Part shown: positions 1-64,000 of the stretch, piece after piece | Layout of the letters: each line of letters begins with the position of its first letter | Position numbering within the stretch: position 1 is the first letter of the stretch | From: Rosistilla carotiformis | Lineage (GTDB): Bacteria > Planctomycetota > Planctomycetia > Pirellulales > Pirellulaceae | Direction: 5' to 3' | NCBI RefSeq assembly: GCF_007753095.1 | Contig: NZ_CP036348.1 | Coordinates: forward strand, 4,278,001-4,342,000 | Length of the DNA stretch: 64,000 bases | Notes under the pieces: generated by a model | Databases searched by the model: none | Told to the model about the DNA's origin: nothing | The model's input: only the letters and a program-made list of their open reading frames with translations | Translations under genes and position numbers: made by a program

Positions 1-963
<963 letters not shown>

Positions 964-999
964 GGAAATCGGGTGGCTGGAAGGTGGTCGGTAGATAAC

Positions 1000-1034
1000 A
1001 AAAAAACCCCAAAGGCCGGAAGCCTTAGGGGTTT
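1000..1034 (-). terminator. Intrinsic terminator in the cimA leader (attenuator)
   Basis: On the minus strand, arms 1034-1022 and 1016-1004 pair over 12 of 13 positions, including four G-C pairs (CCCC/GGGG) and GGC/GCC. The loop is 5 nt (1017-1021) and seven T follow (1006-1000). It sits between the leader peptide stop and the cimA ATG, so it would cut transcription before the structural gene. A competing pairing is visible: 1055-1062 (GGGATTGT on the RNA) against 1029-1036 (ACAAACCC), plus AGCC at 1067-1070 against GGCT at 1022-1025. This would open the 5' arm of the terminator. The hairpin and T-run are seen; the switching is inferred. Confidence 0.8.
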
Positions 1035-1075
1035 GTTAACGTTTGCACTAAAACACAATCCCACTCGGCTCGGCG

Positions 1076-1135
1076 TCATGTCGACGGAGCGATAATAATG
1101 ACAGCGACGTCAATAATCGAAGTGGTTTGCATCAT
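1076..1135 (-). CDS. Ile/Val-rich leader peptide upstream of cimA
   Basis: A 19-codon ORF, MMQTTSIIDVAVIIIAPST, with five Ile and two Val, including a run of three Ile codons (1099-1091). It lies between a good promoter and the terminator hairpin in front of cimA. A hairpin pairing 1098-1106 with 1071-1079 (8 of 9 positions) overlaps these codons. A ribosome stalled there for lack of charged Ile-tRNA would block that hairpin and favour the antiterminator. This is the classical layout of ilv/leu attenuation in Proteobacteria. No Shine-Dalgarno site is obvious. Either of the two adjacent ATG codons could be the start. Function is inferred from composition and position. Confidence 0.65.
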   Translation of the reverse strand: MMQTTSIIDVAVIIIAPST

Positions 1136-1169
1136 AGAGGTGTCTACGGAATCTGAGCCGTGAACCGGA

Positions 1170-1198
1170 AGGTTAGCGTCGATCGCGGCAAGTGTCAA
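1170..1198 (-). promoter_or_regulatory. Sigma70-type promoter for the cimA leader
   Basis: On the minus strand TTGACA (1198-1193, perfect -35) is followed by a 17-nt spacer and TAACCT (1175-1170, a moderate -10). Transcription would start near 1163, about 28 nt before the leader peptide ATG at 1135. The -35 match, the spacing and the location make this the best promoter candidate in the window. Confidence 0.6.
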
Positions 1199-1304
1199 TG
1201 GGATCGGCTCCCGCGGACGGCTTCCCCGCCTCGAGAAGAGGCCCGTCGTCCGTGGGCTGGACCATCAAAAGGGAGAAAGCCGCGGAACAAACCGCCCCCA
1301 CGTG

Positions 1305-1619
1305 CTAGCAGCCGCGTTGCACGGTGACGGGAGTGGAAGGGACGTCGTTGAGGCTGCTGATCGGCAGCTGGCTGGTCCGTTGGCCGTCGGTCCCATAGAA
1401 GTAGATCGCCCGGGTTTTCATGTCGCACACCGCGGTCAGTTTGACGCTACGCGGGCCATGCAAGCAGAAGTAGAGGCCGCAAGGGGTGCCTCCTTTGGCG
1501 ATCACCCGTTGGGTGATCGGGAACGCGCCGGGTTCCAGTTGGCCGAGTTCGCTGAGGGTGTTCTGCACCAGGGTGCGGAGGCGGGAAATGTCGATCTGTG
1601 CTATGGGATTCGCAATCAT
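1305..1619 (-). CDS. Small conserved hypothetical protein
   Basis: 104 residues with a start MIANPIAQIDISRLRTLVQN and no signal peptide or membrane segment. The middle (about residues 35-85) alternates strands (GLYFCLHGPRSVKLTAV, TRAIYFYGTDG), suggesting a small alpha+beta fold. It resembles short proteins of unknown function seen in Pirellulaceae genomes; that is memory of the family, not a search. It is separated from cimA by the leader region and reads the same way. No function is proposed. Confidence 0.6.
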   Translation of the reverse strand: MIANPIAQIDISRLRTLVQNTLSELGQLEPGAFPITQRVIAKGGTPCGLYFCLHGPRSVKLTAVCDMKTRAIYFYGTDGQRTSQLPISSLNDVPSTPVTVQRGC

Positions 1620-2018
1620 CGTCGCGTTGTCACTCCATTGATGCCGGCATAGTTACGATGGTTCATTTGCCCAGCGATTTGCGGGGTCGGAATCATTCCG
1701 ACCACCGGCTCGGGCAAAGTGTCTATCGTCCCAGGCCGGCAAAAATCTTCGGCTGGCAGATGGCGGAATCGATCGAGAAGCAATTCGCCGCCCCGATCCT
1801 TCGGGTATTACCGGTTGCGCAAAGTGGCGAAGAATTGTTGCACGCCACAGTCCCCTCCAAGGGGGCAAAGCGGGGCCAGATGTAATCAAACGGACACTCC
1901 CAAAGTAAAACTTTACCGGTTTTGCTGCATGTAGGGATTTCAGCGGTCGATAGTCATTGCGTAAGGTTCGCGTTGTAGCCGGCTGACATTCCTATCCTTT
2001 TGGCGGGAGCCCTTTGTT
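1620..2018. other. Intergenic region without a supported gene
   Basis: 399 bp between two divergently read genes. Overlapping short frames on both strands lack protein-like composition and are taken as noise. The only clear structure is a palindrome at 1685-1703, given separately. Promoters for the genes at 1619 (minus) and 2019 (plus) must lie here, but no box is good enough to call. Confidence 0.6.
1685..1703. promoter_or_regulatory. Perfect 19-bp palindrome, operator candidate
   Basis: GGTCGGAAT, one C, then ATTCCGACC: a perfect 9-bp inverted repeat with a 1-nt centre. The loop is too small for a good RNA hairpin, so it fits a dimeric DNA-binding protein site better. It lies between the divergent genes at 1619 and 2019. 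No regulator is identified. Confidence 0.35.
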
Positions 2019-2678
2019 GTGATTATTTGGCTGTATCGTCAGATTCAAGGTGTTCGCAAAGCACTCGCGGGGCGTGATAACCCCGAAGAACTCGCTTGGG
2101 CGATGGCTTTGGGAGTGCTTTTGGGAGTCGTCCCTAAGGGCAACCTCACCGCCGTAATGCTCGTATTTCTCGTCCTCATCCTGCGTGTCAATCATGCCAT
2201 GGCCGCCGTCACTGCGGTCGCTGTTAGCTTCGCTGCGGTGCTGCTCGATCCATTTACGCACCAAATGGGGCAATGGGTGCTCGAACAACCGGCCCTGCAA
2301 AGCCTCTACACCTGGAGCTGGCAACAACCGCTGATTCCGTGGACCGACCTGAACAACACCGTCGTCATGGGCAGCTTGCTGTTTGGGCTGATGATGCTGT
2401 TCCCGACCTACAGCCTGACACTTCCCATGTTCCGAGCGATCGCGACGCGCCCTTCGGAAGCCACCGAGGATCGCAAGCGACAACAGGAAACGAAAACGCC
2501 GATCGTTGCCACGGAAGCACCGGAGGCAGCGCCGATCGCGGCCAAACCGAAGCCGCAAGTCGACGTGATTCGCGTCCGCCGCGACGAACGATCCGAACCC
2601 AAACCAGTAGCCATCGGCAACTCCGACGCACCGCGTCGCGAAGCTCCCCAGGTTAAGAAGCAGGAGAAGGCAGCATGA
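2019..2678 (+). CDS. TIGR03546 family inner-membrane protein
   Basis: 219 residues from a GTG start with GGGAG about 10 nt upstream. The N-terminal 150 residues are mostly hydrophobic, with segments around 28-50, 55-78 and 112-130 (ALGVLLGVVPKGNLTAVMLV, GSLLFGLMMLFP). The C-terminal 70 residues are a charged, Pro/Ala/Lys-rich tail, probably cytoplasmic. The start, with AWAMALGVLLGVVPKGNL, is typical of the TIGR03546 family (related to DUF2062). That family is known to pair with TIGR03545 in a minority of outer-membrane bacteria, and exactly that partner follows with an ATGA overlap. The function of the pair is unknown. Confidence 0.85.
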   Translation: MIIWLYRQIQGVRKALAGRDNPEELAWAMALGVLLGVVPKGNLTAVMLVFLVLILRVNHAMAAVTAVAVSFAAVLLDPFTHQMGQWVLEQPALQSLYTWSWQQPLIPWTDLNNTVVMGSLLFGLMMLFPTYSLTLPMFRAIATRPSEATEDRKRQQETKTPIVATEAPEAAPIAAKPKPQVDVIRVRRDERSEPKPVAIGNSDAPRREAPQVKKQEKAA

Positions 2679-4423
2679 TTCGTTGGCGATTTTTATTAAC
2701 CCGTGTGCTGATCATCGTGCTGGTGATCGCCCTGATGCGATTGGCGTTGGGACCTGCGGTTCGTTATACCGCCGTCCAAGCGCTGCAGAAGCTGACCGGT
2801 GGCCGAGTGGATATTGCGCAGACGCATATCGATCTCTGGCCCCCACGGATCTATTTCGAACAAGTCCACATTGCGGATCCTTCCAAAGAAAAGGAAGACG
2901 CCGTCCAAGCCGAACTGATCGAAGTTCGCTTGCAACCCTCGGCACTGGTACGCCGGCAATGGGTTGTCGAGAAAGCTCGGATCACAGGGCTGAAGATCAA
3001 CGAAGCCCGTACGACCGATGGCCGGCTAGCCGCTACCGAACCGGCAGCCAGTAGCGGACCAAGCTTCTCGGGCAAACTGGCCGGGATCCTGGAAGCCTAC
3101 GCAAAAGACAGTGCATCGGCATTCGCTCGCGACCTGGAAACCGTGAAGACGTCGGAAGAAATCCGTGTTCGCTGGAAGAACGAATACGAATCGCTCACCG
3201 CGCGGGCCAAACAACTCGAAGGTGCGATTCGTGAAGTTCGCGATGGCATCCAAGGGATCGATAACCCGCTGCGCGACTTGCCCCAGCTGCAACGAGCATT
3301 GCAACAAGCCGAAGCGATCCGCCAAGACCTGTTGGTCGTCCGCAAAGCGATCGACGATTTGCCACTGGCCGTCCAAGCGGACCTGGAACGCATGGAACAG
3401 GCGCGTCGAGCCGATGTGGACCGCGTTGCACAATACATTCCGCTGGCCGATGGCCAAGCTGCCGACTTCAGCCCCGAAATGTTCCGTCAAGTTGTCACGA
3501 CGCAACTCGATCGCGTTCGCGGATTCCTCGACGGCAGCCGATCGGTTGCCGACTGGACGGTGGTTAGCCCCGAACTGGAGCGTACACGCGGCAAAGACAT
3601 CAACTTCATGCTCGGCAAGCTGCCGCCCAACTGGTTAGTCCAGGTGGCGGAGGTTTCCGGGCAGATTCAAGTCGATGGAGTGAAGTACGACCTGCAAGGC
3701 GTGATGGAGAACGTCACGACACAGCCGATGTTAGCGAATGGACCGTTGGTCGGACGCTTGAAACTCGACGGACCGCAAATCGTCCGCGTCGACTTCCAAC
3801 GGCACACCGAAGACCAGCGCTCGTGGGACGATGTGACGCTGCACTGGCCTCAATTACCAATCAACACGCTGGCAGTCGGTGAATCAAAGCAGACCTCGAT
3901 TCGCCTGGAGCCGGGCGGAGTCGAGCTGTGGGTGCAGATGACCGTGGAAGGGGAGCAAGTCGACGGAAAGCTGATCTCGCAGATGCGGAACACGCACGTC
4001 TCGGCCGAGATTCCCTCGAACAAATACAACGCAGCGTTGGTTTCTTCGCTGACCGATTCGCTGCAAAACGTGCGTGAAGTCAATGTCGAAGCTCGCTTCG
4101 GTGGCCGCTGGGACACGATGAAGATCAACGTCGCCAGCAACCTCTCGGGACTCTTCAGCAGTGCTGTCAAGAATGGAGTCACGGCGCAAACCGCCGCCAC
4201 GAAACAGCAACTGATGGGACTCGCTGACAACGCCTACCGCGACCAAGTGGGACAGCTGCAGGTCTGGTTAACACAGCAACAGACGCAGGTCCGCAAAACG
4301 CTGACCGATGTCGATGGTAGCGTCGAAGAGATCAGCCAAAAGCTGGTAAAACAACTCGGCGCCCCCGACCTCTACCTAGGCCGCCTGCAACGCGGCCTCG
4401 AGGTCCCAATGCCGAAGTTCTAG
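2675..4423 (+). CDS. TIGR03545 family protein, AsmA-like envelope protein
   Basis: 582 residues. AGGAG stands 8 nt before the ATG, which overlaps the previous stop as ATGA, so the pair is translationally coupled. There is one N-terminal membrane anchor (about residues 5-27). Residues about 30-110 read like the start of AsmA-type proteins (QKLTGGRVDIAQTHIDLWPP). A long Glu/Arg-rich coiled-coil follows (about 155-265), and the rest is beta-rich. The bulk should be periplasmic. It ends 10 nt before the stop of the convergent TPR gene with no terminator visible between them. A role in envelope lipid or protein traffic is only a guess from the AsmA-like look. Confidence 0.85.
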   Translation: MIRWRFLLTRVLIIVLVIALMRLALGPAVRYTAVQALQKLTGGRVDIAQTHIDLWPPRIYFEQVHIADPSKEKEDAVQAELIEVRLQPSALVRRQWVVEKARITGLKINEARTTDGRLAATEPAASSGPSFSGKLAGILEAYAKDSASAFARDLETVKTSEEIRVRWKNEYESLTARAKQLEGAIREVRDGIQGIDNPLRDLPQLQRALQQAEAIRQDLLVVRKAIDDLPLAVQADLERMEQARRADVDRVAQYIPLADGQAADFSPEMFRQVVTTQLDRVRGFLDGSRSVADWTVVSPELERTRGKDINFMLGKLPPNWLVQVAEVSGQIQVDGVKYDLQGVMENVTTQPMLANGPLVGRLKLDGPQIVRVDFQRHTEDQRSWDDVTLHWPQLPINTLAVGESKQTSIRLEPGGVELWVQMTVEGEQVDGKLISQMRNTHVSAEIPSNKYNAALVSSLTDSLQNVREVNVEARFGGRWDTMKINVASNLSGLFSSAVKNGVTAQTAATKQQLMGLADNAYRDQVGQLQVWLTQQQTQVRKTLTDVDGSVEEISQKLVKQLGAPDLYLGRLQRGLEVPMPKF

Positions 4424-4433
4424 CGAATAGTCG

Positions 4434-5843
4434 TCAGTTAGACTGTTGTATTGATGCCGCGATTTTTCGATGCTGCGATGCCAACTTGGGTTGCCCCATG
4501 GCATCGTAGCACAACGCCAAGGAATCATGTAGCCTTTTTTCGTTTGGAAAATTCGGCAGTGCGTACTCCAAGTCATCCAACGCCTCCTCCCAACGCTCCA
4601 ACCCGGCCAGCAATTGGCCCCGGGTCTCACGAAAGGCGTGCGAATCGGGAAATTCCTGGAGTAATTCATCGATTAAGTCCAGGCCCCTTTCAAGGTCGCC
4701 ATCTTCTTTGAGCAGTTCGTAGTAAGCCAGGTTATTCGCTGCGACGCCTAAGCTCTTGTCAAGCTTGTAGGCGCGTTTCATATGAAAAACCGCATCGTCC
4801 ACTAGGTTCAGCTGCCACCGGCGTGAACCTAGGACAAAATGGACAATCGCATTGTGACGGCCACTGGTGAGCGATTGCTCCAACATCTTTTCAATCCTCC
4901 CGCTCGGGTCAACGATACCAACATCCGCCAGCTCCTTGATCACATCCGTACTGTTAGGATCTGCCGCAAGTGCTTTCTGAAGGTATGTCAACAATTCATC
5001 CAAACTAACGCGTTCGCTTTTTCGTTGGCGAAATCGAGCAAGATAGGCTTTGGCAAGCGTCTTGTTCCAATCCCCATCCGGATCAACATCGGATCCTTGC
5101 AGAAGCACTTGTTCGGCGTTGTCGAAAACATTCAGCCAAATTTGCACCTCGACGTAGCGATAGCGTGCATCTCGATCCAAAGGATAGTTTGCAACTTGCT
5201 TCTTCAGGTAATCGCTCGCAAGTTCCGCAGCCTTGTTCGTTTCTGGCAACAACTGGTGCTTCTGGCAAGCTTTGAAAAGATCGTAGTAGTAGGCAGGGTT
5301 TTGAAGTGAAGCGTCTCTCAACGATTCTAATGCTCGTTCAGTCGAACCAGTTCCCCAAAAGCAAGTTGCAAGTAGGTAGTTAACCTCACTGTCCTTGTAA
5401 AGCGTCTTCTTCGCATTGGAAAGATGTGAGATTGCCGTTGTGATCGTTTCGAGGTCGGCCTCAGGATTGACCATCAATTGTTTGGCTTGCCAAACATGCG
5501 CGGGGCCAAATCCTTGTTTCTCCGGCGATGCAATCCCCGACATGATCCGCAAACCACGCTCCTGGTCGCCAGCCGCTACAAGAGACAGTCCTAGATGAAA
5601 GCGATCTTCAAGTCGAGGGTTTATCCGAATCAATCGGTCAAAACAGACAACCGCGAGGTCGTGCTGCTGTGCATCGTACGCGCGTTTCGCTTCACGACGA
5701 TAGATATCCTCGAGCCTGGATTCACGAGACCATACGAACAATAAAAATGGGGTGAGCACCAAACATCCCAATAAGGCCGGAAGCCCCATCAGCAGATCGG
5801 ATAAATAGCGCTCGCCACGTTCAAAATCACCGTCGTATATCAT
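4434..5843 (-). CDS. TPR-repeat membrane protein coupled to exosortase
   Basis: 469 residues from ATG at 5843, which overlaps the exosortase stop (ATGA). A longer frame upstream exists but would lie inside the exosortase gene. There is one membrane segment at about residues 17-38, then helical TPR repeats over most of the length; the last (about 370-465) carry HAIVHFVLGSRRW and ETRGQLLAGLERWEEALDDL. It is a clear paralogue of the TPR protein at 8570-10066, sharing NNLAY/NNVAW, ETRGQ and the closing R/K-rich helix. Such TPR proteins often sit beside exosortases in polysaccharide loci (PrsT-like role); a scaffold for export or anchoring is inferred. Last gene of the leftward block. Confidence 0.8.
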   Translation of the reverse strand: MIYDGDFERGERYLSDLLMGLPALLGCLVLTPFLLFVWSRESRLEDIYRREAKRAYDAQQHDLAVVCFDRLIRINPRLEDRFHLGLSLVAAGDQERGLRIMSGIASPEKQGFGPAHVWQAKQLMVNPEADLETITTAISHLSNAKKTLYKDSEVNYLLATCFWGTGSTERALESLRDASLQNPAYYYDLFKACQKHQLLPETNKAAELASDYLKKQVANYPLDRDARYRYVEVQIWLNVFDNAEQVLLQGSDVDPDGDWNKTLAKAYLARFRQRKSERVSLDELLTYLQKALAADPNSTDVIKELADVGIVDPSGRIEKMLEQSLTSGRHNAIVHFVLGSRRWQLNLVDDAVFHMKRAYKLDKSLGVAANNLAYYELLKEDGDLERGLDLIDELLQEFPDSHAFRETRGQLLAGLERWEEALDDLEYALPNFPNEKRLHDSLALCYDAMGQPKLASQHRKIAASIQQSN

Positions 5844-7552
5844 TGCGAGTCTATCCCTACCGTATCGGCGATTGGAGCCACTTGCTGTCGGAAGCTGTGA
5901 AATAGATCCGCGAGATCCCGGCGTTGCGCATCGGTCAAAGGCTCCGGTGATTGGCAAAATACTTGGATCTGAAAACTAAGGCTGTCGCTTTTAGCGACCG
6001 TTGCATCGCCAGCCCCAAATAATGATTTGACCAAGCGTTTTAGATCATTCAACCTTCCCGCGTGGCGTTGCATTTTCTTTACTTGAGGAGCAAGAAACGC
6101 GCGATAGTCATTGTCGAACAGACCTGTGATCACATGTCCGTACTGTTCAGGTTCCTTTGAGACGTCAAATGCCATGAAGTCGCCCCCACGATCGAATCCC
6201 GCGTCTCGATAGCTAGAGAACCTGATGTTCGTATCATCCCAGCCTTGACCTCGATAGCAGTCGGTTAGATAGTGCCAACCATTTGTGTAGGGACCGTCGA
6301 TGGATGCTTGCGCGCGAAGTTCGCCTTTACTCAACTTCCACAACTGCGAAACTTCACCATTTACATTGCCACTCTCTCGGACGACATGCTGGTAATCGTC
6401 ATTCTGCCAATCGTCAAGCAACTCAGGAACAAGCGAGCCCGCCGGCTGAGCCAACAGCTCGATATCGGCACGTGAAGCTGATGCCATGGAACCGCCCAGG
6501 GCGATCGATGTGTATTGCACCAACGCCAACACCCCAAACATCCCCAACACAACGGCACGTTCTCGGGGCTCGAAAAAACTGGAAATCCCCCTCCGTTTTC
6601 GCTTCCGCCTAGGCTGGGCGGCACCAGCGTCACCCGATTGTTGCTGATGCCAATAGGGCGGAATCGAAGCAGGCCAAAGGAAGCAAAGAAAACGCTCGGT
6701 GCTGAAAATCGCTAAAAGAGTCAAGGCAAAGAAAACCACCCCTAACATTTGGTGATAGACACCCACATCCACAGGCAACGAAAACTCCTCCTTCAGGACA
6801 ACAACGGCGGTAATGCGTGAGATATTTGCGACCAGCACCCAGAAGAACGCAGCCCCAAGAACCAATAACGACCTCCCAATGCCTGCCCGATTTAGAATCA
6901 AATAGAGCCCGGTACAGAACAAAGCCGAGAACAGGGACTGCACGCCGCTGCAGGCTTCTTCCACTTGGTATGATTGAGCAGGCAAACGGAGAACGACGCC
7001 ATCAACCATGTGGCGGTATCCAATTAAATCCAAGATGCCACTCGAAAGTTGCGTCGCAATTCCCTGTAAAAAGACTATCAACTCCCGATCGTAGCTGAGT
7101 GGAATAGGGATCACTAACCACAACAGCAACCACGCTGGCAGAGCCTTCTTCGCAACCTGCCAGCCACCAAGTGCGTAGATGATCGCGGCGAGCAAAAACA
7201 TGCTCGAGACCCCTGCAAGCCAGGGAGATACCAGCAGCGTTGCAACCAACAGGCTAGCAAAGGCAATGGCGACCAAAAACCGACGCAGCCATTTAGAAGC
7301 GGGTTTGTAGTTTGGATCGGCAAAGGCTGCAACAATCAAGGCAAGCGCCGCCGTGATCCCCAGCGGAAAGAAGCTGTAATGGTCGCGATACCAAAGCCAC
7401 CTCGCCAGCCTGAGGGAGAGCGGAATGTAAGCCGCGAAAAGGACCAACAGTAGGCAAAGTCCGAAGCGGTCGATCGAAAGCCAGCTGGGAAGGAAGCTAT
7501 AAAACGAACGCACTCCCCGGGAAGGGAGTGCGTGTGGAGTTTCTGTTGTCAC
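5840..7552 (-). CDS. Exosortase (XrtU-like) with EpsI-like C-terminal domain
   Basis: 570 residues, GTG start. About eight membrane helices occupy residues 28-290. The catalytic triad is visible: Cys201 in EEACSGVQS, Arg246 in NISRI and His267 in YHQMLG. Exosortases cleave and transfer PEP-CTERM proteins at the inner membrane. After a basic linker (RRKRKRR) and another membrane segment, residues about 370-570 form a soluble domain with WHYLTDCYRGQGW, like the EpsI/DUF3485 partner often fused to exosortases. The planctomycete exosortase U type is the likely subtype. The preceding gene encodes a PEP-CTERM protein, the probable substrate. A terminator-like stem-loop lies in the first 15 codons. 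Confidence 0.88.
   Translation of the reverse strand: MTTETPHALPSRGVRSFYSFLPSWLSIDRFGLCLLLVLFAAYIPLSLRLARWLWYRDHYSFFPLGITAALALIVAAFADPNYKPASKWLRRFLVAIAFASLLVATLLVSPWLAGVSSMFLLAAIIYALGGWQVAKKALPAWLLLWLVIPIPLSYDRELIVFLQGIATQLSSGILDLIGYRHMVDGVVLRLPAQSYQVEEACSGVQSLFSALFCTGLYLILNRAGIGRSLLVLGAAFFWVLVANISRITAVVVLKEEFSLPVDVGVYHQMLGVVFFALTLLAIFSTERFLCFLWPASIPPYWHQQQSGDAGAAQPRRKRKRRGISSFFEPRERAVVLGMFGVLALVQYTSIALGGSMASASRADIELLAQPAGSLVPELLDDWQNDDYQHVVRESGNVNGEVSQLWKLSKGELRAQASIDGPYTNGWHYLTDCYRGQGWDDTNIRFSSYRDAGFDRGGDFMAFDVSKEPEQYGHVITGLFDNDYRAFLAPQVKKMQRHAGRLNDLKRLVKSLFGAGDATVAKSDSLSFQIQVFCQSPEPLTDAQRRDLADLFHSFRQQVAPIADTVGIDSQ
7509..7532 (-). terminator. Terminator-like stem-loop at the exosortase gene start
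   Basis: CGCACTCCC (7509-7517) and GGGAGTGCG (7524-7532) form a perfect 9-bp stem with a 6-nt loop. On the minus strand TTCGTTTTA follows. It lies 70 nt after the PEP-CTERM stop and inside codons 7-14 of the annotated exosortase frame. It may terminate part of the PEP-CTERM transcripts, so that less exosortase than substrate is made, or protect the upstream mRNA 3' end. The stem is seen; the role is inferred. Confidence 0.5.
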
Positions 7553-7602
7553 GTAGATGACTCGGAAATGCTTTTGAAATCAACTGTCACTGTCAGGCTA
7601 CA

Positions 7603-8349
7603 CTAAGCCTTTGGTGCAGCTTTCGATTTTCGTCGGCGAAGGTATCCAAGTCCAAAAGCGGAAGCACCAAAACTGGAAAGAAGCAAGCTGACAGGTTCGG
7701 GATTGACGATTGTGCTGGATTGCACACTTCCGATCTGACCTGCCACCAAGCTGACCGTAAAGGTGTTGGCGACGCGAAGCCGAGTCCCCAAATCGCCCAG
7801 CCCTGCAAGCGTTTCAGATTCCGCCGCAAAGGGGGACAAGACCGATGGCGGAGCGATGGTGAGCGAATGATTGTATGTAGCCGGACTACTGAAATCGAAG
7901 GGGTTTAACGGTCCCGGATCGGGAAGCGAAGCGGAGAAGTAACCGGCGCTGCTGGTCAAGGTCCCATCCCCTGCCGTGCTAATCGAATGCCGGAAGAAAT
8001 CGATTGGAGCCCCCGCCACGGTGAACAGATCGGAAGCCGAGACTTGGATTGGCGTTGCCGCAACATTGCCGCCGGTAAAATCGTAGTCGGCTTGGACGCT
8101 CAATTCCCCCGAGCCAGCGTCGGCACCGAGATTGTTGGCATTGACGACGAAGCTTGCTCCGCTTTGCCATCCAGCCAGCGACGCAAGATCGACGGAAACT
8201 TCACCTGCATTGGCGTTGGTGTCGAAGGCGCCGCCATCGGCGATCGTCGTGTTCAGTCCGTTTCCAACAAATTGTAGGGTTAAAACGGCATCGGCTTGCT
8301 GTTGCGACAAGACGCAGCAAAGCGCTGCAAGGCATAGAGAGAGTCTCAT
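7603..8349 (-). CDS. PEP-CTERM sorting-signal protein
   Basis: 248 residues. The signal peptide ends near ADA at 19-21. A beta-rich Ser/Ala/Gly/Asp-rich body (about 22-210) has no recognised catalytic domain. The C-terminal sorting signal starts NPEP at 216-219, continues with a hydrophobic helix (VSLLLSSFGASAFGLGYL) and ends with RRRK and a short tail. This is the tripartite signal cleaved by exosortases. The gene lies between two exosortase/TPR units, 50 nt before one exosortase. GAGGT lies 8 nt before the ATG. The protein is expected to be exported and processed, possibly attached to the polysaccharide made by this locus. Confidence 0.9.
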   Translation of the reverse strand: MRLSLCLAALCCVLSQQQADAVLTLQFVGNGLNTTIADGGAFDTNANAGEVSVDLASLAGWQSGASFVVNANNLGADAGSGELSVQADYDFTGGNVAATPIQVSASDLFTVAGAPIDFFRHSISTAGDGTLTSSAGYFSASLPDPGPLNPFDFSSPATYNHSLTIAPPSVLSPFAAESETLAGLGDLGTRLRVANTFTVSLVAGQIGSVQSSTIVNPEPVSLLLSSFGASAFGLGYLRRRKSKAAPKA

Positions 8350-8389
8350 CCAAATCTACCTCAAGTGGTGAATCTTCTGTGGTTCGTAG

Positions 8390-8417
8390 ATAGTAACACA
8401 CGGCATTTTCGATGCAA
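8390..8417 (-). promoter_or_regulatory. Possible promoter of the PEP-CTERM gene
   Basis: On the minus strand TTGCAT (8417-8412), a 16-nt spacer and TACTAT (8395-8390), about 40 nt before the ATG at 8349. Both boxes match the sigma70 consensus only partly. The 220-nt gap to the upstream TPR gene also suggests a separate transcription unit. Confidence 0.35.
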
Positions 8418-8569
8418 GTGGCAACTTAGGCATTTTCTGTAAACTTTGGCCCACATTGCCCCTGTCGCGAACTGAACGGGGGTGTTGCTTCATCACGTCG
8501 ACGTTTCGTTGATACCGGATGTCCTCCGCCAAGCGAAGCGGAAGGCTCAACCAGCGGCGTACCGGCTTC

Positions 8570-10066
8570 TTATTTCTGCGCATCGACGATCCGTTGATGC
8601 TCTTCAGCCAACGCTTTCTCCCCGAGCGCTTCGTAGACGCGTGCCAAAGCCTGGTGCAGCTCCATCGATCCACGGAGCACCGGTAACGCCTGCTCTAGAT
8701 CGGTGAGCGCTTGCTCCCAATGCTGCAGTGCTGCATGGATTTGACCACGCGTTTCAATTACGTAGGGGTACATCGGATTGTCTTCATCGACGAGCTCGAC
8801 AGCGCGGTTGCTAAATGTCAGCGCCTTTTGATACTCCTTTGGTTCCTTGTGCGACATGAACCACGCGACATTATTGAGCAGGACCGGCATCTTGGGGTTT
8901 TGACGATAGGCTTGTTTGAAGTGCCGTAGCGCCTTCTCAGCATCTCCTCGCTGCGTTGCGTGGGTTCCAAGAACAAGATGCGCCGTCGCCGTGGCGTGCC
9001 CCGCGGCGAGCATTTTCGTGAGCAGTTGTTGCGCCTGTTCCCCCGCCTCCCCTTCGAATCGTGAAAACTCCGCGACCCGAGAAATTGCCGCATGGTTGGC
9101 AGGATCAAGCGCCAACGCTTGGCCGAGTAAGGCGATGATCTGCACCTGCGACTCAACCGATGCGTCTTTCGCAGCGAGGGCGTCGACGCGGCGGATGTAG
9201 AGCCCCGAGAGCATCGACGTCAACTCTTGAACTTGCGTCTTCTGCTCCGCAGCCGATGCCGCCGCAATCCCTTCGACAAGCAGCTTCTCCGATTTCGCAA
9301 ACACTTCGTCGCGGAAGTAAATCAGCGCCAGCTGGATTCTCGCTTGGACATCCTGTGGATTTTCATCGAGCGTCGATTCGAGATGCGTGCGGGCCAAGTT
9401 GAAGTGCTTCTTTGCTTGAGACTTTTCCGAGACCTGATCGTAAAGATCAGCGAGAGTAAGGTGCATTTCGGGACGTTGATCAACAATCTTTTCCAGATGC
9501 TCAATCGCCTCGCTCTTCATACCCGCTTTGTGGTAGGCAAATCCATAAAGCAAGTGTGCGTCGGCAAGATTAGGCTCCTCAGCCACCGCTCCGTCGAGGT
9601 GGTGTATCAGCGGTGAGAGGTTGGCTGGCGTCCATTCCTTAATACTGGCGACCAAACGATGCGCCTTCCACAGGTGCGCTCGGCCATAGCCGAATTCGTC
9701 CTCCGGTGCTAAGAGGTCCATGGACTTTAATGCGGCGTCGCTGCGTCCCAATGCTTCGTCGACCACAGCACGGTTAAATTGCACACTGGAATCGACGGGG
9801 GAATTGCCATCAATCTTCTGCAAAAACAACGCCGCGGTTTGATAGTCATGATCGATGACGGCTTCATTGACAGCCTTTTTATAGCGTTGTGCAGTCCGAC
9901 CTTGCAGCAAGGGGCTAAGCATAGCGGGCAGCAAAACAGCGGCGATCACGATTGCCGCGGGGAGTGCGGGCCATAAATGGCTTGTCTTACGCGTCTCCAG
10001 CCAATGGATTGGCCGAGCAAATAGGATCAAGAGCCAACCTTTACGACGTGTTTTTCTCGGCCTCAT
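8570..10066 (-). CDS. TPR-repeat membrane protein coupled to second exosortase
   Basis: 498 residues; the ATG overlaps the upstream exosortase stop as ATGA. A basic N-terminus (RPRKTRRKG) and a membrane helix at about 31-55 are followed by roughly ten TPR-like helix pairs to the C-terminus, with patterns such as AHLLYGFAYHKAGMKSEAIEHLEK and LNNVAWFMSHKE. It is paralogous to the TPR protein at 4434-5843 in size, layout and C-terminal motif ETRGQ. Being coupled to its own exosortase, it probably belongs to the same machine. The periplasmic TPR domain would bind processed proteins or export components; that is inference. Confidence 0.82.
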   Translation of the reverse strand: MRPRKTRRKGWLLILFARPIHWLETRKTSHLWPALPAAIVIAAVLLPAMLSPLLQGRTAQRYKKAVNEAVIDHDYQTAALFLQKIDGNSPVDSSVQFNRAVVDEALGRSDAALKSMDLLAPEDEFGYGRAHLWKAHRLVASIKEWTPANLSPLIHHLDGAVAEEPNLADAHLLYGFAYHKAGMKSEAIEHLEKIVDQRPEMHLTLADLYDQVSEKSQAKKHFNLARTHLESTLDENPQDVQARIQLALIYFRDEVFAKSEKLLVEGIAAASAAEQKTQVQELTSMLSGLYIRRVDALAAKDASVESQVQIIALLGQALALDPANHAAISRVAEFSRFEGEAGEQAQQLLTKMLAAGHATATAHLVLGTHATQRGDAEKALRHFKQAYRQNPKMPVLLNNVAWFMSHKEPKEYQKALTFSNRAVELVDEDNPMYPYVIETRGQIHAALQHWEQALTDLEQALPVLRGSMELHQALARVYEALGEKALAEEHQRIVDAQK

Positions 10067-11745
10067 TGGGTCACCTCGCGAATCAGCTCGACAAGCGTTA
10101 TCGCAGTCTGATGGTGGAAGTCCCTCATCGCGGTTGCTTGCTGCTCGTCAAGTGGATCTTTCGATTGGTACAACAATTGAACTTGGTAACTGGACGGGTC
10201 ACGACGCAACGAAGCCGTTTGCTTGAGAAACGCCGACTGAAATCGCGAGAGCCAGTACTGTAGCGTCCCCGAGCTATTGCCTGCCGGAACGAGCGGCTGT
10301 CCAGACTGGAGGAACTCGCTGAACCAAAGATGACCAACTTCACCGTCCGGTGCTGCGACGATTGCCTGAACACTCTGAATCTTATCGTTATCTTCCATCG
10401 CAAGCACTTCGCGAGCAGAAACGTCATACCCCAGAGCGGCATAACAACCGGTTAACTCATGCCAACCGAGAAACGGGAAATCGATCGCAACCGTAGCGGT
10501 TCCTCTCGGCGACCGATAAACCCAACTGGCAGTGTTGCGTCCCATAAAATTCGTCAATGCTCTCGATTCGGCGTCGAACTCAACACGCTCCCAGTCCCCT
10601 ATCGTTTCGGGCAGCGCGTTTTCATTCAATGCAGTGATCATCTGTGGATGATCAGGATCGATCACGGTAACAGATTCCGCTTGCAACGCGAGTGTCGCTA
10701 GTTGCAAAACCAGCAGCAGGACGAAGCCACCACCGATGACATAAATCCAGGTCGAGCCGTTTTGCACGTGAAGACGAAGCGACCGATCTTCCGTCGATTC
10801 CTCTTCAGTTGCGGTCACGCTGAGATCGGTCGTCGGATAGTCCTCGAAATCGATATCGACCACTTCGTCGGATTCCAGGAAGAACAGCAGCAAGCGATCG
10901 CTACTGAATAGCAATGCAAACGCCAACGCGAACAAGACCAGTCCAAAGACTTGGTGAGCCGTTCCTGTCGAAATATCGATCCCAAAGTGCTGCATCGCGA
11001 TCACGACACCGGCGACGCGGCCAATATTGATCGTACAGGCCCAGAAGGCGGCACAGCCCACCAGAGCAACGCAGTGATACCATGGCCGGCGATAGACCGT
11101 CAAAAAAATGGCCGCGGCGGCAACCAGCGTAAAAAGTGATTGAATCCCACTGCAGGCTTCCTCTACCAGAAATTTGTCATTGGCAGTCTGGATGATGTGC
11201 CCCGCCAAAACATGGTTGACTCCGGTGAAATCGAGCAACCGGCTGGCCAACGTCGACGTTAAACCCTGCAGCCAAAAGATCAGATCGATGTCGAGATTCA
11301 GCGGCAACTTGATCAACAAAAAGAACAGGCACCACAACGGCAGAAAGCGGGCAAGCCAGCCCTGCTGATAGAGTTCCAACAAGATCGCTCCTGCGGTAAC
11401 CGCCAAAGCCAACGCAGCAAGGTTTGGCGACCATGCAACATAGGCAATTGCCAACAGCAACAGCCCGGCCAGCAACAGAGACTTCTGCCAGATCGGACGG
11501 ATTTTTCGAGGGATCGGAGCAGATACCCACAAATGCGAAATCAGCACCGGGATTGCGATCAACAATAGCGGGAAAAACTGATAGTGCTCGAAGGCCCAGA
11601 GCTGCTTGAAATGCAATACAAGCAACGGCGCAAAACTGGCCAAGACAACAAAATAAAACGCTGCCCGCCGCTTCAGACCTCGCCAGGCCACAGAGTCTTC
11701 ATGGTTTGTTTCAACTTCAAACGATTCTGCCGCCATATCAGACAT
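10063..11745 (-). CDS. Second exosortase (XrtU-like) with EpsI-like domain
   Basis: 560 residues. Multiple membrane helices span about 30-290. Catalytic residues are Cys198 in EEACSGIQS, Arg243 in NIGRV and His264 in TAHQVFG. The C-terminal soluble domain (about 365-560, with WHELTGCYAALGYDV) matches the EpsI-like domain of its paralogue at 5840-7552, and both are followed by a coupled TPR gene. So the exosortase-TPR pair is duplicated within 7.3 kb. Overall identity between copies appears low outside the motifs, which suggests an old duplication or separate substrate preferences. It follows the carbamoyltransferase by 91 nt. Confidence 0.88.
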   Translation of the reverse strand: MSDMAAESFEVETNHEDSVAWRGLKRRAAFYFVVLASFAPLLVLHFKQLWAFEHYQFFPLLLIAIPVLISHLWVSAPIPRKIRPIWQKSLLLAGLLLLAIAYVAWSPNLAALALAVTAGAILLELYQQGWLARFLPLWCLFFLLIKLPLNLDIDLIFWLQGLTSTLASRLLDFTGVNHVLAGHIIQTANDKFLVEEACSGIQSLFTLVAAAAIFLTVYRRPWYHCVALVGCAAFWACTINIGRVAGVVIAMQHFGIDISTGTAHQVFGLVLFALAFALLFSSDRLLLFFLESDEVVDIDFEDYPTTDLSVTATEEESTEDRSLRLHVQNGSTWIYVIGGGFVLLLVLQLATLALQAESVTVIDPDHPQMITALNENALPETIGDWERVEFDAESRALTNFMGRNTASWVYRSPRGTATVAIDFPFLGWHELTGCYAALGYDVSAREVLAMEDNDKIQSVQAIVAAPDGEVGHLWFSEFLQSGQPLVPAGNSSGTLQYWLSRFQSAFLKQTASLRRDPSSYQVQLLYQSKDPLDEQQATAMRDFHHQTAITLVELIREVTQ

Positions 11746-11820
11746 GCGTGGTATAACTCTTCCCTAAGGATGTAATTGTTTGATCCGACTGGGGCATACG
11801 GCTGCTCCCGTTTCCGCGAT

Positions 11821-11835
11821 CTACCGTTTCGGTAG
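11821..11835 (-). other. Short hairpin after carbamoyltransferase gene
   Basis: CTACCG, three-base loop, CGGTAG: a perfect 6-bp stem directly after the stop codon at 11837-11839. No T-run follows, so factor-independent termination is unlikely. It may be an mRNA end-stabilising or pausing structure, or chance. Confidence 0.25.
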
Positions 11836-11836
11836 C

Positions 11837-13612
11837 CTACGTGGGTGTAACGCGTTTACGATATGGAGCTGGAAAGCTGGGATCGCTGCGATCGACGATC
11901 AAATTTCCCAAGACCAACACATCCATGTCGGTTCGCAAAAAGCAACTCAACGCCTCCGCTGGCGTCCGGACCACCGGCTCATTTTCATTGAGTGAGGTGT
12001 TTAGCACAATTGGAACCCCTGTCCGCTTGTAAAACGCCGATATCAACGAATGGTATCTAGGGTTTGTGCGGGTTGAAACACTTTGCAGACGTCCGCTACC
12101 GTCGACATGCGTCACTGCCGGAACCAGCGCTTGCTTGTCCGGGCGAATCGGCAGAACTTTTTCCATATAGGGTGCATGCTCTTCGATCGCAAACCACTCC
12201 CCAACATGTTCTTCAAGGATACTCGGGGCAAACGGGCGAAACTTTTCACGGAATTTGATGCGTAGATTGATGATGTCGCGCATGTCGGTGCGTCGTGGGT
12301 CAGCGATCAACGATCGATTCCCGAGCGCACGCGCCCCAAACTCCATACGCCCCTGGAACCAACCGATTACCTTCCCATCGGTCATCAAGTCGACAGTTTG
12401 TTCCATCAACGCGTCGTCATCGTAGCGTTGAAATGGCAGCTCAAGATCTCCGATCGCCTGCAGGCACTCGTCGTTGTCAAACTCACACCCCCAATACGCG
12501 TGATCTTGAACAAATGAGCGTCCCATTCCCAACACCCGATTCCAAACATAAAAGGCAGCTCCGAACGAGGTGCCATTGTCCGCTGCCCCCGCGGGAACAT
12601 AAACTTCTTCGAAAGGAGTCTTCTCTGTGATTTTGCCATTGGCGACCGAATTCATCGCCACTCCTCCCGTCATACACAGCTTGGCCTTGCCTGTCTGCTG
12701 GTGAAGTCGTTCCAGCATGTGCAAGATGACCTCTTCGGTAACCACCTGCAAACTCTTGGCAATGTTCTCATGCTTCTTAGTTACCGGAGAATCCGCCGGC
12801 CGAATCGGGCCTAGTTCTTTAACCAAACGATCGGTAAGGAACGGTTCGACGACTGGTGCCCCATCGTTCCAATTCATCCGGATGCCAGACCGATGATGGT
12901 TGAAGTAATCCAAATTCAACTCAAAAGTATTCCCGACAGGCTTAACCATCCGCCGTATCACATCGGCATACTCCGGTTCGCCGTAGGGTGCCAACCCCAT
13001 CACCTTGTATTCGTCTCCATAATACGGAAATCCAAGATACATCGTGATTGCACTATACAAGAAACCCAGCGAATGCGGGTAGAAGACGCGGTCTAATTCC
13101 GACCAAGTGTTGCCCGTCCCCAGAGCGGTCAACGTGCTTGTGAAATCCCCCATCCCATCGACGCTCAGCACCGCCGCTTCATCGAATGGTGAGATCAGAA
13201 AGCCTGCGGCAACATGCGTTTGATGGTGTTCGATGCGGTGAAAACGAGCTTGAAGTGCGTTTTTTCCAACTCCAACGGCGCGCGCAAATTGATCTTCCAA
13301 AGCCAAGGTCTTGCCTTGCCGGCGCAGTCGATCCAAGACCGCCCGTCCACTGGGCCGATGCTTGATCACGTAGCCAAGCCGTTTAGCGAGGTTGGCTTTG
13401 GGATTGAACGAGATCGCCACGTGGTCAAGTTGTTCGGGGGCGATCCCAACTTGCTCCAAGCAATAGCGAATCGACTGAGCGGGAAAACCGGCCCAATGCT
13501 TGATCCGATTGAAACGCTCTTCCTCCACCGCAGCGACCAGTTGTCCATCGGCCACGATTGCCGCCGATGCATCGCCATGATATGCGTTAATTCCTAAAAC
13601 CGTAATCGTCAT
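11837..13612 (-). CDS. Carbamoyltransferase, NodU/CmcH family
   Basis: 591 residues, full length for the family. The N-terminal ASKHA-fold domain starts LGINAYHGDASAAIV and has EEERFNRIKH near 32-41; conserved histidines are in EHHQTHVAAGF. The middle has KLCMTGGVAMNSVANGK. The C-terminal YrdC-like carbamoyl-AMP region has GRMEFGARALGNRSLIADP and FRPFAPSIL. These enzymes make carbamoyl-AMP from carbamoyl phosphate and ATP and put the carbamoyl group on a sugar or other hydroxyl. In this locus the likely acceptor is a sugar residue of the polysaccharide. It is read with the glycosyltransferase upstream, 29 nt away. Confidence 0.88.
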   Translation of the reverse strand: MTITVLGINAYHGDASAAIVADGQLVAAVEEERFNRIKHWAGFPAQSIRYCLEQVGIAPEQLDHVAISFNPKANLAKRLGYVIKHRPSGRAVLDRLRRQGKTLALEDQFARAVGVGKNALQARFHRIEHHQTHVAAGFLISPFDEAAVLSVDGMGDFTSTLTALGTGNTWSELDRVFYPHSLGFLYSAITMYLGFPYYGDEYKVMGLAPYGEPEYADVIRRMVKPVGNTFELNLDYFNHHRSGIRMNWNDGAPVVEPFLTDRLVKELGPIRPADSPVTKKHENIAKSLQVVTEEVILHMLERLHQQTGKAKLCMTGGVAMNSVANGKITEKTPFEEVYVPAGAADNGTSFGAAFYVWNRVLGMGRSFVQDHAYWGCEFDNDECLQAIGDLELPFQRYDDDALMEQTVDLMTDGKVIGWFQGRMEFGARALGNRSLIADPRRTDMRDIINLRIKFREKFRPFAPSILEEHVGEWFAIEEHAPYMEKVLPIRPDKQALVPAVTHVDGSGRLQSVSTRTNPRYHSLISAFYKRTGVPIVLNTSLNENEPVVRTPAEALSCFLRTDMDVLVLGNLIVDRSDPSFPAPYRKRVTPT

Positions 13613-13641
13613 TCAAAGCTTACTTTCTTCTAAATCAAAAA

Positions 13642-14772
13642 CTAACGCATCGCTTGTTCATAACAAGCCAACATCTTCGACGCAACGCTCGACCAGTCAA
13701 ACTGCTTGGAAACCAGACACCGACCGCGCTGCCCCATCTCGCGAAGCTGAACTTCGCTCTTCGCTGACGCTAGGCGAATCGCCGTTGCCACCCCGCCAAT
13801 GGTCCCTTCAACCCACCATCCGCAACGCTCCCGCTCAACGATGTCCCAGGGTGTTCCCTGAGTGGCAATCACCGGTGTCTCACAGGCCAATGCTTCTGCA
13901 ATCGCCATCCCAAAGTTCTCGCTCTTGGACGCATTCACCAGAAACGAGGCGGCACGAAGCGCCGCCCATTTGTCACCCTCCTCAAGCGGTCCAATCCAAT
14001 GCACCAGTTCAGACAGACCAGCATTGGCAATCCGACGCCGTAGCGAATCGACATGCTCGGGATTCCCAGGACCAGCGATCAACAACCGCCATGATCTTGG
14101 TGCCGCAATTTCCCACGCGTCGATAAGCGTGTCGAGCCCTTTCACGGGATCTACGCGTCCCAGTGCAATCGCAAACGGTTGCCCATCGGAGACGGGGAGC
14201 GACTTTGGCCGCCGTTGCAACACTGCCGTCGAAGGTAGTTCGCACCCGTTGGGAATCACATGGACGGGAGAGCGCAGCCCGCGTTGCAGGCAATCCTCCC
14301 GCTCCGCAGTGCTGGTAGCGTGAATCAGCGCCGCCCTCTGTAAATCCTGCCGCTGATACAAACGCCAAGCAACCGACTTTCGCACGGGCTTGGTCCCCAT
14401 ACACGCCATCGACAGCATCCCCCTCGGAGAGATGACATGCGGCACCCCGAACGCCATTGCTCGCCGAACGGCGCGATGCAAGGTCGGACTCCAGATCCCA
14501 TGCGAATGCACCACCGAAACCGGATCATCATAGTGAACCTTCGCCAGTGCTTCGCCCAATGAAGAGGTGCGCATCGCAGCCGAAACCGGAAGAAAACGCA
14601 CGCGTTGTTCTTGCGTCGGATCGATGGCCATCGTCGTGCCGCGGTCTTGAAAAATCACAGTGACTTTCACCTCAGGTCGCACCGCCGCCAAACTGCGTGC
14701 TAAAGCAGGAACCGAACGACTGGGCCCACCGCTGGCAGCGTCAAGATCGCGAATCAAATGGACTACATGCAT
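13642..14772 (-). CDS. Glycosyltransferase family 4
   Basis: 376 residues with a GT-B fold. The N-terminal domain has a Gly-rich loop (DAASGGPSRSVPAL, 11-24) and VVHSHGIW at 87-94. The C-terminal domain has ALGRVDPVKGLDTLI near 203-217 and the E-x7-E motif at Glu285/Glu293 (SENFGMAIAEAL). A retaining transferase using a nucleotide sugar at the cytoplasmic face is expected; donor and acceptor cannot be read. Its stop and the next start (carbamoyltransferase) are 29 nt apart, and its own start lies 6 nt after the previous stop, so it sits inside the operon. Confidence 0.85.
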   Translation of the reverse strand: MHVVHLIRDLDAASGGPSRSVPALARSLAAVRPEVKVTVIFQDRGTTMAIDPTQEQRVRFLPVSAAMRTSSLGEALAKVHYDDPVSVVHSHGIWSPTLHRAVRRAMAFGVPHVISPRGMLSMACMGTKPVRKSVAWRLYQRQDLQRAALIHATSTAEREDCLQRGLRSPVHVIPNGCELPSTAVLQRRPKSLPVSDGQPFAIALGRVDPVKGLDTLIDAWEIAAPRSWRLLIAGPGNPEHVDSLRRRIANAGLSELVHWIGPLEEGDKWAALRAASFLVNASKSENFGMAIAEALACETPVIATQGTPWDIVERERCGWWVEGTIGGVATAIRLASAKSEVQLREMGQRGRCLVSKQFDWSSVASKMLACYEQAMR

Positions 14773-14778
14773 TGGCGT

Positions 14779-15846
14779 CTACGATAGCCTCTGCAGTGCA
14801 TCGTCAAACCTCACCGCAAACCGGGCGGGTGAAAACAACTCGCTGCGTGCGATGGCGCACATCGACATCGAATCGAATCTCTCGGAGCCCATTGTCAATA
14901 ACGCTTCAAGCTCAACTGCCAGATGGTCAGGCTGTGCGAGGTCAACACACACTCCTCCATCACCGATCACCTCTGCGGCAGCATCCTCGGTCGAACCGAT
15001 CGGAACACACCCTTGACTCATCGCTTCTAGGTAAACGATCCCAAACCCTTCGCCATGACTGGGCATACAGAAAACTCGCGATTGGCGATAGAGTTCAAGC
15101 AACTTCTCGTTTGTCAGAAAACCATGAATTACCACATGTTCCTGGCAACCCGACTGAAGCACCTGCTTTCGAAAGCTGTCTAAATGCTTACCAGCCCCGA
15201 CAACATGCCACTGCAAATCGGGAACTCGCTCGATCACCTGTGGCAACACCGCCAGCGTCTCCGCATGTCCCTTCGGTCGATCCGGTTCCATGCGACCAAC
15301 GGTTAAGATCCAAGGACGGCGTGGCGAGAGAGGATCGATATCGCAGGCTGGCATCTCAAACGTCAACGGAACAACGACCTGATCAACGTTTACCGAGTGA
15401 AAGGATTCGAATCGCCGCCTGGTGAATTCTGAATTAAAGATCAGCAGTTCGGCCTGTTCGATCGCAGCGAGCTTCCGTTGCGGCAACCGTTTCCATACCT
15501 CAACGCCATGAACCCATAACGCATGCGGGGACCGTAAACGCTTGGGAAGGATGGTTTGACATTGCGCAATATCGACATGGTCATAGACGATTGCGTGAGG
15601 GCGATCGAGTGCCTGCCGCAACATCGCCACAGCGAACCGCTTGCGATTCCCAGCGTAACCAATAGTCGATCGGAGCGGTTGACCAACGGCACGTTTCTCG
15701 TCGAGCAAAGAAATCGTCCGCCGAAGGCTCCAATCTGAACTATCTTGGATCGCTTGGGCACAGGCTCTTGCAACTCCGGCAACCCCTCCGAATTGTCTTC
15801 CCAAACCAACGGTTGCTAGCCAGATCGACAAATTAGACCGTCGCAT
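14779..15846 (-). CDS. Glycosyltransferase family 4
   Basis: 355 residues from ATG at 15846. A start 42 nt earlier is possible but only deepens the overlap with the polymerase gene, whose stop is at 15833. Seen: GVAGVARAC near the N-terminus, ALWVHGVEVWK, ILTVGRMEPDRPKGH in the C-terminal domain and the E-x7-E motif in HGEGFGIVYLEAM. The 14-nt overlap implies coupled translation with the Wzy-like polymerase. Probably adds one sugar to the repeat unit; specificity unknown. Confidence 0.82.
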   Translation of the reverse strand: MRRSNLSIWLATVGLGRQFGGVAGVARACAQAIQDSSDWSLRRTISLLDEKRAVGQPLRSTIGYAGNRKRFAVAMLRQALDRPHAIVYDHVDIAQCQTILPKRLRSPHALWVHGVEVWKRLPQRKLAAIEQAELLIFNSEFTRRRFESFHSVNVDQVVVPLTFEMPACDIDPLSPRRPWILTVGRMEPDRPKGHAETLAVLPQVIERVPDLQWHVVGAGKHLDSFRKQVLQSGCQEHVVIHGFLTNEKLLELYRQSRVFCMPSHGEGFGIVYLEAMSQGCVPIGSTEDAAAEVIGDGGVCVDLAQPDHLAVELEALLTMGSERFDSMSMCAIARSELFSPARFAVRFDDALQRLS

Positions 15847-17314
15847 CGGATTCCGCTGGCTGGCCCCCGACCGCTGCCGGGGTTCCAAGAAAGGGCCGGT
15901 AGTACGGCATCACGAAATGCCGCAAGCCCCAGTACCCACCAAAGCAGATGACGGCTCCTTTGACCAATTGATTCATCACAACGACCAATTCAGTTTCCGC
16001 CTTAATACCTTGGTAGAAGATCAACGGAACCCAGAAGAGGAAGTCGGGATGCTTCACGACGTGCAGTAGAACAAAGTTGTAGAACAGCGCGAAAAACGCT
16101 CCAAAGAGTCCCATAAACAAGATCCCACCATGGATCCCAAAGTTAGCAAACGCCTCCCCCAAAGGACTGATCCCCATCGACGTCCCATTTTCGATCGGCA
16201 ATCCGGTGAAGCGACGAAAATTTTCCTGGCCTCCCGCCATTTTTTTGTCCGGCGCCAGAAAACGAGGCAATGCCGAGCTCTTAATCGCTTCGATGACCGT
16301 CTCACCGTTGGCATATGGCTCTTTAAACGGGACGTTTGCCAATACGGCAGAGATGATCCAACCCTGATTCAGGCGAGCCGTTGCCAACGGGAGGATCTCC
16401 CCTTCGAGAACCGGTTCGGAATTACTCATCAGACGCGCCACCTCGCCAGTGATCGTAACCTCCATCCCCGCCATCCGTTTTTCGCGATAGTCTTGCTTAA
16501 TCGCCTGAATCACAAAAACAAACAGGAACGCAAACGTGATGCACAAAAGCTTTTGGTCGAGCCTCCATTTCCACTGCGCGAACCAAAACGTAAAGATCAT
16601 CATTAACCAAATGATAAGATCGTGGAACATTCCCGACTCGCTACTCGTAATAAACAGCTGACTGCAACACGCAATAGCAAAGAGATAACGGTAGCGATGG
16701 TAGGAGAATAGAAAATACAAGGCCCCGACATAACGCAGTTGACTGGCCAAGAACAAAGCGAACTGAAGCCCACCGGGGGCCTTGCCTGCTGCGTAAAAAC
16801 AAGCGACTCCTATCGCGGCCAAAATGAATCCAATCCGAACGAACTGCCGTCGATCCATCGCCTGAATCAGCAATTTCTGCCTTGGTGAAGAGCCCAACAT
16901 CAACAGGGCGATACAATAGGCAGCTGTGGCGGGAAGTGCGAACTGGAAATAATAAGATTCGACGACGTACATGAAGTAGCGTCCATGTGCCACGTTGGTA
17001 AAGTAGGTGATTGATGGTCCAACCAACCACTGAAGTACTGCCAGCAGCGCTGTGATCTGCAACAGCGGAATCCCCTGATCCATCCTTCGAACAAACTCCA
17101 CCATGGTGGTCCCAAACACCAGCATGACGAGAAACTCGTTCGGGCAGACCTGCAGATATCCAGCGCCCCCTGCAATGGCCAACAGAATTGCGGCAGTTGG
17201 AGAGAGCCCGCGGCGCTCCAACACCCTGTACTTACGAACCCAATAGGGCAGATGCCCCAGGTCCGCTTCGTCGCGGTGCAACGCAGCATCGGCAGAAATG
17301 GTGTGTGCGCTCAA
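15833..17314 (-). CDS. Wzy-like polysaccharide polymerase/ligase membrane protein
   Basis: 493 residues with 11 or more hydrophobic helices spread over the whole length, and a larger hydrophilic stretch at about 270-375 (KQDYREKRMAGMEVTITGEV to PIENGTSMGIS) before the last helices. That is the layout of O-antigen polymerases and WaaL-type ligases, where a periplasmic loop carries the active site. No sequence signature settles polymerase against ligase. TTG start; overlaps the next glycosyltransferase by 14 nt. In this context it would join repeat units in the periplasm, which is notable because the same block also encodes an ABC exporter. Confidence 0.65.
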   Translation of the reverse strand: MSAHTISADAALHRDEADLGHLPYWVRKYRVLERRGLSPTAAILLAIAGGAGYLQVCPNEFLVMLVFGTTMVEFVRRMDQGIPLLQITALLAVLQWLVGPSITYFTNVAHGRYFMYVVESYYFQFALPATAAYCIALLMLGSSPRQKLLIQAMDRRQFVRIGFILAAIGVACFYAAGKAPGGLQFALFLASQLRYVGALYFLFSYHRYRYLFAIACCSQLFITSSESGMFHDLIIWLMMIFTFWFAQWKWRLDQKLLCITFAFLFVFVIQAIKQDYREKRMAGMEVTITGEVARLMSNSEPVLEGEILPLATARLNQGWIISAVLANVPFKEPYANGETVIEAIKSSALPRFLAPDKKMAGGQENFRRFTGLPIENGTSMGISPLGEAFANFGIHGGILFMGLFGAFFALFYNFVLLHVVKHPDFLFWVPLIFYQGIKAETELVVVMNQLVKGAVICFGGYWGLRHFVMPYYRPFLGTPAAVGGQPAESDATV

Positions 17315-17456
17315 TCCTCTAACCCTTCACTCGCTCGCAGACAATGCTTCGACGTACAACATGCGTGCAGCCTATTGTTGTATCGCTGATGACAAAACGA
17401 AATCGCGTACCGCATCGTTACGTTCGCAAACGGCGAAGCATCGTCACAGATAACGG

Positions 17457-18488
17457 TTATAACGATTGCCCGAATCCAGCCCGATCGAGAACCGATGCAA
17501 GCACACAATCATAGCTGTACCCCCCCGTAGTCACTCGCTTCCAGCCGGCATGTTCTAGCTTCCCAAGCTCCTCCCTCGCCCCCAGCAAACTAACGACCTG
17601 GCAGGCAAGGTCGTCGTAGTTCTCAAAGAACAGCGCTTCGTTCGGCGAAAAGATTTGCGTCGTTTCGATATTGCGTTCCGTTGCAACGACAGTTCCACAA
17701 GCAGGAATCTCCAGTGTACGAGTTGTATGCAGTTCGGGAAACCGCTTCGAAAGCAACCCCAGGCCCACCGAACCTTCCGCAATCGCCCGCACATAGTCCA
17801 GGCCAAACACTCGGCTGCCGAGAAATGTCAAACGAGCGTCGGAGCCCCGTCGTCGGAGGAGTTTTTCCCACCCACGCCCGCCCAAACGGATAGGCACGCC
17901 AGCATCTAACAGCGTTTCAACGCAGCGTTGCCGATCGGGTTCGCAGAGCCCGACGAAGACCGTATCGCGGCGTTTTTCAACTGGCTTGCAATCGGAGACT
18001 CGGTGTAGTGCTGTGTCGTAGGCCTGTGTCACCAACATCACCCGCCCACTGCCTACCAATGCGTCGTATTGGTCCAATTCGAAGGACTTTGTCGTCACCA
18101 GCAGGTCGTACAGGGCGGCGGTCCGGAAGAAGTGCCGCGAACGGTTGCCGAAAAAGGCAGTATCCGGAGTAAAATGGACTAGTGTCTCGCAGGTGTCGCG
18201 TAAGCGTCGCACCGTGGACGGGAACAGATAGATCGCTTTATCGACCCAAATCAAATCAAATCTCTGCCCCTCGATCTGCTCGCAAACGTTTTGATTTACC
18301 GCAGCGACCATCGGGCCAAATTTCCAACGAAATCCGACACTACGCCATACCCTGGAGGCATTCGCAAACGCGGTGTCGGTATCGATCGCACCCCAGGCCA
18401 TGGTGGGCAGGATCCGCTGCAGCGTATCGCACCGCATCCGCGAAGTCGTGCCGGCCGTCTGGATTCCGATATACAAGCCTCGAGACAT
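17457..18488 (-). CDS. CgeB-like glycosyltransferase
   Basis: 343 residues. The sequence DLIWVDKAIYLFPSTVRRL near 80-98, LVHFTPDTAFF near 113-123 and RTLEIPACGTVVATER in the C-terminal half match the CgeB family (COG4641), GT-B-fold transferases found in polysaccharide loci. The C-terminal family element is present (LFFENYDDLACQVVSLL). Its start lies 7 nt after the stop of the upstream glycosyltransferase; 142 nt separate it from the polymerase gene downstream. Donor and acceptor are unknown. Confidence 0.75.
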   Translation of the reverse strand: MSRGLYIGIQTAGTTSRMRCDTLQRILPTMAWGAIDTDTAFANASRVWRSVGFRWKFGPMVAAVNQNVCEQIEGQRFDLIWVDKAIYLFPSTVRRLRDTCETLVHFTPDTAFFGNRSRHFFRTAALYDLLVTTKSFELDQYDALVGSGRVMLVTQAYDTALHRVSDCKPVEKRRDTVFVGLCEPDRQRCVETLLDAGVPIRLGGRGWEKLLRRRGSDARLTFLGSRVFGLDYVRAIAEGSVGLGLLSKRFPELHTTRTLEIPACGTVVATERNIETTQIFSPNEALFFENYDDLACQVVSLLGAREELGKLEHAGWKRVTTGGYSYDCVLASVLDRAGFGQSL

Positions 18489-18495
18489 TTGTCGC

Positions 18496-19641
18496 TCAAC
18501 GATTCGATGTTTCAGAAAGAATCAACTCTTTCAACGGCGAAAGCGCATCTTCACACGTGGTCTGATCGCGCCAGGGCAGCTGTTCATCCCGCTGTCTGTA
18601 CCGTTCGAAATCGATGTCCGCGAGTTGCTCGAAGTCGAGTTCGATCACGCGAGGACGATATGCGAAGGTCGCATGCGGCTTTACGCCTAACATCTGCTGC
18701 GGATACCAAACATCTAATCCGACGACCAAGTACTCAAACAATTTGTTCGAAGCATTAAAAACATAGTTCTGCGTCATGCCACGATACAGAATCAATCCAA
18801 CGTGGTAGCGCGTTAACAATTCCGGGAGATCATCGTAGTCGACCCCGTGGGAAAAATAACCGATCCGGTCGCACGACAGTTCCGATAGATAGCGCCCGGT
18901 TTCCGAATCGCTGTTGTAGCAGTAGATATCCAGTTCCACGTCGGGCTGAGACTCAACCCACTGAACGATTTCACGTAGGAACGTGTCTCGCAGCGAGAGC
19001 GACCCCACGTAGACCAGACGCAAGGGCTCCCCGTCGCGACGCTCCTGCCACGATCTGTTTCGCACTCGTGACCAACTTGCCGGAGGCAGATTGGGCAACT
19101 CGTGGACCTTGCTGGCATCGACCGCCGGGTGATCGGCGAGAAACAATTTGACTCGGTCCCGATTGGTCTGGGAGATCCATTCGGCTCGCTGGAACAAGTA
19201 GCGTCGTTCCAGCCAATGATTCATCCGCACCATTCGCATTCCACGCTGCATGTATTCCTGCGGCTCGTGGTATTCGTGGCTGTGGATCAAAAGCTTGGCG
19301 CGTCGGTTAACAACGCAATACAGGAACGCAGGCAACGCCGAATGCGGCTCAATGTAGACAACCACCTGGGGCCACCAAAACAATAACCGTAGAAAGGTGA
19401 GCAACGGAAATAATACGTAACGCACTAGGCGACGGAACCGAGAACCGTTGCGGTCGGGAAAGAGACACCGCGCGAGCTGAACGCCTTCGCTTTTAAAGAC
19501 CCCGCGGTCTCGGTTGTTGTGACACGTGTACCCCCGCACCTCCAACCGTGAGTCGTCCGAGAACGTGCGCAGAAGATTCATCGCTGGTGGATAATATTCC
19601 ACCGGAAACCAATGAACAACCGCAATCCGCCCCCGCTTCAT
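18496..19641 (-). CDS. GT-B glycosyltransferase (GT4-like)
   Basis: 381 residues from ATG at 19641 (MKRGRIAVVHWFPVEYYPPA). The frame stays open to 19755, but those 38 codons do not resemble the family. A membrane-associating hydrophobic patch (VRYVLFPLLTFLRLLFWWP, about 92-110) is followed by VVVYIEPHSALPAFLY. The C-terminal half has LRLVYVGSLSLRDTFL and LILYRGMTQNYVFNASNKLFEYLVVGL, the usual nucleotide-sugar-binding region with Glu in LFEYL. Typical of peripheral inner-membrane transferases. First gene after a 438-nt gap and followed closely by the CgeB-like gene. Confidence 0.75.
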   Translation of the reverse strand: MKRGRIAVVHWFPVEYYPPAMNLLRTFSDDSRLEVRGYTCHNNRDRGVFKSEGVQLARCLFPDRNGSRFRRLVRYVLFPLLTFLRLLFWWPQVVVYIEPHSALPAFLYCVVNRRAKLLIHSHEYHEPQEYMQRGMRMVRMNHWLERRYLFQRAEWISQTNRDRVKLFLADHPAVDASKVHELPNLPPASWSRVRNRSWQERRDGEPLRLVYVGSLSLRDTFLREIVQWVESQPDVELDIYCYNSDSETGRYLSELSCDRIGYFSHGVDYDDLPELLTRYHVGLILYRGMTQNYVFNASNKLFEYLVVGLDVWYPQQMLGVKPHATFAYRPRVIELDFEQLADIDFERYRQRDEQLPWRDQTTCEDALSPLKELILSETSNR

Positions 19642-20079
19642 CGACTGAAAACCGATCGTCCAATCACGCCTGCCCCATTGGGTAGCCTCATCCACAAATA
19701 ATTCCGCTCCACCATGAGCAACGACCGGACAAGCAAACGATAAAATCCTAAGCACTTACGCAGAGCGAGAAAACCGCCGCACTATCTGATGGGAATTCAA
19801 ATCCAACCGGAATGAACTCGCTTCCCATGCAAAAACTCGCACAGCAAGAAAAAGACCATCCACCATTTAACTGCCCAACCTAAGCGATTGCAGGAGAGAG
19901 AGAGCCTGCAAACACAACGACGTGGCAAAAGAAAGCCATCCGGATAGATTAGACAAGAAATCATCCGCCACTTTGCCATCAAAAGCAGACTCTAAAACGC
20001 AGTAACCGTGCCAGAATCTAAGAAGCCCGTCCAAACTCGCAAAGGTACATACGGGCAGTTGCCTACAGTAAACGGCAAG
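19642..20079. other. Intergenic region with a stem-loop
   Basis: 438 bp between the PEP-CTERM stop and the next leftward gene start. It contains an inverted repeat TTGCAGG/CCTGCAA (19888-19894 and 19905-19911) around a ten-base AG repeat. Without a T-run it is not a clear terminator. A 61-codon minus frame at 19797-19982 has no protein-like features. A promoter for the gene at 19641 probably lies here but is not obvious. Confidence 0.55.
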
Positions 20080-20895
20080 CTACTTCTTTCGCGAAAAGAA
20101 GCTCTTGATTTTACGACGTCCACCACTCCGCATCATCGCAACTGAAGCTGGTAGCAATCCCAACAACAGGCTCGAAGGTTCTGGATTCGCCCGAACTTGC
20201 ACGACAATGTTGTTCAAAGTCGACCCAGGGCTATAGGAAGCCGTTGTGATATGAGAAAAGCTGGTAATTAAAGTGTTCGACGAACCACCGTTGGCTGCAT
20301 TGGTGTATTGGAGATCAAACCCTGGAGTAACATTGAAATTCCCCCCCGGCGTCTGCCCAGTCTTAAAATTGCGACCACCAGGAGTGTGCCCCAAAAACTG
20401 TGGCGGACCAAGATTCGCTTGCTTCCAGTCGGACGAACCAGCAACGAAAGAGGGTGTCACAACCGTACCTTCAGAGGCACTTCCGTTGGCAAACTCCGTC
20501 CCCAAATACTTGAAGGTCAGCCCACCAAGTGTGACGTTGTCACCATTGCCATCAAAGTCACCATCGAAATTACTCAGCGTTACAGAAAACTGCAACTCGT
20601 CACCCGCCTGCAGCCCACCGCCCGGTGTCAGGGACAGCCCGTCCCCGCGTGAGGTATCGTAAACATTCCCACCTAAGGCATCGGTAACTGTCAGGTTCAG
20701 GTCGAAACGAATGACCTGAGTCCCCCAAACATTGGCCGTGACGGTATGGGTCACCGTAGTAATAATCGGATCGCCGACTGGTGCATTAAACTGAAACAAT
20801 TCACTGATCAGAGTCGCTTTGGCTTCATTGGTGCTGGCGAAACAAAGCACCAATGACAGAAAGCCAAGTCCGATAATTTTATTGAATTTCAGCAT
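20080..20895 (-). CDS. PEP-CTERM sorting-signal protein
   Basis: 271 residues. The signal peptide (LGFLSLVLCFAS) is cleaved near AKA at 25-27. The body is beta-rich with Gly/Asp/Asn repeats (SNFDGDFDGNGDN) and no recognised enzyme domain. The C-terminal signal is NPEP at 237-240, a hydrophobic stretch (SSLLLGLLPASVAMM) and the basic end GGRRKIKSFFSRKK. It has its own promoter and sits alone between glycosyltransferase genes, about 9 kb from the nearest exosortase. Likely exported, then cleaved by one of the two exosortases; a matrix or surface protein co-expressed with the polysaccharide is the inferred role. Confidence 0.9.
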   Translation of the reverse strand: MLKFNKIIGLGFLSLVLCFASTNEAKATLISELFQFNAPVGDPIITTVTHTVTANVWGTQVIRFDLNLTVTDALGGNVYDTSRGDGLSLTPGGGLQAGDELQFSVTLSNFDGDFDGNGDNVTLGGLTFKYLGTEFANGSASEGTVVTPSFVAGSSDWKQANLGPPQFLGHTPGGRNFKTGQTPGGNFNVTPGFDLQYTNAANGGSSNTLITSFSHITTASYSPGSTLNNIVVQVRANPEPSSLLLGLLPASVAMMRSGGRRKIKSFFSRKK

Positions 20896-21259
20896 TTGAG
20901 CGCATCCCGTTGTGACGTGGTAAGTTCGCTAATGTTAATACATCCCGTATTTTACGTCAACGATTTTATTTGAATTCGCGGAAATTATGTTTGCGTTCGG
21001 GTGGGATGGTGAAATTCACCTGGCCGCCCTTGATTGCAAGCATTTGCTGAGCATATCTTTCCGCCGCCTTCCCATCAAGCAGGAATCGGCCTTGCCCCCC
21101 AATGAAGCGTCGTGCGAGGCAGACATTTCAGAGGGGATTTCATACATTGCATATGCAAACGGACACCACCCATCCAGAGCACACGCCCTTGCCCTTTGAG
21201 TGCCCAGTGTTGATCCAGCGCATTGTGTTGGACGTCCGCTACCGACCGAAGCACGGACA
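20896..21259. other. Intergenic region with a possible gene remnant
   Basis: 364 bp. The left end holds the PEP-CTERM promoter. On the minus strand a 53-codon stretch without start codon (21127-20966) reads RFLLDGKAAERYAQQMLAIK and onward to a stop. Its composition is more protein-like than the surrounding noise and may be the tail of a lost gene. No other structure was found. Confidence 0.4.
20932..20960 (-). promoter_or_regulatory. Sigma70-type promoter of the second PEP-CTERM gene
   Basis: On the minus strand TTGACG (20960-20955) is followed by exactly 17 nt and TAACAT (20937-20932), about 37 nt before the ATG at 20895. Five of six -35 bases and four of six -10 bases fit the consensus. 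Confidence 0.5.
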
Positions 21260-22420
21260 TCACGCCCCCCCTATCCAGGTCACCGCAGCCGACTTTTGTG
21301 ACGAGGCCGATTGCAAAATCCGTTCAACGGCATCGATATACGACTTGTTCGAAAGCCGGCGAAACATATCGACCGCAGCAGCTCGAAAGCGGTCCGCAAT
21401 TTGATCGTAGTCGCTTTCGGTTTGCATTAGGGCGGTGGCCAGCGATTTGGCATCTTCGGCGTGAAAGCAAACGCCAATCGAAAAGCGTTTGGCGACTTCG
21501 CCCAAACCGCCCGAGTCGGCAACCACAACGGGGATGGCATGCTCTGCGGCGTCGAATAACACACGTCCCAACGGTTCGGCGATCGAAGGGATCGCCAAAA
21601 CATCCAACCTTCCCAATTCAAATTCGAGGTCCGTTTGGTAACCGCGAAACTCGAATCGATCGGCCAATCCTGCCCGCTGGACCGCATCGCGATACGCCTG
21701 AGTATCGGCTGGGGTTAACCCTTCGCCAATGACGACAAAACGGCAATCCACCCCATTGGCCAGCAAATGGTTGGCCGCGTCCAACAGCAAATAATGCCCT
21801 TTGGATATCGCAATCCGCCCGAGAATTCCAATCGTGAACGAGCTCGCAGAACGCTTTTCGCGCAGCTGACGTGCGTTTTCGACAGCCCGTTGCAAACGCG
21901 CCTCGGGCATGCCTTGATACAAAACACACTTCTTTGCTGGCTCGATCCGCGTTTGATCTGCGATGTACTGGGAGTTGCAGATAAATGCTTGTACGCTGCG
22001 TTGCAAATGTTTCCGATCACTCAACCATCGCGCGTCTTCGAGCGTCTGGACCTGGCAAACGATCGGGATTCTCAAAACGCGGGAATAGACACTCGCCGCA
22101 GGTAAGCTGCCGGTTTGGTTGACATAGATCAGATCGGGCCGGAGCGTCCGGATCCGCCCCAGGATGCGCAAATACCCCCACGCCTTGCGTGCCCGCGACC
22201 ATTCGGCCGGCCGCGAGGGCATCCGATACTCGCAATCGATCCCCCGCTGTTCCAACAAACGGTCAAAACCCTGGCCAGCGGGCATGATAACGGTCCACCG
22301 AAAACGGCTTCGGTCCACCCCGTCGATGATATCCAGCAGACAGAATTCGCTGCCATACAGACGACCCGAAGGCTCGATCGCAACAACATGCAGGGGCTTC
22401 GGTGGGACTGATTGGGACAC
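21260..22420 (-). CDS. Glycosyltransferase family 4
   Basis: 386 residues from GTG at 22420, two bases after the upstream FkbM stop. An ATG at 22489 would overlap that gene by 67 nt. Seen: SGRLYGSEFCLLDIIDGV near the N-terminus, a GILGRIAISKGHYLLLDA motif opening the C-terminal domain, and IPSIAEPLGRVLFDAAEHAIP, where Glu-x7-Asp replaces the usual E-x7-E. The second carboxylate change is conservative. Nucleotide-sugar transferase of the cytoplasmic face; specificity unknown. Last gene before the PEP-CTERM unit. Confidence 0.82.
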   Translation of the reverse strand: MSQSVPPKPLHVVAIEPSGRLYGSEFCLLDIIDGVDRSRFRWTVIMPAGQGFDRLLEQRGIDCEYRMPSRPAEWSRARKAWGYLRILGRIRTLRPDLIYVNQTGSLPAASVYSRVLRIPIVCQVQTLEDARWLSDRKHLQRSVQAFICNSQYIADQTRIEPAKKCVLYQGMPEARLQRAVENARQLREKRSASSFTIGILGRIAISKGHYLLLDAANHLLANGVDCRFVVIGEGLTPADTQAYRDAVQRAGLADRFEFRGYQTDLEFELGRLDVLAIPSIAEPLGRVLFDAAEHAIPVVVADSGGLGEVAKRFSIGVCFHAEDAKSLATALMQTESDYDQIADRFRAAAVDMFRRLSNKSYIDAVERILQSASSQKSAAVTWIGGA

Positions 22421-22422
22421 GG

Positions 22423-23289
22423 TCAAGCGTTCGCCTTGGGCTGACAAAGCCAATGTTCTTCGTGGTCGATACCGATGACATCGATCCAATAGCCGTGCCC
22501 TTGGATCAACGTCCGAATCGCATCGACACTGCCGCCAAATTTGGGAAGGTAGGGAGGGTGAACGCTGATCAATAGGGTTGGCTTCCGCGTTTCCAAGGTT
22601 TCCGCTGCCGCTTCCAGCACAATCTGCTCAGCTCCCTCGACATCGCATTTCACCATAAATGGGACCGATGTGTCGGACAGGGTTTCCGCGATGAAGCGAT
22701 CCAATGAGATGCGCGGCAATTGGTTCTCGCCGATTTCGGTATCGAGATTGACATAGTTCGTCGACTTCACGTCGATTTTCAGCTCGGGATCACCAAGCGC
22801 CGCAGCGGTCTGTCGCTGAAGCGCGTCGACCGTGGGCGGCGTGTCCCCCTGTTCGCCGATCAGCGTCCGAAACAACTGCAACCGGTTGGCAACCGCAGGG
22901 GCGAACCGGCAAACATGACGCGCAATTGCCAGACTGGGCAGATCGGCATCGATCGCCAGCACGCGAGCGGTTGGATCGGCAAACAACACGCCACATGAGA
23001 AATACCCATAAGAACAACCGATATCGACAAAGACACCCCCAGGATGTTTGGCAACCCAATCGCGAATCGCCGCCGCCGTCTCGGGTTCATAGCACTGCAG
23101 TTCACGAGCGCAAAAATCGACAGGCAATCGCACGTGCAGGGCACCACCAATTCTCAGAGGTAATCCACGGCCTCCGCGCGACAGTAGGCGATGGTACGGA
23201 GCCCGCAACCGACCGCGGAGCCAAGCTGCCCGTGGCAACCAGCGATTGCGGCGAAGCAGGCGGTCGAAAAGATCGGCAATTTCAGACAT
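22423..23289 (-). CDS. FkbM-family methyltransferase
   Basis: 288 residues. The SAM-binding motif VDIGCSYGYFS is at 88-98 and the FkbM signature KCDVEGAE at 214-221. FkbM enzymes O-methylate sugars or polyketides; here a sugar hydroxyl of the polysaccharide is the likely target. The basic N-terminus (RLLRRNRWLPRAAWLRGRLR) suggests membrane contact. It precedes the GT4 gene by 2 nt and follows the GT2 gene by 104 nt. Confidence 0.82.
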   Translation of the reverse strand: MSEIADLFDRLLRRNRWLPRAAWLRGRLRAPYHRLLSRGGRGLPLRIGGALHVRLPVDFCARELQCYEPETAAAIRDWVAKHPGGVFVDIGCSYGYFSCGVLFADPTARVLAIDADLPSLAIARHVCRFAPAVANRLQLFRTLIGEQGDTPPTVDALQRQTAAALGDPELKIDVKSTNYVNLDTEIGENQLPRISLDRFIAETLSDTSVPFMVKCDVEGAEQIVLEAAAETLETRKPTLLISVHPPYLPKFGGSVDAIRTLIQGHGYWIDVIGIDHEEHWLCQPKANA

Positions 23290-23393
23290 GGTAAATTTTC
23301 AAGCGATGCAAGAGCGGGTAAGGCAGCCTCGAGCGTTATGGCTCCGTCGACCGCCACAGAAGAAACAGAAGCGTCCCTAGCGAACGCAGGGAC

Positions 23394-24398
23394 CTATTGG
23401 AATCGCGATACGCGCTGCCGCGCTTTGGCCCGCAAGACGCGCTGCCAACCATGGGCGTAAACCCAGTGTTGCAAGCGACGCACCCGTCGCCACCCCAAAA
23501 CGGGCAACAAGGCCTGCATCGCCCGACCGCCGCGCAAGGGCAATTCACTGCCGCCAAGCTGCTGGATCCGCGCGGTGGCAATCTCGGCGAGATCGAGATG
23601 TTCTGGATAGAACAGGTACAGCCACTGCTGGAAGCGATCCGCACACAACTGGCGAATCTCAGCGGAATCCTCGCGTGCAAGCAACAAATCGGTCCCCAAC
23701 TGGGTTGTCAACAGCGCCGATTCCATTGCGCTGCGCCCCTGGCTGCCACTCAGCGCCCCCGCAACGCCGGTCCGATAACTGTAGACGGCCGAAGGGGCGT
23801 ATTGGATCGATTCGGCCGCAAGTGCCAGTGCAATACTAAAATGAAAATCGTTGTTTAAAGATAAACGTCGATCGTACCCACCCGACTTCTCCCATACGCT
23901 TCTTGGGATCAACCACATCCAACCGCCCATCATTCCTTGATCGATCGTCAATGAATCGACAAGCCAACGCAAAGGATCGCGGTACGAACGATTGGTGTGT
24001 TCCGGCTGGCCAGCAGGCTGCCGGAAATCGCGGGTGAAGTAGCCCCAGCGACATGATGCGATGGCATCTAAATGCCCGTCGAGTGCCGCCAATTGCTCCG
24101 CGACATGCTCTGGATGAATCCAGTCATCGGCGTCGAGAAGTTTGATGAAATCGCCGCTGGATTCCGCAACGCCGCGGTTGATCGCCGCCGATTGGCCCGC
24201 ATTCTCTTGGAACACATATTTCAATCGCTGATCGCGCACGCGCTGGATTCGGTCTGCGGTATCGTCGACCGACCCGTCGTCGACAACAACCACCTCGATA
24301 TCATCAAGGGACTGTCCCAGCGCGGCCTGCAAGGCATCATCGATATAACGTCCAACATTGTACGCCGGAATGATGATCGATACCGTTGGCGAGGTCAC
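23394..24398 (-). CDS. Glycosyltransferase family 2
   Basis: 334 residues from a GTG that overlaps the previous stop (GTGA). GT-A domain: VSIIIPAYNVGRYIDDAL, VVVDDGSVDDT near 38-47 and the metal-binding DAD at 89-91 (LLDADDW). The C-terminal 130 residues are helical and basic (RRVRRLQHWVYAHGWQRVLR), as in transferases that sit at the membrane. Inverting transfer of one sugar is expected; the substrate is unknown. Coupled to the SGNH gene upstream. Confidence 0.87.
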   Translation of the reverse strand: MTSPTVSIIIPAYNVGRYIDDALQAALGQSLDDIEVVVVDDGSVDDTADRIQRVRDQRLKYVFQENAGQSAAINRGVAESSGDFIKLLDADDWIHPEHVAEQLAALDGHLDAIASCRWGYFTRDFRQPAGQPEHTNRSYRDPLRWLVDSLTIDQGMMGGWMWLIPRSVWEKSGGYDRRLSLNNDFHFSIALALAAESIQYAPSAVYSYRTGVAGALSGSQGRSAMESALLTTQLGTDLLLAREDSAEIRQLCADRFQQWLYLFYPEHLDLAEIATARIQQLGGSELPLRGGRAMQALLPVLGWRRVRRLQHWVYAHGWQRVLRAKARQRVSRFQ

Positions 24399-25324
24399 GT
24401 TGCGTCGCGCTCCGGAAGAACGATCGTCGATATCCGCTGGGCAAGAATCTTCGAAAACCGTTCCGCACCGATGGAGTTCAAGTGATGATTGTCGTAGAAC
24501 AGATCACCTTGAGACTCATACAGATTTGAAAAGTCCCAGTACTCGAGATTAAACTCTTGTGTGATTGCGAGAATCCGATCTGTACATTTCGGGTACGACG
24601 ATACGCTCGAAAGATTGGGGGAAACAGGAGCTTGAAACAGGATGAGTCTTACGCCGTGCTGGTGGCATAATTCGATAGTGTGGAACAGATACTCAACCGC
24701 CAACTCATTGGGCGTGTAAACATGGAATGAATCTTCCACGGCAGAAGAATATGGAACGTCACGTTTCTGCCCGCCCTTCCGCTGCTCCCAGTACTCACCC
24801 GCGTTGGAATGAATAAGCTTTTTGTACTGCGATGCAAATTCCATAAACCGAAGAAAAGGTATTCCCTTCCATGTCCAATACCGAAACGAACCACAATGCT
24901 CAATCAATGATTCTTGAACGACAGGATCGTTATCATAGCAGAGCCAGATGTAATCCCTGAACGGATACGTAAATTTGTTCGAAATCGAAAGATAGTCGAT
25001 TTGCAAAAAGCAAACGCTTACATCGTTTTGCCGAAGCAATTTTGACGTCAGTAGAAACTGATCCGCCGAACCGCCGCCACTGACTCCAATGTTTACCGAG
25101 TTCGTCCCCAGAGTGTCATCAATGACATGCGGATCAACCATCATTTCGACTCGCGAAGACCCAACGAACGCAAAGTCGTAACGATTCGCTTCTAAGCTAC
25201 AAACCCAGTGGTATTTACTTCGGCGATTCGCAGTGACGTTATCAGAGATGTACCACGCGAACGCAGAATTCAGCACAAAGAATGTGGCCAGCAGAATCGA
25301 CAGTTTGATCAAAAACAATCGCAC
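24395..25324 (-). CDS. SGNH-type hydrolase/acyltransferase partner of MBOAT
   Basis: 309 residues with an N-terminal membrane anchor (about 5-25), then a periplasmic domain. The catalytic Ser lies in VGSSRVE (54-60; Ser56 or Ser57), an Asn-rich block III-like NIGVSGGGSA follows, and the closing DNHHLN (278-283) supplies the Asp and His. This is the AlgX/AlgJ-like or WcfO-like layout, in which an SGNH protein moves an acyl group handed over by an MBOAT. An MBOAT gene ends 4 nt upstream. O-acetylation of the exported polysaccharide is the likely role. Confidence 0.7.
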   Translation of the reverse strand: MRLFLIKLSILLATFFVLNSAFAWYISDNVTANRRSKYHWVCSLEANRYDFAFVGSSRVEMMVDPHVIDDTLGTNSVNIGVSGGGSADQFLLTSKLLRQNDVSVCFLQIDYLSISNKFTYPFRDYIWLCYDNDPVVQESLIEHCGSFRYWTWKGIPFLRFMEFASQYKKLIHSNAGEYWEQRKGGQKRDVPYSSAVEDSFHVYTPNELAVEYLFHTIELCHQHGVRLILFQAPVSPNLSSVSSYPKCTDRILAITQEFNLEYWDFSNLYESQGDLFYDNHHLNSIGAERFSKILAQRISTIVLPERDAT

Positions 25325-25328
25325 GGCA

Positions 25329-26777
25329 TCAAAATTGAAAGTAGATGAATTCGGTTGGCTTGCGATACACTGCTGACCACACGACTATCGAAAATGCGAC
25401 TTGATAGATCGACCACCGGAATCCTAGCGGAAGTCGATCGAAGCTGAATTGCTTCCATCTCGACAACCACTCACACACCGCCAGCGACACGACGAAGATC
25501 ATTGCCGGTTCGTATCGATATCGCCGGAATGCGACCAAAACCCCGCCTGGATAGGCGATACATTGATCCACCATGCGGCACAGGTAGGCATAGGCATCAG
25601 GTAAAGTCTCGCTGCGAAAGATGATCCAGGTGACACAAATCGCAGCGAACGTGATTCCCATTTGCAGCGTTTCTCGCAGCGATGGCAGCAGTCGCCCTTC
25701 GGCAACCGGTTCGGTGCCACGACCGCCCATCTGGATAAACAATATCGGCATGATCATCAATGCGTTGACCGCGCCCCAAACGATAAAAGTCCAATTAGCG
25801 CCGTGCCACAAGCCGCTGACGACAAAAACGATCAACAGATTCCGCGCGACCATCGCCTTGCTGCCCCGCGAGCCTCCCAAGGGGATGAACACATAATCGC
25901 GAAACCAAGTACTCAACGAGATATGCCAACGCCGCCAAAACTCCGCCACATTGCGTGAAAAGTAGGGAAAGGCAAAGTTTTGCATCAGGTCAAACCCGAG
26001 CAGACGCCCCAGTCCGCGGGCGATATCGCTGTATCCTGAGAAGTCACCGTAGATCTGGAACGCAAAAAAGAACGCTCCCATCAACAACGTCCATCCCGAT
26101 TGCGATGGGTAGTCCGCAAAGATATCGTTGACCAGGACCGCGCACGAATCGGCAACCAACACCTTCTTAAAAAATCCCCACAGGATTAACCGGCTGCCGG
26201 CGACCGCCGTCGCGTAATCAAACCGCCGACGCACGAAGAATTGTGGCAACAGATGGCTCGCCCGTTCGATCGGCCCAGCGACCAACTGGGGAAAGAATGC
26301 CACAAACGCAAAAAATGCCAATGGATCACGCGTCGACTTCATCCTGCCGGCGTAAATATCCAGCGTATAGCTGAGCGTCTGGAAGGTGTAGAAGCTGATC
26401 CCAACTGGCAGCACAATATTCAGCGTTGCAGCGTCTAGGGTGATTCCAATCGATTCGAATCCCGCAGCCAGCTCCGCAGCAAAAAAGTTGAAATATTTGA
26501 AGCACCCAAGCAGTCCGAGATTAAAGACCAGGCTGCTGATCACGATCCATCGTCGTCGCGCGTTGGACTCGCTAACATCGATTGCTCGACCCGCGACAAA
26601 GTCGAAACAGCTGCTGGCGAAGATCAGTCCCAAAAATCGCCAGTCCCACCATCCGTAGAAGACATAGCTGGCGACAAGGACCAACAGATTCTGCCCCCAC
26701 AACCAACGTTGCGTTGCCCAATACAGGGCAAACACCATCGGAAAGAATGCGAAGAACTCGGGTGAATGAAATAACAT
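25329..26777 (-). CDS. MBOAT O-acyltransferase (AlgI-like)
   Basis: 482 residues, about eleven membrane helices. Family hallmarks are clear: YTLDIYAG near 137-143, the block FWRRWHISLSTWF (280-292) ending in IPLGGSRG (298-305), and the catalytic His325 in SGLWHGANW. AlgI-type proteins pass acetyl groups across the inner membrane to an SGNH partner, encoded directly downstream here. Together they would acetylate the polysaccharide in the periplasm. Confidence 0.92.
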   Translation of the reverse strand: MLFHSPEFFAFFPMVFALYWATQRWLWGQNLLVLVASYVFYGWWDWRFLGLIFASSCFDFVAGRAIDVSESNARRRWIVISSLVFNLGLLGCFKYFNFFAAELAAGFESIGITLDAATLNIVLPVGISFYTFQTLSYTLDIYAGRMKSTRDPLAFFAFVAFFPQLVAGPIERASHLLPQFFVRRRFDYATAVAGSRLILWGFFKKVLVADSCAVLVNDIFADYPSQSGWTLLMGAFFFAFQIYGDFSGYSDIARGLGRLLGFDLMQNFAFPYFSRNVAEFWRRWHISLSTWFRDYVFIPLGGSRGSKAMVARNLLIVFVVSGLWHGANWTFIVWGAVNALMIMPILFIQMGGRGTEPVAEGRLLPSLRETLQMGITFAAICVTWIIFRSETLPDAYAYLCRMVDQCIAYPGGVLVAFRRYRYEPAMIFVVSLAVCEWLSRWKQFSFDRLPLGFRWSIYQVAFSIVVWSAVYRKPTEFIYFQF

Positions 26778-26805
26778 TGCTTAGGCAGGCATACCCAAAA
26801 GGGCG

Positions 26806-27555
26806 TTACAAATTATCCCGCAGCTCCGCAACATCCATCGGCTGGACAAGATTCAAGATCTCGCGGCGGTTGGCCTCTAGCACGTTAAATTCGTAAAACG
26901 GATTCACCGTCGCCGGCAACCGATAGGCGGGATCTTCATCGTGGTTAACGATCACACCGACGCCCCAGTCGACGTCGACAACAAAACACCGCTTGTCCGT
27001 TTCGGTTCGGATCCGTTGGAACGCCTTCCAACAGGTGCCGTTCCAAAAGCCCGCGGCGGGACTTTGTTCACGAAAATTCTCGCGAGCATGGTGCAGCGTC
27101 GGCGGATTACAGTCGTGCAAGACGATGAACCCTGTGTCGGCCACGACCTGCAGCGCATTTTGGATATCGCGATACAATTGGTCAGCAAGATGTAAACCAT
27201 CGAGAAAAATCACGTCGAAACGATTGTGTTCGATGTCCAATCGATCGTTGTGAAGCTGGTCAAAAAAGTCGTCGCTTGTCATCGGAAAGGTCGCGTGGTT
27301 GATTGCGGCCTCGTATCCTGGGTCGACACAAACTTTGAAGTCGGCGTTGATGCGATTGAAATTATCTTCCAGATTACGAACACCGATCTCCAGATACCGC
27401 TTTTGCTGGGTATTTTGCAGCAACGCATTGATGATATGAAATCGAGCGTGGCTGCGACGTTGCATCGCTTCGCTGGCAATCCGACATTCATCGTATTGCT
27501 GCTGAAGCTTCGCGTTGTAGCCCTTGATCGCATATTTTGTAAATGGAATTTTCAT
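26806..27555 (-). CDS. Class I SAM-dependent methyltransferase
   Basis: 249 residues. The SAM-binding start RYLEIGVR near 53-60 is followed by an acidic strand end (VCVDPGY), FDVIFLDGLH in the middle and FIVLHDCNPP, matching the Methyltransf_24 type seen in sugar-modifying loci. No membrane segment. Located 28 nt after the MBOAT start in the block order (MBOAT is downstream) and 14 nt after the GT2 stop. Probably methylates a sugar residue; the target is unknown. Confidence 0.72.
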   Translation of the reverse strand: MKIPFTKYAIKGYNAKLQQQYDECRIASEAMQRRSHARFHIINALLQNTQQKRYLEIGVRNLEDNFNRINADFKVCVDPGYEAAINHATFPMTSDDFFDQLHNDRLDIEHNRFDVIFLDGLHLADQLYRDIQNALQVVADTGFIVLHDCNPPTLHHARENFREQSPAAGFWNGTCWKAFQRIRTETDKRCFVVDVDWGVGVIVNHDEDPAYRLPATVNPFYEFNVLEANRREILNLVQPMDVAELRDNL

Positions 27556-27569
27556 GTGAATTTGAGATA

Positions 27570-28478
27570 CTAAGGTCGCGATGCATGAGGCGATTGGCGG
27601 GGGACGAACGCATTTGCCATATCTGCAATGGAAAGATTCGAATCACGATAAAGCCGCCAGGCTTTCCGAACCCTCCGTTTTCGTAACGCCAGCGAGATGA
27701 TTCGCCGGGCGTATTGTTTTTTCTTGAGATCGATTGCCTGATTTCTCTCGATCTCCGACAGCGGACAGTTACATCGAAGTGCGGCAATATCAAGTTCGTA
27801 GCCGCGACGCATGTAGACGTCGCTGGCGTCGTCTTTTGTGAACTCTTGGGCGTCGTGCCGTCGCCACCAAACCAATCCGGGGGGCAGCAACACGACGGGA
27901 TATTCCGCCGCAAGCCGGTACCACAGCTCCGAATCGGACAAGACGCCCCACTGCTTGCGAAATCCGCCAACGGCATCAAACGCGTCGCGGCGGATGATCG
28001 CGCCGGTCGGGCCGCAACTCATGCAACCACGTCCTAAGAAATGTTTGCGATATGCTTCGATCGAATCCAAATACCACGGATAGGGTGAAATGTCTTCGGG
28101 CATCGAATGCGCCAACGCCAGGGCGGCATCGGGATAGCGCTGCAACGCGTCGACCATCACTTGTAATCCGTGCGGATAGATCAGATCGTCGGAATCGACA
28201 TATTTGAGATACTTCCCACGTGCAAGCGATGCTGCCTGCATGCGATTGCCGTAGTCGCCAAGGTTCGAAGGATTTGTCTGAACGCGAATGCGGGGATCCG
28301 ACTGAGCAGCCTTTCTGGCGATATCCAGCGAACCGTCGCTCGACCCATCGTCGACGACAACAATTTCGAAATCCGAAAAGCTCGATTGCAAAATACTATC
28401 GAGCGTCGCTTGGAGATATTGTTCACGGTTGTAGACGGTCACCAATACCGAAACAACGGGCGGCTGTGACACAGACAT
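27570..28478 (-). CDS. Glycosyltransferase family 2
   Basis: 302 residues from ATG at 28478, two bases after the upstream acyltransferase stop; a longer open frame upstream lies inside that gene. Seen: VSVLVTVYNREQYLQATL, VVVDDGSSDGS near 41-50 and DSD at 95-97 (YVDSDDLIYP). The basic C-terminal helix region (KKKQYARRIISLALRKRRVRK) would favour membrane association. Single-sugar inverting transferase; specificity unknown. Confidence 0.86.
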   Translation of the reverse strand: MSVSQPPVVSVLVTVYNREQYLQATLDSILQSSFSDFEIVVVDDGSSDGSLDIARKAAQSDPRIRVQTNPSNLGDYGNRMQAASLARGKYLKYVDSDDLIYPHGLQVMVDALQRYPDAALALAHSMPEDISPYPWYLDSIEAYRKHFLGRGCMSCGPTGAIIRRDAFDAVGGFRKQWGVLSDSELWYRLAAEYPVVLLPPGLVWWRRHDAQEFTKDDASDVYMRRGYELDIAALRCNCPLSEIERNQAIDLKKKQYARRIISLALRKRRVRKAWRLYRDSNLSIADMANAFVPRQSPHASRP

Positions 28479-28480
28479 GG

Positions 28481-29701
28481 TTATTGCAGCATTTCTGGCG
28501 AGACGTCCGATCGCACCGGCGTCAACGTCCGCGATCGAGTTCGGTGGTCCATCGACATTCGGGTCGGGAACCATCGATCTTTCAACCGCAGAATCGGTCG
28601 CTCGAAATACTTGTGCGATAGATGGGCGACAAACACGGTGACCGCAAAAAACAAAGGAAGCTTGACGATCCACGCATTCCATCGCAGAATCGAAAGCGGC
28701 CCCAGCATCGAGAAATCGATCTTCGTCCAAATTGGATCAAACACGTACCACGTCAGCCACACGCCCAGCGGCCAATGATAGACATAGATGCCGTAGGAAA
28801 TTTGTCCAATGTAGACGGCGATTGGGCTCTTCAGGACCGCGGCGACTCCGGGCACGCGAAAGCGGCCTTCCATACTTTTTGTCACCAACACCAGCGAACA
28901 AAGTCCCAGCAGTGGCAACCGGAACGCTTGATCCGTGGTGAGTGCCCAACCAAGAACCGCAAACACAACGATTTCGAACGTCAAACTCTGATACCAAAAC
29001 CGTGGAAACCAACGCAGCGATACTGCGATCGCACCCGCTGCGCCAAGTCCCAACGATCCCATGCGATTGACGAGACCGACGTAGTTGTAGGGTTGCAGCG
29101 TTGGAAAAAGATTCAGCACCAACTGTGAATAACCGATCACAACGATACCAAGCGTGACAACAAACAAAGCAACCAAATTACGTCTAAGCGTCAACGCAAT
29201 CAGAGGCCAGACCAGGTAAAATTGTTCTTCCACCGCCAACGACCAAAGGTAGAACAAATAATTGTCCTCGCCTTTGAGATGCACCGTCGCATAGTTCCAT
29301 GTGTACGTTGCCAGGTACAGCATGTTTTGCCGCGCTTGTGGAAAATTGCCAGCCCAAAGCAAAAGTAAGGCGAAGTAGTAAACGGGAAATATCCGTAACG
29401 AACGTCGCCCCATGAACTTGACATAACATTCACGGAACGATGATTCGGGCGTTCTGATCAAAATCGCCGTGATCAGAAACCCGCTGATCACAAAAAACAG
29501 GTCGACACCGTAATAGCCCGCAGCCCAGAAACTTCCCAGCGGACCACCGAAGTGCTCAACCAGCACCATCGTGATCGCGACCGTCCGCAATCCGTCCATG
29601 GCGGCGTAATACGCTACCTTTCCAGAACCACCATGGACCATGCCAGACGGATCAAGTTCAGGCTGCTGCGCCCGGGGCGACTTTGGTCCTGTTGTTTTCA
29701 T
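28481..29701 (-). CDS. Acyltransferase-3 family membrane protein (OafA-like)
   Basis: 406 residues from ATG at 29701 (a GTG nine codons earlier is possible). About ten membrane helices. The family start AMDGLRTVAITMVLVEHFGG has the key His (residue 50 from this start), then LFFVISGFLITAIL, RIFPVYYFALLL and VEEQFYLVWPLIAL. Acyltransferase-3 proteins O-acylate sugars of polysaccharides or lipids at the inner membrane. With the MBOAT/SGNH pair nearby, the locus has two separate acylation routes. Confidence 0.9.
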   Translation of the reverse strand: MKTTGPKSPRAQQPELDPSGMVHGGSGKVAYYAAMDGLRTVAITMVLVEHFGGPLGSFWAAGYYGVDLFFVISGFLITAILIRTPESSFRECYVKFMGRRSLRIFPVYYFALLLLWAGNFPQARQNMLYLATYTWNYATVHLKGEDNYLFYLWSLAVEEQFYLVWPLIALTLRRNLVALFVVTLGIVVIGYSQLVLNLFPTLQPYNYVGLVNRMGSLGLGAAGAIAVSLRWFPRFWYQSLTFEIVVFAVLGWALTTDQAFRLPLLGLCSLVLVTKSMEGRFRVPGVAAVLKSPIAVYIGQISYGIYVYHWPLGVWLTWYVFDPIWTKIDFSMLGPLSILRWNAWIVKLPLFFAVTVFVAHLSHKYFERPILRLKDRWFPTRMSMDHRTRSRTLTPVRSDVSPEMLQ

Positions 29702-29896
29702 GCCCGACAAATGCAAAACACTATTCACTCACACGCTTGCAAACGTCGAATACCGTTCTGTAGCCCAAAGCACAGTCATTGTTGCATTTCCGCAACAGGA
29801 CAGGTCGATTGAGCGGCGTAAATGTCTTTGGTTCACACAAACCGCGTCGCATCAAACCGCAATGTCTTCGACGATGTTTCTATCACGGTAACGATG

Positions 29897-30706
29897 TCAG
29901 ACGTCGCTGGATTCTTCCAAATAATCCGAAGCAAGCCACGCTGACAGGTCTTTTCCCGTCAACTGGGCGGTTTCTTCTATGTCCCAACGAAATCTGTCTA
30001 GCCATTCCTCATAGATGGTGCGATCAAGTGCGTTCTCGTAAACTCCTTCGCGCACGGTTCTCGATTCGGATGTCACACTGCTGTCAACATCCAAAAATTC
30101 CAAGCACTGACGTAGAGACTCATTGTGTCGAACACGAAATTCACGCATCGTCAAGAAGTGAATCTGAGAACGTCCGAATACTCGAATCAATCGACGAATT
30201 TGATTTGCATAATAACTTCGATCAACGTATGAGTACATTAGGTTCTGATACGGAAGCGTGTCTTGCGAACGTCGAACGTCGGTTGCGAGTGCCTGGTTGA
30301 GTGATAACTGTTCAACGATCCGATCACGATTCATCGCCCAAGCCGATCTCGCCCGGTAAATGGGATGACGCAAAATTACAATCCACTTCATACCTGGGTT
30401 GTATCGCCAGATGTGTCCAGCCGCAGTCTCCCAATACATGTAGTCAGGTGTTGCCTCTCCGCATATTGTTCCGACCGCCGCGTGGGAGAAATTTCTTTCG
30501 TATGCCCAAGCCAAATATCTTCGTATCGCCTTAAAGCAATCCAGCCGAAAGCGGGCGGGGCTATTAAAGTAATGCAGTTCCTTCTGCGCAGGGATAAAAA
30601 TCTCGGGGTGGGCCCTGAGGCTTACCGATAATGCGGACGTTCCACATTTCTGGGCGCCTCCGATCAGGAACTTGACTTTCTTAGTCATCGAGTCGCTTCT
30701 GTTCAT
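29897..30706 (-). CDS. PAPS-dependent sulfotransferase
   Basis: 269 residues. The 5'-phosphosulfate loop is GGAQKCGTSAL (16-26) and the 3'-phosphate site is LRHPIYRARSAW (112-123, Arg113 and Ser121), as in sulfotransferase family 1 and heparan-sulfate-type enzymes. It would move sulfate from PAPS to a sugar hydroxyl or amine. An alternative ATG is six codons later. Its start is 10 nt after the stop of a second sulfotransferase gene, so two act from one transcript. Confidence 0.88.
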   Translation of the reverse strand: MNRSDSMTKKVKFLIGGAQKCGTSALSVSLRAHPEIFIPAQKELHYFNSPARFRLDCFKAIRRYLAWAYERNFSHAAVGTICGEATPDYMYWETAAGHIWRYNPGMKWIVILRHPIYRARSAWAMNRDRIVEQLSLNQALATDVRRSQDTLPYQNLMYSYVDRSYYANQIRRLIRVFGRSQIHFLTMREFRVRHNESLRQCLEFLDVDSSVTSESRTVREGVYENALDRTIYEEWLDRFRWDIEETAQLTGKDLSAWLASDYLEESSDV

Positions 30707-30716
30707 TTATGTTTGT

Positions 30717-31505
30717 TCAAACGACATCGTCCGTGAGCATCGATTCCCACTCTGTTCCCGCCAATGCTGCTGCCAATTCATCGAAATTAGAGACCGAGTC
30801 CCGCAAGCTTTTGCTTTGTCGCACCATGCGACCGCTCAACGGCATGGGGTCGACATTCAGAAATCGCAGCAACCGGTCGGTTGCTTGATCTTGATTGGCA
30901 ACCAATTCTTCATATACCATTTCCAGCATGGGATGGTGACAAAACTGTTGGCGAGTTTTCGCCTCGAAGTTACGCACCAATTGAAGTCGTGCGAGGCAGT
31001 CCGCTGGCGAGACATCGACGGTCGCATCGCTGGGCAATTGCGTCTTGTCGTGCGCACGGTAAACGCCCGTCTTTGCAGCCACAATCATGGAGATCACCGT
31101 CCGCAAGACGTTCCGCCGCGTCAAATGCACAATTCGCATTCGCCGGTTTTGCAAGAGGTATTGTTGCACGTCCCGCAACCCGGGCGCATTAAACCTGTCG
31201 GCATAGTCTGCTTCCAATTGGTAATATAGGAACTTTGCGCCGATGGCTTTTTCGAATCCCTTCCTTTGCAGATCTTGTTTGAACTCGCTCAACAAGTCTC
31301 GATCGCTGAAGTCTTCGCGTTTCATTCGGTTATCGGTAAAGCGTTCCCCACAATGTTTCACCCGCGGGTGAGACGACAACAGGTTCAACAACAAATTGGA
31401 ACCGGACCTGCCATTGGAGACAATAATAAAAGGTGTGGGACGTGTGAATATCAGCCGACAACGCAGCTGGATTCTTTTTACTTGATCACGAAGTTGTTGA
31501 GACAT
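30717..31505 (-). CDS. Sulfotransferase family protein (Stf0-like)
   Basis: 262 residues. Phosphosulfate loop IVSNGRSGSNLLLNLLSSHP near 28-47 and a later basic site LTRRNVLRTVISM; the C-terminal part ends FNVD-like (LLRFLNVDP), a frequent close of the fold. This version of the loop (NGRSGSN) resembles trehalose/Stf0-type sulfotransferases. Likely sulfates a sugar of the polysaccharide. Adjacent to the sulfotransferase at 29897-30706 but with a different loop, so different acceptors are likely. Confidence 0.82.
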   Translation of the reverse strand: MSQQLRDQVKRIQLRCRLIFTRPTPFIIVSNGRSGSNLLLNLLSSHPRVKHCGERFTDNRMKREDFSDRDLLSEFKQDLQRKGFEKAIGAKFLYYQLEADYADRFNAPGLRDVQQYLLQNRRMRIVHLTRRNVLRTVISMIVAAKTGVYRAHDKTQLPSDATVDVSPADCLARLQLVRNFEAKTRQQFCHHPMLEMVYEELVANQDQATDRLLRFLNVDPMPLSGRMVRQSKSLRDSVSNFDELAAALAGTEWESMLTDDVV

Positions 31506-31640
31506 TGGTTAATCTGGAATTGGTAGGTGCCCGTTTCCTTGTTCGCCGCAAGGCCGCCCGTCAAAACGGCTGTTACCGCCGGCTGACGATCGCGTTTAGG
31601 GCTTGGCCACGCTGATCTTAGAGACTCTATACATGTCCCA

Positions 31641-32714
31641 TTATTTTGGAACCCGTACGGCATTGGACAGCTGAACTCGGACCTGTTCGATCATTTCTTT
31701 TGAGAGCGTTGTGTTTTGAAACGATCCGCCGTCGGGGAAATAAGACTTGGGCAACACTTTCATTGCGATGCGACGTGCGATTCTCAACAGAATGTACGCC
31801 CTGTCGCGTGTTGCGACAGCAAATGCCAGATAGGCTTGCACCACAAATCGTTGGGCCCACTTTGGGTGATGGGAGGCCCTCCAATCCGACACAACCGCTT
31901 GGATGTTGGCTGCTGGTGTCGAAGTATTGAACAGCAGAAACTCACACTCGACAAAATATTGCCCCTCCCAAGTCTCTACACTCCTGCGGTCGGCATCGGA
32001 CAACGCTTTGGAACCTTCAAGTAGACGTACCCGCCGCGACTGGAGCATGCTTTCCGACAACGAATTCGTGATCCTGGGTGACGCGTCGCGACGAACAAAC
32101 AGATCCGGAAGGGCGAAATCCATCTTGGCGTAAGGTATCTTCCGCAACAATGCGCGAATGTGTAAATCGGTGTCGTCACCGTACATCACCGCCTCATTAA
32201 ATCCACCAAGCTCGTCGAGCGAGGTCCTTCTCCAAATCGGAGACGAGGTATGCCACGGTGGGTCTGCCTGTAAGAACCTCATCAGATCGGGGCCTGTCCG
32301 AAAATCGTTCCAACAGACATCGGAATCTCCCATCTGATGCTGGAACAAGAGCACCGGAAAGATCCAAAAGCCTTCCTCCGGGTTCTCGGCCACCGCTCTC
32401 ATTCGATTCGTCAGGCACCACGGTGCCATCAAGTCATCTGAGTCGAGAAATACGATGTGCGTTCCGCGACTTAGCCCAACGCCAATGTTCCGGCACGCCG
32501 AAGGTCCCTTGGGTTGACGGTCTCGAGCGACCACCTGAATCCGATCGTCGCGCATCTGCTGTATCGCTGCCCACTGGTCCGCATCGGACCCGTCATCCAC
32601 AACAACCGCCTCCCAATTCGGGAACGTCTGCGCCCTCAGCGAAGCCAGCGTTTCAACCAGCAGATCCGCTCGATTAAAATGCGGGATGACCACGGTGACT
32701 AGAGGTGTGTTCAT
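31641..32714 (-). CDS. Glycosyltransferase family 2
   Basis: 357 residues from ATG at 32714 (MNTPLVTVVIPHFN); the 29 extra codons upstream overlap the previous sulfotransferase gene. VVVDDGSDADQW near 37-48 and the metal-binding DSD at 91-93 (FLDSDDLMAPW) are present. The C-terminal part is helical (RDRAYILLRIARRIAMKV), probably membrane-peripheral. Inverting sugar transfer; specificity unknown. It starts 19 nt after the stop of the sulfotransferase at 32734. Confidence 0.86.
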   Translation of the reverse strand: MNTPLVTVVIPHFNRADLLVETLASLRAQTFPNWEAVVVDDGSDADQWAAIQQMRDDRIQVVARDRQPKGPSACRNIGVGLSRGTHIVFLDSDDLMAPWCLTNRMRAVAENPEEGFWIFPVLLFQHQMGDSDVCWNDFRTGPDLMRFLQADPPWHTSSPIWRRTSLDELGGFNEAVMYGDDTDLHIRALLRKIPYAKMDFALPDLFVRRDASPRITNSLSESMLQSRRVRLLEGSKALSDADRRSVETWEGQYFVECEFLLFNTSTPAANIQAVVSDWRASHHPKWAQRFVVQAYLAFAVATRDRAYILLRIARRIAMKVLPKSYFPDGGSFQNTTLSKEMIEQVRVQLSNAVRVPK

Positions 32715-32733
32715 TGCAACCGGCGACAAGCTT

Positions 32734-33381
32734 TCAATTGTCGTATCCGCCCAAGGCAAGGTCGGCACGATACAATTGGTGGATGACCAATCGTTGTGCA
32801 TCGGTCACCTCAAAGTCGCGTTCAATATGCCCCGTCGTGTTCGTCTTTGTCGAAAAGTCAATATCGGGAATGACCGCCAATGCGTCGGACTCCTCGACCC
32901 GCAAAATCTTGCATTGCGGCCATCGCATCCGATGCTTTCCAGCGAAAAACAGACGGTTTGTCCAGTCCTGTGGGTTGAAGTGACCGTCGCGATGGTAGAG
33001 ATCGGGTAACAAGTTCACAAATTCGTCAAAGCGGAATCGCAGGAATGCGTCTGCGATCTGGGAATCCGAAGCTCCTTTTGAGATGCCCAGGTGTGAATAC
33101 AGAATCTTGTGGCAATGCTGCCAATAAAATCCCTTGCAACCAATCCGCGTGGGCTGTTTACGGTATTTGTCCATAAAGCAAGAGACGGTACGGGACACTG
33201 GAGATCGAACCAAATGGTAAGCGAGTGGCAGGCCGCCATTCAAAATCGCTCGCATCAACATCCGCGGCCTCGGTACAACGTCCAGTTCATCCCAGGCGGA
33301 TGCGGCCGTAAACCGTGAGTATAAAGCCTTGAAACTGACAAAGGCATAAACCCGGTGGCTGGAATTATAGAAAACCGCCAT
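32734..33381 (-). CDS. Sulfotransferase-like protein (Sulfotransfer_2 type)
   Basis: 215 residues from ATG at 33381, 3 nt after the upstream stop; a TTG just before it overlaps. The 3'-phosphate site is likely LVRSPVSRTVSCFMDKYRK near 56-74, the family pattern R-x-P-x-x-R. The usual N-terminal phosphosulfate loop (KTGGTS) is replaced by a shorter RVYAFVSFKALYSRFT, so catalytic competence is less certain. The ending (DALAVIPDIDF, TDAQRLVIHQLYRADLAL) fits carbohydrate sulfotransferases such as dermatan/chondroitin types. Confidence 0.68.
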   Translation of the reverse strand: MAVFYNSSHRVYAFVSFKALYSRFTAASAWDELDVVPRPRMLMRAILNGGLPLAYHLVRSPVSRTVSCFMDKYRKQPTRIGCKGFYWQHCHKILYSHLGISKGASDSQIADAFLRFRFDEFVNLLPDLYHRDGHFNPQDWTNRLFFAGKHRMRWPQCKILRVEESDALAVIPDIDFSTKTNTTGHIERDFEVTDAQRLVIHQLYRADLALGGYDN

Positions 33382-33384
33382 CAA

Positions 33385-34380
33385 TTACGCCCTCGCGACA
33401 GGCCCCACGGCGTTCAGTATTCTGTCGACATTCGAATATCTGGACGACTTCAAAAATGCCGGGTAATCCAACAGCAATCGGCCTGCGGTCCCATGGATGT
33501 CATTCAAGTAACGGAAACGCTCGCGGAACCGAGCGAGGCAATCGAACTCCAACAGACGCATGTTGAAGTAGCGAACGCTCAACGGCCAGAAGTCCCAATG
33601 CGACAAATCCAAATCGCTGTTTATTAAATAACTCGTGCCACCGATGTGGTAAAGGCTTGTTCCATCACCAGGCAATTTGTTGAACGATCGTCCCTCGGCA
33701 AGCGACAGCAACCAGTAGGCCTGCAATGTATCGAAATAGCCCTTGAATTGTTCGGGGTACTCTCCCGGCTTATAACCGATCGTCCGCAGAGCGTTTGCTG
33801 CGGCTGATGGCAATTCGACCGTGACATCTGCCGAAACGCCAAATTTATCGCGGATGCGTTGCACCGCCGCGCCGTGCAGCATCAAGAAGAACGTGTCGGG
33901 AATATCGTGACCATGATCCGTTGTGGATTTCGTAAACGGTCCCGCCGCAAAATGCACATCGGGGTCCATTGAAACCGAACCGTAAAAGGCGGGATCGGTA
34001 ACGAAACAATCGGGATCCTGAATACAAAACGTCGCGGGACAGACAGCGCAAAGGTCCTTCAGAACGTCGGCATGCGCAAGCATGCTTTGCGAATTGCTTC
34101 GAAGCGAAGCGGACAGACGGACAAGGGGACGATTGGGAAGCGTCTTCCGCAACCAGAACTCGTCATCGGCAGACACCGCATTCAGCACGATCACCGATTC
34201 GAAACCAGGCAAATCTTCGTGCATACAGAATGGTGCAAAGTGGACCAATTCGGGGGTGAAGATAAAGAATATGGGCACCCGACCGCGGACTTTGCCGCCG
34301 GTGACAACCCGCCTCAAGGCACGCCGGTTAGTGTGTGACAGATGCGTCGCGCGATAGCGTCGAACCAACTTACGCAGCAT
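33385..34380 (-). CDS. Unknown protein, possible GT-A glycosyltransferase
   Basis: 331 residues, no signal peptide or membrane helix. Strand-like PIFFIFTPELVHFAPF near 36-51 and VIVLNAVS are followed by FCIQDPDCFV with DPD at 122-124, which could be the metal-binding DXD of a GT-A transferase. Later parts are Tyr/Trp/Phe-rich (YFDTLQAYWLLSLAEG, LYHIGGTSYLIN). No named family is recognised. Its position between a sulfotransferase and another unknown GT-like protein, overlapping the latter by 11 nt, supports a role in sugar assembly. Confidence 0.6.
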   Translation of the reverse strand: MLRKLVRRYRATHLSHTNRRALRRVVTGGKVRGRVPIFFIFTPELVHFAPFCMHEDLPGFESVIVLNAVSADDEFWLRKTLPNRPLVRLSASLRSNSQSMLAHADVLKDLCAVCPATFCIQDPDCFVTDPAFYGSVSMDPDVHFAAGPFTKSTTDHGHDIPDTFFLMLHGAAVQRIRDKFGVSADVTVELPSAAANALRTIGYKPGEYPEQFKGYFDTLQAYWLLSLAEGRSFNKLPGDGTSLYHIGGTSYLINSDLDLSHWDFWPLSVRYFNMRLLEFDCLARFRERFRYLNDIHGTAGRLLLDYPAFLKSSRYSNVDRILNAVGPVARA

Positions 34381-35155
34381 CGGTTGCTCCCTTGGTGCGT
34401 GTTAACGCCGATGCAAAGTTTTGCAGACATCGCACCGGCAACGTACCGCGAAGCCAACGCCAATCCATACGCCAACCAATCCGTTCCGACGGATGCAACA
34501 GGTTGTACAACAGTGTGCGGTTCAGCGAGCACAAATTGTGCGGCCAAATGTATTGGTAGGGAGGATCCACAAAGGCTGATAGATTTGTTTGGTCATATTC
34601 CTCTCTCTGCCCAGCGTGTAAATGGTAAGAGCGGACGGAAAACGCAGGATTGATCACTCGATAGCCGGCCCGACGCAGTTCGTACATCATACGGTTGTCG
34701 CAGCGGGGCACACCAATGGGAAAATCGTCAACGATGTCACGAGGCGGTCCGCGAAAGATCCAACTGTCCTGTGCATCGTTGCGGTCAAAAAGCGCAGGGC
34801 TGCCACCAGCCCGAACATTCCATCGACTCAGCGCCACACACTGTCCCGGCAAAAGCTGTCGCCCCAGGGCCGCCAGCGACGAATCAAAATAGATATCACT
34901 GTTGCAGATAACCACCGTATTGCTATCACCGCCACACAACTCTCGCGCCCAAACGAAAAAGTCTTTATATAAAGGACGACTGTGAATCGTGCGTGTCCTC
35001 AGCTTATTATGCTGCTGTGGCGAATCCGTGTTTTCCAGAAACAGACAGACCTCACCGATCACATCTTCTGCAAGATTCCGTCGCAAACACTCGTTGATTT
35101 CCTCCCGTCTGCGTCGGTTAACTTCGGGATAGTACGATGTAAAAAGACGGATCAT
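34370..35155 (-). CDS. Unknown protein, glycosyltransferase-like
   Basis: 261 residues. VVICNSDIYFD at 81-91 looks like the metal-site strand of a GT-A fold. FPIGVPRCDNRMMYELRRAGYRVINP near 144-169 resembles the acceptor-side segment of such enzymes (D of CDNR at about 151). A start RLFTSYYPEVNRRRREEINECL is seen in small GT-like proteins of capsule loci. No exact family can be named from sequence alone. Overlap of 11 nt with the following gene suggests the two unknown proteins are made together. Confidence 0.6.
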   Translation of the reverse strand: MIRLFTSYYPEVNRRRREEINECLRRNLAEDVIGEVCLFLENTDSPQQHNKLRTRTIHSRPLYKDFFVWARELCGGDSNTVVICNSDIYFDSSLAALGRQLLPGQCVALSRWNVRAGGSPALFDRNDAQDSWIFRGPPRDIVDDFPIGVPRCDNRMMYELRRAGYRVINPAFSVRSYHLHAGQREEYDQTNLSAFVDPPYQYIWPHNLCSLNRTLLYNLLHPSERIGWRMDWRWLRGTLPVRCLQNFASALTRTKGATDAA

Positions 35156-35170
35156 GCGGTCAACGGAATT

Positions 35171-36175
35171 TTAGACATGTGGGTTCCTGGGAAGATCAAC
35201 AACCAACCAGTCGTTTTGGATTAAGAACCGGCGAGTCTCCACGTCCGGTGTCGTTTTAAATAGAATCGTCATCAACATGCTCGTACCGATTCGTCCCGCT
35301 CTCGACAACCGATCTTCTTGGGCCAGCTTCAACTTCAAGTCGTGAAACAATTCCGATGACTCACCGATTGTTTCGGTTTCGTAACCAGATTGATGATGGT
35401 CGTTTAAGCCTTTTACTGCCAGCACAGGCAAGTTCATGCCCAACGCAACTTTCTCCATCTCACGCGACGAGATGGTGTACACATAATTGCCAGAATCCTC
35501 GTAGCAGGGCGGGTCTCCAAGGTGATAGAGTTTCCGCAAAGGCAGAGGGGTATCGTGCAGCCGCAGCCGCCGTTTAGCCCATTCAAATATGCCTTTGACA
35601 AGTCCAACCGGACCAACCACAGGAAACACAGGTCGATCAATCGAATAGTCTCTTGGTTCGACAAGTACCACGGCATGTTTTGCAACTCTCAGCATCTCGT
35701 AGAGCGCAAGTGGGCCGCGTGGGAAATGGTGGTAGCTCTCTTTACAAAATGCGACATCGAAACTTTCGTCTGCAAACGACAATCGCTCCGCGTTCTCAAC
35801 TTGATATTCGTTGATCAACCCACGTTGAACAGCCTGCTCCAATAAAGCGGACCCGATATCGGTTGGCAATACGGAAGAAAAGCCTTGATTTCGAATGCGA
35901 ATGGAATCAAGACCAAAACGCCCGTCACCAATGGTAACCCAACGCAGTTGCAAATTGTGCGCGAACGCTTGAACCGGCTCATACATTCGTGCGTGCCGCC
36001 AAGAATCCACGGTGTCCGTACGGAACCAACTCTCGTGAATCTTCGCACGACTTGGATCATCCCGGTCGGCATCCCAATGCTGTTCCTGGCTTTTGTGCTG
36101 AGCATCAACTGACACGTTCGTACCCTTGAATTGGAGACACTTGTGTTGGCTTGCCACGGTCGAAGAGAAGTCCAC
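35171..36175 (-). CDS. Class I SAM-dependent methyltransferase
   Basis: 334 residues from GTG at 36175. SAM-binding region WVTIGDGRFGLDSIRIR near 79-95, then an acidic turn (VLPTDIG), NAERLSFADESFDVAFCKESYHHFPR near 128-153 (the Methyltransf_11 motif pattern) and AVVLVEPRD. The target may be a sugar, a lipid carrier or a nucleotide sugar; nothing decides. It lies 3 nt after the GT4 gene stop and before the unknown GT-like gene. Confidence 0.75.
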   Translation of the reverse strand: MDFSSTVASQHKCLQFKGTNVSVDAQHKSQEQHWDADRDDPSRAKIHESWFRTDTVDSWRHARMYEPVQAFAHNLQLRWVTIGDGRFGLDSIRIRNQGFSSVLPTDIGSALLEQAVQRGLINEYQVENAERLSFADESFDVAFCKESYHHFPRGPLALYEMLRVAKHAVVLVEPRDYSIDRPVFPVVGPVGLVKGIFEWAKRRLRLHDTPLPLRKLYHLGDPPCYEDSGNYVYTISSREMEKVALGMNLPVLAVKGLNDHHQSGYETETIGESSELFHDLKLKLAQEDRLSRAGRIGTSMLMTILFKTTPDVETRRFLIQNDWLVVDLPRNPHV

Positions 36176-36178
36176 GCC

Positions 36179-37402
36179 TCACAACGTGACCTTCAACAGT
36201 TCTTCGTATAATTGCCGATACCGCCGTGACACAACCGACAGGTCGTACCGCGCCGCCGCCTCAGCGGCAATTTTCTCACGCACAAACGGCATCTCGATGG
36301 CTTGCCGGATTGCAGCTGACAACGCTTCGCCCGTAACCGCTTTGGCTACTAAGCCATCTCGTGCCGGAACGATCGGTTCTGGTATCCCTCCCGCTGGCGT
36401 GCCAACCACGGGAGTGCCACAACATAAAGATTCAAGTATGACATTTGGCAGATTGTCTTCCCGGCTTGCAATAACGACCAGGTCGACTGCGGAATAGAGT
36501 AATCCCATCAAACGCTCGTCATTGATGGCACCAACACGATGATATTGAAGGTTTTCAAGTGGCAACTCTCCATCACCGACAGCAACGATCTCCCAGTTGC
36601 GTTGCAGCTCAGGCAGCCTTAATGCCTGCAACAGCAAGCCAAAGCCTTTGCGTTGATCCGCGAGCCGTTCAGCTACGACCAAAAGCAATTTCTTATCCGG
36701 GTTTAAACCGAAAACCGTCCTGGCAAAACGCTGCGGGTACGGTTTGAAAATCGCGGTGTCCAACCCGTTTGCAATGACCTCGTGACGCAATCCCCAAAAC
36801 AATTCCGACGCCACCGATTGATCTTTCAGCCATCGAGACGGCGTGACAATTACCGGCTTGATATCCGATTGCATCAACTGAATTTTTTCACGGATGACAT
36901 CGGCATCTTTCACTTGGCTAGCATGGCTACCGCGTTGTCGATCGAATTCGTAATGGAAAATCCCCATGAATGCGTTCATATCGTGGAGCGTCCAAACGAT
37001 CGGTACGCGGCAACGCTTGAAGAGTTCTTTCCATGACAAGATCCCAGAGACCCAGTGCAGATTGATGATATCGGCATCCTGCATCCAAGCGTGATCAATC
37101 AATTTTGCATCGCTTTCAATGCTGGTCGTGAAAATATCCTGGCATCCAAGCCGGCAGGTTTCTTTTTCCCAAAGGATCTGTTGGGACCTGTGCACGCCAA
37201 CCTTCCCCAAGGCGCGCTCCCAAAATCTTGGATATCGTTTGGACAAAACGTCTACTTCCCACCGTGAATCGGGCTGTCCTAAGCCCGACAGAAATCGACT
37301 GTGCACCCCTTCCATGCGCAAACCGCGATGCAAACGCAGCGCCGCGATCCCAGCGCCTCCGCTCTGGTTTGTCGAGACCTGAACAATTTTGGGATCGCCC
37401 AT
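36179..37402 (-). CDS. Glycosyltransferase family 4
   Basis: 407 residues from ATG at 37402, 7 nt after the upstream stop; the ATG at 37423 would overlap by 14 nt and the frame is open further. Seen: VSTNQSGGAGIAALRLHRGL near the N-terminus, a WTLHDMNAFMGIFHYEFD block (mannosyl/fucosyl-type acceptor region), VVAERLADQRKGFGLLLQAL, and the E-x7-E motif in SREDNLPNVILESLCCG where the first position is Glu-Asp. Typical GT-B enzyme; specificity unknown. Confidence 0.83.
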   Translation of the reverse strand: MGDPKIVQVSTNQSGGAGIAALRLHRGLRMEGVHSRFLSGLGQPDSRWEVDVLSKRYPRFWERALGKVGVHRSQQILWEKETCRLGCQDIFTTSIESDAKLIDHAWMQDADIINLHWVSGILSWKELFKRCRVPIVWTLHDMNAFMGIFHYEFDRQRGSHASQVKDADVIREKIQLMQSDIKPVIVTPSRWLKDQSVASELFWGLRHEVIANGLDTAIFKPYPQRFARTVFGLNPDKKLLLVVAERLADQRKGFGLLLQALRLPELQRNWEIVAVGDGELPLENLQYHRVGAINDERLMGLLYSAVDLVVIASREDNLPNVILESLCCGTPVVGTPAGGIPEPIVPARDGLVAKAVTGEALSAAIRQAIEMPFVREKIAAEAAARYDLSVVSRRYRQLYEELLKVTL

Positions 37403-37409
37403 TGACGCT

Positions 37410-39161
37410 TCAATTGCTCCCATGCTGGCGGGTTGCAAATATATTGAGCTGCAGGTCGTACCCGCCTTGTGTCTCTCGTCTAACCAACGGCCGTCCGCTA
37501 TGCACACCGGTGTGTTCGATGTAGTACCGAAACCCGGTCCGTTCCAATATCGACAAAAGCTTCGACAATTCCTGCGGGGCATTGGCAAACGAATGGTACT
37601 CCACAAAAATTCGTTTCACGGAACGAAGTGCTGACTCACAATCGCTCAATACTCGGATCTCTGCTCCCTCGACGTCAAGTTTCAGTAGATCGACTGAACG
37701 ACCTTCAAACAATTCGAGTAGACGCAAGCCTTGAACCATCGTGCTTCCGAGGCTTGACACCCTACCACCATCTGCGCCGTCGGCTGAAAAATACAATTCA
37801 GAATTTGCATCCCAAACTGCCCCCTGCACAACGCGGACATTCGATAACTCAAACGACTTAAGGTTCGCAATGAGTTTCTCGCAAACGAGCCCGTCCGACT
37901 CGATTGCGATGATCTCCGCCCCCGGGTACCGCATCCCAAAGTAAATACTAGCTAGACCAATGTTTGCACCAGCATCGATAATAAAAGGAGTTGTTTGGGA
38001 GGTTTCAAATTCATAAATTCCCTGACGAAAGATCTCATCGTGTGAACCAAGAAAAGAAGCCGCGTCCGCAATCCAAAAGTCTCGCCCAAACAGCTTCACT
38101 TTCGTCTCGTCACACCGATTCATTGTTTGCAGTTGTCGCTGCGTCGACAACGCGAGCCCGTAAGGATGAGCAACGCCCAACAAATGACGCAGCGGCTCCT
38201 TCATTTGCTCAGGCACCATTTGTGCTACTTGACCCTTTGTTTTCCGGAAACGATTTCTAATCCGAACCGAAAGTCTGGAATCACTTCCAAAACGATGAAA
38301 CGCCTTGAAGTATTCTCGCCCCAAAAGCGATTCTCGTATGGAAATTTTCTTGACGGGAATTTGTTCCGCCAGCGGACCGCGAGGCTGCAAACCGGGGGCA
38401 TTGTGACAGTTTTCGCCTGATCCATCGAACCCCGTGTTACGCACAAGCGAACGACACGGGAACAGCGAAAGACCGTCATTGAGATAGCAGCTTGCAGCCC
38501 AAAACACCGCCCATGTCCGTATCTCGCCGATCAAGTTCCGACGCAATTGTTCGGTGTAGGGATAGCAACCGTCCAAGTTAAACCCAGCAACGCCGCCGGG
38601 ACGTCGTTCTAGTTCACTCAACAGTTCCGCACCTTCCCAACGTGATTGTTTCCATGCGCGACGCCACGTTCCCCAACCCCAGCACGCCATAACACGAACG
38701 AAAAACGTTTCGGAAAGCCATCGCTGGTAGCTTGTTTCGGGTACGTATCCGCTAACGTTCATCACCCTAGCGTCGTCCGCGTACATCGCAAGCGTTTGGT
38801 TCATAAAACGAACAAATCCGGGCGATGTCTCGATGTCGTCTTCCAAAACAATGATTCGATCATGCTGACGAAGTATCGAATCGATTCCGCTTCGAATCGA
38901 ACGCGCCAGTCCCCAATTCTCGTCTCTCGTAATGACGGTAACCTCGCCACACCACTGCTCGCTGGCAACGACCTGACGGACTTCTTGAACCAGCATCTGA
39001 TCATGTTCGCTACTCTTCGGACCATCACAGAACACATGCAGGTGCGATTGATCCGCGAATGCATTCTCGGAAAGGGCCCTCAACGTTCGCTTTGTATGCT
39101 CCGGACGATTATAAACAAACAATGCAATGGGAGCATGCTTGCTTGGAATATCGTGATTCAT
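37410..39161 (-). CDS. Fusion of GT2-like glycosyltransferase and FkbM methyltransferase
   Basis: 583 residues in two parts. The N-terminal part (1 to about 290) starts PIALFVYNRPEHTKRTLRAL, has VFCDGP at 43-48, VLEDDIETSPGF at 105-116 (EDD metal site) and MACWGWGTWRRAW at 158-170; it resembles the GNT-I/PgaN-like GT-A transferases. The C-terminal part (about 355-583) is an FkbM methyltransferase: IIDAGANIGLAS at 394-405 and KLDVEGAE at 494-501. The linker (about 300-350) is basic. One protein would add a sugar and methylate it or its neighbour. Gene length and unbroken frame argue against an artefact. Confidence 0.82.
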   Translation of the reverse strand: MNHDIPSKHAPIALFVYNRPEHTKRTLRALSENAFADQSHLHVFCDGPKSSEHDQMLVQEVRQVVASEQWCGEVTVITRDENWGLARSIRSGIDSILRQHDRIIVLEDDIETSPGFVRFMNQTLAMYADDARVMNVSGYVPETSYQRWLSETFFVRVMACWGWGTWRRAWKQSRWEGAELLSELERRPGGVAGFNLDGCYPYTEQLRRNLIGEIRTWAVFWAASCYLNDGLSLFPCRSLVRNTGFDGSGENCHNAPGLQPRGPLAEQIPVKKISIRESLLGREYFKAFHRFGSDSRLSVRIRNRFRKTKGQVAQMVPEQMKEPLRHLLGVAHPYGLALSTQRQLQTMNRCDETKVKLFGRDFWIADAASFLGSHDEIFRQGIYEFETSQTTPFIIDAGANIGLASIYFGMRYPGAEIIAIESDGLVCEKLIANLKSFELSNVRVVQGAVWDANSELYFSADGADGGRVSSLGSTMVQGLRLLELFEGRSVDLLKLDVEGAEIRVLSDCESALRSVKRIFVEYHSFANAPQELSKLLSILERTGFRYYIEHTGVHSGRPLVRRETQGGYDLQLNIFATRQHGSN

Positions 39162-39179
39162 TCTAACTTCACCGAATCG

Positions 39180-40041
39180 CTATGCATCGCCTGCGACATT
39201 TTTGAGCTTGCGCACATGATCGAGAAAGATGTACTCGGACTCCAACTTTTCTCTCAGGCGGATCATGCTATCGTCCGAAATCACAGCGAGATATTTGGCG
39301 CTGCGCCGATGCATTACGCAGATCGGAAAACCTGTCTTTTTGTTCAATTGTTTGACCCCTCGATCAAAGTCTTCGGTAAATAAGAAATGCGAAAGACCAG
39401 CGACCCTTTCGACTGCCTCGGCAACATCCAAATCCGCCGAAAACATATACAGTTGGTTCAACAAATGTTCGTCGGGGATCGCCGTCAAGAAATCATCAAA
39501 TGATGCCCCCAGCCATTGCCCTTCTGTCAGCATACACGGATGATTCACATTATTGGCACGGTAGTTCAACAACATGTTGTAGTGGGAAATGACACGCTTG
39601 ACCGGATCGCGGAAACACGAAATTGCAAATGTGTCCTCAGGCAGACCCAATTTGGTGAAGTGGGGTATGGGAAAATGCGTAGTAATAATGCCCAGCATTG
39701 ATATGTTTGATGTTCCAGCCGACAAAGACTTTGTCTCCACAACAAACTCGATGGTCCTTCTTTTGCACCAATTGCTCATACAACAACGATGAATCCATTC
39801 CAGACGTCTGCAGGAACGCGTGGTTCAGAGACGTTCCACCCGTCTTGCGAATGTGAACCAGATAAATTCGTTTGCCGCCACCGATTCGATATCGCGTTGA
39901 CTGGCGACGACACATCGACTCTTCCCAAGCGCTACGTACCGCATCGGGACCGAACCACCTCGCCGGAACCGTGCGCAGTTTGTTGAAGATTCGCGAGGGA
40001 ATTGACTTGCGTGTTAACATGTTGTTGAACGTTGATACCAT
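39180..40041 (-). pseudogene. Sulfotransferase gene with a single frameshift
   Basis: Two overlapping frames together make one sulfotransferase. The 5' frame (from ATG 40041) has the phosphosulfate loop VHIRKTGGTSLNHAF and runs to YYYAFSHTPLHQIG before a stop at 39637. The 3' frame continues LPEDTFAISCFRDPVKRVISHY, holding the 3'-phosphate site, to 39180. The shift falls at 39643-39657 in AAATTGGG; removing one base there gives a 286-residue protein (862 minus 1 is divisible by 3). It could be a true inactivating mutation, a sequencing error in a short homopolymer, or, least likely, programmed shifting. Confidence 0.75.
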
Positions 40042-40150
40042 TGGCCAGCTTCACACGAAACCACGCCGTCGAGCAACGTTTCTCTTTTAGAGAGTAAATC
40101 GATATTTGATTGACAAACTCGAGCAAACGTGCTGGCCGCATGCCCCGCGT

Positions 40151-41137
40151 TTACGACGCACGTGCCGCAAACAAGGCGAGAGCTTTCTTGATTCCTTCAC
40201 GGAAGGAGACACTCGCCTTAAACCCATACTCCGCCTGTTTTTTGGTACACCCGCCACGGGCGAAGACGCCGGCCGGTTTATCGGACAGCCCCACCACCTC
40301 GGGCTCATACCCACACTCCTCGGCCGCAATCCGAGCGAACTGCTTGAATGAAGTGTAGATCCCCGTCGACAGATTCAGCGCGTCGCCGTTGTCGATCTTG
40401 TCCATCGTCGTCAGAACGCCGTCAACACAATCTTCGATGTAGATGAAATCGCGCATTTGATCGCCGGTCCCCCAGACCGACAGCGTCGGTTCGCCAACAT
40501 GCGCCATGGCGCGTTTGCAAATGCTTGGAAACGGATAGCTTTCGTCCTGGTCTTCGCCGTAACCAGAAAAGGGGCGGTAGCAGACGCTTTTGAGACCGTG
40601 CTTTTCGTAGGCCAGCAGCGCCAAATATTCACACGTCAACTTGGCCCATCCGTACGACATGTCTGGCATGCCAATGTCATCGTCAAACTGGATCATATCC
40701 TCGGACAGCAGTTCGTAGCCCAGTTCCCGTTGTCGACCGATCGGATAGGCAGCGCTGCTGCTGAAGCAAACCGTTTTCGCTGGCTTGGCGGCCTTCGCCC
40801 ATTGCCAATACTCCGCATCGATCGACAGATCATCCGCCACGGCCAACGGATTGTTTTCGATCATCGCTCGCCCACCAACCATGGCGGCGAGATGGAAGAC
40901 ATAGTCGAAATCGTCGTCTCGATGCTCCCGAAACCATGTCCGGCAATCTTGTTTGTAGAAGTGGAAACTTTCGTAGTCGTTTGGCGCATACAAGGGCCAG
41001 CCTCCCTCGGGGTCAATGCCTCCCGTATCGGCGGCGATGGGATCGACACAATGGACTTCGTTCCCTAGGTCGAGATGCCGCTTGACGAATCGACGACCGA
41101 CAAACCCGGCGCCACCAGTGATAAGTATCTTCTTCAT
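40151..41137 (-). CDS. NAD-dependent sugar epimerase/dehydratase (SDR)
   Basis: 328 residues. Rossmann motif TGGAGFVG at 7-14; active-site Ser in SSSAAYP (126-132) and Tyr162-x3-Lys166 in SYGWAK. The extended-SDR fold, CYRPFSGYGEDQDESYPFP and WGTGDQMRDFIYIEDC fit nucleotide-sugar 4-epimerases or GDP-mannose epimerases (GDP-mannose 3,5-epimerase-like). It would supply an activated sugar to the transferases around it. It ends where the next reading frame of the block has 109 nt of gap, and its ATG overlaps the upstream GT stop (ATGA). Confidence 0.85.
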   Translation of the reverse strand: MKKILITGGAGFVGRRFVKRHLDLGNEVHCVDPIAADTGGIDPEGGWPLYAPNDYESFHFYKQDCRTWFREHRDDDFDYVFHLAAMVGGRAMIENNPLAVADDLSIDAEYWQWAKAAKPAKTVCFSSSAAYPIGRQRELGYELLSEDMIQFDDDIGMPDMSYGWAKLTCEYLALLAYEKHGLKSVCYRPFSGYGEDQDESYPFPSICKRAMAHVGEPTLSVWGTGDQMRDFIYIEDCVDGVLTTMDKIDNGDALNLSTGIYTSFKQFARIAAEECGYEPEVVGLSDKPAGVFARGGCTKKQAEYGFKASVSFREGIKKALALFAARAS

Positions 41138-42237
41138 CTTCGCGTTCTCGCTGAAACCAGTTCTTCAAAAATGTTCGAATATCGATCGCCGCATTGCTCA
41201 ATATCCCATTCGTCGAGGGCAATTTGCCGATTCGCCGAACCAACTCGGCCCTCCGCCGCCAAATTCATCGCATGTTCCATTGCCGAGGCCGCTGTTTCGG
41301 GATGATCGGGATCGAAAACTACATTCCCCCTTTCCCTGAGCAGATGCCCAACATCCCAGCTATCGGGCCCGACGACTACCTTACCGAACGTCATTCCAAG
41401 GGTGACGTTCCCTGAGTTGAGCACGTGAAAACGCGGAATGAACAATACGTCGGCTGCGTTCAGATAGAGCTGTGTGTCATCCTCTTCCACAAAACCATAG
41501 TTGAATCGGTACGCTGGATGGATTCGGTAGTACAGACGCTTTAAGTCGCGGATCCAATCTCTGAGCCTAATCCACGAAACGTCTGCCAACTTCTCGCGCC
41601 AGCGGGAAACGAGCAACACCTTGTGGGGGCTGCGCATGCGGTGAAACGTATCCAGCACAAGTTCTCTTTCCGCGTCATTGCGAATCGCACCAAAAGCCAA
41701 CATCACGTTGGCGTCTTTCGGAATGCGGAGCCGCTTGCGGGCCTCCGCCCGAGAAACGTCATTCGGCAGCGATGCATAATTTTGATGCGGTACGATGTAA
41801 TGTCGCGGCGCTCCATGATGAAAGTCGACGTTCGAATAACGACTCTTAAACTCTTCGATACTCGGCGGCGCAAAATGAACAACGGCGTCGGCGTAGCGAT
41901 AAACGAGTTCATACATTGATTCCCACAGAGATTGGCTGCTCGCGCTATGTGGTAACAAAACGTGTCTTGTGACCACGATTTTGGCCGTGTGTGCCCAAAA
42001 AAGAAGTCGCTTTTCCGTTTCTGCCAGCAGATCATCCGTCAATGCGCCGCGATAAGCGTCTTGAATCTCGAACGTCATATATTCGGGGAAATGAAGGTGC
42101 ACCAGATCAAAATCGCCCTCTTGATTCCAGAAAGATTCATGATCATGTATTACCTCGTGACGGCGACCAATCGATTGATTCAGATCGATAAGAAACCGAT
42201 TCGTCGGCAGCGGAATATTTGCAACAAGAATGCGCAT
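41134..42237 (-). CDS. GT-B glycosyltransferase (GT4-like)
   Basis: 367 residues. N-terminal start RILVANIPLPTNRFLIDLNQ, LVHLHFPEYMTFE, then VVTRHVLLPHSASSQS and, in the C-terminal half, VLLVSRWREKL, VLFIPRFHVLNSGNVTLGMTFGKVVVGPDSWDVGHLL. The E-x7-E motif is not in standard form (NSGNVTLGMTFG). That layout resembles beta-1,4-mannosyltransferase or glucuronosyltransferase-type enzymes in GT4-like families. Coupled to the epimerase by an ATGA overlap. Confidence 0.7.
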   Translation of the reverse strand: MRILVANIPLPTNRFLIDLNQSIGRRHEVIHDHESFWNQEGDFDLVHLHFPEYMTFEIQDAYRGALTDDLLAETEKRLLFWAHTAKIVVTRHVLLPHSASSQSLWESMYELVYRYADAVVHFAPPSIEEFKSRYSNVDFHHGAPRHYIVPHQNYASLPNDVSRAEARKRLRIPKDANVMLAFGAIRNDAERELVLDTFHRMRSPHKVLLVSRWREKLADVSWIRLRDWIRDLKRLYYRIHPAYRFNYGFVEEDDTQLYLNAADVLFIPRFHVLNSGNVTLGMTFGKVVVGPDSWDVGHLLRERGNVVFDPDHPETAASAMEHAMNLAAEGRVGSANRQIALDEWDIEQCGDRYSNIFEELVSARTRR

Positions 42238-42449
42238 CGTTTGATTATTTACCGAACTATTTCACAACACTTCTATAGTGGAATTTATCGCCGCATCCAA
42301 CCGTCTTGCGAAGAGAGTTGGACGCCCTAACACAGACCGTGAATGCAACGAGTGGCGGAATTGAAACATAATTTCAGACACCGTGCGGCATCGATCCACG
42401 CGATCACGGAAATTCATATACCCGGCGCGGAATACACACCGCGGTTTAT

Positions 42450-43445
42450 TTATTGCGTTCCAATGAACCGATTTTTTACCGAGAGCACGCGGTCGACGGT
42501 TCGGCTTGCCCCAAAGGCCTCGCGCAGCGTTTGATCGAAGAACCCATAACGCTTTCGCAGCTGACTTGGTTCATGCAGCAACCAGATGCCGATGGCCTTG
42601 ACTGCCTTCCATCGCTCACCACGGCGGGCGCGAAACTTTGCGTACCCGCGGCGGTAGGCCTGCATGATGTCCGAACGGACCGCTCCCTTTCGGAAGCACT
42701 GCCCAAGGTCTCGCCACCACAATTCCATGTACTTGTGATGTTCTTCCACCTGGGTCATGCGATTGTTGGCATGGACTCGCCGGACGACAACGGGCGTTGC
42801 CAGGTTGCCAGCCGCCAACCGCCCAAAAGCGCTCATCCGCTTCCACATATGCGTGTCCTGTTGCAACCGAAGCTCGGTATGAAACAGACCCACCCGATCG
42901 AAGAACTCGCGGCGGACCGTGATGGTATCGGTGCTGAAGTCACCTTTGATTGTCGGATGCGCGTACAATAAGACCAGCGGTAATTCCTCGGGCGTTGGCA
43001 CGCCCCCGGTCAGTGTCAACACTTCGGGACGGCCTTGATCAAGCCACATCTGCCGCAGCGACTCGTTCTCGTAGTGATTTCCTAGCGCGTTGTAGACGCC
43101 ATCGATCGTTGGGTCTTGGGACAAGATCCGTTTGTCCGCGTCGAAGCGGTTGTCCAGATACCAATCGTCTGCATCGAGAAATGCGATGAACGGAAACTGG
43201 GCGTGTCGGATACCCAGGTTGCGACTGGCTCCTGCGCCGCGGTTCTCCCCCCCGGGATGTTGCAACATCCTGACTTTTTCAAACTCACTCTCCAACTGGC
43301 GGCAGACATGGATCGCCCCGTCGGGCGATCCATCTTCGATCAGGATGACTTCGCCCACTTCGTCGATCCGAATTGCAGACTCGACCGCGCGTCGCACCAT
43401 CCCGGCCGCATTGTAGACCGGAGTAATCACAGAAATTTGAAACAC
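42450..43445 (-). CDS. Glycosyltransferase family 2
   Basis: 331 residues from GTG at 43445. ISVITPVYNAAGMVRRAVES at the start, LIEDGSPDGA near 35-44 and DAD at 91-93 (FLDADDWYLDNR). Its first 48 nt are almost identical (44 of 48) to a GT2 remnant at 44602-44649, so a paralogue once lay next to it. The C-terminal tail is basic (FRARRGERWKAVKAIGIWLL). Inverting transferase; specificity unknown. A 212-nt gap separates it from the next gene in transcription. Confidence 0.86.
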   Translation of the reverse strand: MFQISVITPVYNAAGMVRRAVESAIRIDEVGEVILIEDGSPDGAIHVCRQLESEFEKVRMLQHPGGENRGAGASRNLGIRHAQFPFIAFLDADDWYLDNRFDADKRILSQDPTIDGVYNALGNHYENESLRQMWLDQGRPEVLTLTGGVPTPEELPLVLLYAHPTIKGDFSTDTITVRREFFDRVGLFHTELRLQQDTHMWKRMSAFGRLAAGNLATPVVVRRVHANNRMTQVEEHHKYMELWWRDLGQCFRKGAVRSDIMQAYRRGYAKFRARRGERWKAVKAIGIWLLHEPSQLRKRYGFFDQTLREAFGASRTVDRVLSVKNRFIGTQ

Positions 43446-43460
43446 TTCGACTTGCCTTAC

Positions 43461-44552
43461 CTATCCGCCCAAGTATCGAACACTGTGCCGCTCATTCAAC
43501 ACACGAACCCGTTTCGCTTTCGCGACCATCTGCTCTACGACGACATTGGGACGCACAAAAGAATCGTAGTACCTGATAACGCCATCGCGAAGCCGTGCTC
43601 GCTCACCGGCGGTTGAACGCAAGGCCCTCAGAATTGCGTCTGCAAAGCTGGGTTTATCAGAAAAAGTAATGCAATTAATGCCATTTTGAAGCCGTGGGCG
43701 CATCCAATTGTCGTAGCCAAGGATCGGTATACAACCGCAGGCCATACCCTCAAATATGTTGTGGCAATGCGGATGATTCACACCGGGTGGACAAAGGACA
43801 AATTCAGCGTCCCGAAGCGCTGAAAAATATTCGCCAAGCGAAAGACCATCTGTCGCCTGATCCAACAAAACAATATGATTGAGGTGATCTTTTAGTCCAG
43901 TCTTAAAGTCAGACGTCGTGGCGACGATTCTCGGCGAGAACATTTCCGCCGTCCAATTTATAATTTGGGTCCGTGATGGAGTGTTAAATGTCGCGATGAG
44001 ACTTGGGTTGTTGTAACTTGCCCCACTCAAATTCCCAGCGCAAAAGATCCCGATGGTCCGTCGTGCTGACGCATCGAAATCTTTTGGTTCTAGGTTTCTA
44101 ATTCGAGCTGCTGGATGGGCGCCAAAAGGCAAGAACACCCCCCCTTCGTCCGGAACGGTTGAGTAATAATCGAAACCCACTTCAAATACTTTGTCGCACG
44201 TAACACTAACCGCTTGCTTCACGTCCTCGCAAAACACAAGTTCACACGAACGGAGCCTCGATGGTGAAACGACTCGTACAAATGGCAAATCAACGATGTA
44301 CCGATCATACTGCCCAAAGCCCAGCAACGTACTCGAAGACCGTGGAATACACACGACGAAACCTGCATTTCCGAGCGTCCAGGCCAGTGCAAAATACGAC
44401 CGATTGGAACGAGTTGACGGAAGGACCAATGCAACTCGATCGCTCGCATCCGGAAGACGTCTGTCACTACGTTTTAGTACACTCGCGTACTCGCAGAGCC
44501 TCTGCATAGAATGCAGAGGATGTCTCGACATGAACTTAAGTCGATTCAACAT
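43461..44552 (-). CDS. Glycosyltransferase, exostosin-like C-terminus
   Basis: 363 residues (or 356 if the second ATG, seven codons on, is used). The N-terminal half has no named motif (VALVLPSTRSNRSYFALAWT). The C-terminal half has LCPPGVNHPHCHNIFEGMACGCIPILGYDNWMRP (about 268-301), a nucleotide-sugar site also seen in exostosin/GT47-like and some GT-B enzymes (Glu in FEGMACG). No family call can be made safely. It lies between the GT2 gene and the GT2 remnant. Probably transfers one sugar. Confidence 0.6.
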   Translation of the reverse strand: MLNRLKFMSRHPLHSMQRLCEYASVLKRSDRRLPDASDRVALVLPSTRSNRSYFALAWTLGNAGFVVCIPRSSSTLLGFGQYDRYIVDLPFVRVVSPSRLRSCELVFCEDVKQAVSVTCDKVFEVGFDYYSTVPDEGGVFLPFGAHPAARIRNLEPKDFDASARRTIGIFCAGNLSGASYNNPSLIATFNTPSRTQIINWTAEMFSPRIVATTSDFKTGLKDHLNHIVLLDQATDGLSLGEYFSALRDAEFVLCPPGVNHPHCHNIFEGMACGCIPILGYDNWMRPRLQNGINCITFSDKPSFADAILRALRSTAGERARLRDGVIRYYDSFVRPNVVVEQMVAKAKRVRVLNERHSVRYLGG

Positions 44553-44571
44553 CTACCAACGCCACTCATAT

Positions 44572-44675
44572 TTATAAATTCGACTCGTCTAATCTAGAAC
44601 GCGCGCGCCGCACCATCGCGGCTGCATTGTAGACCGGAGTGATCACAGATACCGTGAATCTTGGGGGCGCTTCAT
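44572..44675 (-). pseudogene. Remnant of a GT2 gene 5' end
   Basis: An ATG overlapping the upstream GT4 stop (44672-44674) begins a GT2-like reading frame that needs one extra C in the CCCCC run at 44663-44667. Corrected, it reads MKRPPRFTVSVITPVYNAA then AMVRRA before diverging to RSRLDESNL and a stop. Positions 44602-44649 match 43386-43433 (start of the GT2 gene downstream) at 44 of 48 bases. So this is a truncated, shifted copy left by deletion or recombination. Confidence 0.7.
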
Positions 44676-45883
44676 GACGCCGCAAGAACGCTTTGAAACA
44701 GATTGTCGTACTCCTCCAGAACCCGTTCGGGACGAACGAGATTCTTGACAGAAGTCCTCGCCAGTTTTTGCATGCTAGCACGCAACTCTGATGAATTCGC
44801 CAATTCCATCGCACGTTGAATCAAAGACTCCATGTCCAGAAACGGGACGATAAAGCCGTTGACGCCGGATTCAACCAGTTCGCGGTTGCCCCCAACGTCC
44901 CAGGTGACAACCGGCACACCCAACGCAAGTGCCTCGACAAGTGCACTACTGAAGTTTTCTATAAGCGTCGGGGAAACAGCCAAATCACACGCCGCAACGT
45001 CCGCCAGATTGTGCATGTAGGATTGGGGGCCGGGGGAATGTACGACAACGTGTTTTGGCAATTGGTCTAATTCGAATCGAAGCGTTGGCGAAATCGCTCC
45101 CGAGACAAAAAACGCGATGTCACCGATCGTGGAAAGGCGCCGAATGATTTCGCAGGTGTACCGTTCGCCCTTGATCGCCACGCCGCCCGACGGAATGTAG
45201 ACCAGCGTCGTGTGCGGTGACATACCAAGTCGCGATTTCAGTGAACACGCCCCCATTTGATCCAAAAATTCCGTGTCGACAAAATTTCGAATCACTCGAA
45301 TATCACAGTTCGGTTTCAACGTTTGGGATGTCACGTCGGCAATATACTGAGAAACAGCCACAACGGCATCCGCCTTTTGAAACGCTCGCAGCTCCAATCG
45401 ATGCGCAAGTTGCAGGTCGATCCACGAGTACTGCGTGGCGATTGGATTGCCTTCAAATCGACGAAAATTGTGGTGTGCGACCCAAATCAACTTGCTGCCG
45501 ATAGGAAGCTTTAGCGCGAGTGCGGGAACAAAATTATCGGGGCACAGGACAAAATCGGGACGGAATGATCGAAGTGCACGGTTCAAACGCCGCACCGCAG
45601 GAATGATCCGAAAGATACGTTGACAATTTGTTGCCGATTCCGCTCTGGCGTATCGTCTGACCCACGCGGTTGCCGCCGCCTGTAGCATCCAAGCCAACGG
45701 GGCCGCGGTCTTTGCACGGGTCACGTTGGGTTCAACCGCCGCGTCATTATCGTCGAACGCAAAGATGCCAACGTCGTGTCGTTTCCGCAGGCATCTGGCC
45801 AAGTTGAAATGTGCTGCCGCGATGCCTCCTCCCTTCGGCGGGTAGGTGCGTGTGATAACGGCAATGCGGTAACGTGGCGACAT
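44672..45883 (-). CDS. Glycosyltransferase family 4
   Basis: 403 residues from ATG at 45883 (a TTG two codons earlier is possible). PPKGGGIAAAHFNLARCLRK near the N-terminus, IWVAHHNFRRFEGNP, a TLVYIPSGGVAIKGERYTCEII opening of the C-terminal domain and the E-x7-E motif in TLIENFSSALVEALALGVP. Retaining GT-B transferase; donor and acceptor unknown. It is separated by 21 nt from the next GT4 gene upstream and would be translated with it. Confidence 0.84.
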   Translation of the reverse strand: MSPRYRIAVITRTYPPKGGGIAAAHFNLARCLRKRHDVGIFAFDDNDAAVEPNVTRAKTAAPLAWMLQAAATAWVRRYARAESATNCQRIFRIIPAVRRLNRALRSFRPDFVLCPDNFVPALALKLPIGSKLIWVAHHNFRRFEGNPIATQYSWIDLQLAHRLELRAFQKADAVVAVSQYIADVTSQTLKPNCDIRVIRNFVDTEFLDQMGACSLKSRLGMSPHTTLVYIPSGGVAIKGERYTCEIIRRLSTIGDIAFFVSGAISPTLRFELDQLPKHVVVHSPGPQSYMHNLADVAACDLAVSPTLIENFSSALVEALALGVPVVTWDVGGNRELVESGVNGFIVPFLDMESLIQRAMELANSSELRASMQKLARTSVKNLVRPERVLEEYDNLFQSVLAAS

Positions 45884-45904
45884 CAGCAACGGCTCTTTAC
45901 AAAC

Positions 45905-47029
45905 TTAGCAGCGTGCGGAAGAGCTTAACTGCCCCGAATAGATGTCATCGAGTTGTCTGGCAACCACTGGCCAACTGAATGAATCAACAACATGTTGCCT
46001 CGCCATTGGCATCACTTCGAGTTCAGTCGCTGCATCGATCGTCTTGACAAGATCCTGCGGGTCCTCAGGATCGTAAAGAAACCCATGCTCCGGCAAGCGA
46101 ATCGCATCGGAACTCCACGGAAGTCGGGGCGCGACGCAAACCTTGCCCATCGACATCGCTTCCAATAGAACCGTCGGAAGCCCCTCGCGGTGGCTTGTCA
46201 TCACAAACGTTTTGCATGCCGACATCGCATCAAGGGTTTGTGCATGAGACAACGGACCGAGTGCAATAAGATTGGGTGGCACATCGATCTTCAATTCAGC
46301 CCGAATGCCTTCTGCAGTGAGATTCGTACCGATCATCACGAACTTCTGGTCTGGACGAGCTCGGGCCGCTTCCACAAACGCTGCCGGATTTTTGACTTTC
46401 GCAATACTGTTGACGAATAGAACAAAATTATCGAGACCTATCGCTTCTCGAAATCGATTCCCATCTGCCTGATCACACGCATCGACATCGACACCGTTAG
46501 GCACAAACTGCGTTTCAATTCCGTGGTTTTCTTCCAGCCAGTCGACCAACCATGTACCAACGGACAAACACAGGTCAGCCTTACTCGCTTGAGTCAGAAG
46601 ACAATCGTTAATTTTTTGTTGCCACGGTGCTAGGTTGTTATCCCAATCCTCGGGGAAATACAGCAGATGATAGGTGTGCAACCAAGGTTTGCCGGCTTTT
46701 TGTGCGCGCTGAGCAATCGCAATAAAATCCGGATCGACGTGAGAGTGAAATAGACTGTGCCGGTCGATTAACGGATCGCCCAAATCCGCATGGTACTGGG
46801 ATCTTTCATCACGCGTTTTTAAGAAGTCGTGCGAAGGAGTACTTGGGTACAACGCGACCGCATGCTGTGAGTATTTTTCAATGCATTCCAAATGACGGCG
46901 CACACCACCGATGTTTGCCGCACGCCAAGCGAACCCAAGGGCGACCGATTGTTGGCCCTGCATACCTTTTGCGCGAGCATTATCCGCGTGGGCGACTCGC
47001 CACTGGCGATATTTCGACTTCAGTCCCAT
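45905..47029 (-). CDS. Glycosyltransferase family 4
   Basis: 374 residues; its ATG shares one base with the stop of the upstream GT4 gene (TAATG at 47027-47031). RAANIGGVRRHLECIEKYS near the N-terminus, LHTYHLLYFPEDWD, FVPNGVDVDACDQ at the domain border and the E-x7-E motif in SHREGLPTVLLEAMSMG. Full length for the family. One of three adjacent GT4 genes, suggesting successive addition of sugars. Confidence 0.86.
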   Translation of the reverse strand: MGLKSKYRQWRVAHADNARAKGMQGQQSVALGFAWRAANIGGVRRHLECIEKYSQHAVALYPSTPSHDFLKTRDERSQYHADLGDPLIDRHSLFHSHVDPDFIAIAQRAQKAGKPWLHTYHLLYFPEDWDNNLAPWQQKINDCLLTQASKADLCLSVGTWLVDWLEENHGIETQFVPNGVDVDACDQADGNRFREAIGLDNFVLFVNSIAKVKNPAAFVEAARARPDQKFVMIGTNLTAEGIRAELKIDVPPNLIALGPLSHAQTLDAMSACKTFVMTSHREGLPTVLLEAMSMGKVCVAPRLPWSSDAIRLPEHGFLYDPEDPQDLVKTIDAATELEVMPMARQHVVDSFSWPVVARQLDDIYSGQLSSSARC

Positions 47030-48186
47030 TAAAAAACCTGATGCTCATCAATCAGTTGCAAAACACGCTCCGTAAGTCCCTCGGGGCTAAAGTGCTGTAC
47101 AATTCGACGCCGATTTCTTTCTCCACGCTGCAACCGTTCGCTAGACGAACTCGCCAAACGATGCATAATGCGAAACAAACCTTCCCCGTCACGAGGACTC
47201 GCTAATACATCGACGGCCTCCGTGTCCCCAACCGCCTGACGCATGCCAGAGATATTGGTGCCGCATACCGCCAGACCGTGCGCCATCGCTTCGAGCGCTG
47301 CGTTTGGACAGCCCTCTGTTTCGGAACTGTGCACGGCAAAATCCGTCGCACTCCACAAACTAGCAGGCTTGGCAACCGGGCCAAGGAAATGTACCGATCC
47401 ACATAAACCAAGATCGAACGCAAGTACTTTCAACAGATCGGTCGATTCTGCCAATCGACCTGCAAGAGCTAGATGACAACCTTTGCCGATGTCCGTCTTG
47501 CGGAGTTGGGCAAACGCCTTTAACAGCGTCGTGTGATCCTTGAATTGCGTCAGGTTTGCGAGCATCGTGATCAATAACTGATCTGAATGAATGCCTAGTG
47601 TTTCCCGCCAATGTGAGGAATCGAATCGTTGAGGCAACACGATTCCGTTGTTGAGCACATGGATCCTATTTTCAGTGATCCCAAATTTGCTGACTAAAAA
47701 GTCACGCCCTTCATATGAGTTCGATACGACGCTTGGGACCGAGTGAATTATTTTATGTTCGAGCTTGCTGCCGTAAATGTCTCGCCCTTCGTCGCGCTGG
47801 TTCCACCACGTGAAACGCGCCCTGCTCTGCCGCCACACCATCCCGATGATTTTGCAGTTAAAGCCGATATACGGCAGAATGTAATCAGGGCGCAATTCAT
47901 TGCGCAGGTACCGCTGCAGCAGACGTAGGGTGATGAGCTGCGAAATCCTTCCGCGGTTCCAGTTGAGCGGAAAGATGCGAGGTTCGACCCCCAGCTCTCT
48001 GATTTCGCTGGCAACCCGGCCTTCACCTCCCCACGCCAAAAATTCAACATGGCACCCCACCCGTCGTTTGAGTTGATCCGCCAGGATGATCGCCTGACGT
48101 TCCGCCCCGCCAAGCTTCGCGTATTGTCCAAGTACAAATAGAAATCGACCGGACTCAACTCCACGTAATGTGGACCTATCATTCAC
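47029..48186 (-). CDS. Glycosyltransferase family 4
   Basis: 385 residues from GTG at 48186. YAKLGGAERQAIILADQLKR in the N-terminal domain, VVSNSYEGRDFL, HVLNNGIVLPQRF at the border and the E-x7-E motif in SSETEGCPNAALEAMAHG, with the usual final NISGMRQAVGD. Retaining GT-B transferase. It overlaps the next GT4 gene by one base and follows the sulfotransferase gene by 55 nt. Confidence 0.86.
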   Translation of the reverse strand: MNDRSTLRGVESGRFLFVLGQYAKLGGAERQAIILADQLKRRVGCHVEFLAWGGEGRVASEIRELGVEPRIFPLNWNRGRISQLITLRLLQRYLRNELRPDYILPYIGFNCKIIGMVWRQSRARFTWWNQRDEGRDIYGSKLEHKIIHSVPSVVSNSYEGRDFLVSKFGITENRIHVLNNGIVLPQRFDSSHWRETLGIHSDQLLITMLANLTQFKDHTTLLKAFAQLRKTDIGKGCHLALAGRLAESTDLLKVLAFDLGLCGSVHFLGPVAKPASLWSATDFAVHSSETEGCPNAALEAMAHGLAVCGTNISGMRQAVGDTEAVDVLASPRDGEGLFRIMHRLASSSSERLQRGERNRRRIVQHFSPEGLTERVLQLIDEHQVF

Positions 48187-48241
48187 TAGCCCGATTCCTG
48201 CCTAAGCTCTTTTGCCACATGTGAACACTCATTGAGCCACA

Positions 48242-48871
48242 CTAACCACATTCATTTCCCGTATACTCCCCTTTTCTCTCATGAGGGAATGCGACATCGG
48301 GATGGGGTAGCTTTAGAAAATCACACAACTCCTTCCAGCCGTCGCCATTTTCCCAGCATACGCACAGTAGATCGTGTTCACGCCCTCGAAAGTACTCTTG
48401 CACTCCGCGGTTGTGATCGTTGTAAAACGCTATTTGTTCGCGTAAGAATGCGGCGTCTGGTTCACCATCACACGACCCCAGTTTTCGATTGTGATGCCAG
48501 TCGCTAAGCGCCTGAGTCCCCGCATCCTTTCTGACGGTAAGGATAAACTTACTGCCGGGGAAGGCACTGTCCAAATCACGATACAACAAATACCAGGGCG
48601 AGTCCTGGAAACTGACATACTGGCGGGCAACACTTAAGATTTCTTTTGTTGCGTCTGTACTTAACAACGGACGTTCCATATCGTAGTCAAACTTTCCGTT
48701 AACTGATTTTTCCTTGCGTCCCGCCCGCACTAATTGTTTTAGATCGCTGCGATATCCAACAGAAGGCAATAATCCAAGTATGCGGTAACAAGCGTGAAGG
48801 GTCGATGTCCCCGTCTTGCTCATGCCGATGCCAAATACTTTCAGGTTACGATCATGGGTGTCAATGTTCAT
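48242..48871 (-). CDS. Sulfotransferase family protein (Sulfotransfer_4-like)
   Basis: 209 residues. GIGMSKTGTSTLHACYRILG at 14-33 is the phosphosulfate loop in the form found in the Sulfotransfer_4 group (KTGTSTL), and FILTVRKDAGTQALSDWH near 104-121 is the 3'-phosphate region. The C-terminus WKELCDFLKLP and HPDVAFPHE closes as in the family. Some members of this group are annotated loosely as NAD-dependent epimerases; the sequence here supports sulfotransferase. It may add sulfate to a sugar of the same polysaccharide. Confidence 0.78.
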   Translation of the reverse strand: MNIDTHDRNLKVFGIGMSKTGTSTLHACYRILGLLPSVGYRSDLKQLVRAGRKEKSVNGKFDYDMERPLLSTDATKEILSVARQYVSFQDSPWYLLYRDLDSAFPGSKFILTVRKDAGTQALSDWHHNRKLGSCDGEPDAAFLREQIAFYNDHNRGVQEYFRGREHDLLCVCWENGDGWKELCDFLKLPHPDVAFPHERKGEYTGNECG

Positions 48872-48928
48872 GGAATTGCTTTACTTCACCAATAGTCAAC
48901 GATTCTGCCTCGTAATACACAATCTGTC

Positions 48929-50824
48929 TCAAGTTGAACTCGGCACAGTTTCAGATGAAATGCGAGAATTTTTCGAATGAACTCTAACCTGTCCGAGCCA
49001 CTCATCCAAAACAAGAAGTTGCCAAACTCGGACAACATGCCCTTGATCAATGACTGAATGGATTGCATCAACACTAAACCAGTTGGCGATATGAGAATCT
49101 GTAGCGACTAACCGGTTGCGGATCTCTTGCGAGGATTTGGGGTTTTTCCGCAGCCAAGATTCCAGTGGCAGCAAAAAACCTTGCTTGGGACGATCAGCAA
49201 ACGCTTTTCCCAACTTTCGCGCAGCCAGGGTTCGTAAAGGCTTCTTGCCAGCATACTTGTTATCCTTGCCGAATTCATAAAGACCCTCGGAGGGAATGGT
49301 AGACACGAAGCTGAAAAATTCACGATCCAACATCGGTGGTCTAACTTCAATTCCGCAACGCATGCTCGCGATATCGACTTTGAAGAGAATGTCCTCGGGC
49401 AGGAAGGTTTCTAAATCAACCCTTTGTGCTACGTTCAAGTGCGCCAAGCAGTTCCCCGCAGCAAATGCATCACGAAATTGTTGGCAAGATTGATCGGCCA
49501 GAAACCGAAGTTCCGGTTTCCACAACAATTCACGCGATTGATCATTGTACCTACCAACAAAACTCATCCAATGCGCCATATTGTTTTCACGTAAGGCACC
49601 GTCGCACGGACTTGGCCGTCTTAATACCGAACGCGCCAATCGTTTCCAAAATTTTTCAGGCGTTCGTTCGTTGTGATGGCTCCGATTGAGCCATCTTCCG
49701 TATGTTCGATAGCCTGCGAGTAATTCGTCACCTCCATCACCTGACAGAACCATTGGCACCTCGGATCTTGCTAACTTACAGGCGTGCCATGTAGGAATTG
49801 CGGATTGATCACCGAAAGGTTCGCCATAGTGGCGAACGATTTCAGGCAGCATCTCTAACGCATTCAGCCGTACGATTTCCTCGTGATGGTCGGTCCCGTA
49901 GGCCTGCGCAACGATCCGGGCGTATTTCAGTTCGTCGACACTTTCATCTTCGAACCCAATCGAAAATGTCTTCACGGGTGAATCGAGCAGTTCGGACATA
50001 TACCCAACGACCAGCGAAGAGTCGATTCCACCGGAAAGCAGGGCGCCAAATGGCACATCCGAGACTAAATGACGACGAACCGAATCGCGTAGCGCGTCGT
50101 CGAGCTGGTCGACGATTTGCTCCGGCGACCGCTTTTTTTTCTGCTTAAAGTCGGGCTCCCAATAGCGTTCGATCTTTTGATGGGGTTCCCCGATTCGCAC
50201 CGTCATCCGGTGACCGGCGGGCAGCTTAAAGACGCCGCGAAAAGCCGTACGAGGCGCCGGAATGTATTGGTATCTCAAATACAGATCGATCGAGAAGAGA
50301 TCGATTTCGCCTGCCCAATCGTCCATTCCCCAAAAAGCCTGGAACTCCGAAGCAAAAGCAAACGAGTTGTTTGCAACGCGGTACAGCAGGGGCTTGATCC
50401 CAAACGGATCGCGCGCCAAAAACATCTCATTCTTGTCGAAGTCCGCGATCGCAAACGCAAACATTCCCTCGAAGCGTTCGACGCACCGCTTTCCCCATTG
50501 TCGATACGCAGCGAGGACCACTTCGGTATCGGATTGCGATTTAAAATCGTGGCCAAAGCGTTGCAATTGAACACGCAAATCGCGGTAATTGTAGATCTCA
50601 CCGTTGAACGTTAGATGCACGCGGTCGTCGACCGACGTCATGGGCTGAGCGCCACCTTCGAAGTCGATAATCGACAACCGCGCATGTCCCAACGCAACGC
50701 GCCGCCGCACCAGTGTTCCCCGCCCATCAGGCCCCCGATGTTCGATCCGGCGAACCATCGAATCGATTGTCGGCGCCAGATCAACCTTCGTCGAGTAGTC
50801 GATTATTCCTGCGATTCCACACAT
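48929..50824 (-). CDS. asnB: Glutamine-dependent asparagine-synthase-like amidotransferase
   Basis: 631 residues, full length. Class II glutaminase domain with Cys2 nucleophile (MCGIAGIID), RGPDG at 30-34, GEIYNY near 75-80; synthetase domain with the ATP pyrophosphatase loop LSGGIDSS at 263-270 and VLSGDGGDELLAGYRTYG. In polysaccharide loci such enzymes often amidate uronic acids (WbpS-like) rather than make asparagine, so the substrate is left open. It lies between the ABC exporter genes and the sulfotransferase, 77 nt after the ATPase stop. Confidence 0.9.
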   Translation of the reverse strand: MCGIAGIIDYSTKVDLAPTIDSMVRRIEHRGPDGRGTLVRRRVALGHARLSIIDFEGGAQPMTSVDDRVHLTFNGEIYNYRDLRVQLQRFGHDFKSQSDTEVVLAAYRQWGKRCVERFEGMFAFAIADFDKNEMFLARDPFGIKPLLYRVANNSFAFASEFQAFWGMDDWAGEIDLFSIDLYLRYQYIPAPRTAFRGVFKLPAGHRMTVRIGEPHQKIERYWEPDFKQKKKRSPEQIVDQLDDALRDSVRRHLVSDVPFGALLSGGIDSSLVVGYMSELLDSPVKTFSIGFEDESVDELKYARIVAQAYGTDHHEEIVRLNALEMLPEIVRHYGEPFGDQSAIPTWHACKLARSEVPMVLSGDGGDELLAGYRTYGRWLNRSHHNERTPEKFWKRLARSVLRRPSPCDGALRENNMAHWMSFVGRYNDQSRELLWKPELRFLADQSCQQFRDAFAAGNCLAHLNVAQRVDLETFLPEDILFKVDIASMRCGIEVRPPMLDREFFSFVSTIPSEGLYEFGKDNKYAGKKPLRTLAARKLGKAFADRPKQGFLLPLESWLRKNPKSSQEIRNRLVATDSHIANWFSVDAIHSVIDQGHVVRVWQLLVLDEWLGQVRVHSKNSRISSETVPSST

Positions 50825-50900
50825 AGCTTAGTGTTCCGCCGGCGCCCGGCTTTCAGAACGCCATTGAGCTTGAAGTACGCTTAGAGTGGATCGCAACGGG

Positions 50901-52781
50901 TCAGATCCAATTTAGGTAAACGTTGTTGATATCGCGATTGACCAATTTACGCTTGATGGTTTCCAGTCTAGGAATCGTTTCGGGAATCCATTCTTCATGC
51001 GTCTCGACAAGTGTGAGGTCGATCTTGCCAAAGCCCCCCTTCTCGATCAAATCATCCAACACATCGCACTCGGCGCCTTCGATGTCCAGCTTAAGGATGC
51101 GAATCCGGTCGAACTGTTGTAAGAAATCCGAAAGCGAGACAACCTCAACGTCGGCGTAGGTTGCCAGATTCACATCCGATTTCCCGCTGTGCAGCGTCGA
51201 TCCAACTGAAAATTTCACGGGATCGATGGCATGTTCTTCCCGATAATACAGCCTCATCGTTCCGCTTCGATTCGAAACCGCTTGATTGTGAAGATGAACA
51301 TTTTCACAGCCCGCAAATTTTTGACGAAGCACCTCGAACGCCGCAGGGTCAGGCTCAAAGGAATGCACCTGTGCGCCGCGTTGGGCCATCAATTCGGTGA
51401 CGATTCCAACGTTAGCGCCACAATCGATGGCGACATCACCAGGACAAATTTCGTCGAAAATGCAAAGATCGTCCTGCGATATCTTTTGGCCATCGGCTTC
51501 TCGGCGCGTTAGCGTTTCGCGTGTCGCTAAAGATAGATTTGAATGCACGTGCCGCCAATGGCCCAGCGACACACAACCGGCCCCTGATGCAGGACTCCCC
51601 GTGCTGACGGTTACGCTCACGGCATGATCCATCTGGCAATAAACGCGCTCGAGACCGGGATGCGTCACGATAATACTTGCTTGATAACGCCCCGCATTCA
51701 ATGGCAAGTTGTCGATTTCGACCGCGACTTCGGTGCGGCCATCTCCAGGAGAAAACTTAAATCCATGGCAACCGCGATCAACGATATCCAGGACCGGCAA
51801 CATTTCATGGTTCCACAACAAAACCTGGATTACGGCATCTTTGATATGGGGCTCGGCTCGCATTTCGATCTCAAATCGAAGGCGACAACCATGTTCTGCA
51901 TTGATCGCTCCGGTTGAATAACATGATTCGGTTCCCGAGGCCGCGCGCACGCTCGTAACCGTTACTTCCCCCGAACCGGTAACCTTCAAACCACCTTCGT
52001 CAAACAAGTTAAAATAGGTATGGAGTCCTTTGGAAACATCGCTACCGTGATATCCGATCCTTCCTCCTTCGAGCACCATAATGTCAGTTGCAACCCGCAT
52101 TACTTGTGGCATCGAGTGCGAAACGAATACCACAGCACAATTGTTCAATAGATCAGCAATCTTATTCAGACACTTGAAACGAAACCCCAGATCGCCAACG
52201 GCAAGAACTTCATCGATCAGAAGAACGTCGGGTTCCATTTGGCTGGAGACCGCAAAACCAAGTTTGACTTTCATGCCCGAACTGTAGTTCTGCATCGGCA
52301 TGTCGAGAAAGTCTTCTAGTTCCGAGAAGTCGATGATTGCATCGAGCTTGGCATCGGTCTCCCGCTTCGAAAATCCAAGCAAAGCGGCCTGATTGTAGAT
52401 ATTCTCGCGGCCCGTCAGAATCGGCTTGAAGCCCGCCCCCAATTCGATCAACGCGCCTACACGACCTCGCATCGTGATCCGCCCCTCGTCGGGACGATTC
52501 AGGCTGTTCAACATTTTCAACAGCGTGCTCTTCCCAGCGCCATTGTGTCCGATCAACCCCAAACACTCCCCCCGCTTCACCTCAAAGGAGACATCGCGCA
52601 CCGCCCAGAACTCATCGTTCCGTAACTCTCGGGTCGAACCATCACGACCGGGACCTTGGTGCCACGGATTTAAAGCCGTCGCCATGTCCTGGACGCCGTA
52701 CCAGAGCGAACGGCGCAGCGACCGACAGAACTTTTTGGAAACGTGCTCGGCGCGGATTAATACTTCACTGTCTTTGGACAT
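50901..52781 (-). CDS. Polysaccharide ABC-transporter ATPase with Wzt tail and FkbM domain
   Basis: 626 residues in three parts. ATPase (about 1-260): Walker A GHNGAGKST at 78-86, signature YSSGM at 166-170, Walker B VLLIDEVLAVGD at 186-197 and the H-loop SHSM near 221-224. Then a beta-rich C-terminal domain (about 265-400) as in Wzt proteins that bind the polysaccharide end. Then an FkbM methyltransferase (about 435-626): AIDCGANVG at 451-459 and KLDIEGAE at 564-571. In O8/O9a systems a methylated chain end is recognised by Wzt and a separate methyltransferase makes that cap. Here the methyltransferase is fused to the transporter, so chain end capping and recognition may be joined. The substrate is inferred. 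Confidence 0.85.
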   Translation of the reverse strand: MSKDSEVLIRAEHVSKKFCRSLRRSLWYGVQDMATALNPWHQGPGRDGSTRELRNDEFWAVRDVSFEVKRGECLGLIGHNGAGKSTLLKMLNSLNRPDEGRITMRGRVGALIELGAGFKPILTGRENIYNQAALLGFSKRETDAKLDAIIDFSELEDFLDMPMQNYSSGMKVKLGFAVSSQMEPDVLLIDEVLAVGDLGFRFKCLNKIADLLNNCAVVFVSHSMPQVMRVATDIMVLEGGRIGYHGSDVSKGLHTYFNLFDEGGLKVTGSGEVTVTSVRAASGTESCYSTGAINAEHGCRLRFEIEMRAEPHIKDAVIQVLLWNHEMLPVLDIVDRGCHGFKFSPGDGRTEVAVEIDNLPLNAGRYQASIIVTHPGLERVYCQMDHAVSVTVSTGSPASGAGCVSLGHWRHVHSNLSLATRETLTRREADGQKISQDDLCIFDEICPGDVAIDCGANVGIVTELMAQRGAQVHSFEPDPAAFEVLRQKFAGCENVHLHNQAVSNRSGTMRLYYREEHAIDPVKFSVGSTLHSGKSDVNLATYADVEVVSLSDFLQQFDRIRILKLDIEGAECDVLDDLIEKGGFGKIDLTLVETHEEWIPETIPRLETIKRKLVNRDINNVYLNWI

Positions 52782-52800
52782 AACGAATTGCAGTTCGCGA

Positions 52801-53664
52801 TTAAGCGTTCATTCGCTCAATGATATGAGGCATGGTGACCTTAAACACAACGGTCGCAGCAACCAACGATAAGAAACTCAGAAGCAGCGTGATCCCGGTC
52901 AACAACCCAAAGGACGACTCGCTGCCAATCAACCAATAGCGACTGGAGACCAACGGCGCGGTGATAGGGTTCAACAACAACAGATTGTGCGTACTTCCCG
53001 AGGCTGGAAGCGCATAGATCACGGGCGTTGCAAAGAAACCAAATCGCAACCCCAATTGAACAGCTCGGCCAATGTCCATGTACAGCGCGGACAAAGGAAC
53101 CAAAATCAGGCCCAAAGCACACCCAAATACGACAAGTGTTAGGAAACCAAGCGGGAACAACAACATGCTCCACGAGAACGCAATTCCGTAGGCTGGCAGC
53201 GCGGGAATCAAAACCAACGCCGGAATCATCGTATTTAAAAGCGCCTTGCCGATCCCGGATAGGACCAACGCTTCGTGAGGAAAATTGACTTTAGACAGGA
53301 CGCTTCGCGCTTCCGCCATAATCGCCTGCATGCCGACGACCGACATGTTAAATGCCGTCCATAATACCGTTCCGGTCAAGACAAATATTGGCACCGGCGC
53401 GTTGCCGGTATCGATCGATACGAGTTGTTCATTGTTCAAGAAAATCCAAATCGCGGCTGTCGCCAGCGGCGGCAGTAGGATCCAAAAGTACCCCAACAAA
53501 CTTTGCCGATACATCGCCCGGGTATCGCGCAGGAACATTCGCCAAGCGAGTGCCCGACTTTGTGGTATGTCGCTGATCATCGCTGCGATCGCGTCGGTAA
53601 ACGCATCGAAACCACCATGTGGCGTGATCACGCGCTCACGAAGCACTGGTCGCGGATCGTTCAA
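52801..53664 (-). CDS. ABC-2 type polysaccharide transporter permease (Wzm-like)
   Basis: 287 residues from a TTG that overlaps the RmlA stop (TTGA). Six hydrophobic helices between about 60 and 285, preceded by an amphipathic N-terminus ([28 protein letters not shown]) as in ABC-2 exporters such as Wzm/TagG/KpsM. Downstream is the cognate ATPase, 19 nt away. Exports the finished chain through the inner membrane. Confidence 0.87.
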
Positions 53665-54521
53665 TGGGAGATCCTTTGCAAATAGGCGCCATAATCGTTA
53701 TTAAACTGGTGGGAGATCGCAACAAGTTGTTCGCGATCGATGAAGCCTTGCGAGTATGCGATCTCTTCGGGACAGGCGATCTTGAGCCCTTGGCGTTTTT
53801 CGACCGCGGCGACGAAATTGCAGGCGTCCAACAGGCTATCTTTCGTTCCGGTGTCCAACCAGGCAAAGCCGCGGCTGAACTGTTCGACAGCCAGCGTGCC
53901 CGACTCGAGGTAAGCTCGGTTGACGTCGGTGATTTCCAATTCGCCTCGCGGTGACGGCTTTAAGTTGGCCGCAATATCGAGAACTTGGTTATCGTAGAAG
54001 TAGAGGCCGGGGATGGCGAAGTTGCTCTTTGGTTGGCTAGGCTTTTCTTCCAGAGAGATAGCTTTGCCGTTGGAGTCGAATTCGACCACGCCGTAGCGCT
54101 GCGGGTCGGTCACTCGATAGCCAAAGATCGTCGCTCCCGTTTGGTTCGAAGCGGCGCTGGCTAGCGTTTTGCGAAAACCTTGGCCATAAAAAATATTGTC
54201 GCCCAAAACAAGCGCTACACGGTCTTTGCCGACAAATTCACGGCCGATGATGAACGCTTGAGCAAGTCCCTCGGGTTTGGGCTGCTGGGCATAGGAGAAC
54301 GACATCCCCCACTGCGATCCATCACCTAACAAACGTTCAAAAGCCGGAAGGTCGTGCGGTGTGGAGATTACGAGAACTTCGCGAATTCCAGCCAACATTA
54401 AGGTCGACAGCGGATAGTAGATCATCGGCTTGTCGTAGATGGGGATCAGTTGTTTGCTGACGCCGAGGGTGATCGGATGCAGTCGCGAGCCACTGCCCCC
54501 CGCTAGTATGATCCCTTTCAC
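53661..54521 (-). CDS. rmlA: Glucose-1-phosphate thymidylyltransferase
   Basis: 286 residues from GTG at 54521, which overlaps the upstream stop (GTGA); 36 codons further upstream in frame read into the neighbour and are rejected. [16 protein letters not shown] at 3-18, [30 protein letters not shown] and GLAQAFIIG are all RmlA signatures. It makes dTDP-glucose from glucose-1-phosphate and dTTP. Notably no rmlB or rmlC is in this window, so the dTDP sugar made may be completed by genes elsewhere. Confidence 0.93.
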
Positions 54522-55402
54522 AATGCGGCCCCCTGGAGGGTCCAATTCCGCAACGAAACTCGAATCGCATCGTCGACATCGGCGATTGGAATTCCCGTCG
54601 CACGCAGCTTTCGGTTGTCCATTACGCAATTAGATCGAGGCGTCTTGGCGGCCAGCGACATGAACTCGTCTTCCGAATCGAAGTATTCGAACGTCCTACC
54701 CAACTTCAATTCCTGTTCGATCATCCCTACAACTTGCCGCGTTGTCACGCTGCCGGTATTGGTAACGTTGTATATCCCAGTCGGGACGCGTCGCAGCCAA
54801 CACTCAAGCGAGGCGCGAACAAAATCGCCGAGATGGGAAATCGAATTCGTCGCTTCCAACAAGCGATGGTATCGCATCAACTTGGACAAATAATTGCGAG
54901 GAGAATCGCGGTGATCAAATGGGATGCGAAGTCGCCAAACGTAAACGTTTTCGGCTCCCACAAGACACTCCTCTCCCAACGCTTTGCTGCCGGAATAAAA
55001 GCTGCAGTTGTTGGTTCGGAACGAAAAATTCGGTCTGTCTTCTTCGCTGAATCCACCGCCATCGAAGCGTGCACCGGTGTAGATGCAGCCGCTTGACACA
55101 TGCCCCCAAGGCAAATCGCCAGCCATCGCACAGGCTTCGCGAATCGTCCCGGGTAAGACTGCGTTGCCGGCAAGACACTGCGACTTCTGCAATTCGCAAG
55201 CGTCGACATTTGGCTTGCCGGTGTAACCGGCTGCATTGATCAGGAAGCTCGCATTGCTTTCGCAAATCAGACCGATCAGCGCGTCACGCTGCGTGTAGTC
55301 GCAATCGGACCGCGATACCGATCGGAAATCGACCCCCTGGTGCCTTAGCAGTTCGGCAAACGCTCTGCCAACATACCCCGATCCACCTAGCAACAAAATC
55401 AA
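54518..55402 (-). CDS. RmlD-like NAD(P)-dependent sugar reductase/epimerase
   Basis: 294 residues from a TTG ([11 protein letters not shown] is the beginning of the Rossmann fold; the exact start is uncertain). Gly6-x-x-Gly9-x-x-Gly12, active-site Ser in VSSGCIY (102-108) and Tyr136-x3-Lys140 (YSGSK). Related to dTDP-4-dehydrorhamnose reductase or a UDP-sugar 4-epimerase of the RmlD/SDR type; the C-terminal region departs from classical RmlD. Its stop overlaps the rmlA start. It is the first gene of the leftward block, and the promoter region lies in the gap upstream. Confidence 0.75.
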
Positions 55403-55637
55403 TACTTCAACTCTACTTTAACAGAAACATCGTCTTCGGCGCGCACTTCGTTCCTTTGGGTGACAGGCACTTACGATCGCGATACAGTGTTGTTGGTCGT
55501 GTCGATGCATCCGTGCAAACTTTTGTTTCAGTAACCGGTAATCGCCACGCACGTTCGCGTGGGCGATCCCGATTGTTGTTTCTTGGTCGACTTCGCAGCC
55601 CATCCGTACGCTGCCGAAGGTCCTTCCGATGATTTAA

Positions 55638-55660
55638 TTGCTTAATCCTTGATTGAGCAA
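55638..55660. repeat. Inverted repeat upstream of the polysaccharide block
   Basis: TTGCTTAAT (55638-55646) and ATTGAGCAA (55652-55660), 8 of 9 positions complementary, 5-nt spacer. It lies 236 nt before the first gene of the block. May be an operator or a weak hairpin; not followed by a T-run. Confidence 0.3.
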
Positions 55661-56419
55661 TGCCCCCCGTCCATCGAAATCATGGCAATCGAATCATTGC
55701 CCAAGCGTTCGCTCGGCGTAGCCTGCACAACCGTGCAAACAAGTCGCGTCTCAACGAAACGCGGATTGGTTAGGTAGGTTGAAAAAGCCGTTTACGGCTG
55801 ATCCGGGTGCCCAAAACTAGACTCGCAAAAGCTTCAAACTTCGTTGCTAAAACTTCATGGTCACGGGGCAGGATCGTGCCGTTGGCTCGACACTGCGGTG
55901 CCTTCTGCGCTGCAGCATCTCAACACCTACACCGCCCCGTCGTCCCGAGGACGAAGGCAGCGGCGTTCCGGCTCCAATGGTATTTTGATATCGCGGAAAC
56001 CACAAATAAATCGCGCAGTATTCATCGATTCATTAAACCGCCCCCCCATCCTCCTTACGCCCCGAACGAATCGCTCAAGCCCCCTCACCCCACCAAACAT
56101 GATGCCTGTCCGGCTGCCTCAACATTTCGTTAATCCGAAAAGCGTTCCACTGCAAATGCGTTTGGGCAATTTCGCTGCCGTTGTTATTTTCAGCATCACA
56201 CGCCCCAAACCACTTCCTTGTCATTACATCCTTTCCTCGCAAACGGCAGGCCTGACCGCCCCCCCAAATGCATCAGCTCCGTGGCGGTATAGCGTATCGT
56301 CAATGAAGGCTACCGGTGCGTCATTTCACACAACCAAAATAGGGTCCGGAACCCTCTGGATGGTAGGCACCGCATTTAATGAACCTGGTTCTCTGGCCGA
56401 AAGATCCAACGCTTGCATA

Positions 56420-56503
56420 TGTCGGCCTTCAGCCTACTGGGGTGGAGCCTGTCGGAGACCGGAGGCTTACGCCTCCGGCAGTTCCTGTGTCGGCCTCCGG
56501 CCT
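56420..56503. repeat. GC-rich short repeats (GGAGGC and CGGCCT motifs)
   Basis: A perfect inverted repeat CCGGAGGC-4 nt-GCCTCCGG at 56459-56478. Around it two near-identical 16-mers: TGTCGGCCTTCAGCCT at 56420-56435 and TGTCGGCCTCCGGCCT at 56488-56503. Such motifs look like the intergenic repeat families seen in Rhodopirellula-type genomes; the family assignment is from general impression. Could fold into a strong RNA hairpin. Confidence 0.5.
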
Positions 56504-56913
56504 CAGACGGGGTACAGGAAATCTCGGGTTGGGCCGAGTCCTTTAATGAATTCGAATTTCTGTTCGACACTCAGCGTAGGGGCACGACTGATCGGAAACG
56601 TCTGATCACGCCCACTCGAGGCGGGCCCCCCTGCCCCCAGATGAATCAGAACAGGATTACCACCCCTCACTTCACGTGCAACCGAAAATGCAAGACCGTT
56701 CCCCCCCTGAGTTCGATCATAAAACCAGCGTCGCCCGGATTTAGGCGGCGAAACGCCGTTGCCCCGACACGACTGCTCGCAGCAAACGAACCGGCCTGTG
56801 TGTATAACAAGCACGATGCGGCCATCTCGGCCGTGAAAGCGTTTCGTGGCAGCGCCGCTTGGATCGCGCTGGCGCGATGTTTTAGTGGCGAGGGTTGGGA
56901 GAACGACTGGGTT

Positions 56914-57351
56914 ATGGCGAGCGAAGCGATGGATGAAGCTGCGATGATTTTTGTGTATGGGACGCTGAAGCGGGGGGAGTGCCGTGAGCGAATGTGGCCC
57001 AAGGGACCGCTGAAGGTCGAGGAAGCCTTTGTCAGGGGCTGCCTCTACAACCTTGGGCCCTACCCGGCGATGATCGCGGGGGAGGATTGGATTGCGGGAG
57101 AAGTTTGGTCGATCGCAGAGAAGGATCTCGCCGAGACGATCGATGCGTTGGACGAGATCGAGGGCTTTGATCCCGCCAGCGACAATAACCTTTACACACG
57201 GGTGCGGATCAACTGGTACGCCGCCCCTGACGATTCGGCGAAACGAGGGACGGCGTCGACCTACCACTACGCGAGAACGGCGCGTTTACGGGCGAGCCAG
57301 CGCATGACTGCGACCGACGACGGATGCGTCCGCTGGACCGCCTCGCGATAG
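56914..57351 (+). CDS. Gamma-glutamylcyclotransferase-like (AIG2/GGCT) protein
   Basis: 145 residues from ATG at 56914; ATGs at 56929 and 56944 are also possible and the frame is open 500 nt upstream, but that part is not protein-like. MIFVYGTLKRGE (11-22) is the family's opening strand and loop, and DALDEIEGFDP holds the conserved acidic active-site position (Glu of EIEG). The family cleaves gamma-glutamyl amino acids to 5-oxoproline, or acts on related amines; the substrate is unknown. Convergent to the WYL regulator with a 140-nt gap. Confidence 0.8.
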   Translation: MASEAMDEAAMIFVYGTLKRGECRERMWPKGPLKVEEAFVRGCLYNLGPYPAMIAGEDWIAGEVWSIAEKDLAETIDALDEIEGFDPASDNNLYTRVRINWYAAPDDSAKRGTASTYHYARTARLRASQRMTATDDGCVRWTASR

Positions 57352-57491
57352 CGAATCTGCGCTTCCTCCGTCCCCCCCAAGAGATACGGTTTCGTCGTGG
57401 GCGATTCCAAGACCGCGGAGAACGCATCGCGGCGGATCATGCCGCAACGCCAACGGCTCAATCGCTGGCGAGCCCTTCCATTGGAACGTCG

Positions 57492-58505
57492 TTATACGCC
57501 GTACGTTTTGGCCAACCGAGCGATCACTTCGGCGACGGCGGTGCGGAACGATTCCGGCCCGATGACCTCCGCTTCCGCCCCAAGTGACAGCAATTTCGGC
57601 ATCAATTCGCGGGGGTGAGCGGAAGCGACGGTGAGGACCGCGCTGCCATCGTCTTGAGTTTCCAACTGTTGCTCGGTATGCCAAGGATCTTCGCGAACCC
57701 AGGCAGCTCCAAAGGAGGACAAGCGAATTTGAACACTCTCGGTGGCGTCGCCCGAGAAAATCCCAAAACTCTTACTCAGGTGCGTCTGGATGTCGAGATC
57801 GGGATCCGGCTTGAACCACTCGTCCAACGCCGTCGCTTTCGTAAAACGGTCCAGTTTCCAGTGCCGCATCCGCTCTTTCGGATCCTCGACCTCCTCCGCC
57901 GCCGCGATCACGTAGATGCTGGATTGATAGATCGCCAGACCGTAGGGTTCGATCCGCCGCGTCGTTGCCGCTCGCCCCGGCGACTGGTAATCGATCTCCA
58001 CGATCCGATGCTCCACGATCGCCCGATTGATCGTACGGAGAATCCCCGCATGCTTTTCGTACGTCTTGGTCGGCACGCCGTAAACGCAAAGGGTCTCACG
58101 GAACTTGGAATAGTGGTCGTAGACGCCGTTGGGAACCTCCTCTTCCAGCTTGTTCCAGAACGATTCGACCCCCTGCCAATACTGCGTTCCCGCCAGGGGG
58201 TTCAGCAGATCCCGGCCGATCGACAGCGCAATCAACTCGGTCGCCGTGGCACTGATCTTATGGATCCCTCGCTCTACGCGGCCCAGCTTCCAAACCTTGC
58301 CGCGCTGATTCGTCTCCACATCCAGATCGTAGCCGGCCGATTGCAACGCCTCGATATCGCGGCGGACCGTCCGTTCGTGCAGCTTGGACAACCCCAGATC
58401 GGTGACCAGATCGTCGCGGATCTCGTCGAGCGTCCGCCCATAGCGGGCATCCTCCAACAGTTGCAAGATCTTATGCTGTCGGATCAGTTGTTCGTTTCGC
58501 GCCAT
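57492..58505 (-). CDS. WYL-domain transcriptional regulator
   Basis: 337 residues. N-terminal winged helix (residues 5-65: LIRQHKILQLLEDARYGRTL, TVRRDIEALQ), then a WYL domain (about 145-235) with VEIDYQSPGRAATTRRIEPYGLAIY and YVIAAAEE, and a C-terminal WCX region (ESVQIRLSSFGAAWVRE, AEVIGPESFRTAVAEVIARL). WYL proteins are ligand-sensing regulators, commonly of DNA-damage or phage responses or metabolism. The target here is not shown by context. ATG start, reading away from the next gene by 292 nt. Confidence 0.85.
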   Translation of the reverse strand: MARNEQLIRQHKILQLLEDARYGRTLDEIRDDLVTDLGLSKLHERTVRRDIEALQSAGYDLDVETNQRGKVWKLGRVERGIHKISATATELIALSIGRDLLNPLAGTQYWQGVESFWNKLEEEVPNGVYDHYSKFRETLCVYGVPTKTYEKHAGILRTINRAIVEHRIVEIDYQSPGRAATTRRIEPYGLAIYQSSIYVIAAAEEVEDPKERMRHWKLDRFTKATALDEWFKPDPDLDIQTHLSKSFGIFSGDATESVQIRLSSFGAAWVREDPWHTEQQLETQDDGSAVLTVASAHPRELMPKLLSLGAEAEVIGPESFRTAVAEVIARLAKTYGV

Positions 58506-58672
58506 CCATGAACCCGTGAGGCAGTCGGATCAATCTCAGACGACGCAGCCCACCTGCATCGTTGCAGTTCATCGTAACGCCTGCGACGGCCAAGAAAAGG
58601 CGTGGCCCCCGGACTCCATCGAGGGAGTCTTTCCCCCACCGAGCACCAAAAAAGAAGCGGCCAGTCGAAGCC

Positions 58673-58781
58673 GTCGAACCCTCTGTATATCGCTCAGCCA
58701 AGCGACGCGTGATCGTAACATTGCAATCATCGCGAATGAGTTCGGTCGAACCCTCACTACATCGCCCAGTCAAGCGACGCC
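58673..58781. repeat. Imperfect 37-nt direct repeat pair
   Basis: 58673-58709 and 58745-58781 both start GTCGAACCCTC and contain CAAGCGACGC; 31 of 37 positions agree. The spacing is 72 nt start to start. No hairpin or gene explains them. Likely a small intergenic repeat. Confidence 0.45.
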
Positions 58782-58797
58782 TCGCCGCGACCGTTCG

Positions 58798-59211
58798 TTA
58801 GTAGGGATGCTTTTGCTGCAGGAAATCGCCCACCGTGCTGATCGGTTCGGGGTCCGGAGCCGGCTTGGTCAGTTTGCTGAAAAAACTCTCCGACTTCTTT
58901 TTCTTCTTTGGCTTGTCATCAAAAGGATTCAGGAAATCGGTCGTCTTGTTCCAGGCCGACTTGGTGCTCGTCCCGACGCTGCTCCAAAAGCCTGGATCCT
59001 TCGATTTCGCGGCCGGCTTTTTCTGAGAAACGGTGGGGAAGTTGACGGTTGGCATTTTGGGAGCCGACCAATTCAAGGGATTCAATTTGCTGAAGACCGA
59101 CGGGCTGTTGGCTTCAATCTTGGGTGGCTGAGCCGACAGGGACATCGGCAAACAGGCCACACCGACCAAGGTGGCTAGCGCGAGCTGCAGCGAGAATGAA
59201 CGAGCGACCAT
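58798..59211 (-). CDS. Secreted lysine-rich hypothetical protein
   Basis: 137 residues with a clear signal peptide (SLQLALATLVGVACLPMSLSA, cleaved near residue 27). The mature part has Asn/Pro/Lys-rich low complexity (SKLNPLNWSAPKMPTVNFP), a KKKKK run near 104-108 and the end DFLQQKHPY. No domain recognised. Similar short secreted proteins are common in planctomycetes; the function is unknown. Confidence 0.65.
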   Translation of the reverse strand: MVARSFSLQLALATLVGVACLPMSLSAQPPKIEANSPSVFSKLNPLNWSAPKMPTVNFPTVSQKKPAAKSKDPGFWSSVGTSTKSAWNKTTDFLNPFDDKPKKKKKSESFFSKLTKPAPDPEPISTVGDFLQQKHPY

Positions 59212-59227
59212 GATGACCTCCGTTTTC

Positions 59228-61078
59228 TTAATAGTTGGTTTTTGTTGGGTTGTTTTCAGCGGCAGTGATCCGAGCCGGGGTTGTGCCCAAGCGGATCGCC
59301 ACCCAATCGTCGTTGTTCAGAAAGCCTCGGGTCCGCGAGATGATCTCCATCGATTCGGATCCAAAGCGATGATTCAAATGGCTGGTCAAACGGGCGACTT
59401 GGTCTCCGCGAACCAATGCGACACGTTGGTCGGTCTGCTGCAAATGATCCGAGACGCGGGTCATCCAACGGCCGCCCAGATCAATCGCCACCTCGGGCAG
59501 CGGTCCGTCGGCATAAAAGATCCAACTGGGTTCCAACGCCCCGGCCACCATGATCTCGCCGCGACCACGTTCGGCCAATTGCTGCGTTAGCAAATTCAGT
59601 TCGCTGCGATGTTTGTCCGCCAGTCGCGGACCGAGCGTGAACAGCAGTGCGGTCGCCAACACGCCTCCGACGACGTACGACCGAATCCCCAAGTCCGTAT
59701 GCTTTTCAACCGATAACGCACCTCCGAGACAGCTGGCGACCGCCAACACAATTCCCGCGATCCCGACGATCGACGCGTCGGGAATGATCTCCGTTGCCGG
59801 TCCGGCTAGGCCGATCGCGATCGCGATCCCGACAACAATCCCGCACAGGTAGCCCGCTTTGAGCCAACGCGGCCAATCGAACTGCGAATGTGCCACGCTG
59901 TACAGGAACCATCCAATACACAACGCCACTCCGGGATAGCAGGGCGTGATGTAGCTGGGTAATTTCGTCGCCGCGATCGAAAAGAATCCGACATAAACAG
60001 CGATCCACGCCATCGCCAAGACGATAGCCGGTCGCAAATCGGAGCGTGTGCGATAGGCTTCGCGGGCGGCGATTCCGATCGGGATCGCAAACATCGACCA
60101 CGGAAACGTTCCGACCAAAAGGGTCCCCAAGTAGAACAGGATCGGCGGCCCGGAGTGCCCTTCCATCGGGCTCAGGGCGCGACTGAGGTTATGTTCAAAG
60201 AAAAATTCCCGCAACCAAACGCCATCGGTCTGCTGCCCGACCGCAACGTACCACGGCCCAGCAACCAACATCACCGCCGCCAAAGCCAGGATGGGGTGCA
60301 TCCGCCAAGCCGTCGCGATTGCTTCGCCGACTAGACGCACCGCAAATGCGATCCCACGTCCGCAGCGGGCTAGGAATCCCGCGTCGCCAGCGGTCGCAAC
60401 CGTTTCTGCCGCGCCGGAATGCCGCTGCCAAATGGCATGCAGACCGATCACGCTGCCGGGCAGCAGCAAGCCGATCGGGCCTTTCGCGAGCACGGCCAGG
60501 CCGCAGGCGGCGTAAACCGCGGACCATCCCCAGCGTGTTGGCCAGTGGAATTCGACCCGTTCGACGAATCCATCGCTAATGCGGCGATGTGAAAAAAGGA
60601 CGTAGAGGGCGACGGCGAGGGTGGAGCAAAAAGTTAATGCCGCGTCGGGCGTCGCCGCGCGGGAAGCGAGCACGAACATGAGTGACGTGCCAAGCGAAAT
60701 GCCAACCCACGGAGTGACCTGGGCTCCCAACAAAACCGTGGCGATCGCCATCGTCAACAACACCGTCCCCAACCCGCAGAGCGCCGACGGGAGTCGGGCC
60801 GCAAATTCGTTGACACCAAAGACTTTGTAGCTGACGATCTGCATCCAATACAGCAGCGGCGGCTTGTGCGTGCGCAGTTCGCCGGCAAACGTGGGGACGA
60901 TCCAGTCGCCATTTTCGAGCATTTCGGCCGCGCAGCGGGCATTGCGTGGTTCATCGCGATCCCACAGGCGAGCGCCTCCGAGATCGGTGCCCAACACGAT
61001 CGCACACAAACAGCTGACAATGATCCAAGAACGCAAGGGAACGAACTCCAGAAGGGAAACGGCGCGCAGTTGCTCCAA
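59228..61078 (-). CDS. ArnT/PMT-like membrane glycosyltransferase (GT39/83 type)
   Basis: 616 residues with about 12 membrane helices. The family start is LWDRDEPRNARCAAEMLENGDWIVP (DRDEPR at 40-45, with the catalytic Asp region), followed by LRTHKPPLLYWMQ (HKPPLLYW at 71-78). A large C-terminal soluble part is about 470-616. Such enzymes use polyprenyl-phosphate sugars to modify lipid A, proteins or polysaccharide in the periplasm. The first periplasmic loop with the DE motif is complete. It is divergent from the sulfatase, so the promoter pair is in the 61079-61231 gap. Confidence 0.85.
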   Translation of the reverse strand: MEQLRAVSLLEFVPLRSWIIVSCLCAIVLGTDLGGARLWDRDEPRNARCAAEMLENGDWIVPTFAGELRTHKPPLLYWMQIVSYKVFGVNEFAARLPSALCGLGTVLLTMAIATVLLGAQVTPWVGISLGTSLMFVLASRAATPDAALTFCSTLAVALYVLFSHRRISDGFVERVEFHWPTRWGWSAVYAACGLAVLAKGPIGLLLPGSVIGLHAIWQRHSGAAETVATAGDAGFLARCGRGIAFAVRLVGEAIATAWRMHPILALAAVMLVAGPWYVAVGQQTDGVWLREFFFEHNLSRALSPMEGHSGPPILFYLGTLLVGTFPWSMFAIPIGIAAREAYRTRSDLRPAIVLAMAWIAVYVGFFSIAATKLPSYITPCYPGVALCIGWFLYSVAHSQFDWPRWLKAGYLCGIVVGIAIAIGLAGPATEIIPDASIVGIAGIVLAVASCLGGALSVEKHTDLGIRSYVVGGVLATALLFTLGPRLADKHRSELNLLTQQLAERGRGEIMVAGALEPSWIFYADGPLPEVAIDLGGRWMTRVSDHLQQTDQRVALVRGDQVARLTSHLNHRFGSESMEIISRTRGFLNNDDWVAIRLGTTPARITAAENNPTKTNY

Positions 61079-61231
61079 CTCGATACTGGATTTCCATGCT
61101 GTAAATAAAGAGCAGATTCCCCAAACCGGTTGCTGTCATCACCGCCGCGCGGCGTTAGCATAGGCAATGAACAAGGCGGAAAAAATTTAGACGTTTTCAC
61201 GATCACTTGTCCCCACCTAGGAATCCCACCC

Positions 61232-62719
61232 ATGCCACGAGTCTGCTTCAATGCGTGCATCGCACTGGCTCTCTATCTATTGGCCACCACCATGCCCGCC
61301 AACTCGGTGATCTCCACCTGCCAGCTGGCCCACGCCGCCGATCGTCCCCCCAACTTCATCATCATCTACTGCGACAACCTCGGTTATGGCGATATCGAAC
61401 CGTTTGGTTCGACGCTCCACCGCACCCCCAGCTTGAACCGGATGGCCCGCGAGGGACGCAAGTTCACCCATTTCTGCGTCACCGCCGGCGTCTGCACTCC
61501 GTCGCGCAGCAGCATCATGACCGGATGCTATTCCCAACGGGTCGGGCTGCACCAGAATCCGCGCGATGGTTGGGTGATACGCCCGGTTTCGCGGTACGGG
61601 CTGAACCCCGAAGAAGTGACGATCGCCGAAGTCCTGAAACAACAAGGCTACGCGACCGCGATGGTCGGCAAATGGCACCTGGGAGACCAGTCGCCCTTCA
61701 TGCCCACCCGCCAAGGCTTTGATTGGTTCTTTGGCGTCCCGTATTCCGACGACATGACCGAACGGGTTTGGGATGAAGACGGTTCCCATTGGCCGCCGCT
61801 GCCGCTGATGGAAAACGACACCGTGATCGAAGCCCCATGTGATCGCGATGGTTTGACCAAACGCTACACCGAACAGGCCATGAAGTGGATCGCCGATCAC
61901 AAGGACGAACCGTTCTTCCTCTATTTCCCACAAGCGATGCCGGGCAGCACCAGCACCCCTTTTTCAAGCGAAGCGTTCCGCGGCAAAAGCAAAAACGGAC
62001 CGTGGGGCGATTCGATCGAAGAGCTCGATTGGTCGATGGGGCAGATGTTGGATCAATTGGAAGAACTGGGAATCGCCGAAGAGACCTTGGTGATCTGGAC
62101 CAGCGACAACGGCGCTCCGATCAACCGCGACCTGACCGATCTGAGCCGTGGGTCCAACCGTCCATTGCATGGCCGCGGCTACACCACCAGCGAAGGGGCG
62201 TTCCGCGTGCCGACCCTCGTCTGGCAACCGGGAAAAGTTCCCGCCGGAACGGTTTGCGAAGAACTGGCCACGACGATGGACCTGTTGCCCACCTTTGCCA
62301 AGCTGGCCGGCGGCAGCGCACCGACCGATCGCAAGATCGATGGATACGACATCGCGCCGCTGCTGTATGGCGAGCCGGATGCCAAGACGCCATACAAAGC
62401 GTTCTACTATTACCACCAGGACCAATTGCACGCCGTCCGCAGCGGACCATGGAAGCTGTTTGTGCCGGTCACTCGCATCGCACACCACCCTCACTTCAGC
62501 AGCAAAACGCCGCCACAACCGTTGCTCTTTAATGTCGTGACCGATATTGGGTGCGAATCGAATGTCGCCGCTGAACATCCCGAGATCGTGGCTCGATTGA
62601 GTGCATTGGCCGACGAAGCCCGCGCCGATCTGGGAGACCTGGGCGTCGCCGGTTCCGGCCAACGGAAGCGTGGCGAATTGGCGGCCGGCGTCGATCCGGT
62701 GCCTCAGCTGCTGAAATAA
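61232..62719 (+). CDS. Secreted sulfatase (type I, FGly)
   Basis: 495 residues from ATG at 61232 (the frame opens 34 codons earlier but those codons are not signal-like). Signal peptide ends near AHA at 33-35. The formylglycine motif is C-T-P-S-R with Cys88 (VCTPSRSSIM). Metal site: CDNLGYGD at 47-54, where Asn49 replaces the second Asp of the usual DDxGxxD. MVGKWHLG and TSDNGAP later supply the other active-site residues. Hydrolyses sulfate esters of an unknown, probably carbohydrate, substrate after maturation by the FGly-generating enzyme. Planctomycetes are rich in such genes. Confidence 0.9.
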   Translation: MPRVCFNACIALALYLLATTMPANSVISTCQLAHAADRPPNFIIIYCDNLGYGDIEPFGSTLHRTPSLNRMAREGRKFTHFCVTAGVCTPSRSSIMTGCYSQRVGLHQNPRDGWVIRPVSRYGLNPEEVTIAEVLKQQGYATAMVGKWHLGDQSPFMPTRQGFDWFFGVPYSDDMTERVWDEDGSHWPPLPLMENDTVIEAPCDRDGLTKRYTEQAMKWIADHKDEPFFLYFPQAMPGSTSTPFSSEAFRGKSKNGPWGDSIEELDWSMGQMLDQLEELGIAEETLVIWTSDNGAPINRDLTDLSRGSNRPLHGRGYTTSEGAFRVPTLVWQPGKVPAGTVCEELATTMDLLPTFAKLAGGSAPTDRKIDGYDIAPLLYGEPDAKTPYKAFYYYHQDQLHAVRSGPWKLFVPVTRIAHHPHFSSKTPPQPLLFNVVTDIGCESNVAAEHPEIVARLSALADEARADLGDLGVAGSGQRKRGELAAGVDPVPQLLK

Positions 62720-62767
62720 CGTCAGCGACGGCCGCCATCCGCGGGACCGCTGATTCCAATCCGCCCC

Positions 62768-62790
62768 GCCCTGGACTCGACATCCAGGGC
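62768..62790. other. Stem-loop between convergent genes
   Basis: GCCCTGGA and TCCAGGGC form a perfect 8-bp stem with a 7-nt loop, 49 nt after the sulfatase stop and before the convergent oxidoreductase stop. A second palindrome, CCGTCT-C-AGACGG, is at 62809-62821. They are not followed by a T-run on either strand, so a bidirectional terminator is only possible. Confidence 0.4.
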
Positions 62791-62882
62791 TTGGCAAATC
62801 GCAGACGCCCGTCTCAGACGGCCCTTTCGATGCCACGGGCCCGGCGCGGGACCAAAGCAATCGGACGGTGGCCTGTTGGCGA

Positions 62883-64000
62883 TCAGACCTCCGCGACTTC
62901 CCACCCCTTGCGGTACTCATCCTTCAGCAATGCCGGAACCGCGTCGTTGCCCGAAGCGGTCAGCGTGTTGCCGTCCCAATCGAAGCTGCCGCCGGCGCGG
63001 TAGGCGACGTTGCCCAGGAGGACCGTTTCGGCCAAGGGGCCTGAGTAGCGGAAGTCGCATGTCGCCGGTGCGCCTCCCTTGCACGCTTGGATCCATTCCT
63101 TGTGGAAGCCGGGCGATTTGGGGATCGTCGATTCGGGAGACTGGAAATCTGCAAACTTCTCCTCGGGCAACAATCGCAGCTTGTTGAATCCGGTCAGCAG
63201 CATCCCTTTGCTGCCGATAAAGAGCGTGTTCATGTCTTTGCCGTCGAGTCCCAGTTCCTTCAGTTTGGCGGGACCGCCGCTGGCGTGATCCCAATGCAGA
63301 TCCACGCCTTGTTCGGCGAAGTGCATCTTGGTCGCCATCTGCTTGGGCGTCCGTTGCGGATCGACCTCGGGCCCCGTCGCTTCGACGCGCGAAGGATACT
63401 TCAGCCCCAACGCCCAGAACGGGATGTCCAAAATGTGGCATCCCCAGTTGCCCGTTTCTCCGGTGCCAAAGTCCCACCAAAAACGCCAACCGTAGGGGCA
63501 ATACGTGGAATCGTAGGGGCGGGGCATCGCGGGGCCCAACCATAGATCCCAATCGACCGTCTCGGGCACCTTGGGAAACTGTGTTGGTATCGACGGCATC
63601 CCGCGCGATCCGCCTACCCAGCTGTAGACTTCGCTAACGTCGCCGATCGCGCCGGCTTGAATCAATTCGACCGACCGATGCATGTTCGCCATCGCGTGCC
63701 GTTGGCAACCGAGTTGGGTGGCGACGCCTTGCTTGGCGGCCAGTTTCGTCATCTGACGAACTTCCCAAACCGAATGGGCCATCGGTTTTTCACAGTACAG
63801 ATGCTTGCCCCGTTCCAACGCCGCCATCGACGGATGGAAATGGGTGTGATCGGGCGTGCTGACGACCACCGCATCGATCTGCTTTTCCAGTTTGTCGAAC
63901 ATCTTGCGATAGTCGGCGAACTTTTCGGCTTGGCTGTATTTTTCGAACGCCTTCCCACCGCGCACCTGATCCACATCGCAAAGGGCCACCAAATTCTGGC
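62883..64000 (-). CDS. Gfo/Idh/MocA-family oxidoreductase, N-terminus beyond window
   Basis: The frame runs to the right edge, where only the second strand of the Rossmann fold is visible (NLVALCDVD); a TTG at 63992 is not the real start. Seen: AVVVSTPDHTHFHPSMAALE and CEKPMAHSVWEVRQM (the EKP signature), plus the C-terminal domain with GGSRGMPS. NAD-dependent sugar or sugar-acid dehydrogenation is the family role; the substrate is unknown. Convergent to the sulfatase, so a shared sugar-degrading role is possible but not shown. Confidence 0.85.
   Translation of the reverse strand, partial: QNLVALCDVDQVRGGKAFEKYSQAEKFADYRKMFDKLEKQIDAVVVSTPDHTHFHPSMAALERGKHLYCEKPMAHSVWEVRQMTKLAAKQGVATQLGCQRHAMANMHRSVELIQAGAIGDVSEVYSWVGGSRGMPSIPTQFPKVPETVDWDLWLGPAMPRPYDSTYCPYGWRFWWDFGTGETGNWGCHILDIPFWALGLKYPSRVEATGPEVDPQRTPKQMATKMHFAEQGVDLHWDHASGGPAKLKELGLDGKDMNTLFIGSKGMLLTGFNKLRLLPEEKFADFQSPESTIPKSPGFHKEWIQACKGGAPATCDFRYSGPLAETVLLGNVAYRAGGSFDWDGNTLTASGNDAVPALLKDEYRKGWEVAEV

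Follow-up and report, generated by a model that had tools for sequence, protein, structure and literature searches.

The stretch of Rosistilla carotiformis DNA analysed here (64,000 nucleotides; hereafter, the window) opens with cimA, the gene for citramalate synthase, which lies on the minus strand at positions 1-963. The window holds the first 321 of its 526 amino acids, and the gene runs past the window edge; the whole protein scores 660 bits against TIGR00977 (cutoff 450), and the part within the window scores 443. The next open reading frame after cimA, on the same strand, is valS, encoding valyl-tRNA synthetase (TIGR00422, 907 bits). In the coordinates of locus L003, cimA ends at 7383 and the likely valS ATG is at 7303, and a scan of this junction for terminators and promoters gave none between the two genes. 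We infer that cimA and valS are co-transcribed.

Upstream of cimA, positions 1198-963 of the minus strand hold a leader region, and a base-by-base check bore out the coordinates that a preliminary description of this DNA had assigned to it. The promoter proposed there was TTGACA and TAACCT, 17 nucleotides apart. The -35 element TTGACA (1193-1198) and the spacing stand, but TAACCT (1170-1175) is a weak -10 element that matches only 3 of the 6 positions of the TATAAT consensus, and a promoter scan of the leader region called no site at this pair. The leader peptide, MMQTTSIIDVAVIIIAPST*, is encoded at 1076-1135, with a second ATG at 1132. As already noticed, its 19 codons include five Ile and two Val codons, and the regulatory codons fall between 1091 and 1117: Ile-Ile at 1117-1112, Val at 1108-1106, Val at 1102-1100 and Ile-Ile-Ile at 1099-1091.

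Three secondary structures follow or overlap this peptide. An early hairpin across the Ile codons (1071-1106, pairing 1106-1098 with 1079-1071) forms 8 of 9 pairs, one of them G-U; it had been proposed from its pairing, but it is weak and absent from the minimum-energy fold of the window leader. The antiterminator has a 5' strand at 1055-1070, made up of AGCC (1070-1067) and GGGATTGT (1062-1055), and a 3' strand at 1021-1036 that overlaps the 5' arm of the terminator. Its main pairing, 1062-1055 with 1036-1029, is present as first described, except for a single A-A mismatch that leaves 7 of 8 pairs; AGCC also pairs, but with GGCU at 1024-1021, one position away from the partner originally named (1022-1025). 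When the segment 1072-1020 is folded in isolation, it forms this antiterminator at -15.9 kcal/mol. The intrinsic terminator hairpin (1034-1004, -18.1 kcal/mol) ends in a run of seven T (1006-1000), just as the preliminary description had it.

Further upstream, an imperfect GC-rich inverted repeat, recognized by eye, lies at 1205-1256, between the leader promoter and an open reading frame at 1305-1619. This frame, on the minus strand and upstream of the leader, encodes 104 amino acids, and comparison with NCBIfam and Pfam gave it no match at our cutoffs.

Conservation of the leader in relatives

Compared with shuffled sequences, the window leader is only modestly stable (z -2.0 and -1.8), and the strong part of the evidence against chance is comparative. 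A cimA query matched 147 of 149 family genomes at a loose cutoff, at which the paralogue leuA is included; at 1e-70 it matched 54 of the 57 genomes from the order and 24 of the 79 from the phylum, each of the three counts including the own genome. In all sampled members of four genera, the query matched only at the level of leuA (g47: G047, G093, G116, G131 and G142; g67: G067, G100, G118, G133 and G143; g51: G051, G096 and G132; g49: G049, G095 and G117), and these genera therefore seem to lack cimA.

We took the upstream regions of 115 family cimA genes, of which 102 carry an intrinsic terminator; the other 13 were set aside. An Ile-rich open reading frame (ATG start, 8-50 codons, ending 10-95 nt before the terminator, with at least three Ile in seven codons) precedes the terminator in 60 of the 102, against 1.9 in dinucleotide shuffles (sd 1.4, maximum 5). 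Family-wide recurrence of such leaders supports the Ile-controlled attenuation that the preliminary description had read into a single locus. By a looser leader score, 85 of the 102 regions are positive against 9.9 in shuffles, so that about 10 of 102 are positive by chance; leaders scoring below 5 were dropped from the counts. The motif TTGAC[ACG] lies 20-110 nt upstream of the leader start in 64 of these 85 leaders, where 9.4 are expected from shuffles.

The two other members of the genus in our sample keep the leader with a changed sequence (MQPHSIIDIAVIIIAPST and MPTVSIIDFAVIIIAPST), and a peptide frame of other sequence is present in most family and order loci examined. Of 50 cimA loci from the order outside the family, 46 were used and five set aside as ambiguous; 34 of the 46 reach the loose score, shuffled controls having been made for the family set. 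The sample from the phylum beyond the order comprised 23 loci, two of which (L163 and L165) lacked the start motif; among the 21 examined, L146-L150 have clear leaders, and L168 scores at the threshold, with a TTG start. One leader from outside the order, where the clear cases are L146-L150 and L171, reads MNIQNIIISIIINIGGD. Among 80 named cimA loci, mostly from other phyla, five score at least 5, which is not above the shuffled family set (9.9 of 102); only L171, from Planctomycetota, is convincing, and nearly all the others have no leader. The preliminary description had named absence of the short frame and the hairpins from relatives as evidence against its proposal. The comparison did not go against it: the genus retains the leader, and an Ile-rich leader with a terminator is present in most cimA upstream regions examined from the family and the order, joined in the main class by an antiterminator at the stop codon.

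Two side observations came from these searches. An Acidobacteria metagenome-assembled genome (L202) carries MHPDRGIDTRIAITGITGGTPGG* 24 nt before a strong terminator upstream of cimA, for which transfer, convergence and chance are all possible explanations. The covariance model R1, run on the own genome, gave 14 matches at E up to 10, one of them cimA and one leuA. We rejected it as a finder of the regulon. Of the 13 matches inspected, four (L273, L280, L283 and L286, at G000 C1 264791, 6409113, 2458362 and 7094769) lie on or just after sequences that, by eye, resemble tRNAs and have a strong terminator directly after them, and others are terminators after unrelated genes or weak intragenic matches.

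Codon content of the leaders, leuA and valS

After Ile (16.5%), Val is the most frequent residue in the cimA leaders (11.6%), with Leu at 4.6%. Runs of four Val in seven codons occur in 13 of the 102 family regions against 0.2 in shuffles; the same measure for Leu upstream of cimA gives 2 of 102 against 0.5. Runs of Thr, Ser and Phe, like those of Leu, are not enriched in the 102 family regions, and runs of five Ala in seven are slightly so (3 against 0). Separately, the Ile codons of the cimA leaders are mostly ATT (272 of 390, 70%), compared with 109 of 435 (25%) in the cimA coding sequences of L004-L032, where ATC is the usual Ile codon; we have no explanation for this ATT bias.

The cimA paralogue leuA has a leader of its own. 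In the own genome, MTIQLHLLSLYLRRAAKGEC* and a terminator lie upstream of the gene. A terminator is present at 18 of 21 leuA loci, and 15 of these 18 have at least four Leu in seven codons, against 0.4 in shuffles; none of the 18 has three Ile or three Val in seven. Judged by its peptide frame and terminator, the Leu-rich leader of leuA is built on the same plan as that of cimA, both in the own genome and in most relatives checked.

In 88 of the 114 family genomes with a usable cimA place, valS follows cimA on the same strand at up to 2.6 kb, a distance taken from the end of the matched 321 residues, so that a few of these adjacent pairs may have an intervening gene. G046, in which cimA is divided between contigs, was assigned to the adjacent group manually. 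In the remaining genomes, valS is on another contig (18), far off (3) or has no match (5). Among the 80 named loci, a valS match is near in seven, one of which is upstream and in the opposite direction. Four more distant Planctomycetota (L151, L154, L155 and L156) have valS close behind cimA and no detected leader, and the gene pair may therefore be older than the attenuator.

The Val content of the leader is associated with this neighbor. The idea arose from Val-free leaders lacking valS (L009, L022, L030, L149 and L150), and the link was thus first noticed in part of the data later used as a test. In the last 20 residues, the 65 family leaders that have valS downstream of cimA carry 3.03 Val on average, and the 13 that do not have it carry 0.85 (p 2.8e-6, taking no account of relatedness), and neither Ile (p 0.06) nor Leu (p 0.86) is clearly different; the remaining seven of the 85 leaders were left out for an unclear valS position (G098, G089, G026 and G065) or for having no valS match. 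At least two Val are found in 56 of the 65 leaders with valS and in 2 of the 13 without. The corresponding figures for the order are 21 of 26 and 1 of 4, with adjacency read by eye and part of the leaders known before the idea was tested; restricting the count to the order leaders fetched later (L312-L331) leaves 7 of 9 and 1 of 2, which are small numbers. There are exceptions in both directions: L033 and L071 in the family and L329 in the order have at least two Val with no valS near, and L012, L125, L127, L325 and L326 have no Val despite valS being near.

On a cimA tree of 110 rows, 77 of them with both traits, adjacency changes at least 11 times. Rows with valS away number 17 without two Val and 3 with, and rows with valS near number 11 without and 46 with; the family rows are those with a longer cimA, and they include every clear non-adjacent case that has a leader, together with a selection of the adjacent cases. 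Because no valS was found within about 0.9 kb, L146, L149 and L150 were counted as non-adjacent. If the leader senses only Ile, Val being a neutral stand-in for Ile or a general branched-chain signal, then its link to valS would reflect shared ancestry. Strict independent pairs lend themselves to this view: the six on supported branches divide into 2.3 that go the same way, 1.1 that go the other way and 2.6 with no difference, which is not significant. So does phylogenetic regression (PGLS) under pure Brownian motion, with p 0.055 for Val count and 0.067 for Val share. Likewise, none of 19 regions upstream of a valS placed elsewhere (20 were fetched; L334 had no valS match) carries the Val leader that was predicted there, and valS therefore need not be attenuated. 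Against sensing of Ile alone, PGLS with fitted lambda links valS adjacency to both Val count (p 0.0042, lambda 0.87) and Val share (p 0.0001, lambda 0.55), and Pagel's dependent model is preferred over the independent one (LR 26.1, p 3e-5). Moreover, Ile counts show no such link (PGLS p 0.84), and the leuA leaders lack Val and Ile runs altogether. We therefore hold the Ile-only explanation to be possible and worth keeping in view, without thinking it the probable one. The case that the cimA leader reads Val because valS shares its operon is good, if not final.

Geometry of the switch

The commonest class of leaders has its stop codon 22-37 nt before the terminator, and its antiterminator spans that codon, as in the pairing of GGGCUUAGGGC with GCCCUGAAGCCC. 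The genus of the window differs, in that the antiterminator begins just past the stop codon, which lies 41 nt before the terminator. Taking all classes together, 93 of 106 leaders have the centre of their best-pairing 18-mer at -6 to +17 relative to the stop codon. This search began about 70 nt upstream of the stop and ended 26 nt short of the hairpin, a limit of about +13 in the main class. Duplexes between the stop region and the terminator arm average -17.1 kcal/mol, compared with -14.0 kcal/mol when swapped between leaders, and none of 10000 permutations was as good. Those of the own genus do not stand out: 22 (L001), 12 (L004) and 24 (L005) of the 105 swaps pair equally well.

Because MAFFT misaligned the stop region when applied to 44 class members, its alignment was discarded and covariation was counted on anchored blocks. 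In 76 leaders, the inner stem is paired in 304 of 380 cells, against a mean of 272 (sd 4.8, maximum 289) in 2000 permutations in which the arms were swapped, with the best of three registers taken for each leader in real and permuted data alike. At least four of five positions pair in 53 of the 76, 31 in the commoner register and 22 in the other. Among these leaders, which were selected for pairing at four or more positions, the base before the stop forms C-G (10), U-A (7), G-C (7), U-G (3) or G-U (1) in the commoner register and fails to pair in 3; in the other register, the pair at -1 fails in 7. The main-class antiterminator thus overlaps the leader stop codon and covaries with the 5' arm of the terminator. 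Covarying stems, which the preliminary description had suggested looking for, are found in the main class; the genus of the window shows the pairing as well, with too few sequences for covariation.

The regulatory codons are also placed in a consistent way. Across 80 main-class leaders, 39-50% of the residues at codons -6 to -10 are Ile, and none of those at -1 and -2 is. In our model, a ribosome stalled at this distance would not cover the stop region. Folding, which had also been suggested as a check, gave opposite answers in two calculations on whether ribosome position decides the structure. In equilibrium folds, the terminator is on average favored wherever the ribosome stands (mean 0.82-0.94), and the switch must therefore be kinetic. 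A calculation on RNA truncated at the 5' arm, which followed this negative result and assumes a ribosome footprint of 15 nt from the A site, gave mean sequestration of 0.68 for a ribosome stalled at codon -8, compared with 0.22 for one at the stop (n=85). With the region shuffled the mean was 0.43, and 76 of the 85 leaders exceeded their own shuffle mean. The window leader itself gave 0.72 at codon -8 and 0.35 at the stop.

Collectively, these data make it very likely, in our view, that the window leader is a ribosome-mediated transcription attenuator of cimA. Transcription of the leader would start from the TTGACA promoter, with a ribosome translating the peptide as RNA polymerase proceeds. 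When charged tRNA-Ile (and tRNA-Val) is ample, the ribosome would reach the stop codon and cover the antiterminator strand, and the terminator would then halt transcription in the cell ahead of cimA. When Ile is short, the ribosome would stall on the Ile run and leave the antiterminator strand free to capture the 5' arm of the terminator, and cimA would be transcribed, together with valS where valS follows. The codon set would match the operon: Ile for CimA, the enzyme of threonine-independent isoleucine synthesis, Val serving valS where that gene lies behind, and Leu in the sister leader of leuA.

Control could instead be translational or depend on another factor, with the frame recruiting ribosomes or a protein binding the leader, and with a constitutive terminator. 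The terminator is favored throughout in the equilibrium folds, and in Streptomyces coelicolor, the ilvB and leuA leaders are reported to resemble attenuators, with codon mutants that behaved otherwise (PMC1262725). We nonetheless consider such control improbable: end-product codons at a preferred distance and a covarying antiterminator predict that ribosome position is the signal, and the leader stop lies 112 nt before cimA, with the terminator in between. We think it very improbable that the leader is a tRNA- or ligand-binding riboswitch, similar to a T-box, with an incidental short frame. A stem, an antiterminator and a terminator would also suit the expression platform of a riboswitch, but Rfam gave no match at gathering score in 14 relatives, its best match in the own leader region was the trpB motif, at 25 bits against a gathering score of 59, and Ile codons recur while the other residues of the peptide vary. 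T-boxes are among the Rfam families. Finally, an upstream unit's terminator that happens to lie beside a random frame would fit the own-region energy z-scores of only about -2, but this can practically be dismissed, as most of the cimA upstream regions examined in the family and the order show this arrangement again, far above shuffles in the family set.

Relation to known attenuators and wider meaning

Ribosome-mediated attenuation is a known mechanism. In Escherichia coli, the ilvGMEDA, thr, leu and pheST attenuators rely on ribosome stalling at end-product codons; pheST demonstrates that a synthetase operon can be attenuated, and the leaders of thr and ilv each respond to more than one amino acid. 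Unlike these, the cimA leader would be shared by the biosynthetic enzyme of one amino acid and the synthetase of another, and the main antiterminator of planctomycetes sits on the stop codon.

Among the open-access papers listed in our literature searches, none reported a cimA leader or attenuation in planctomycetes; the preliminary description, too, had been aware of no planctomycete case for citramalate synthase. In one study, planctomycete leader genes appear as a distance statistic (PMC4833913). The ilvBNC attenuator of Corynebacterium (the ilvB-II uORF motif) is like the cimA leader in having an Ile/Val/Leu-rich peptide, an intrinsic terminator and an antiterminator; it controls acetolactate synthase and is reported there only from Corynebacterium (PMC11109978, PMC10272879). 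In contrast, the leader described here precedes cimA (and valS) in Planctomycetota and is marked by Ile and Val without Leu. Actinobacteria likewise have a Leu-rich leader before leuA, the LEU element, and a classical attenuator before leuS; the former is described as a pseudoknot in which the Leu codons are paired to the Shine-Dalgarno box by the base stem (PMC1262725). The planctomycete leuA leader differs in having an intrinsic terminator. The trpB motif (RF04312) also consists of two hairpins, the second a terminator, but it comes from Firmicutes and Fusobacteria and from other genes (PMC11109978). With the own leader so far below its gathering score, the resemblance is probably a chance likeness of terminator layout.

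The genes, the clade, the geometry and the codon matching look new. Three elements were absent from the preliminary description: valS with its matching Val codons, the Leu-rich leader upstream of leuA, and the placement of the antiterminator on the stop codon in the commonest class. On balance, we favor, with less assurance than for the single locus, a broader model in which Planctomycetota have widespread branched-chain attenuators whose leader codons evolve with the genes behind them, Ile for cimA, Leu for leuA and Val wherever valS lies. The Val signal would be lost when valS moves off, and one leader would sense both the product of an enzyme and the substrate of an unrelated synthetase.

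If this is true, a branched-chain attenuation system on the paralogues cimA and leuA would be common to much of the phylum. The gain and loss of Val codons with valS would be a natural experiment on leader peptides following operon content, and what determines the codon mix of an attenuator would become testable by genomics and simple reporters.
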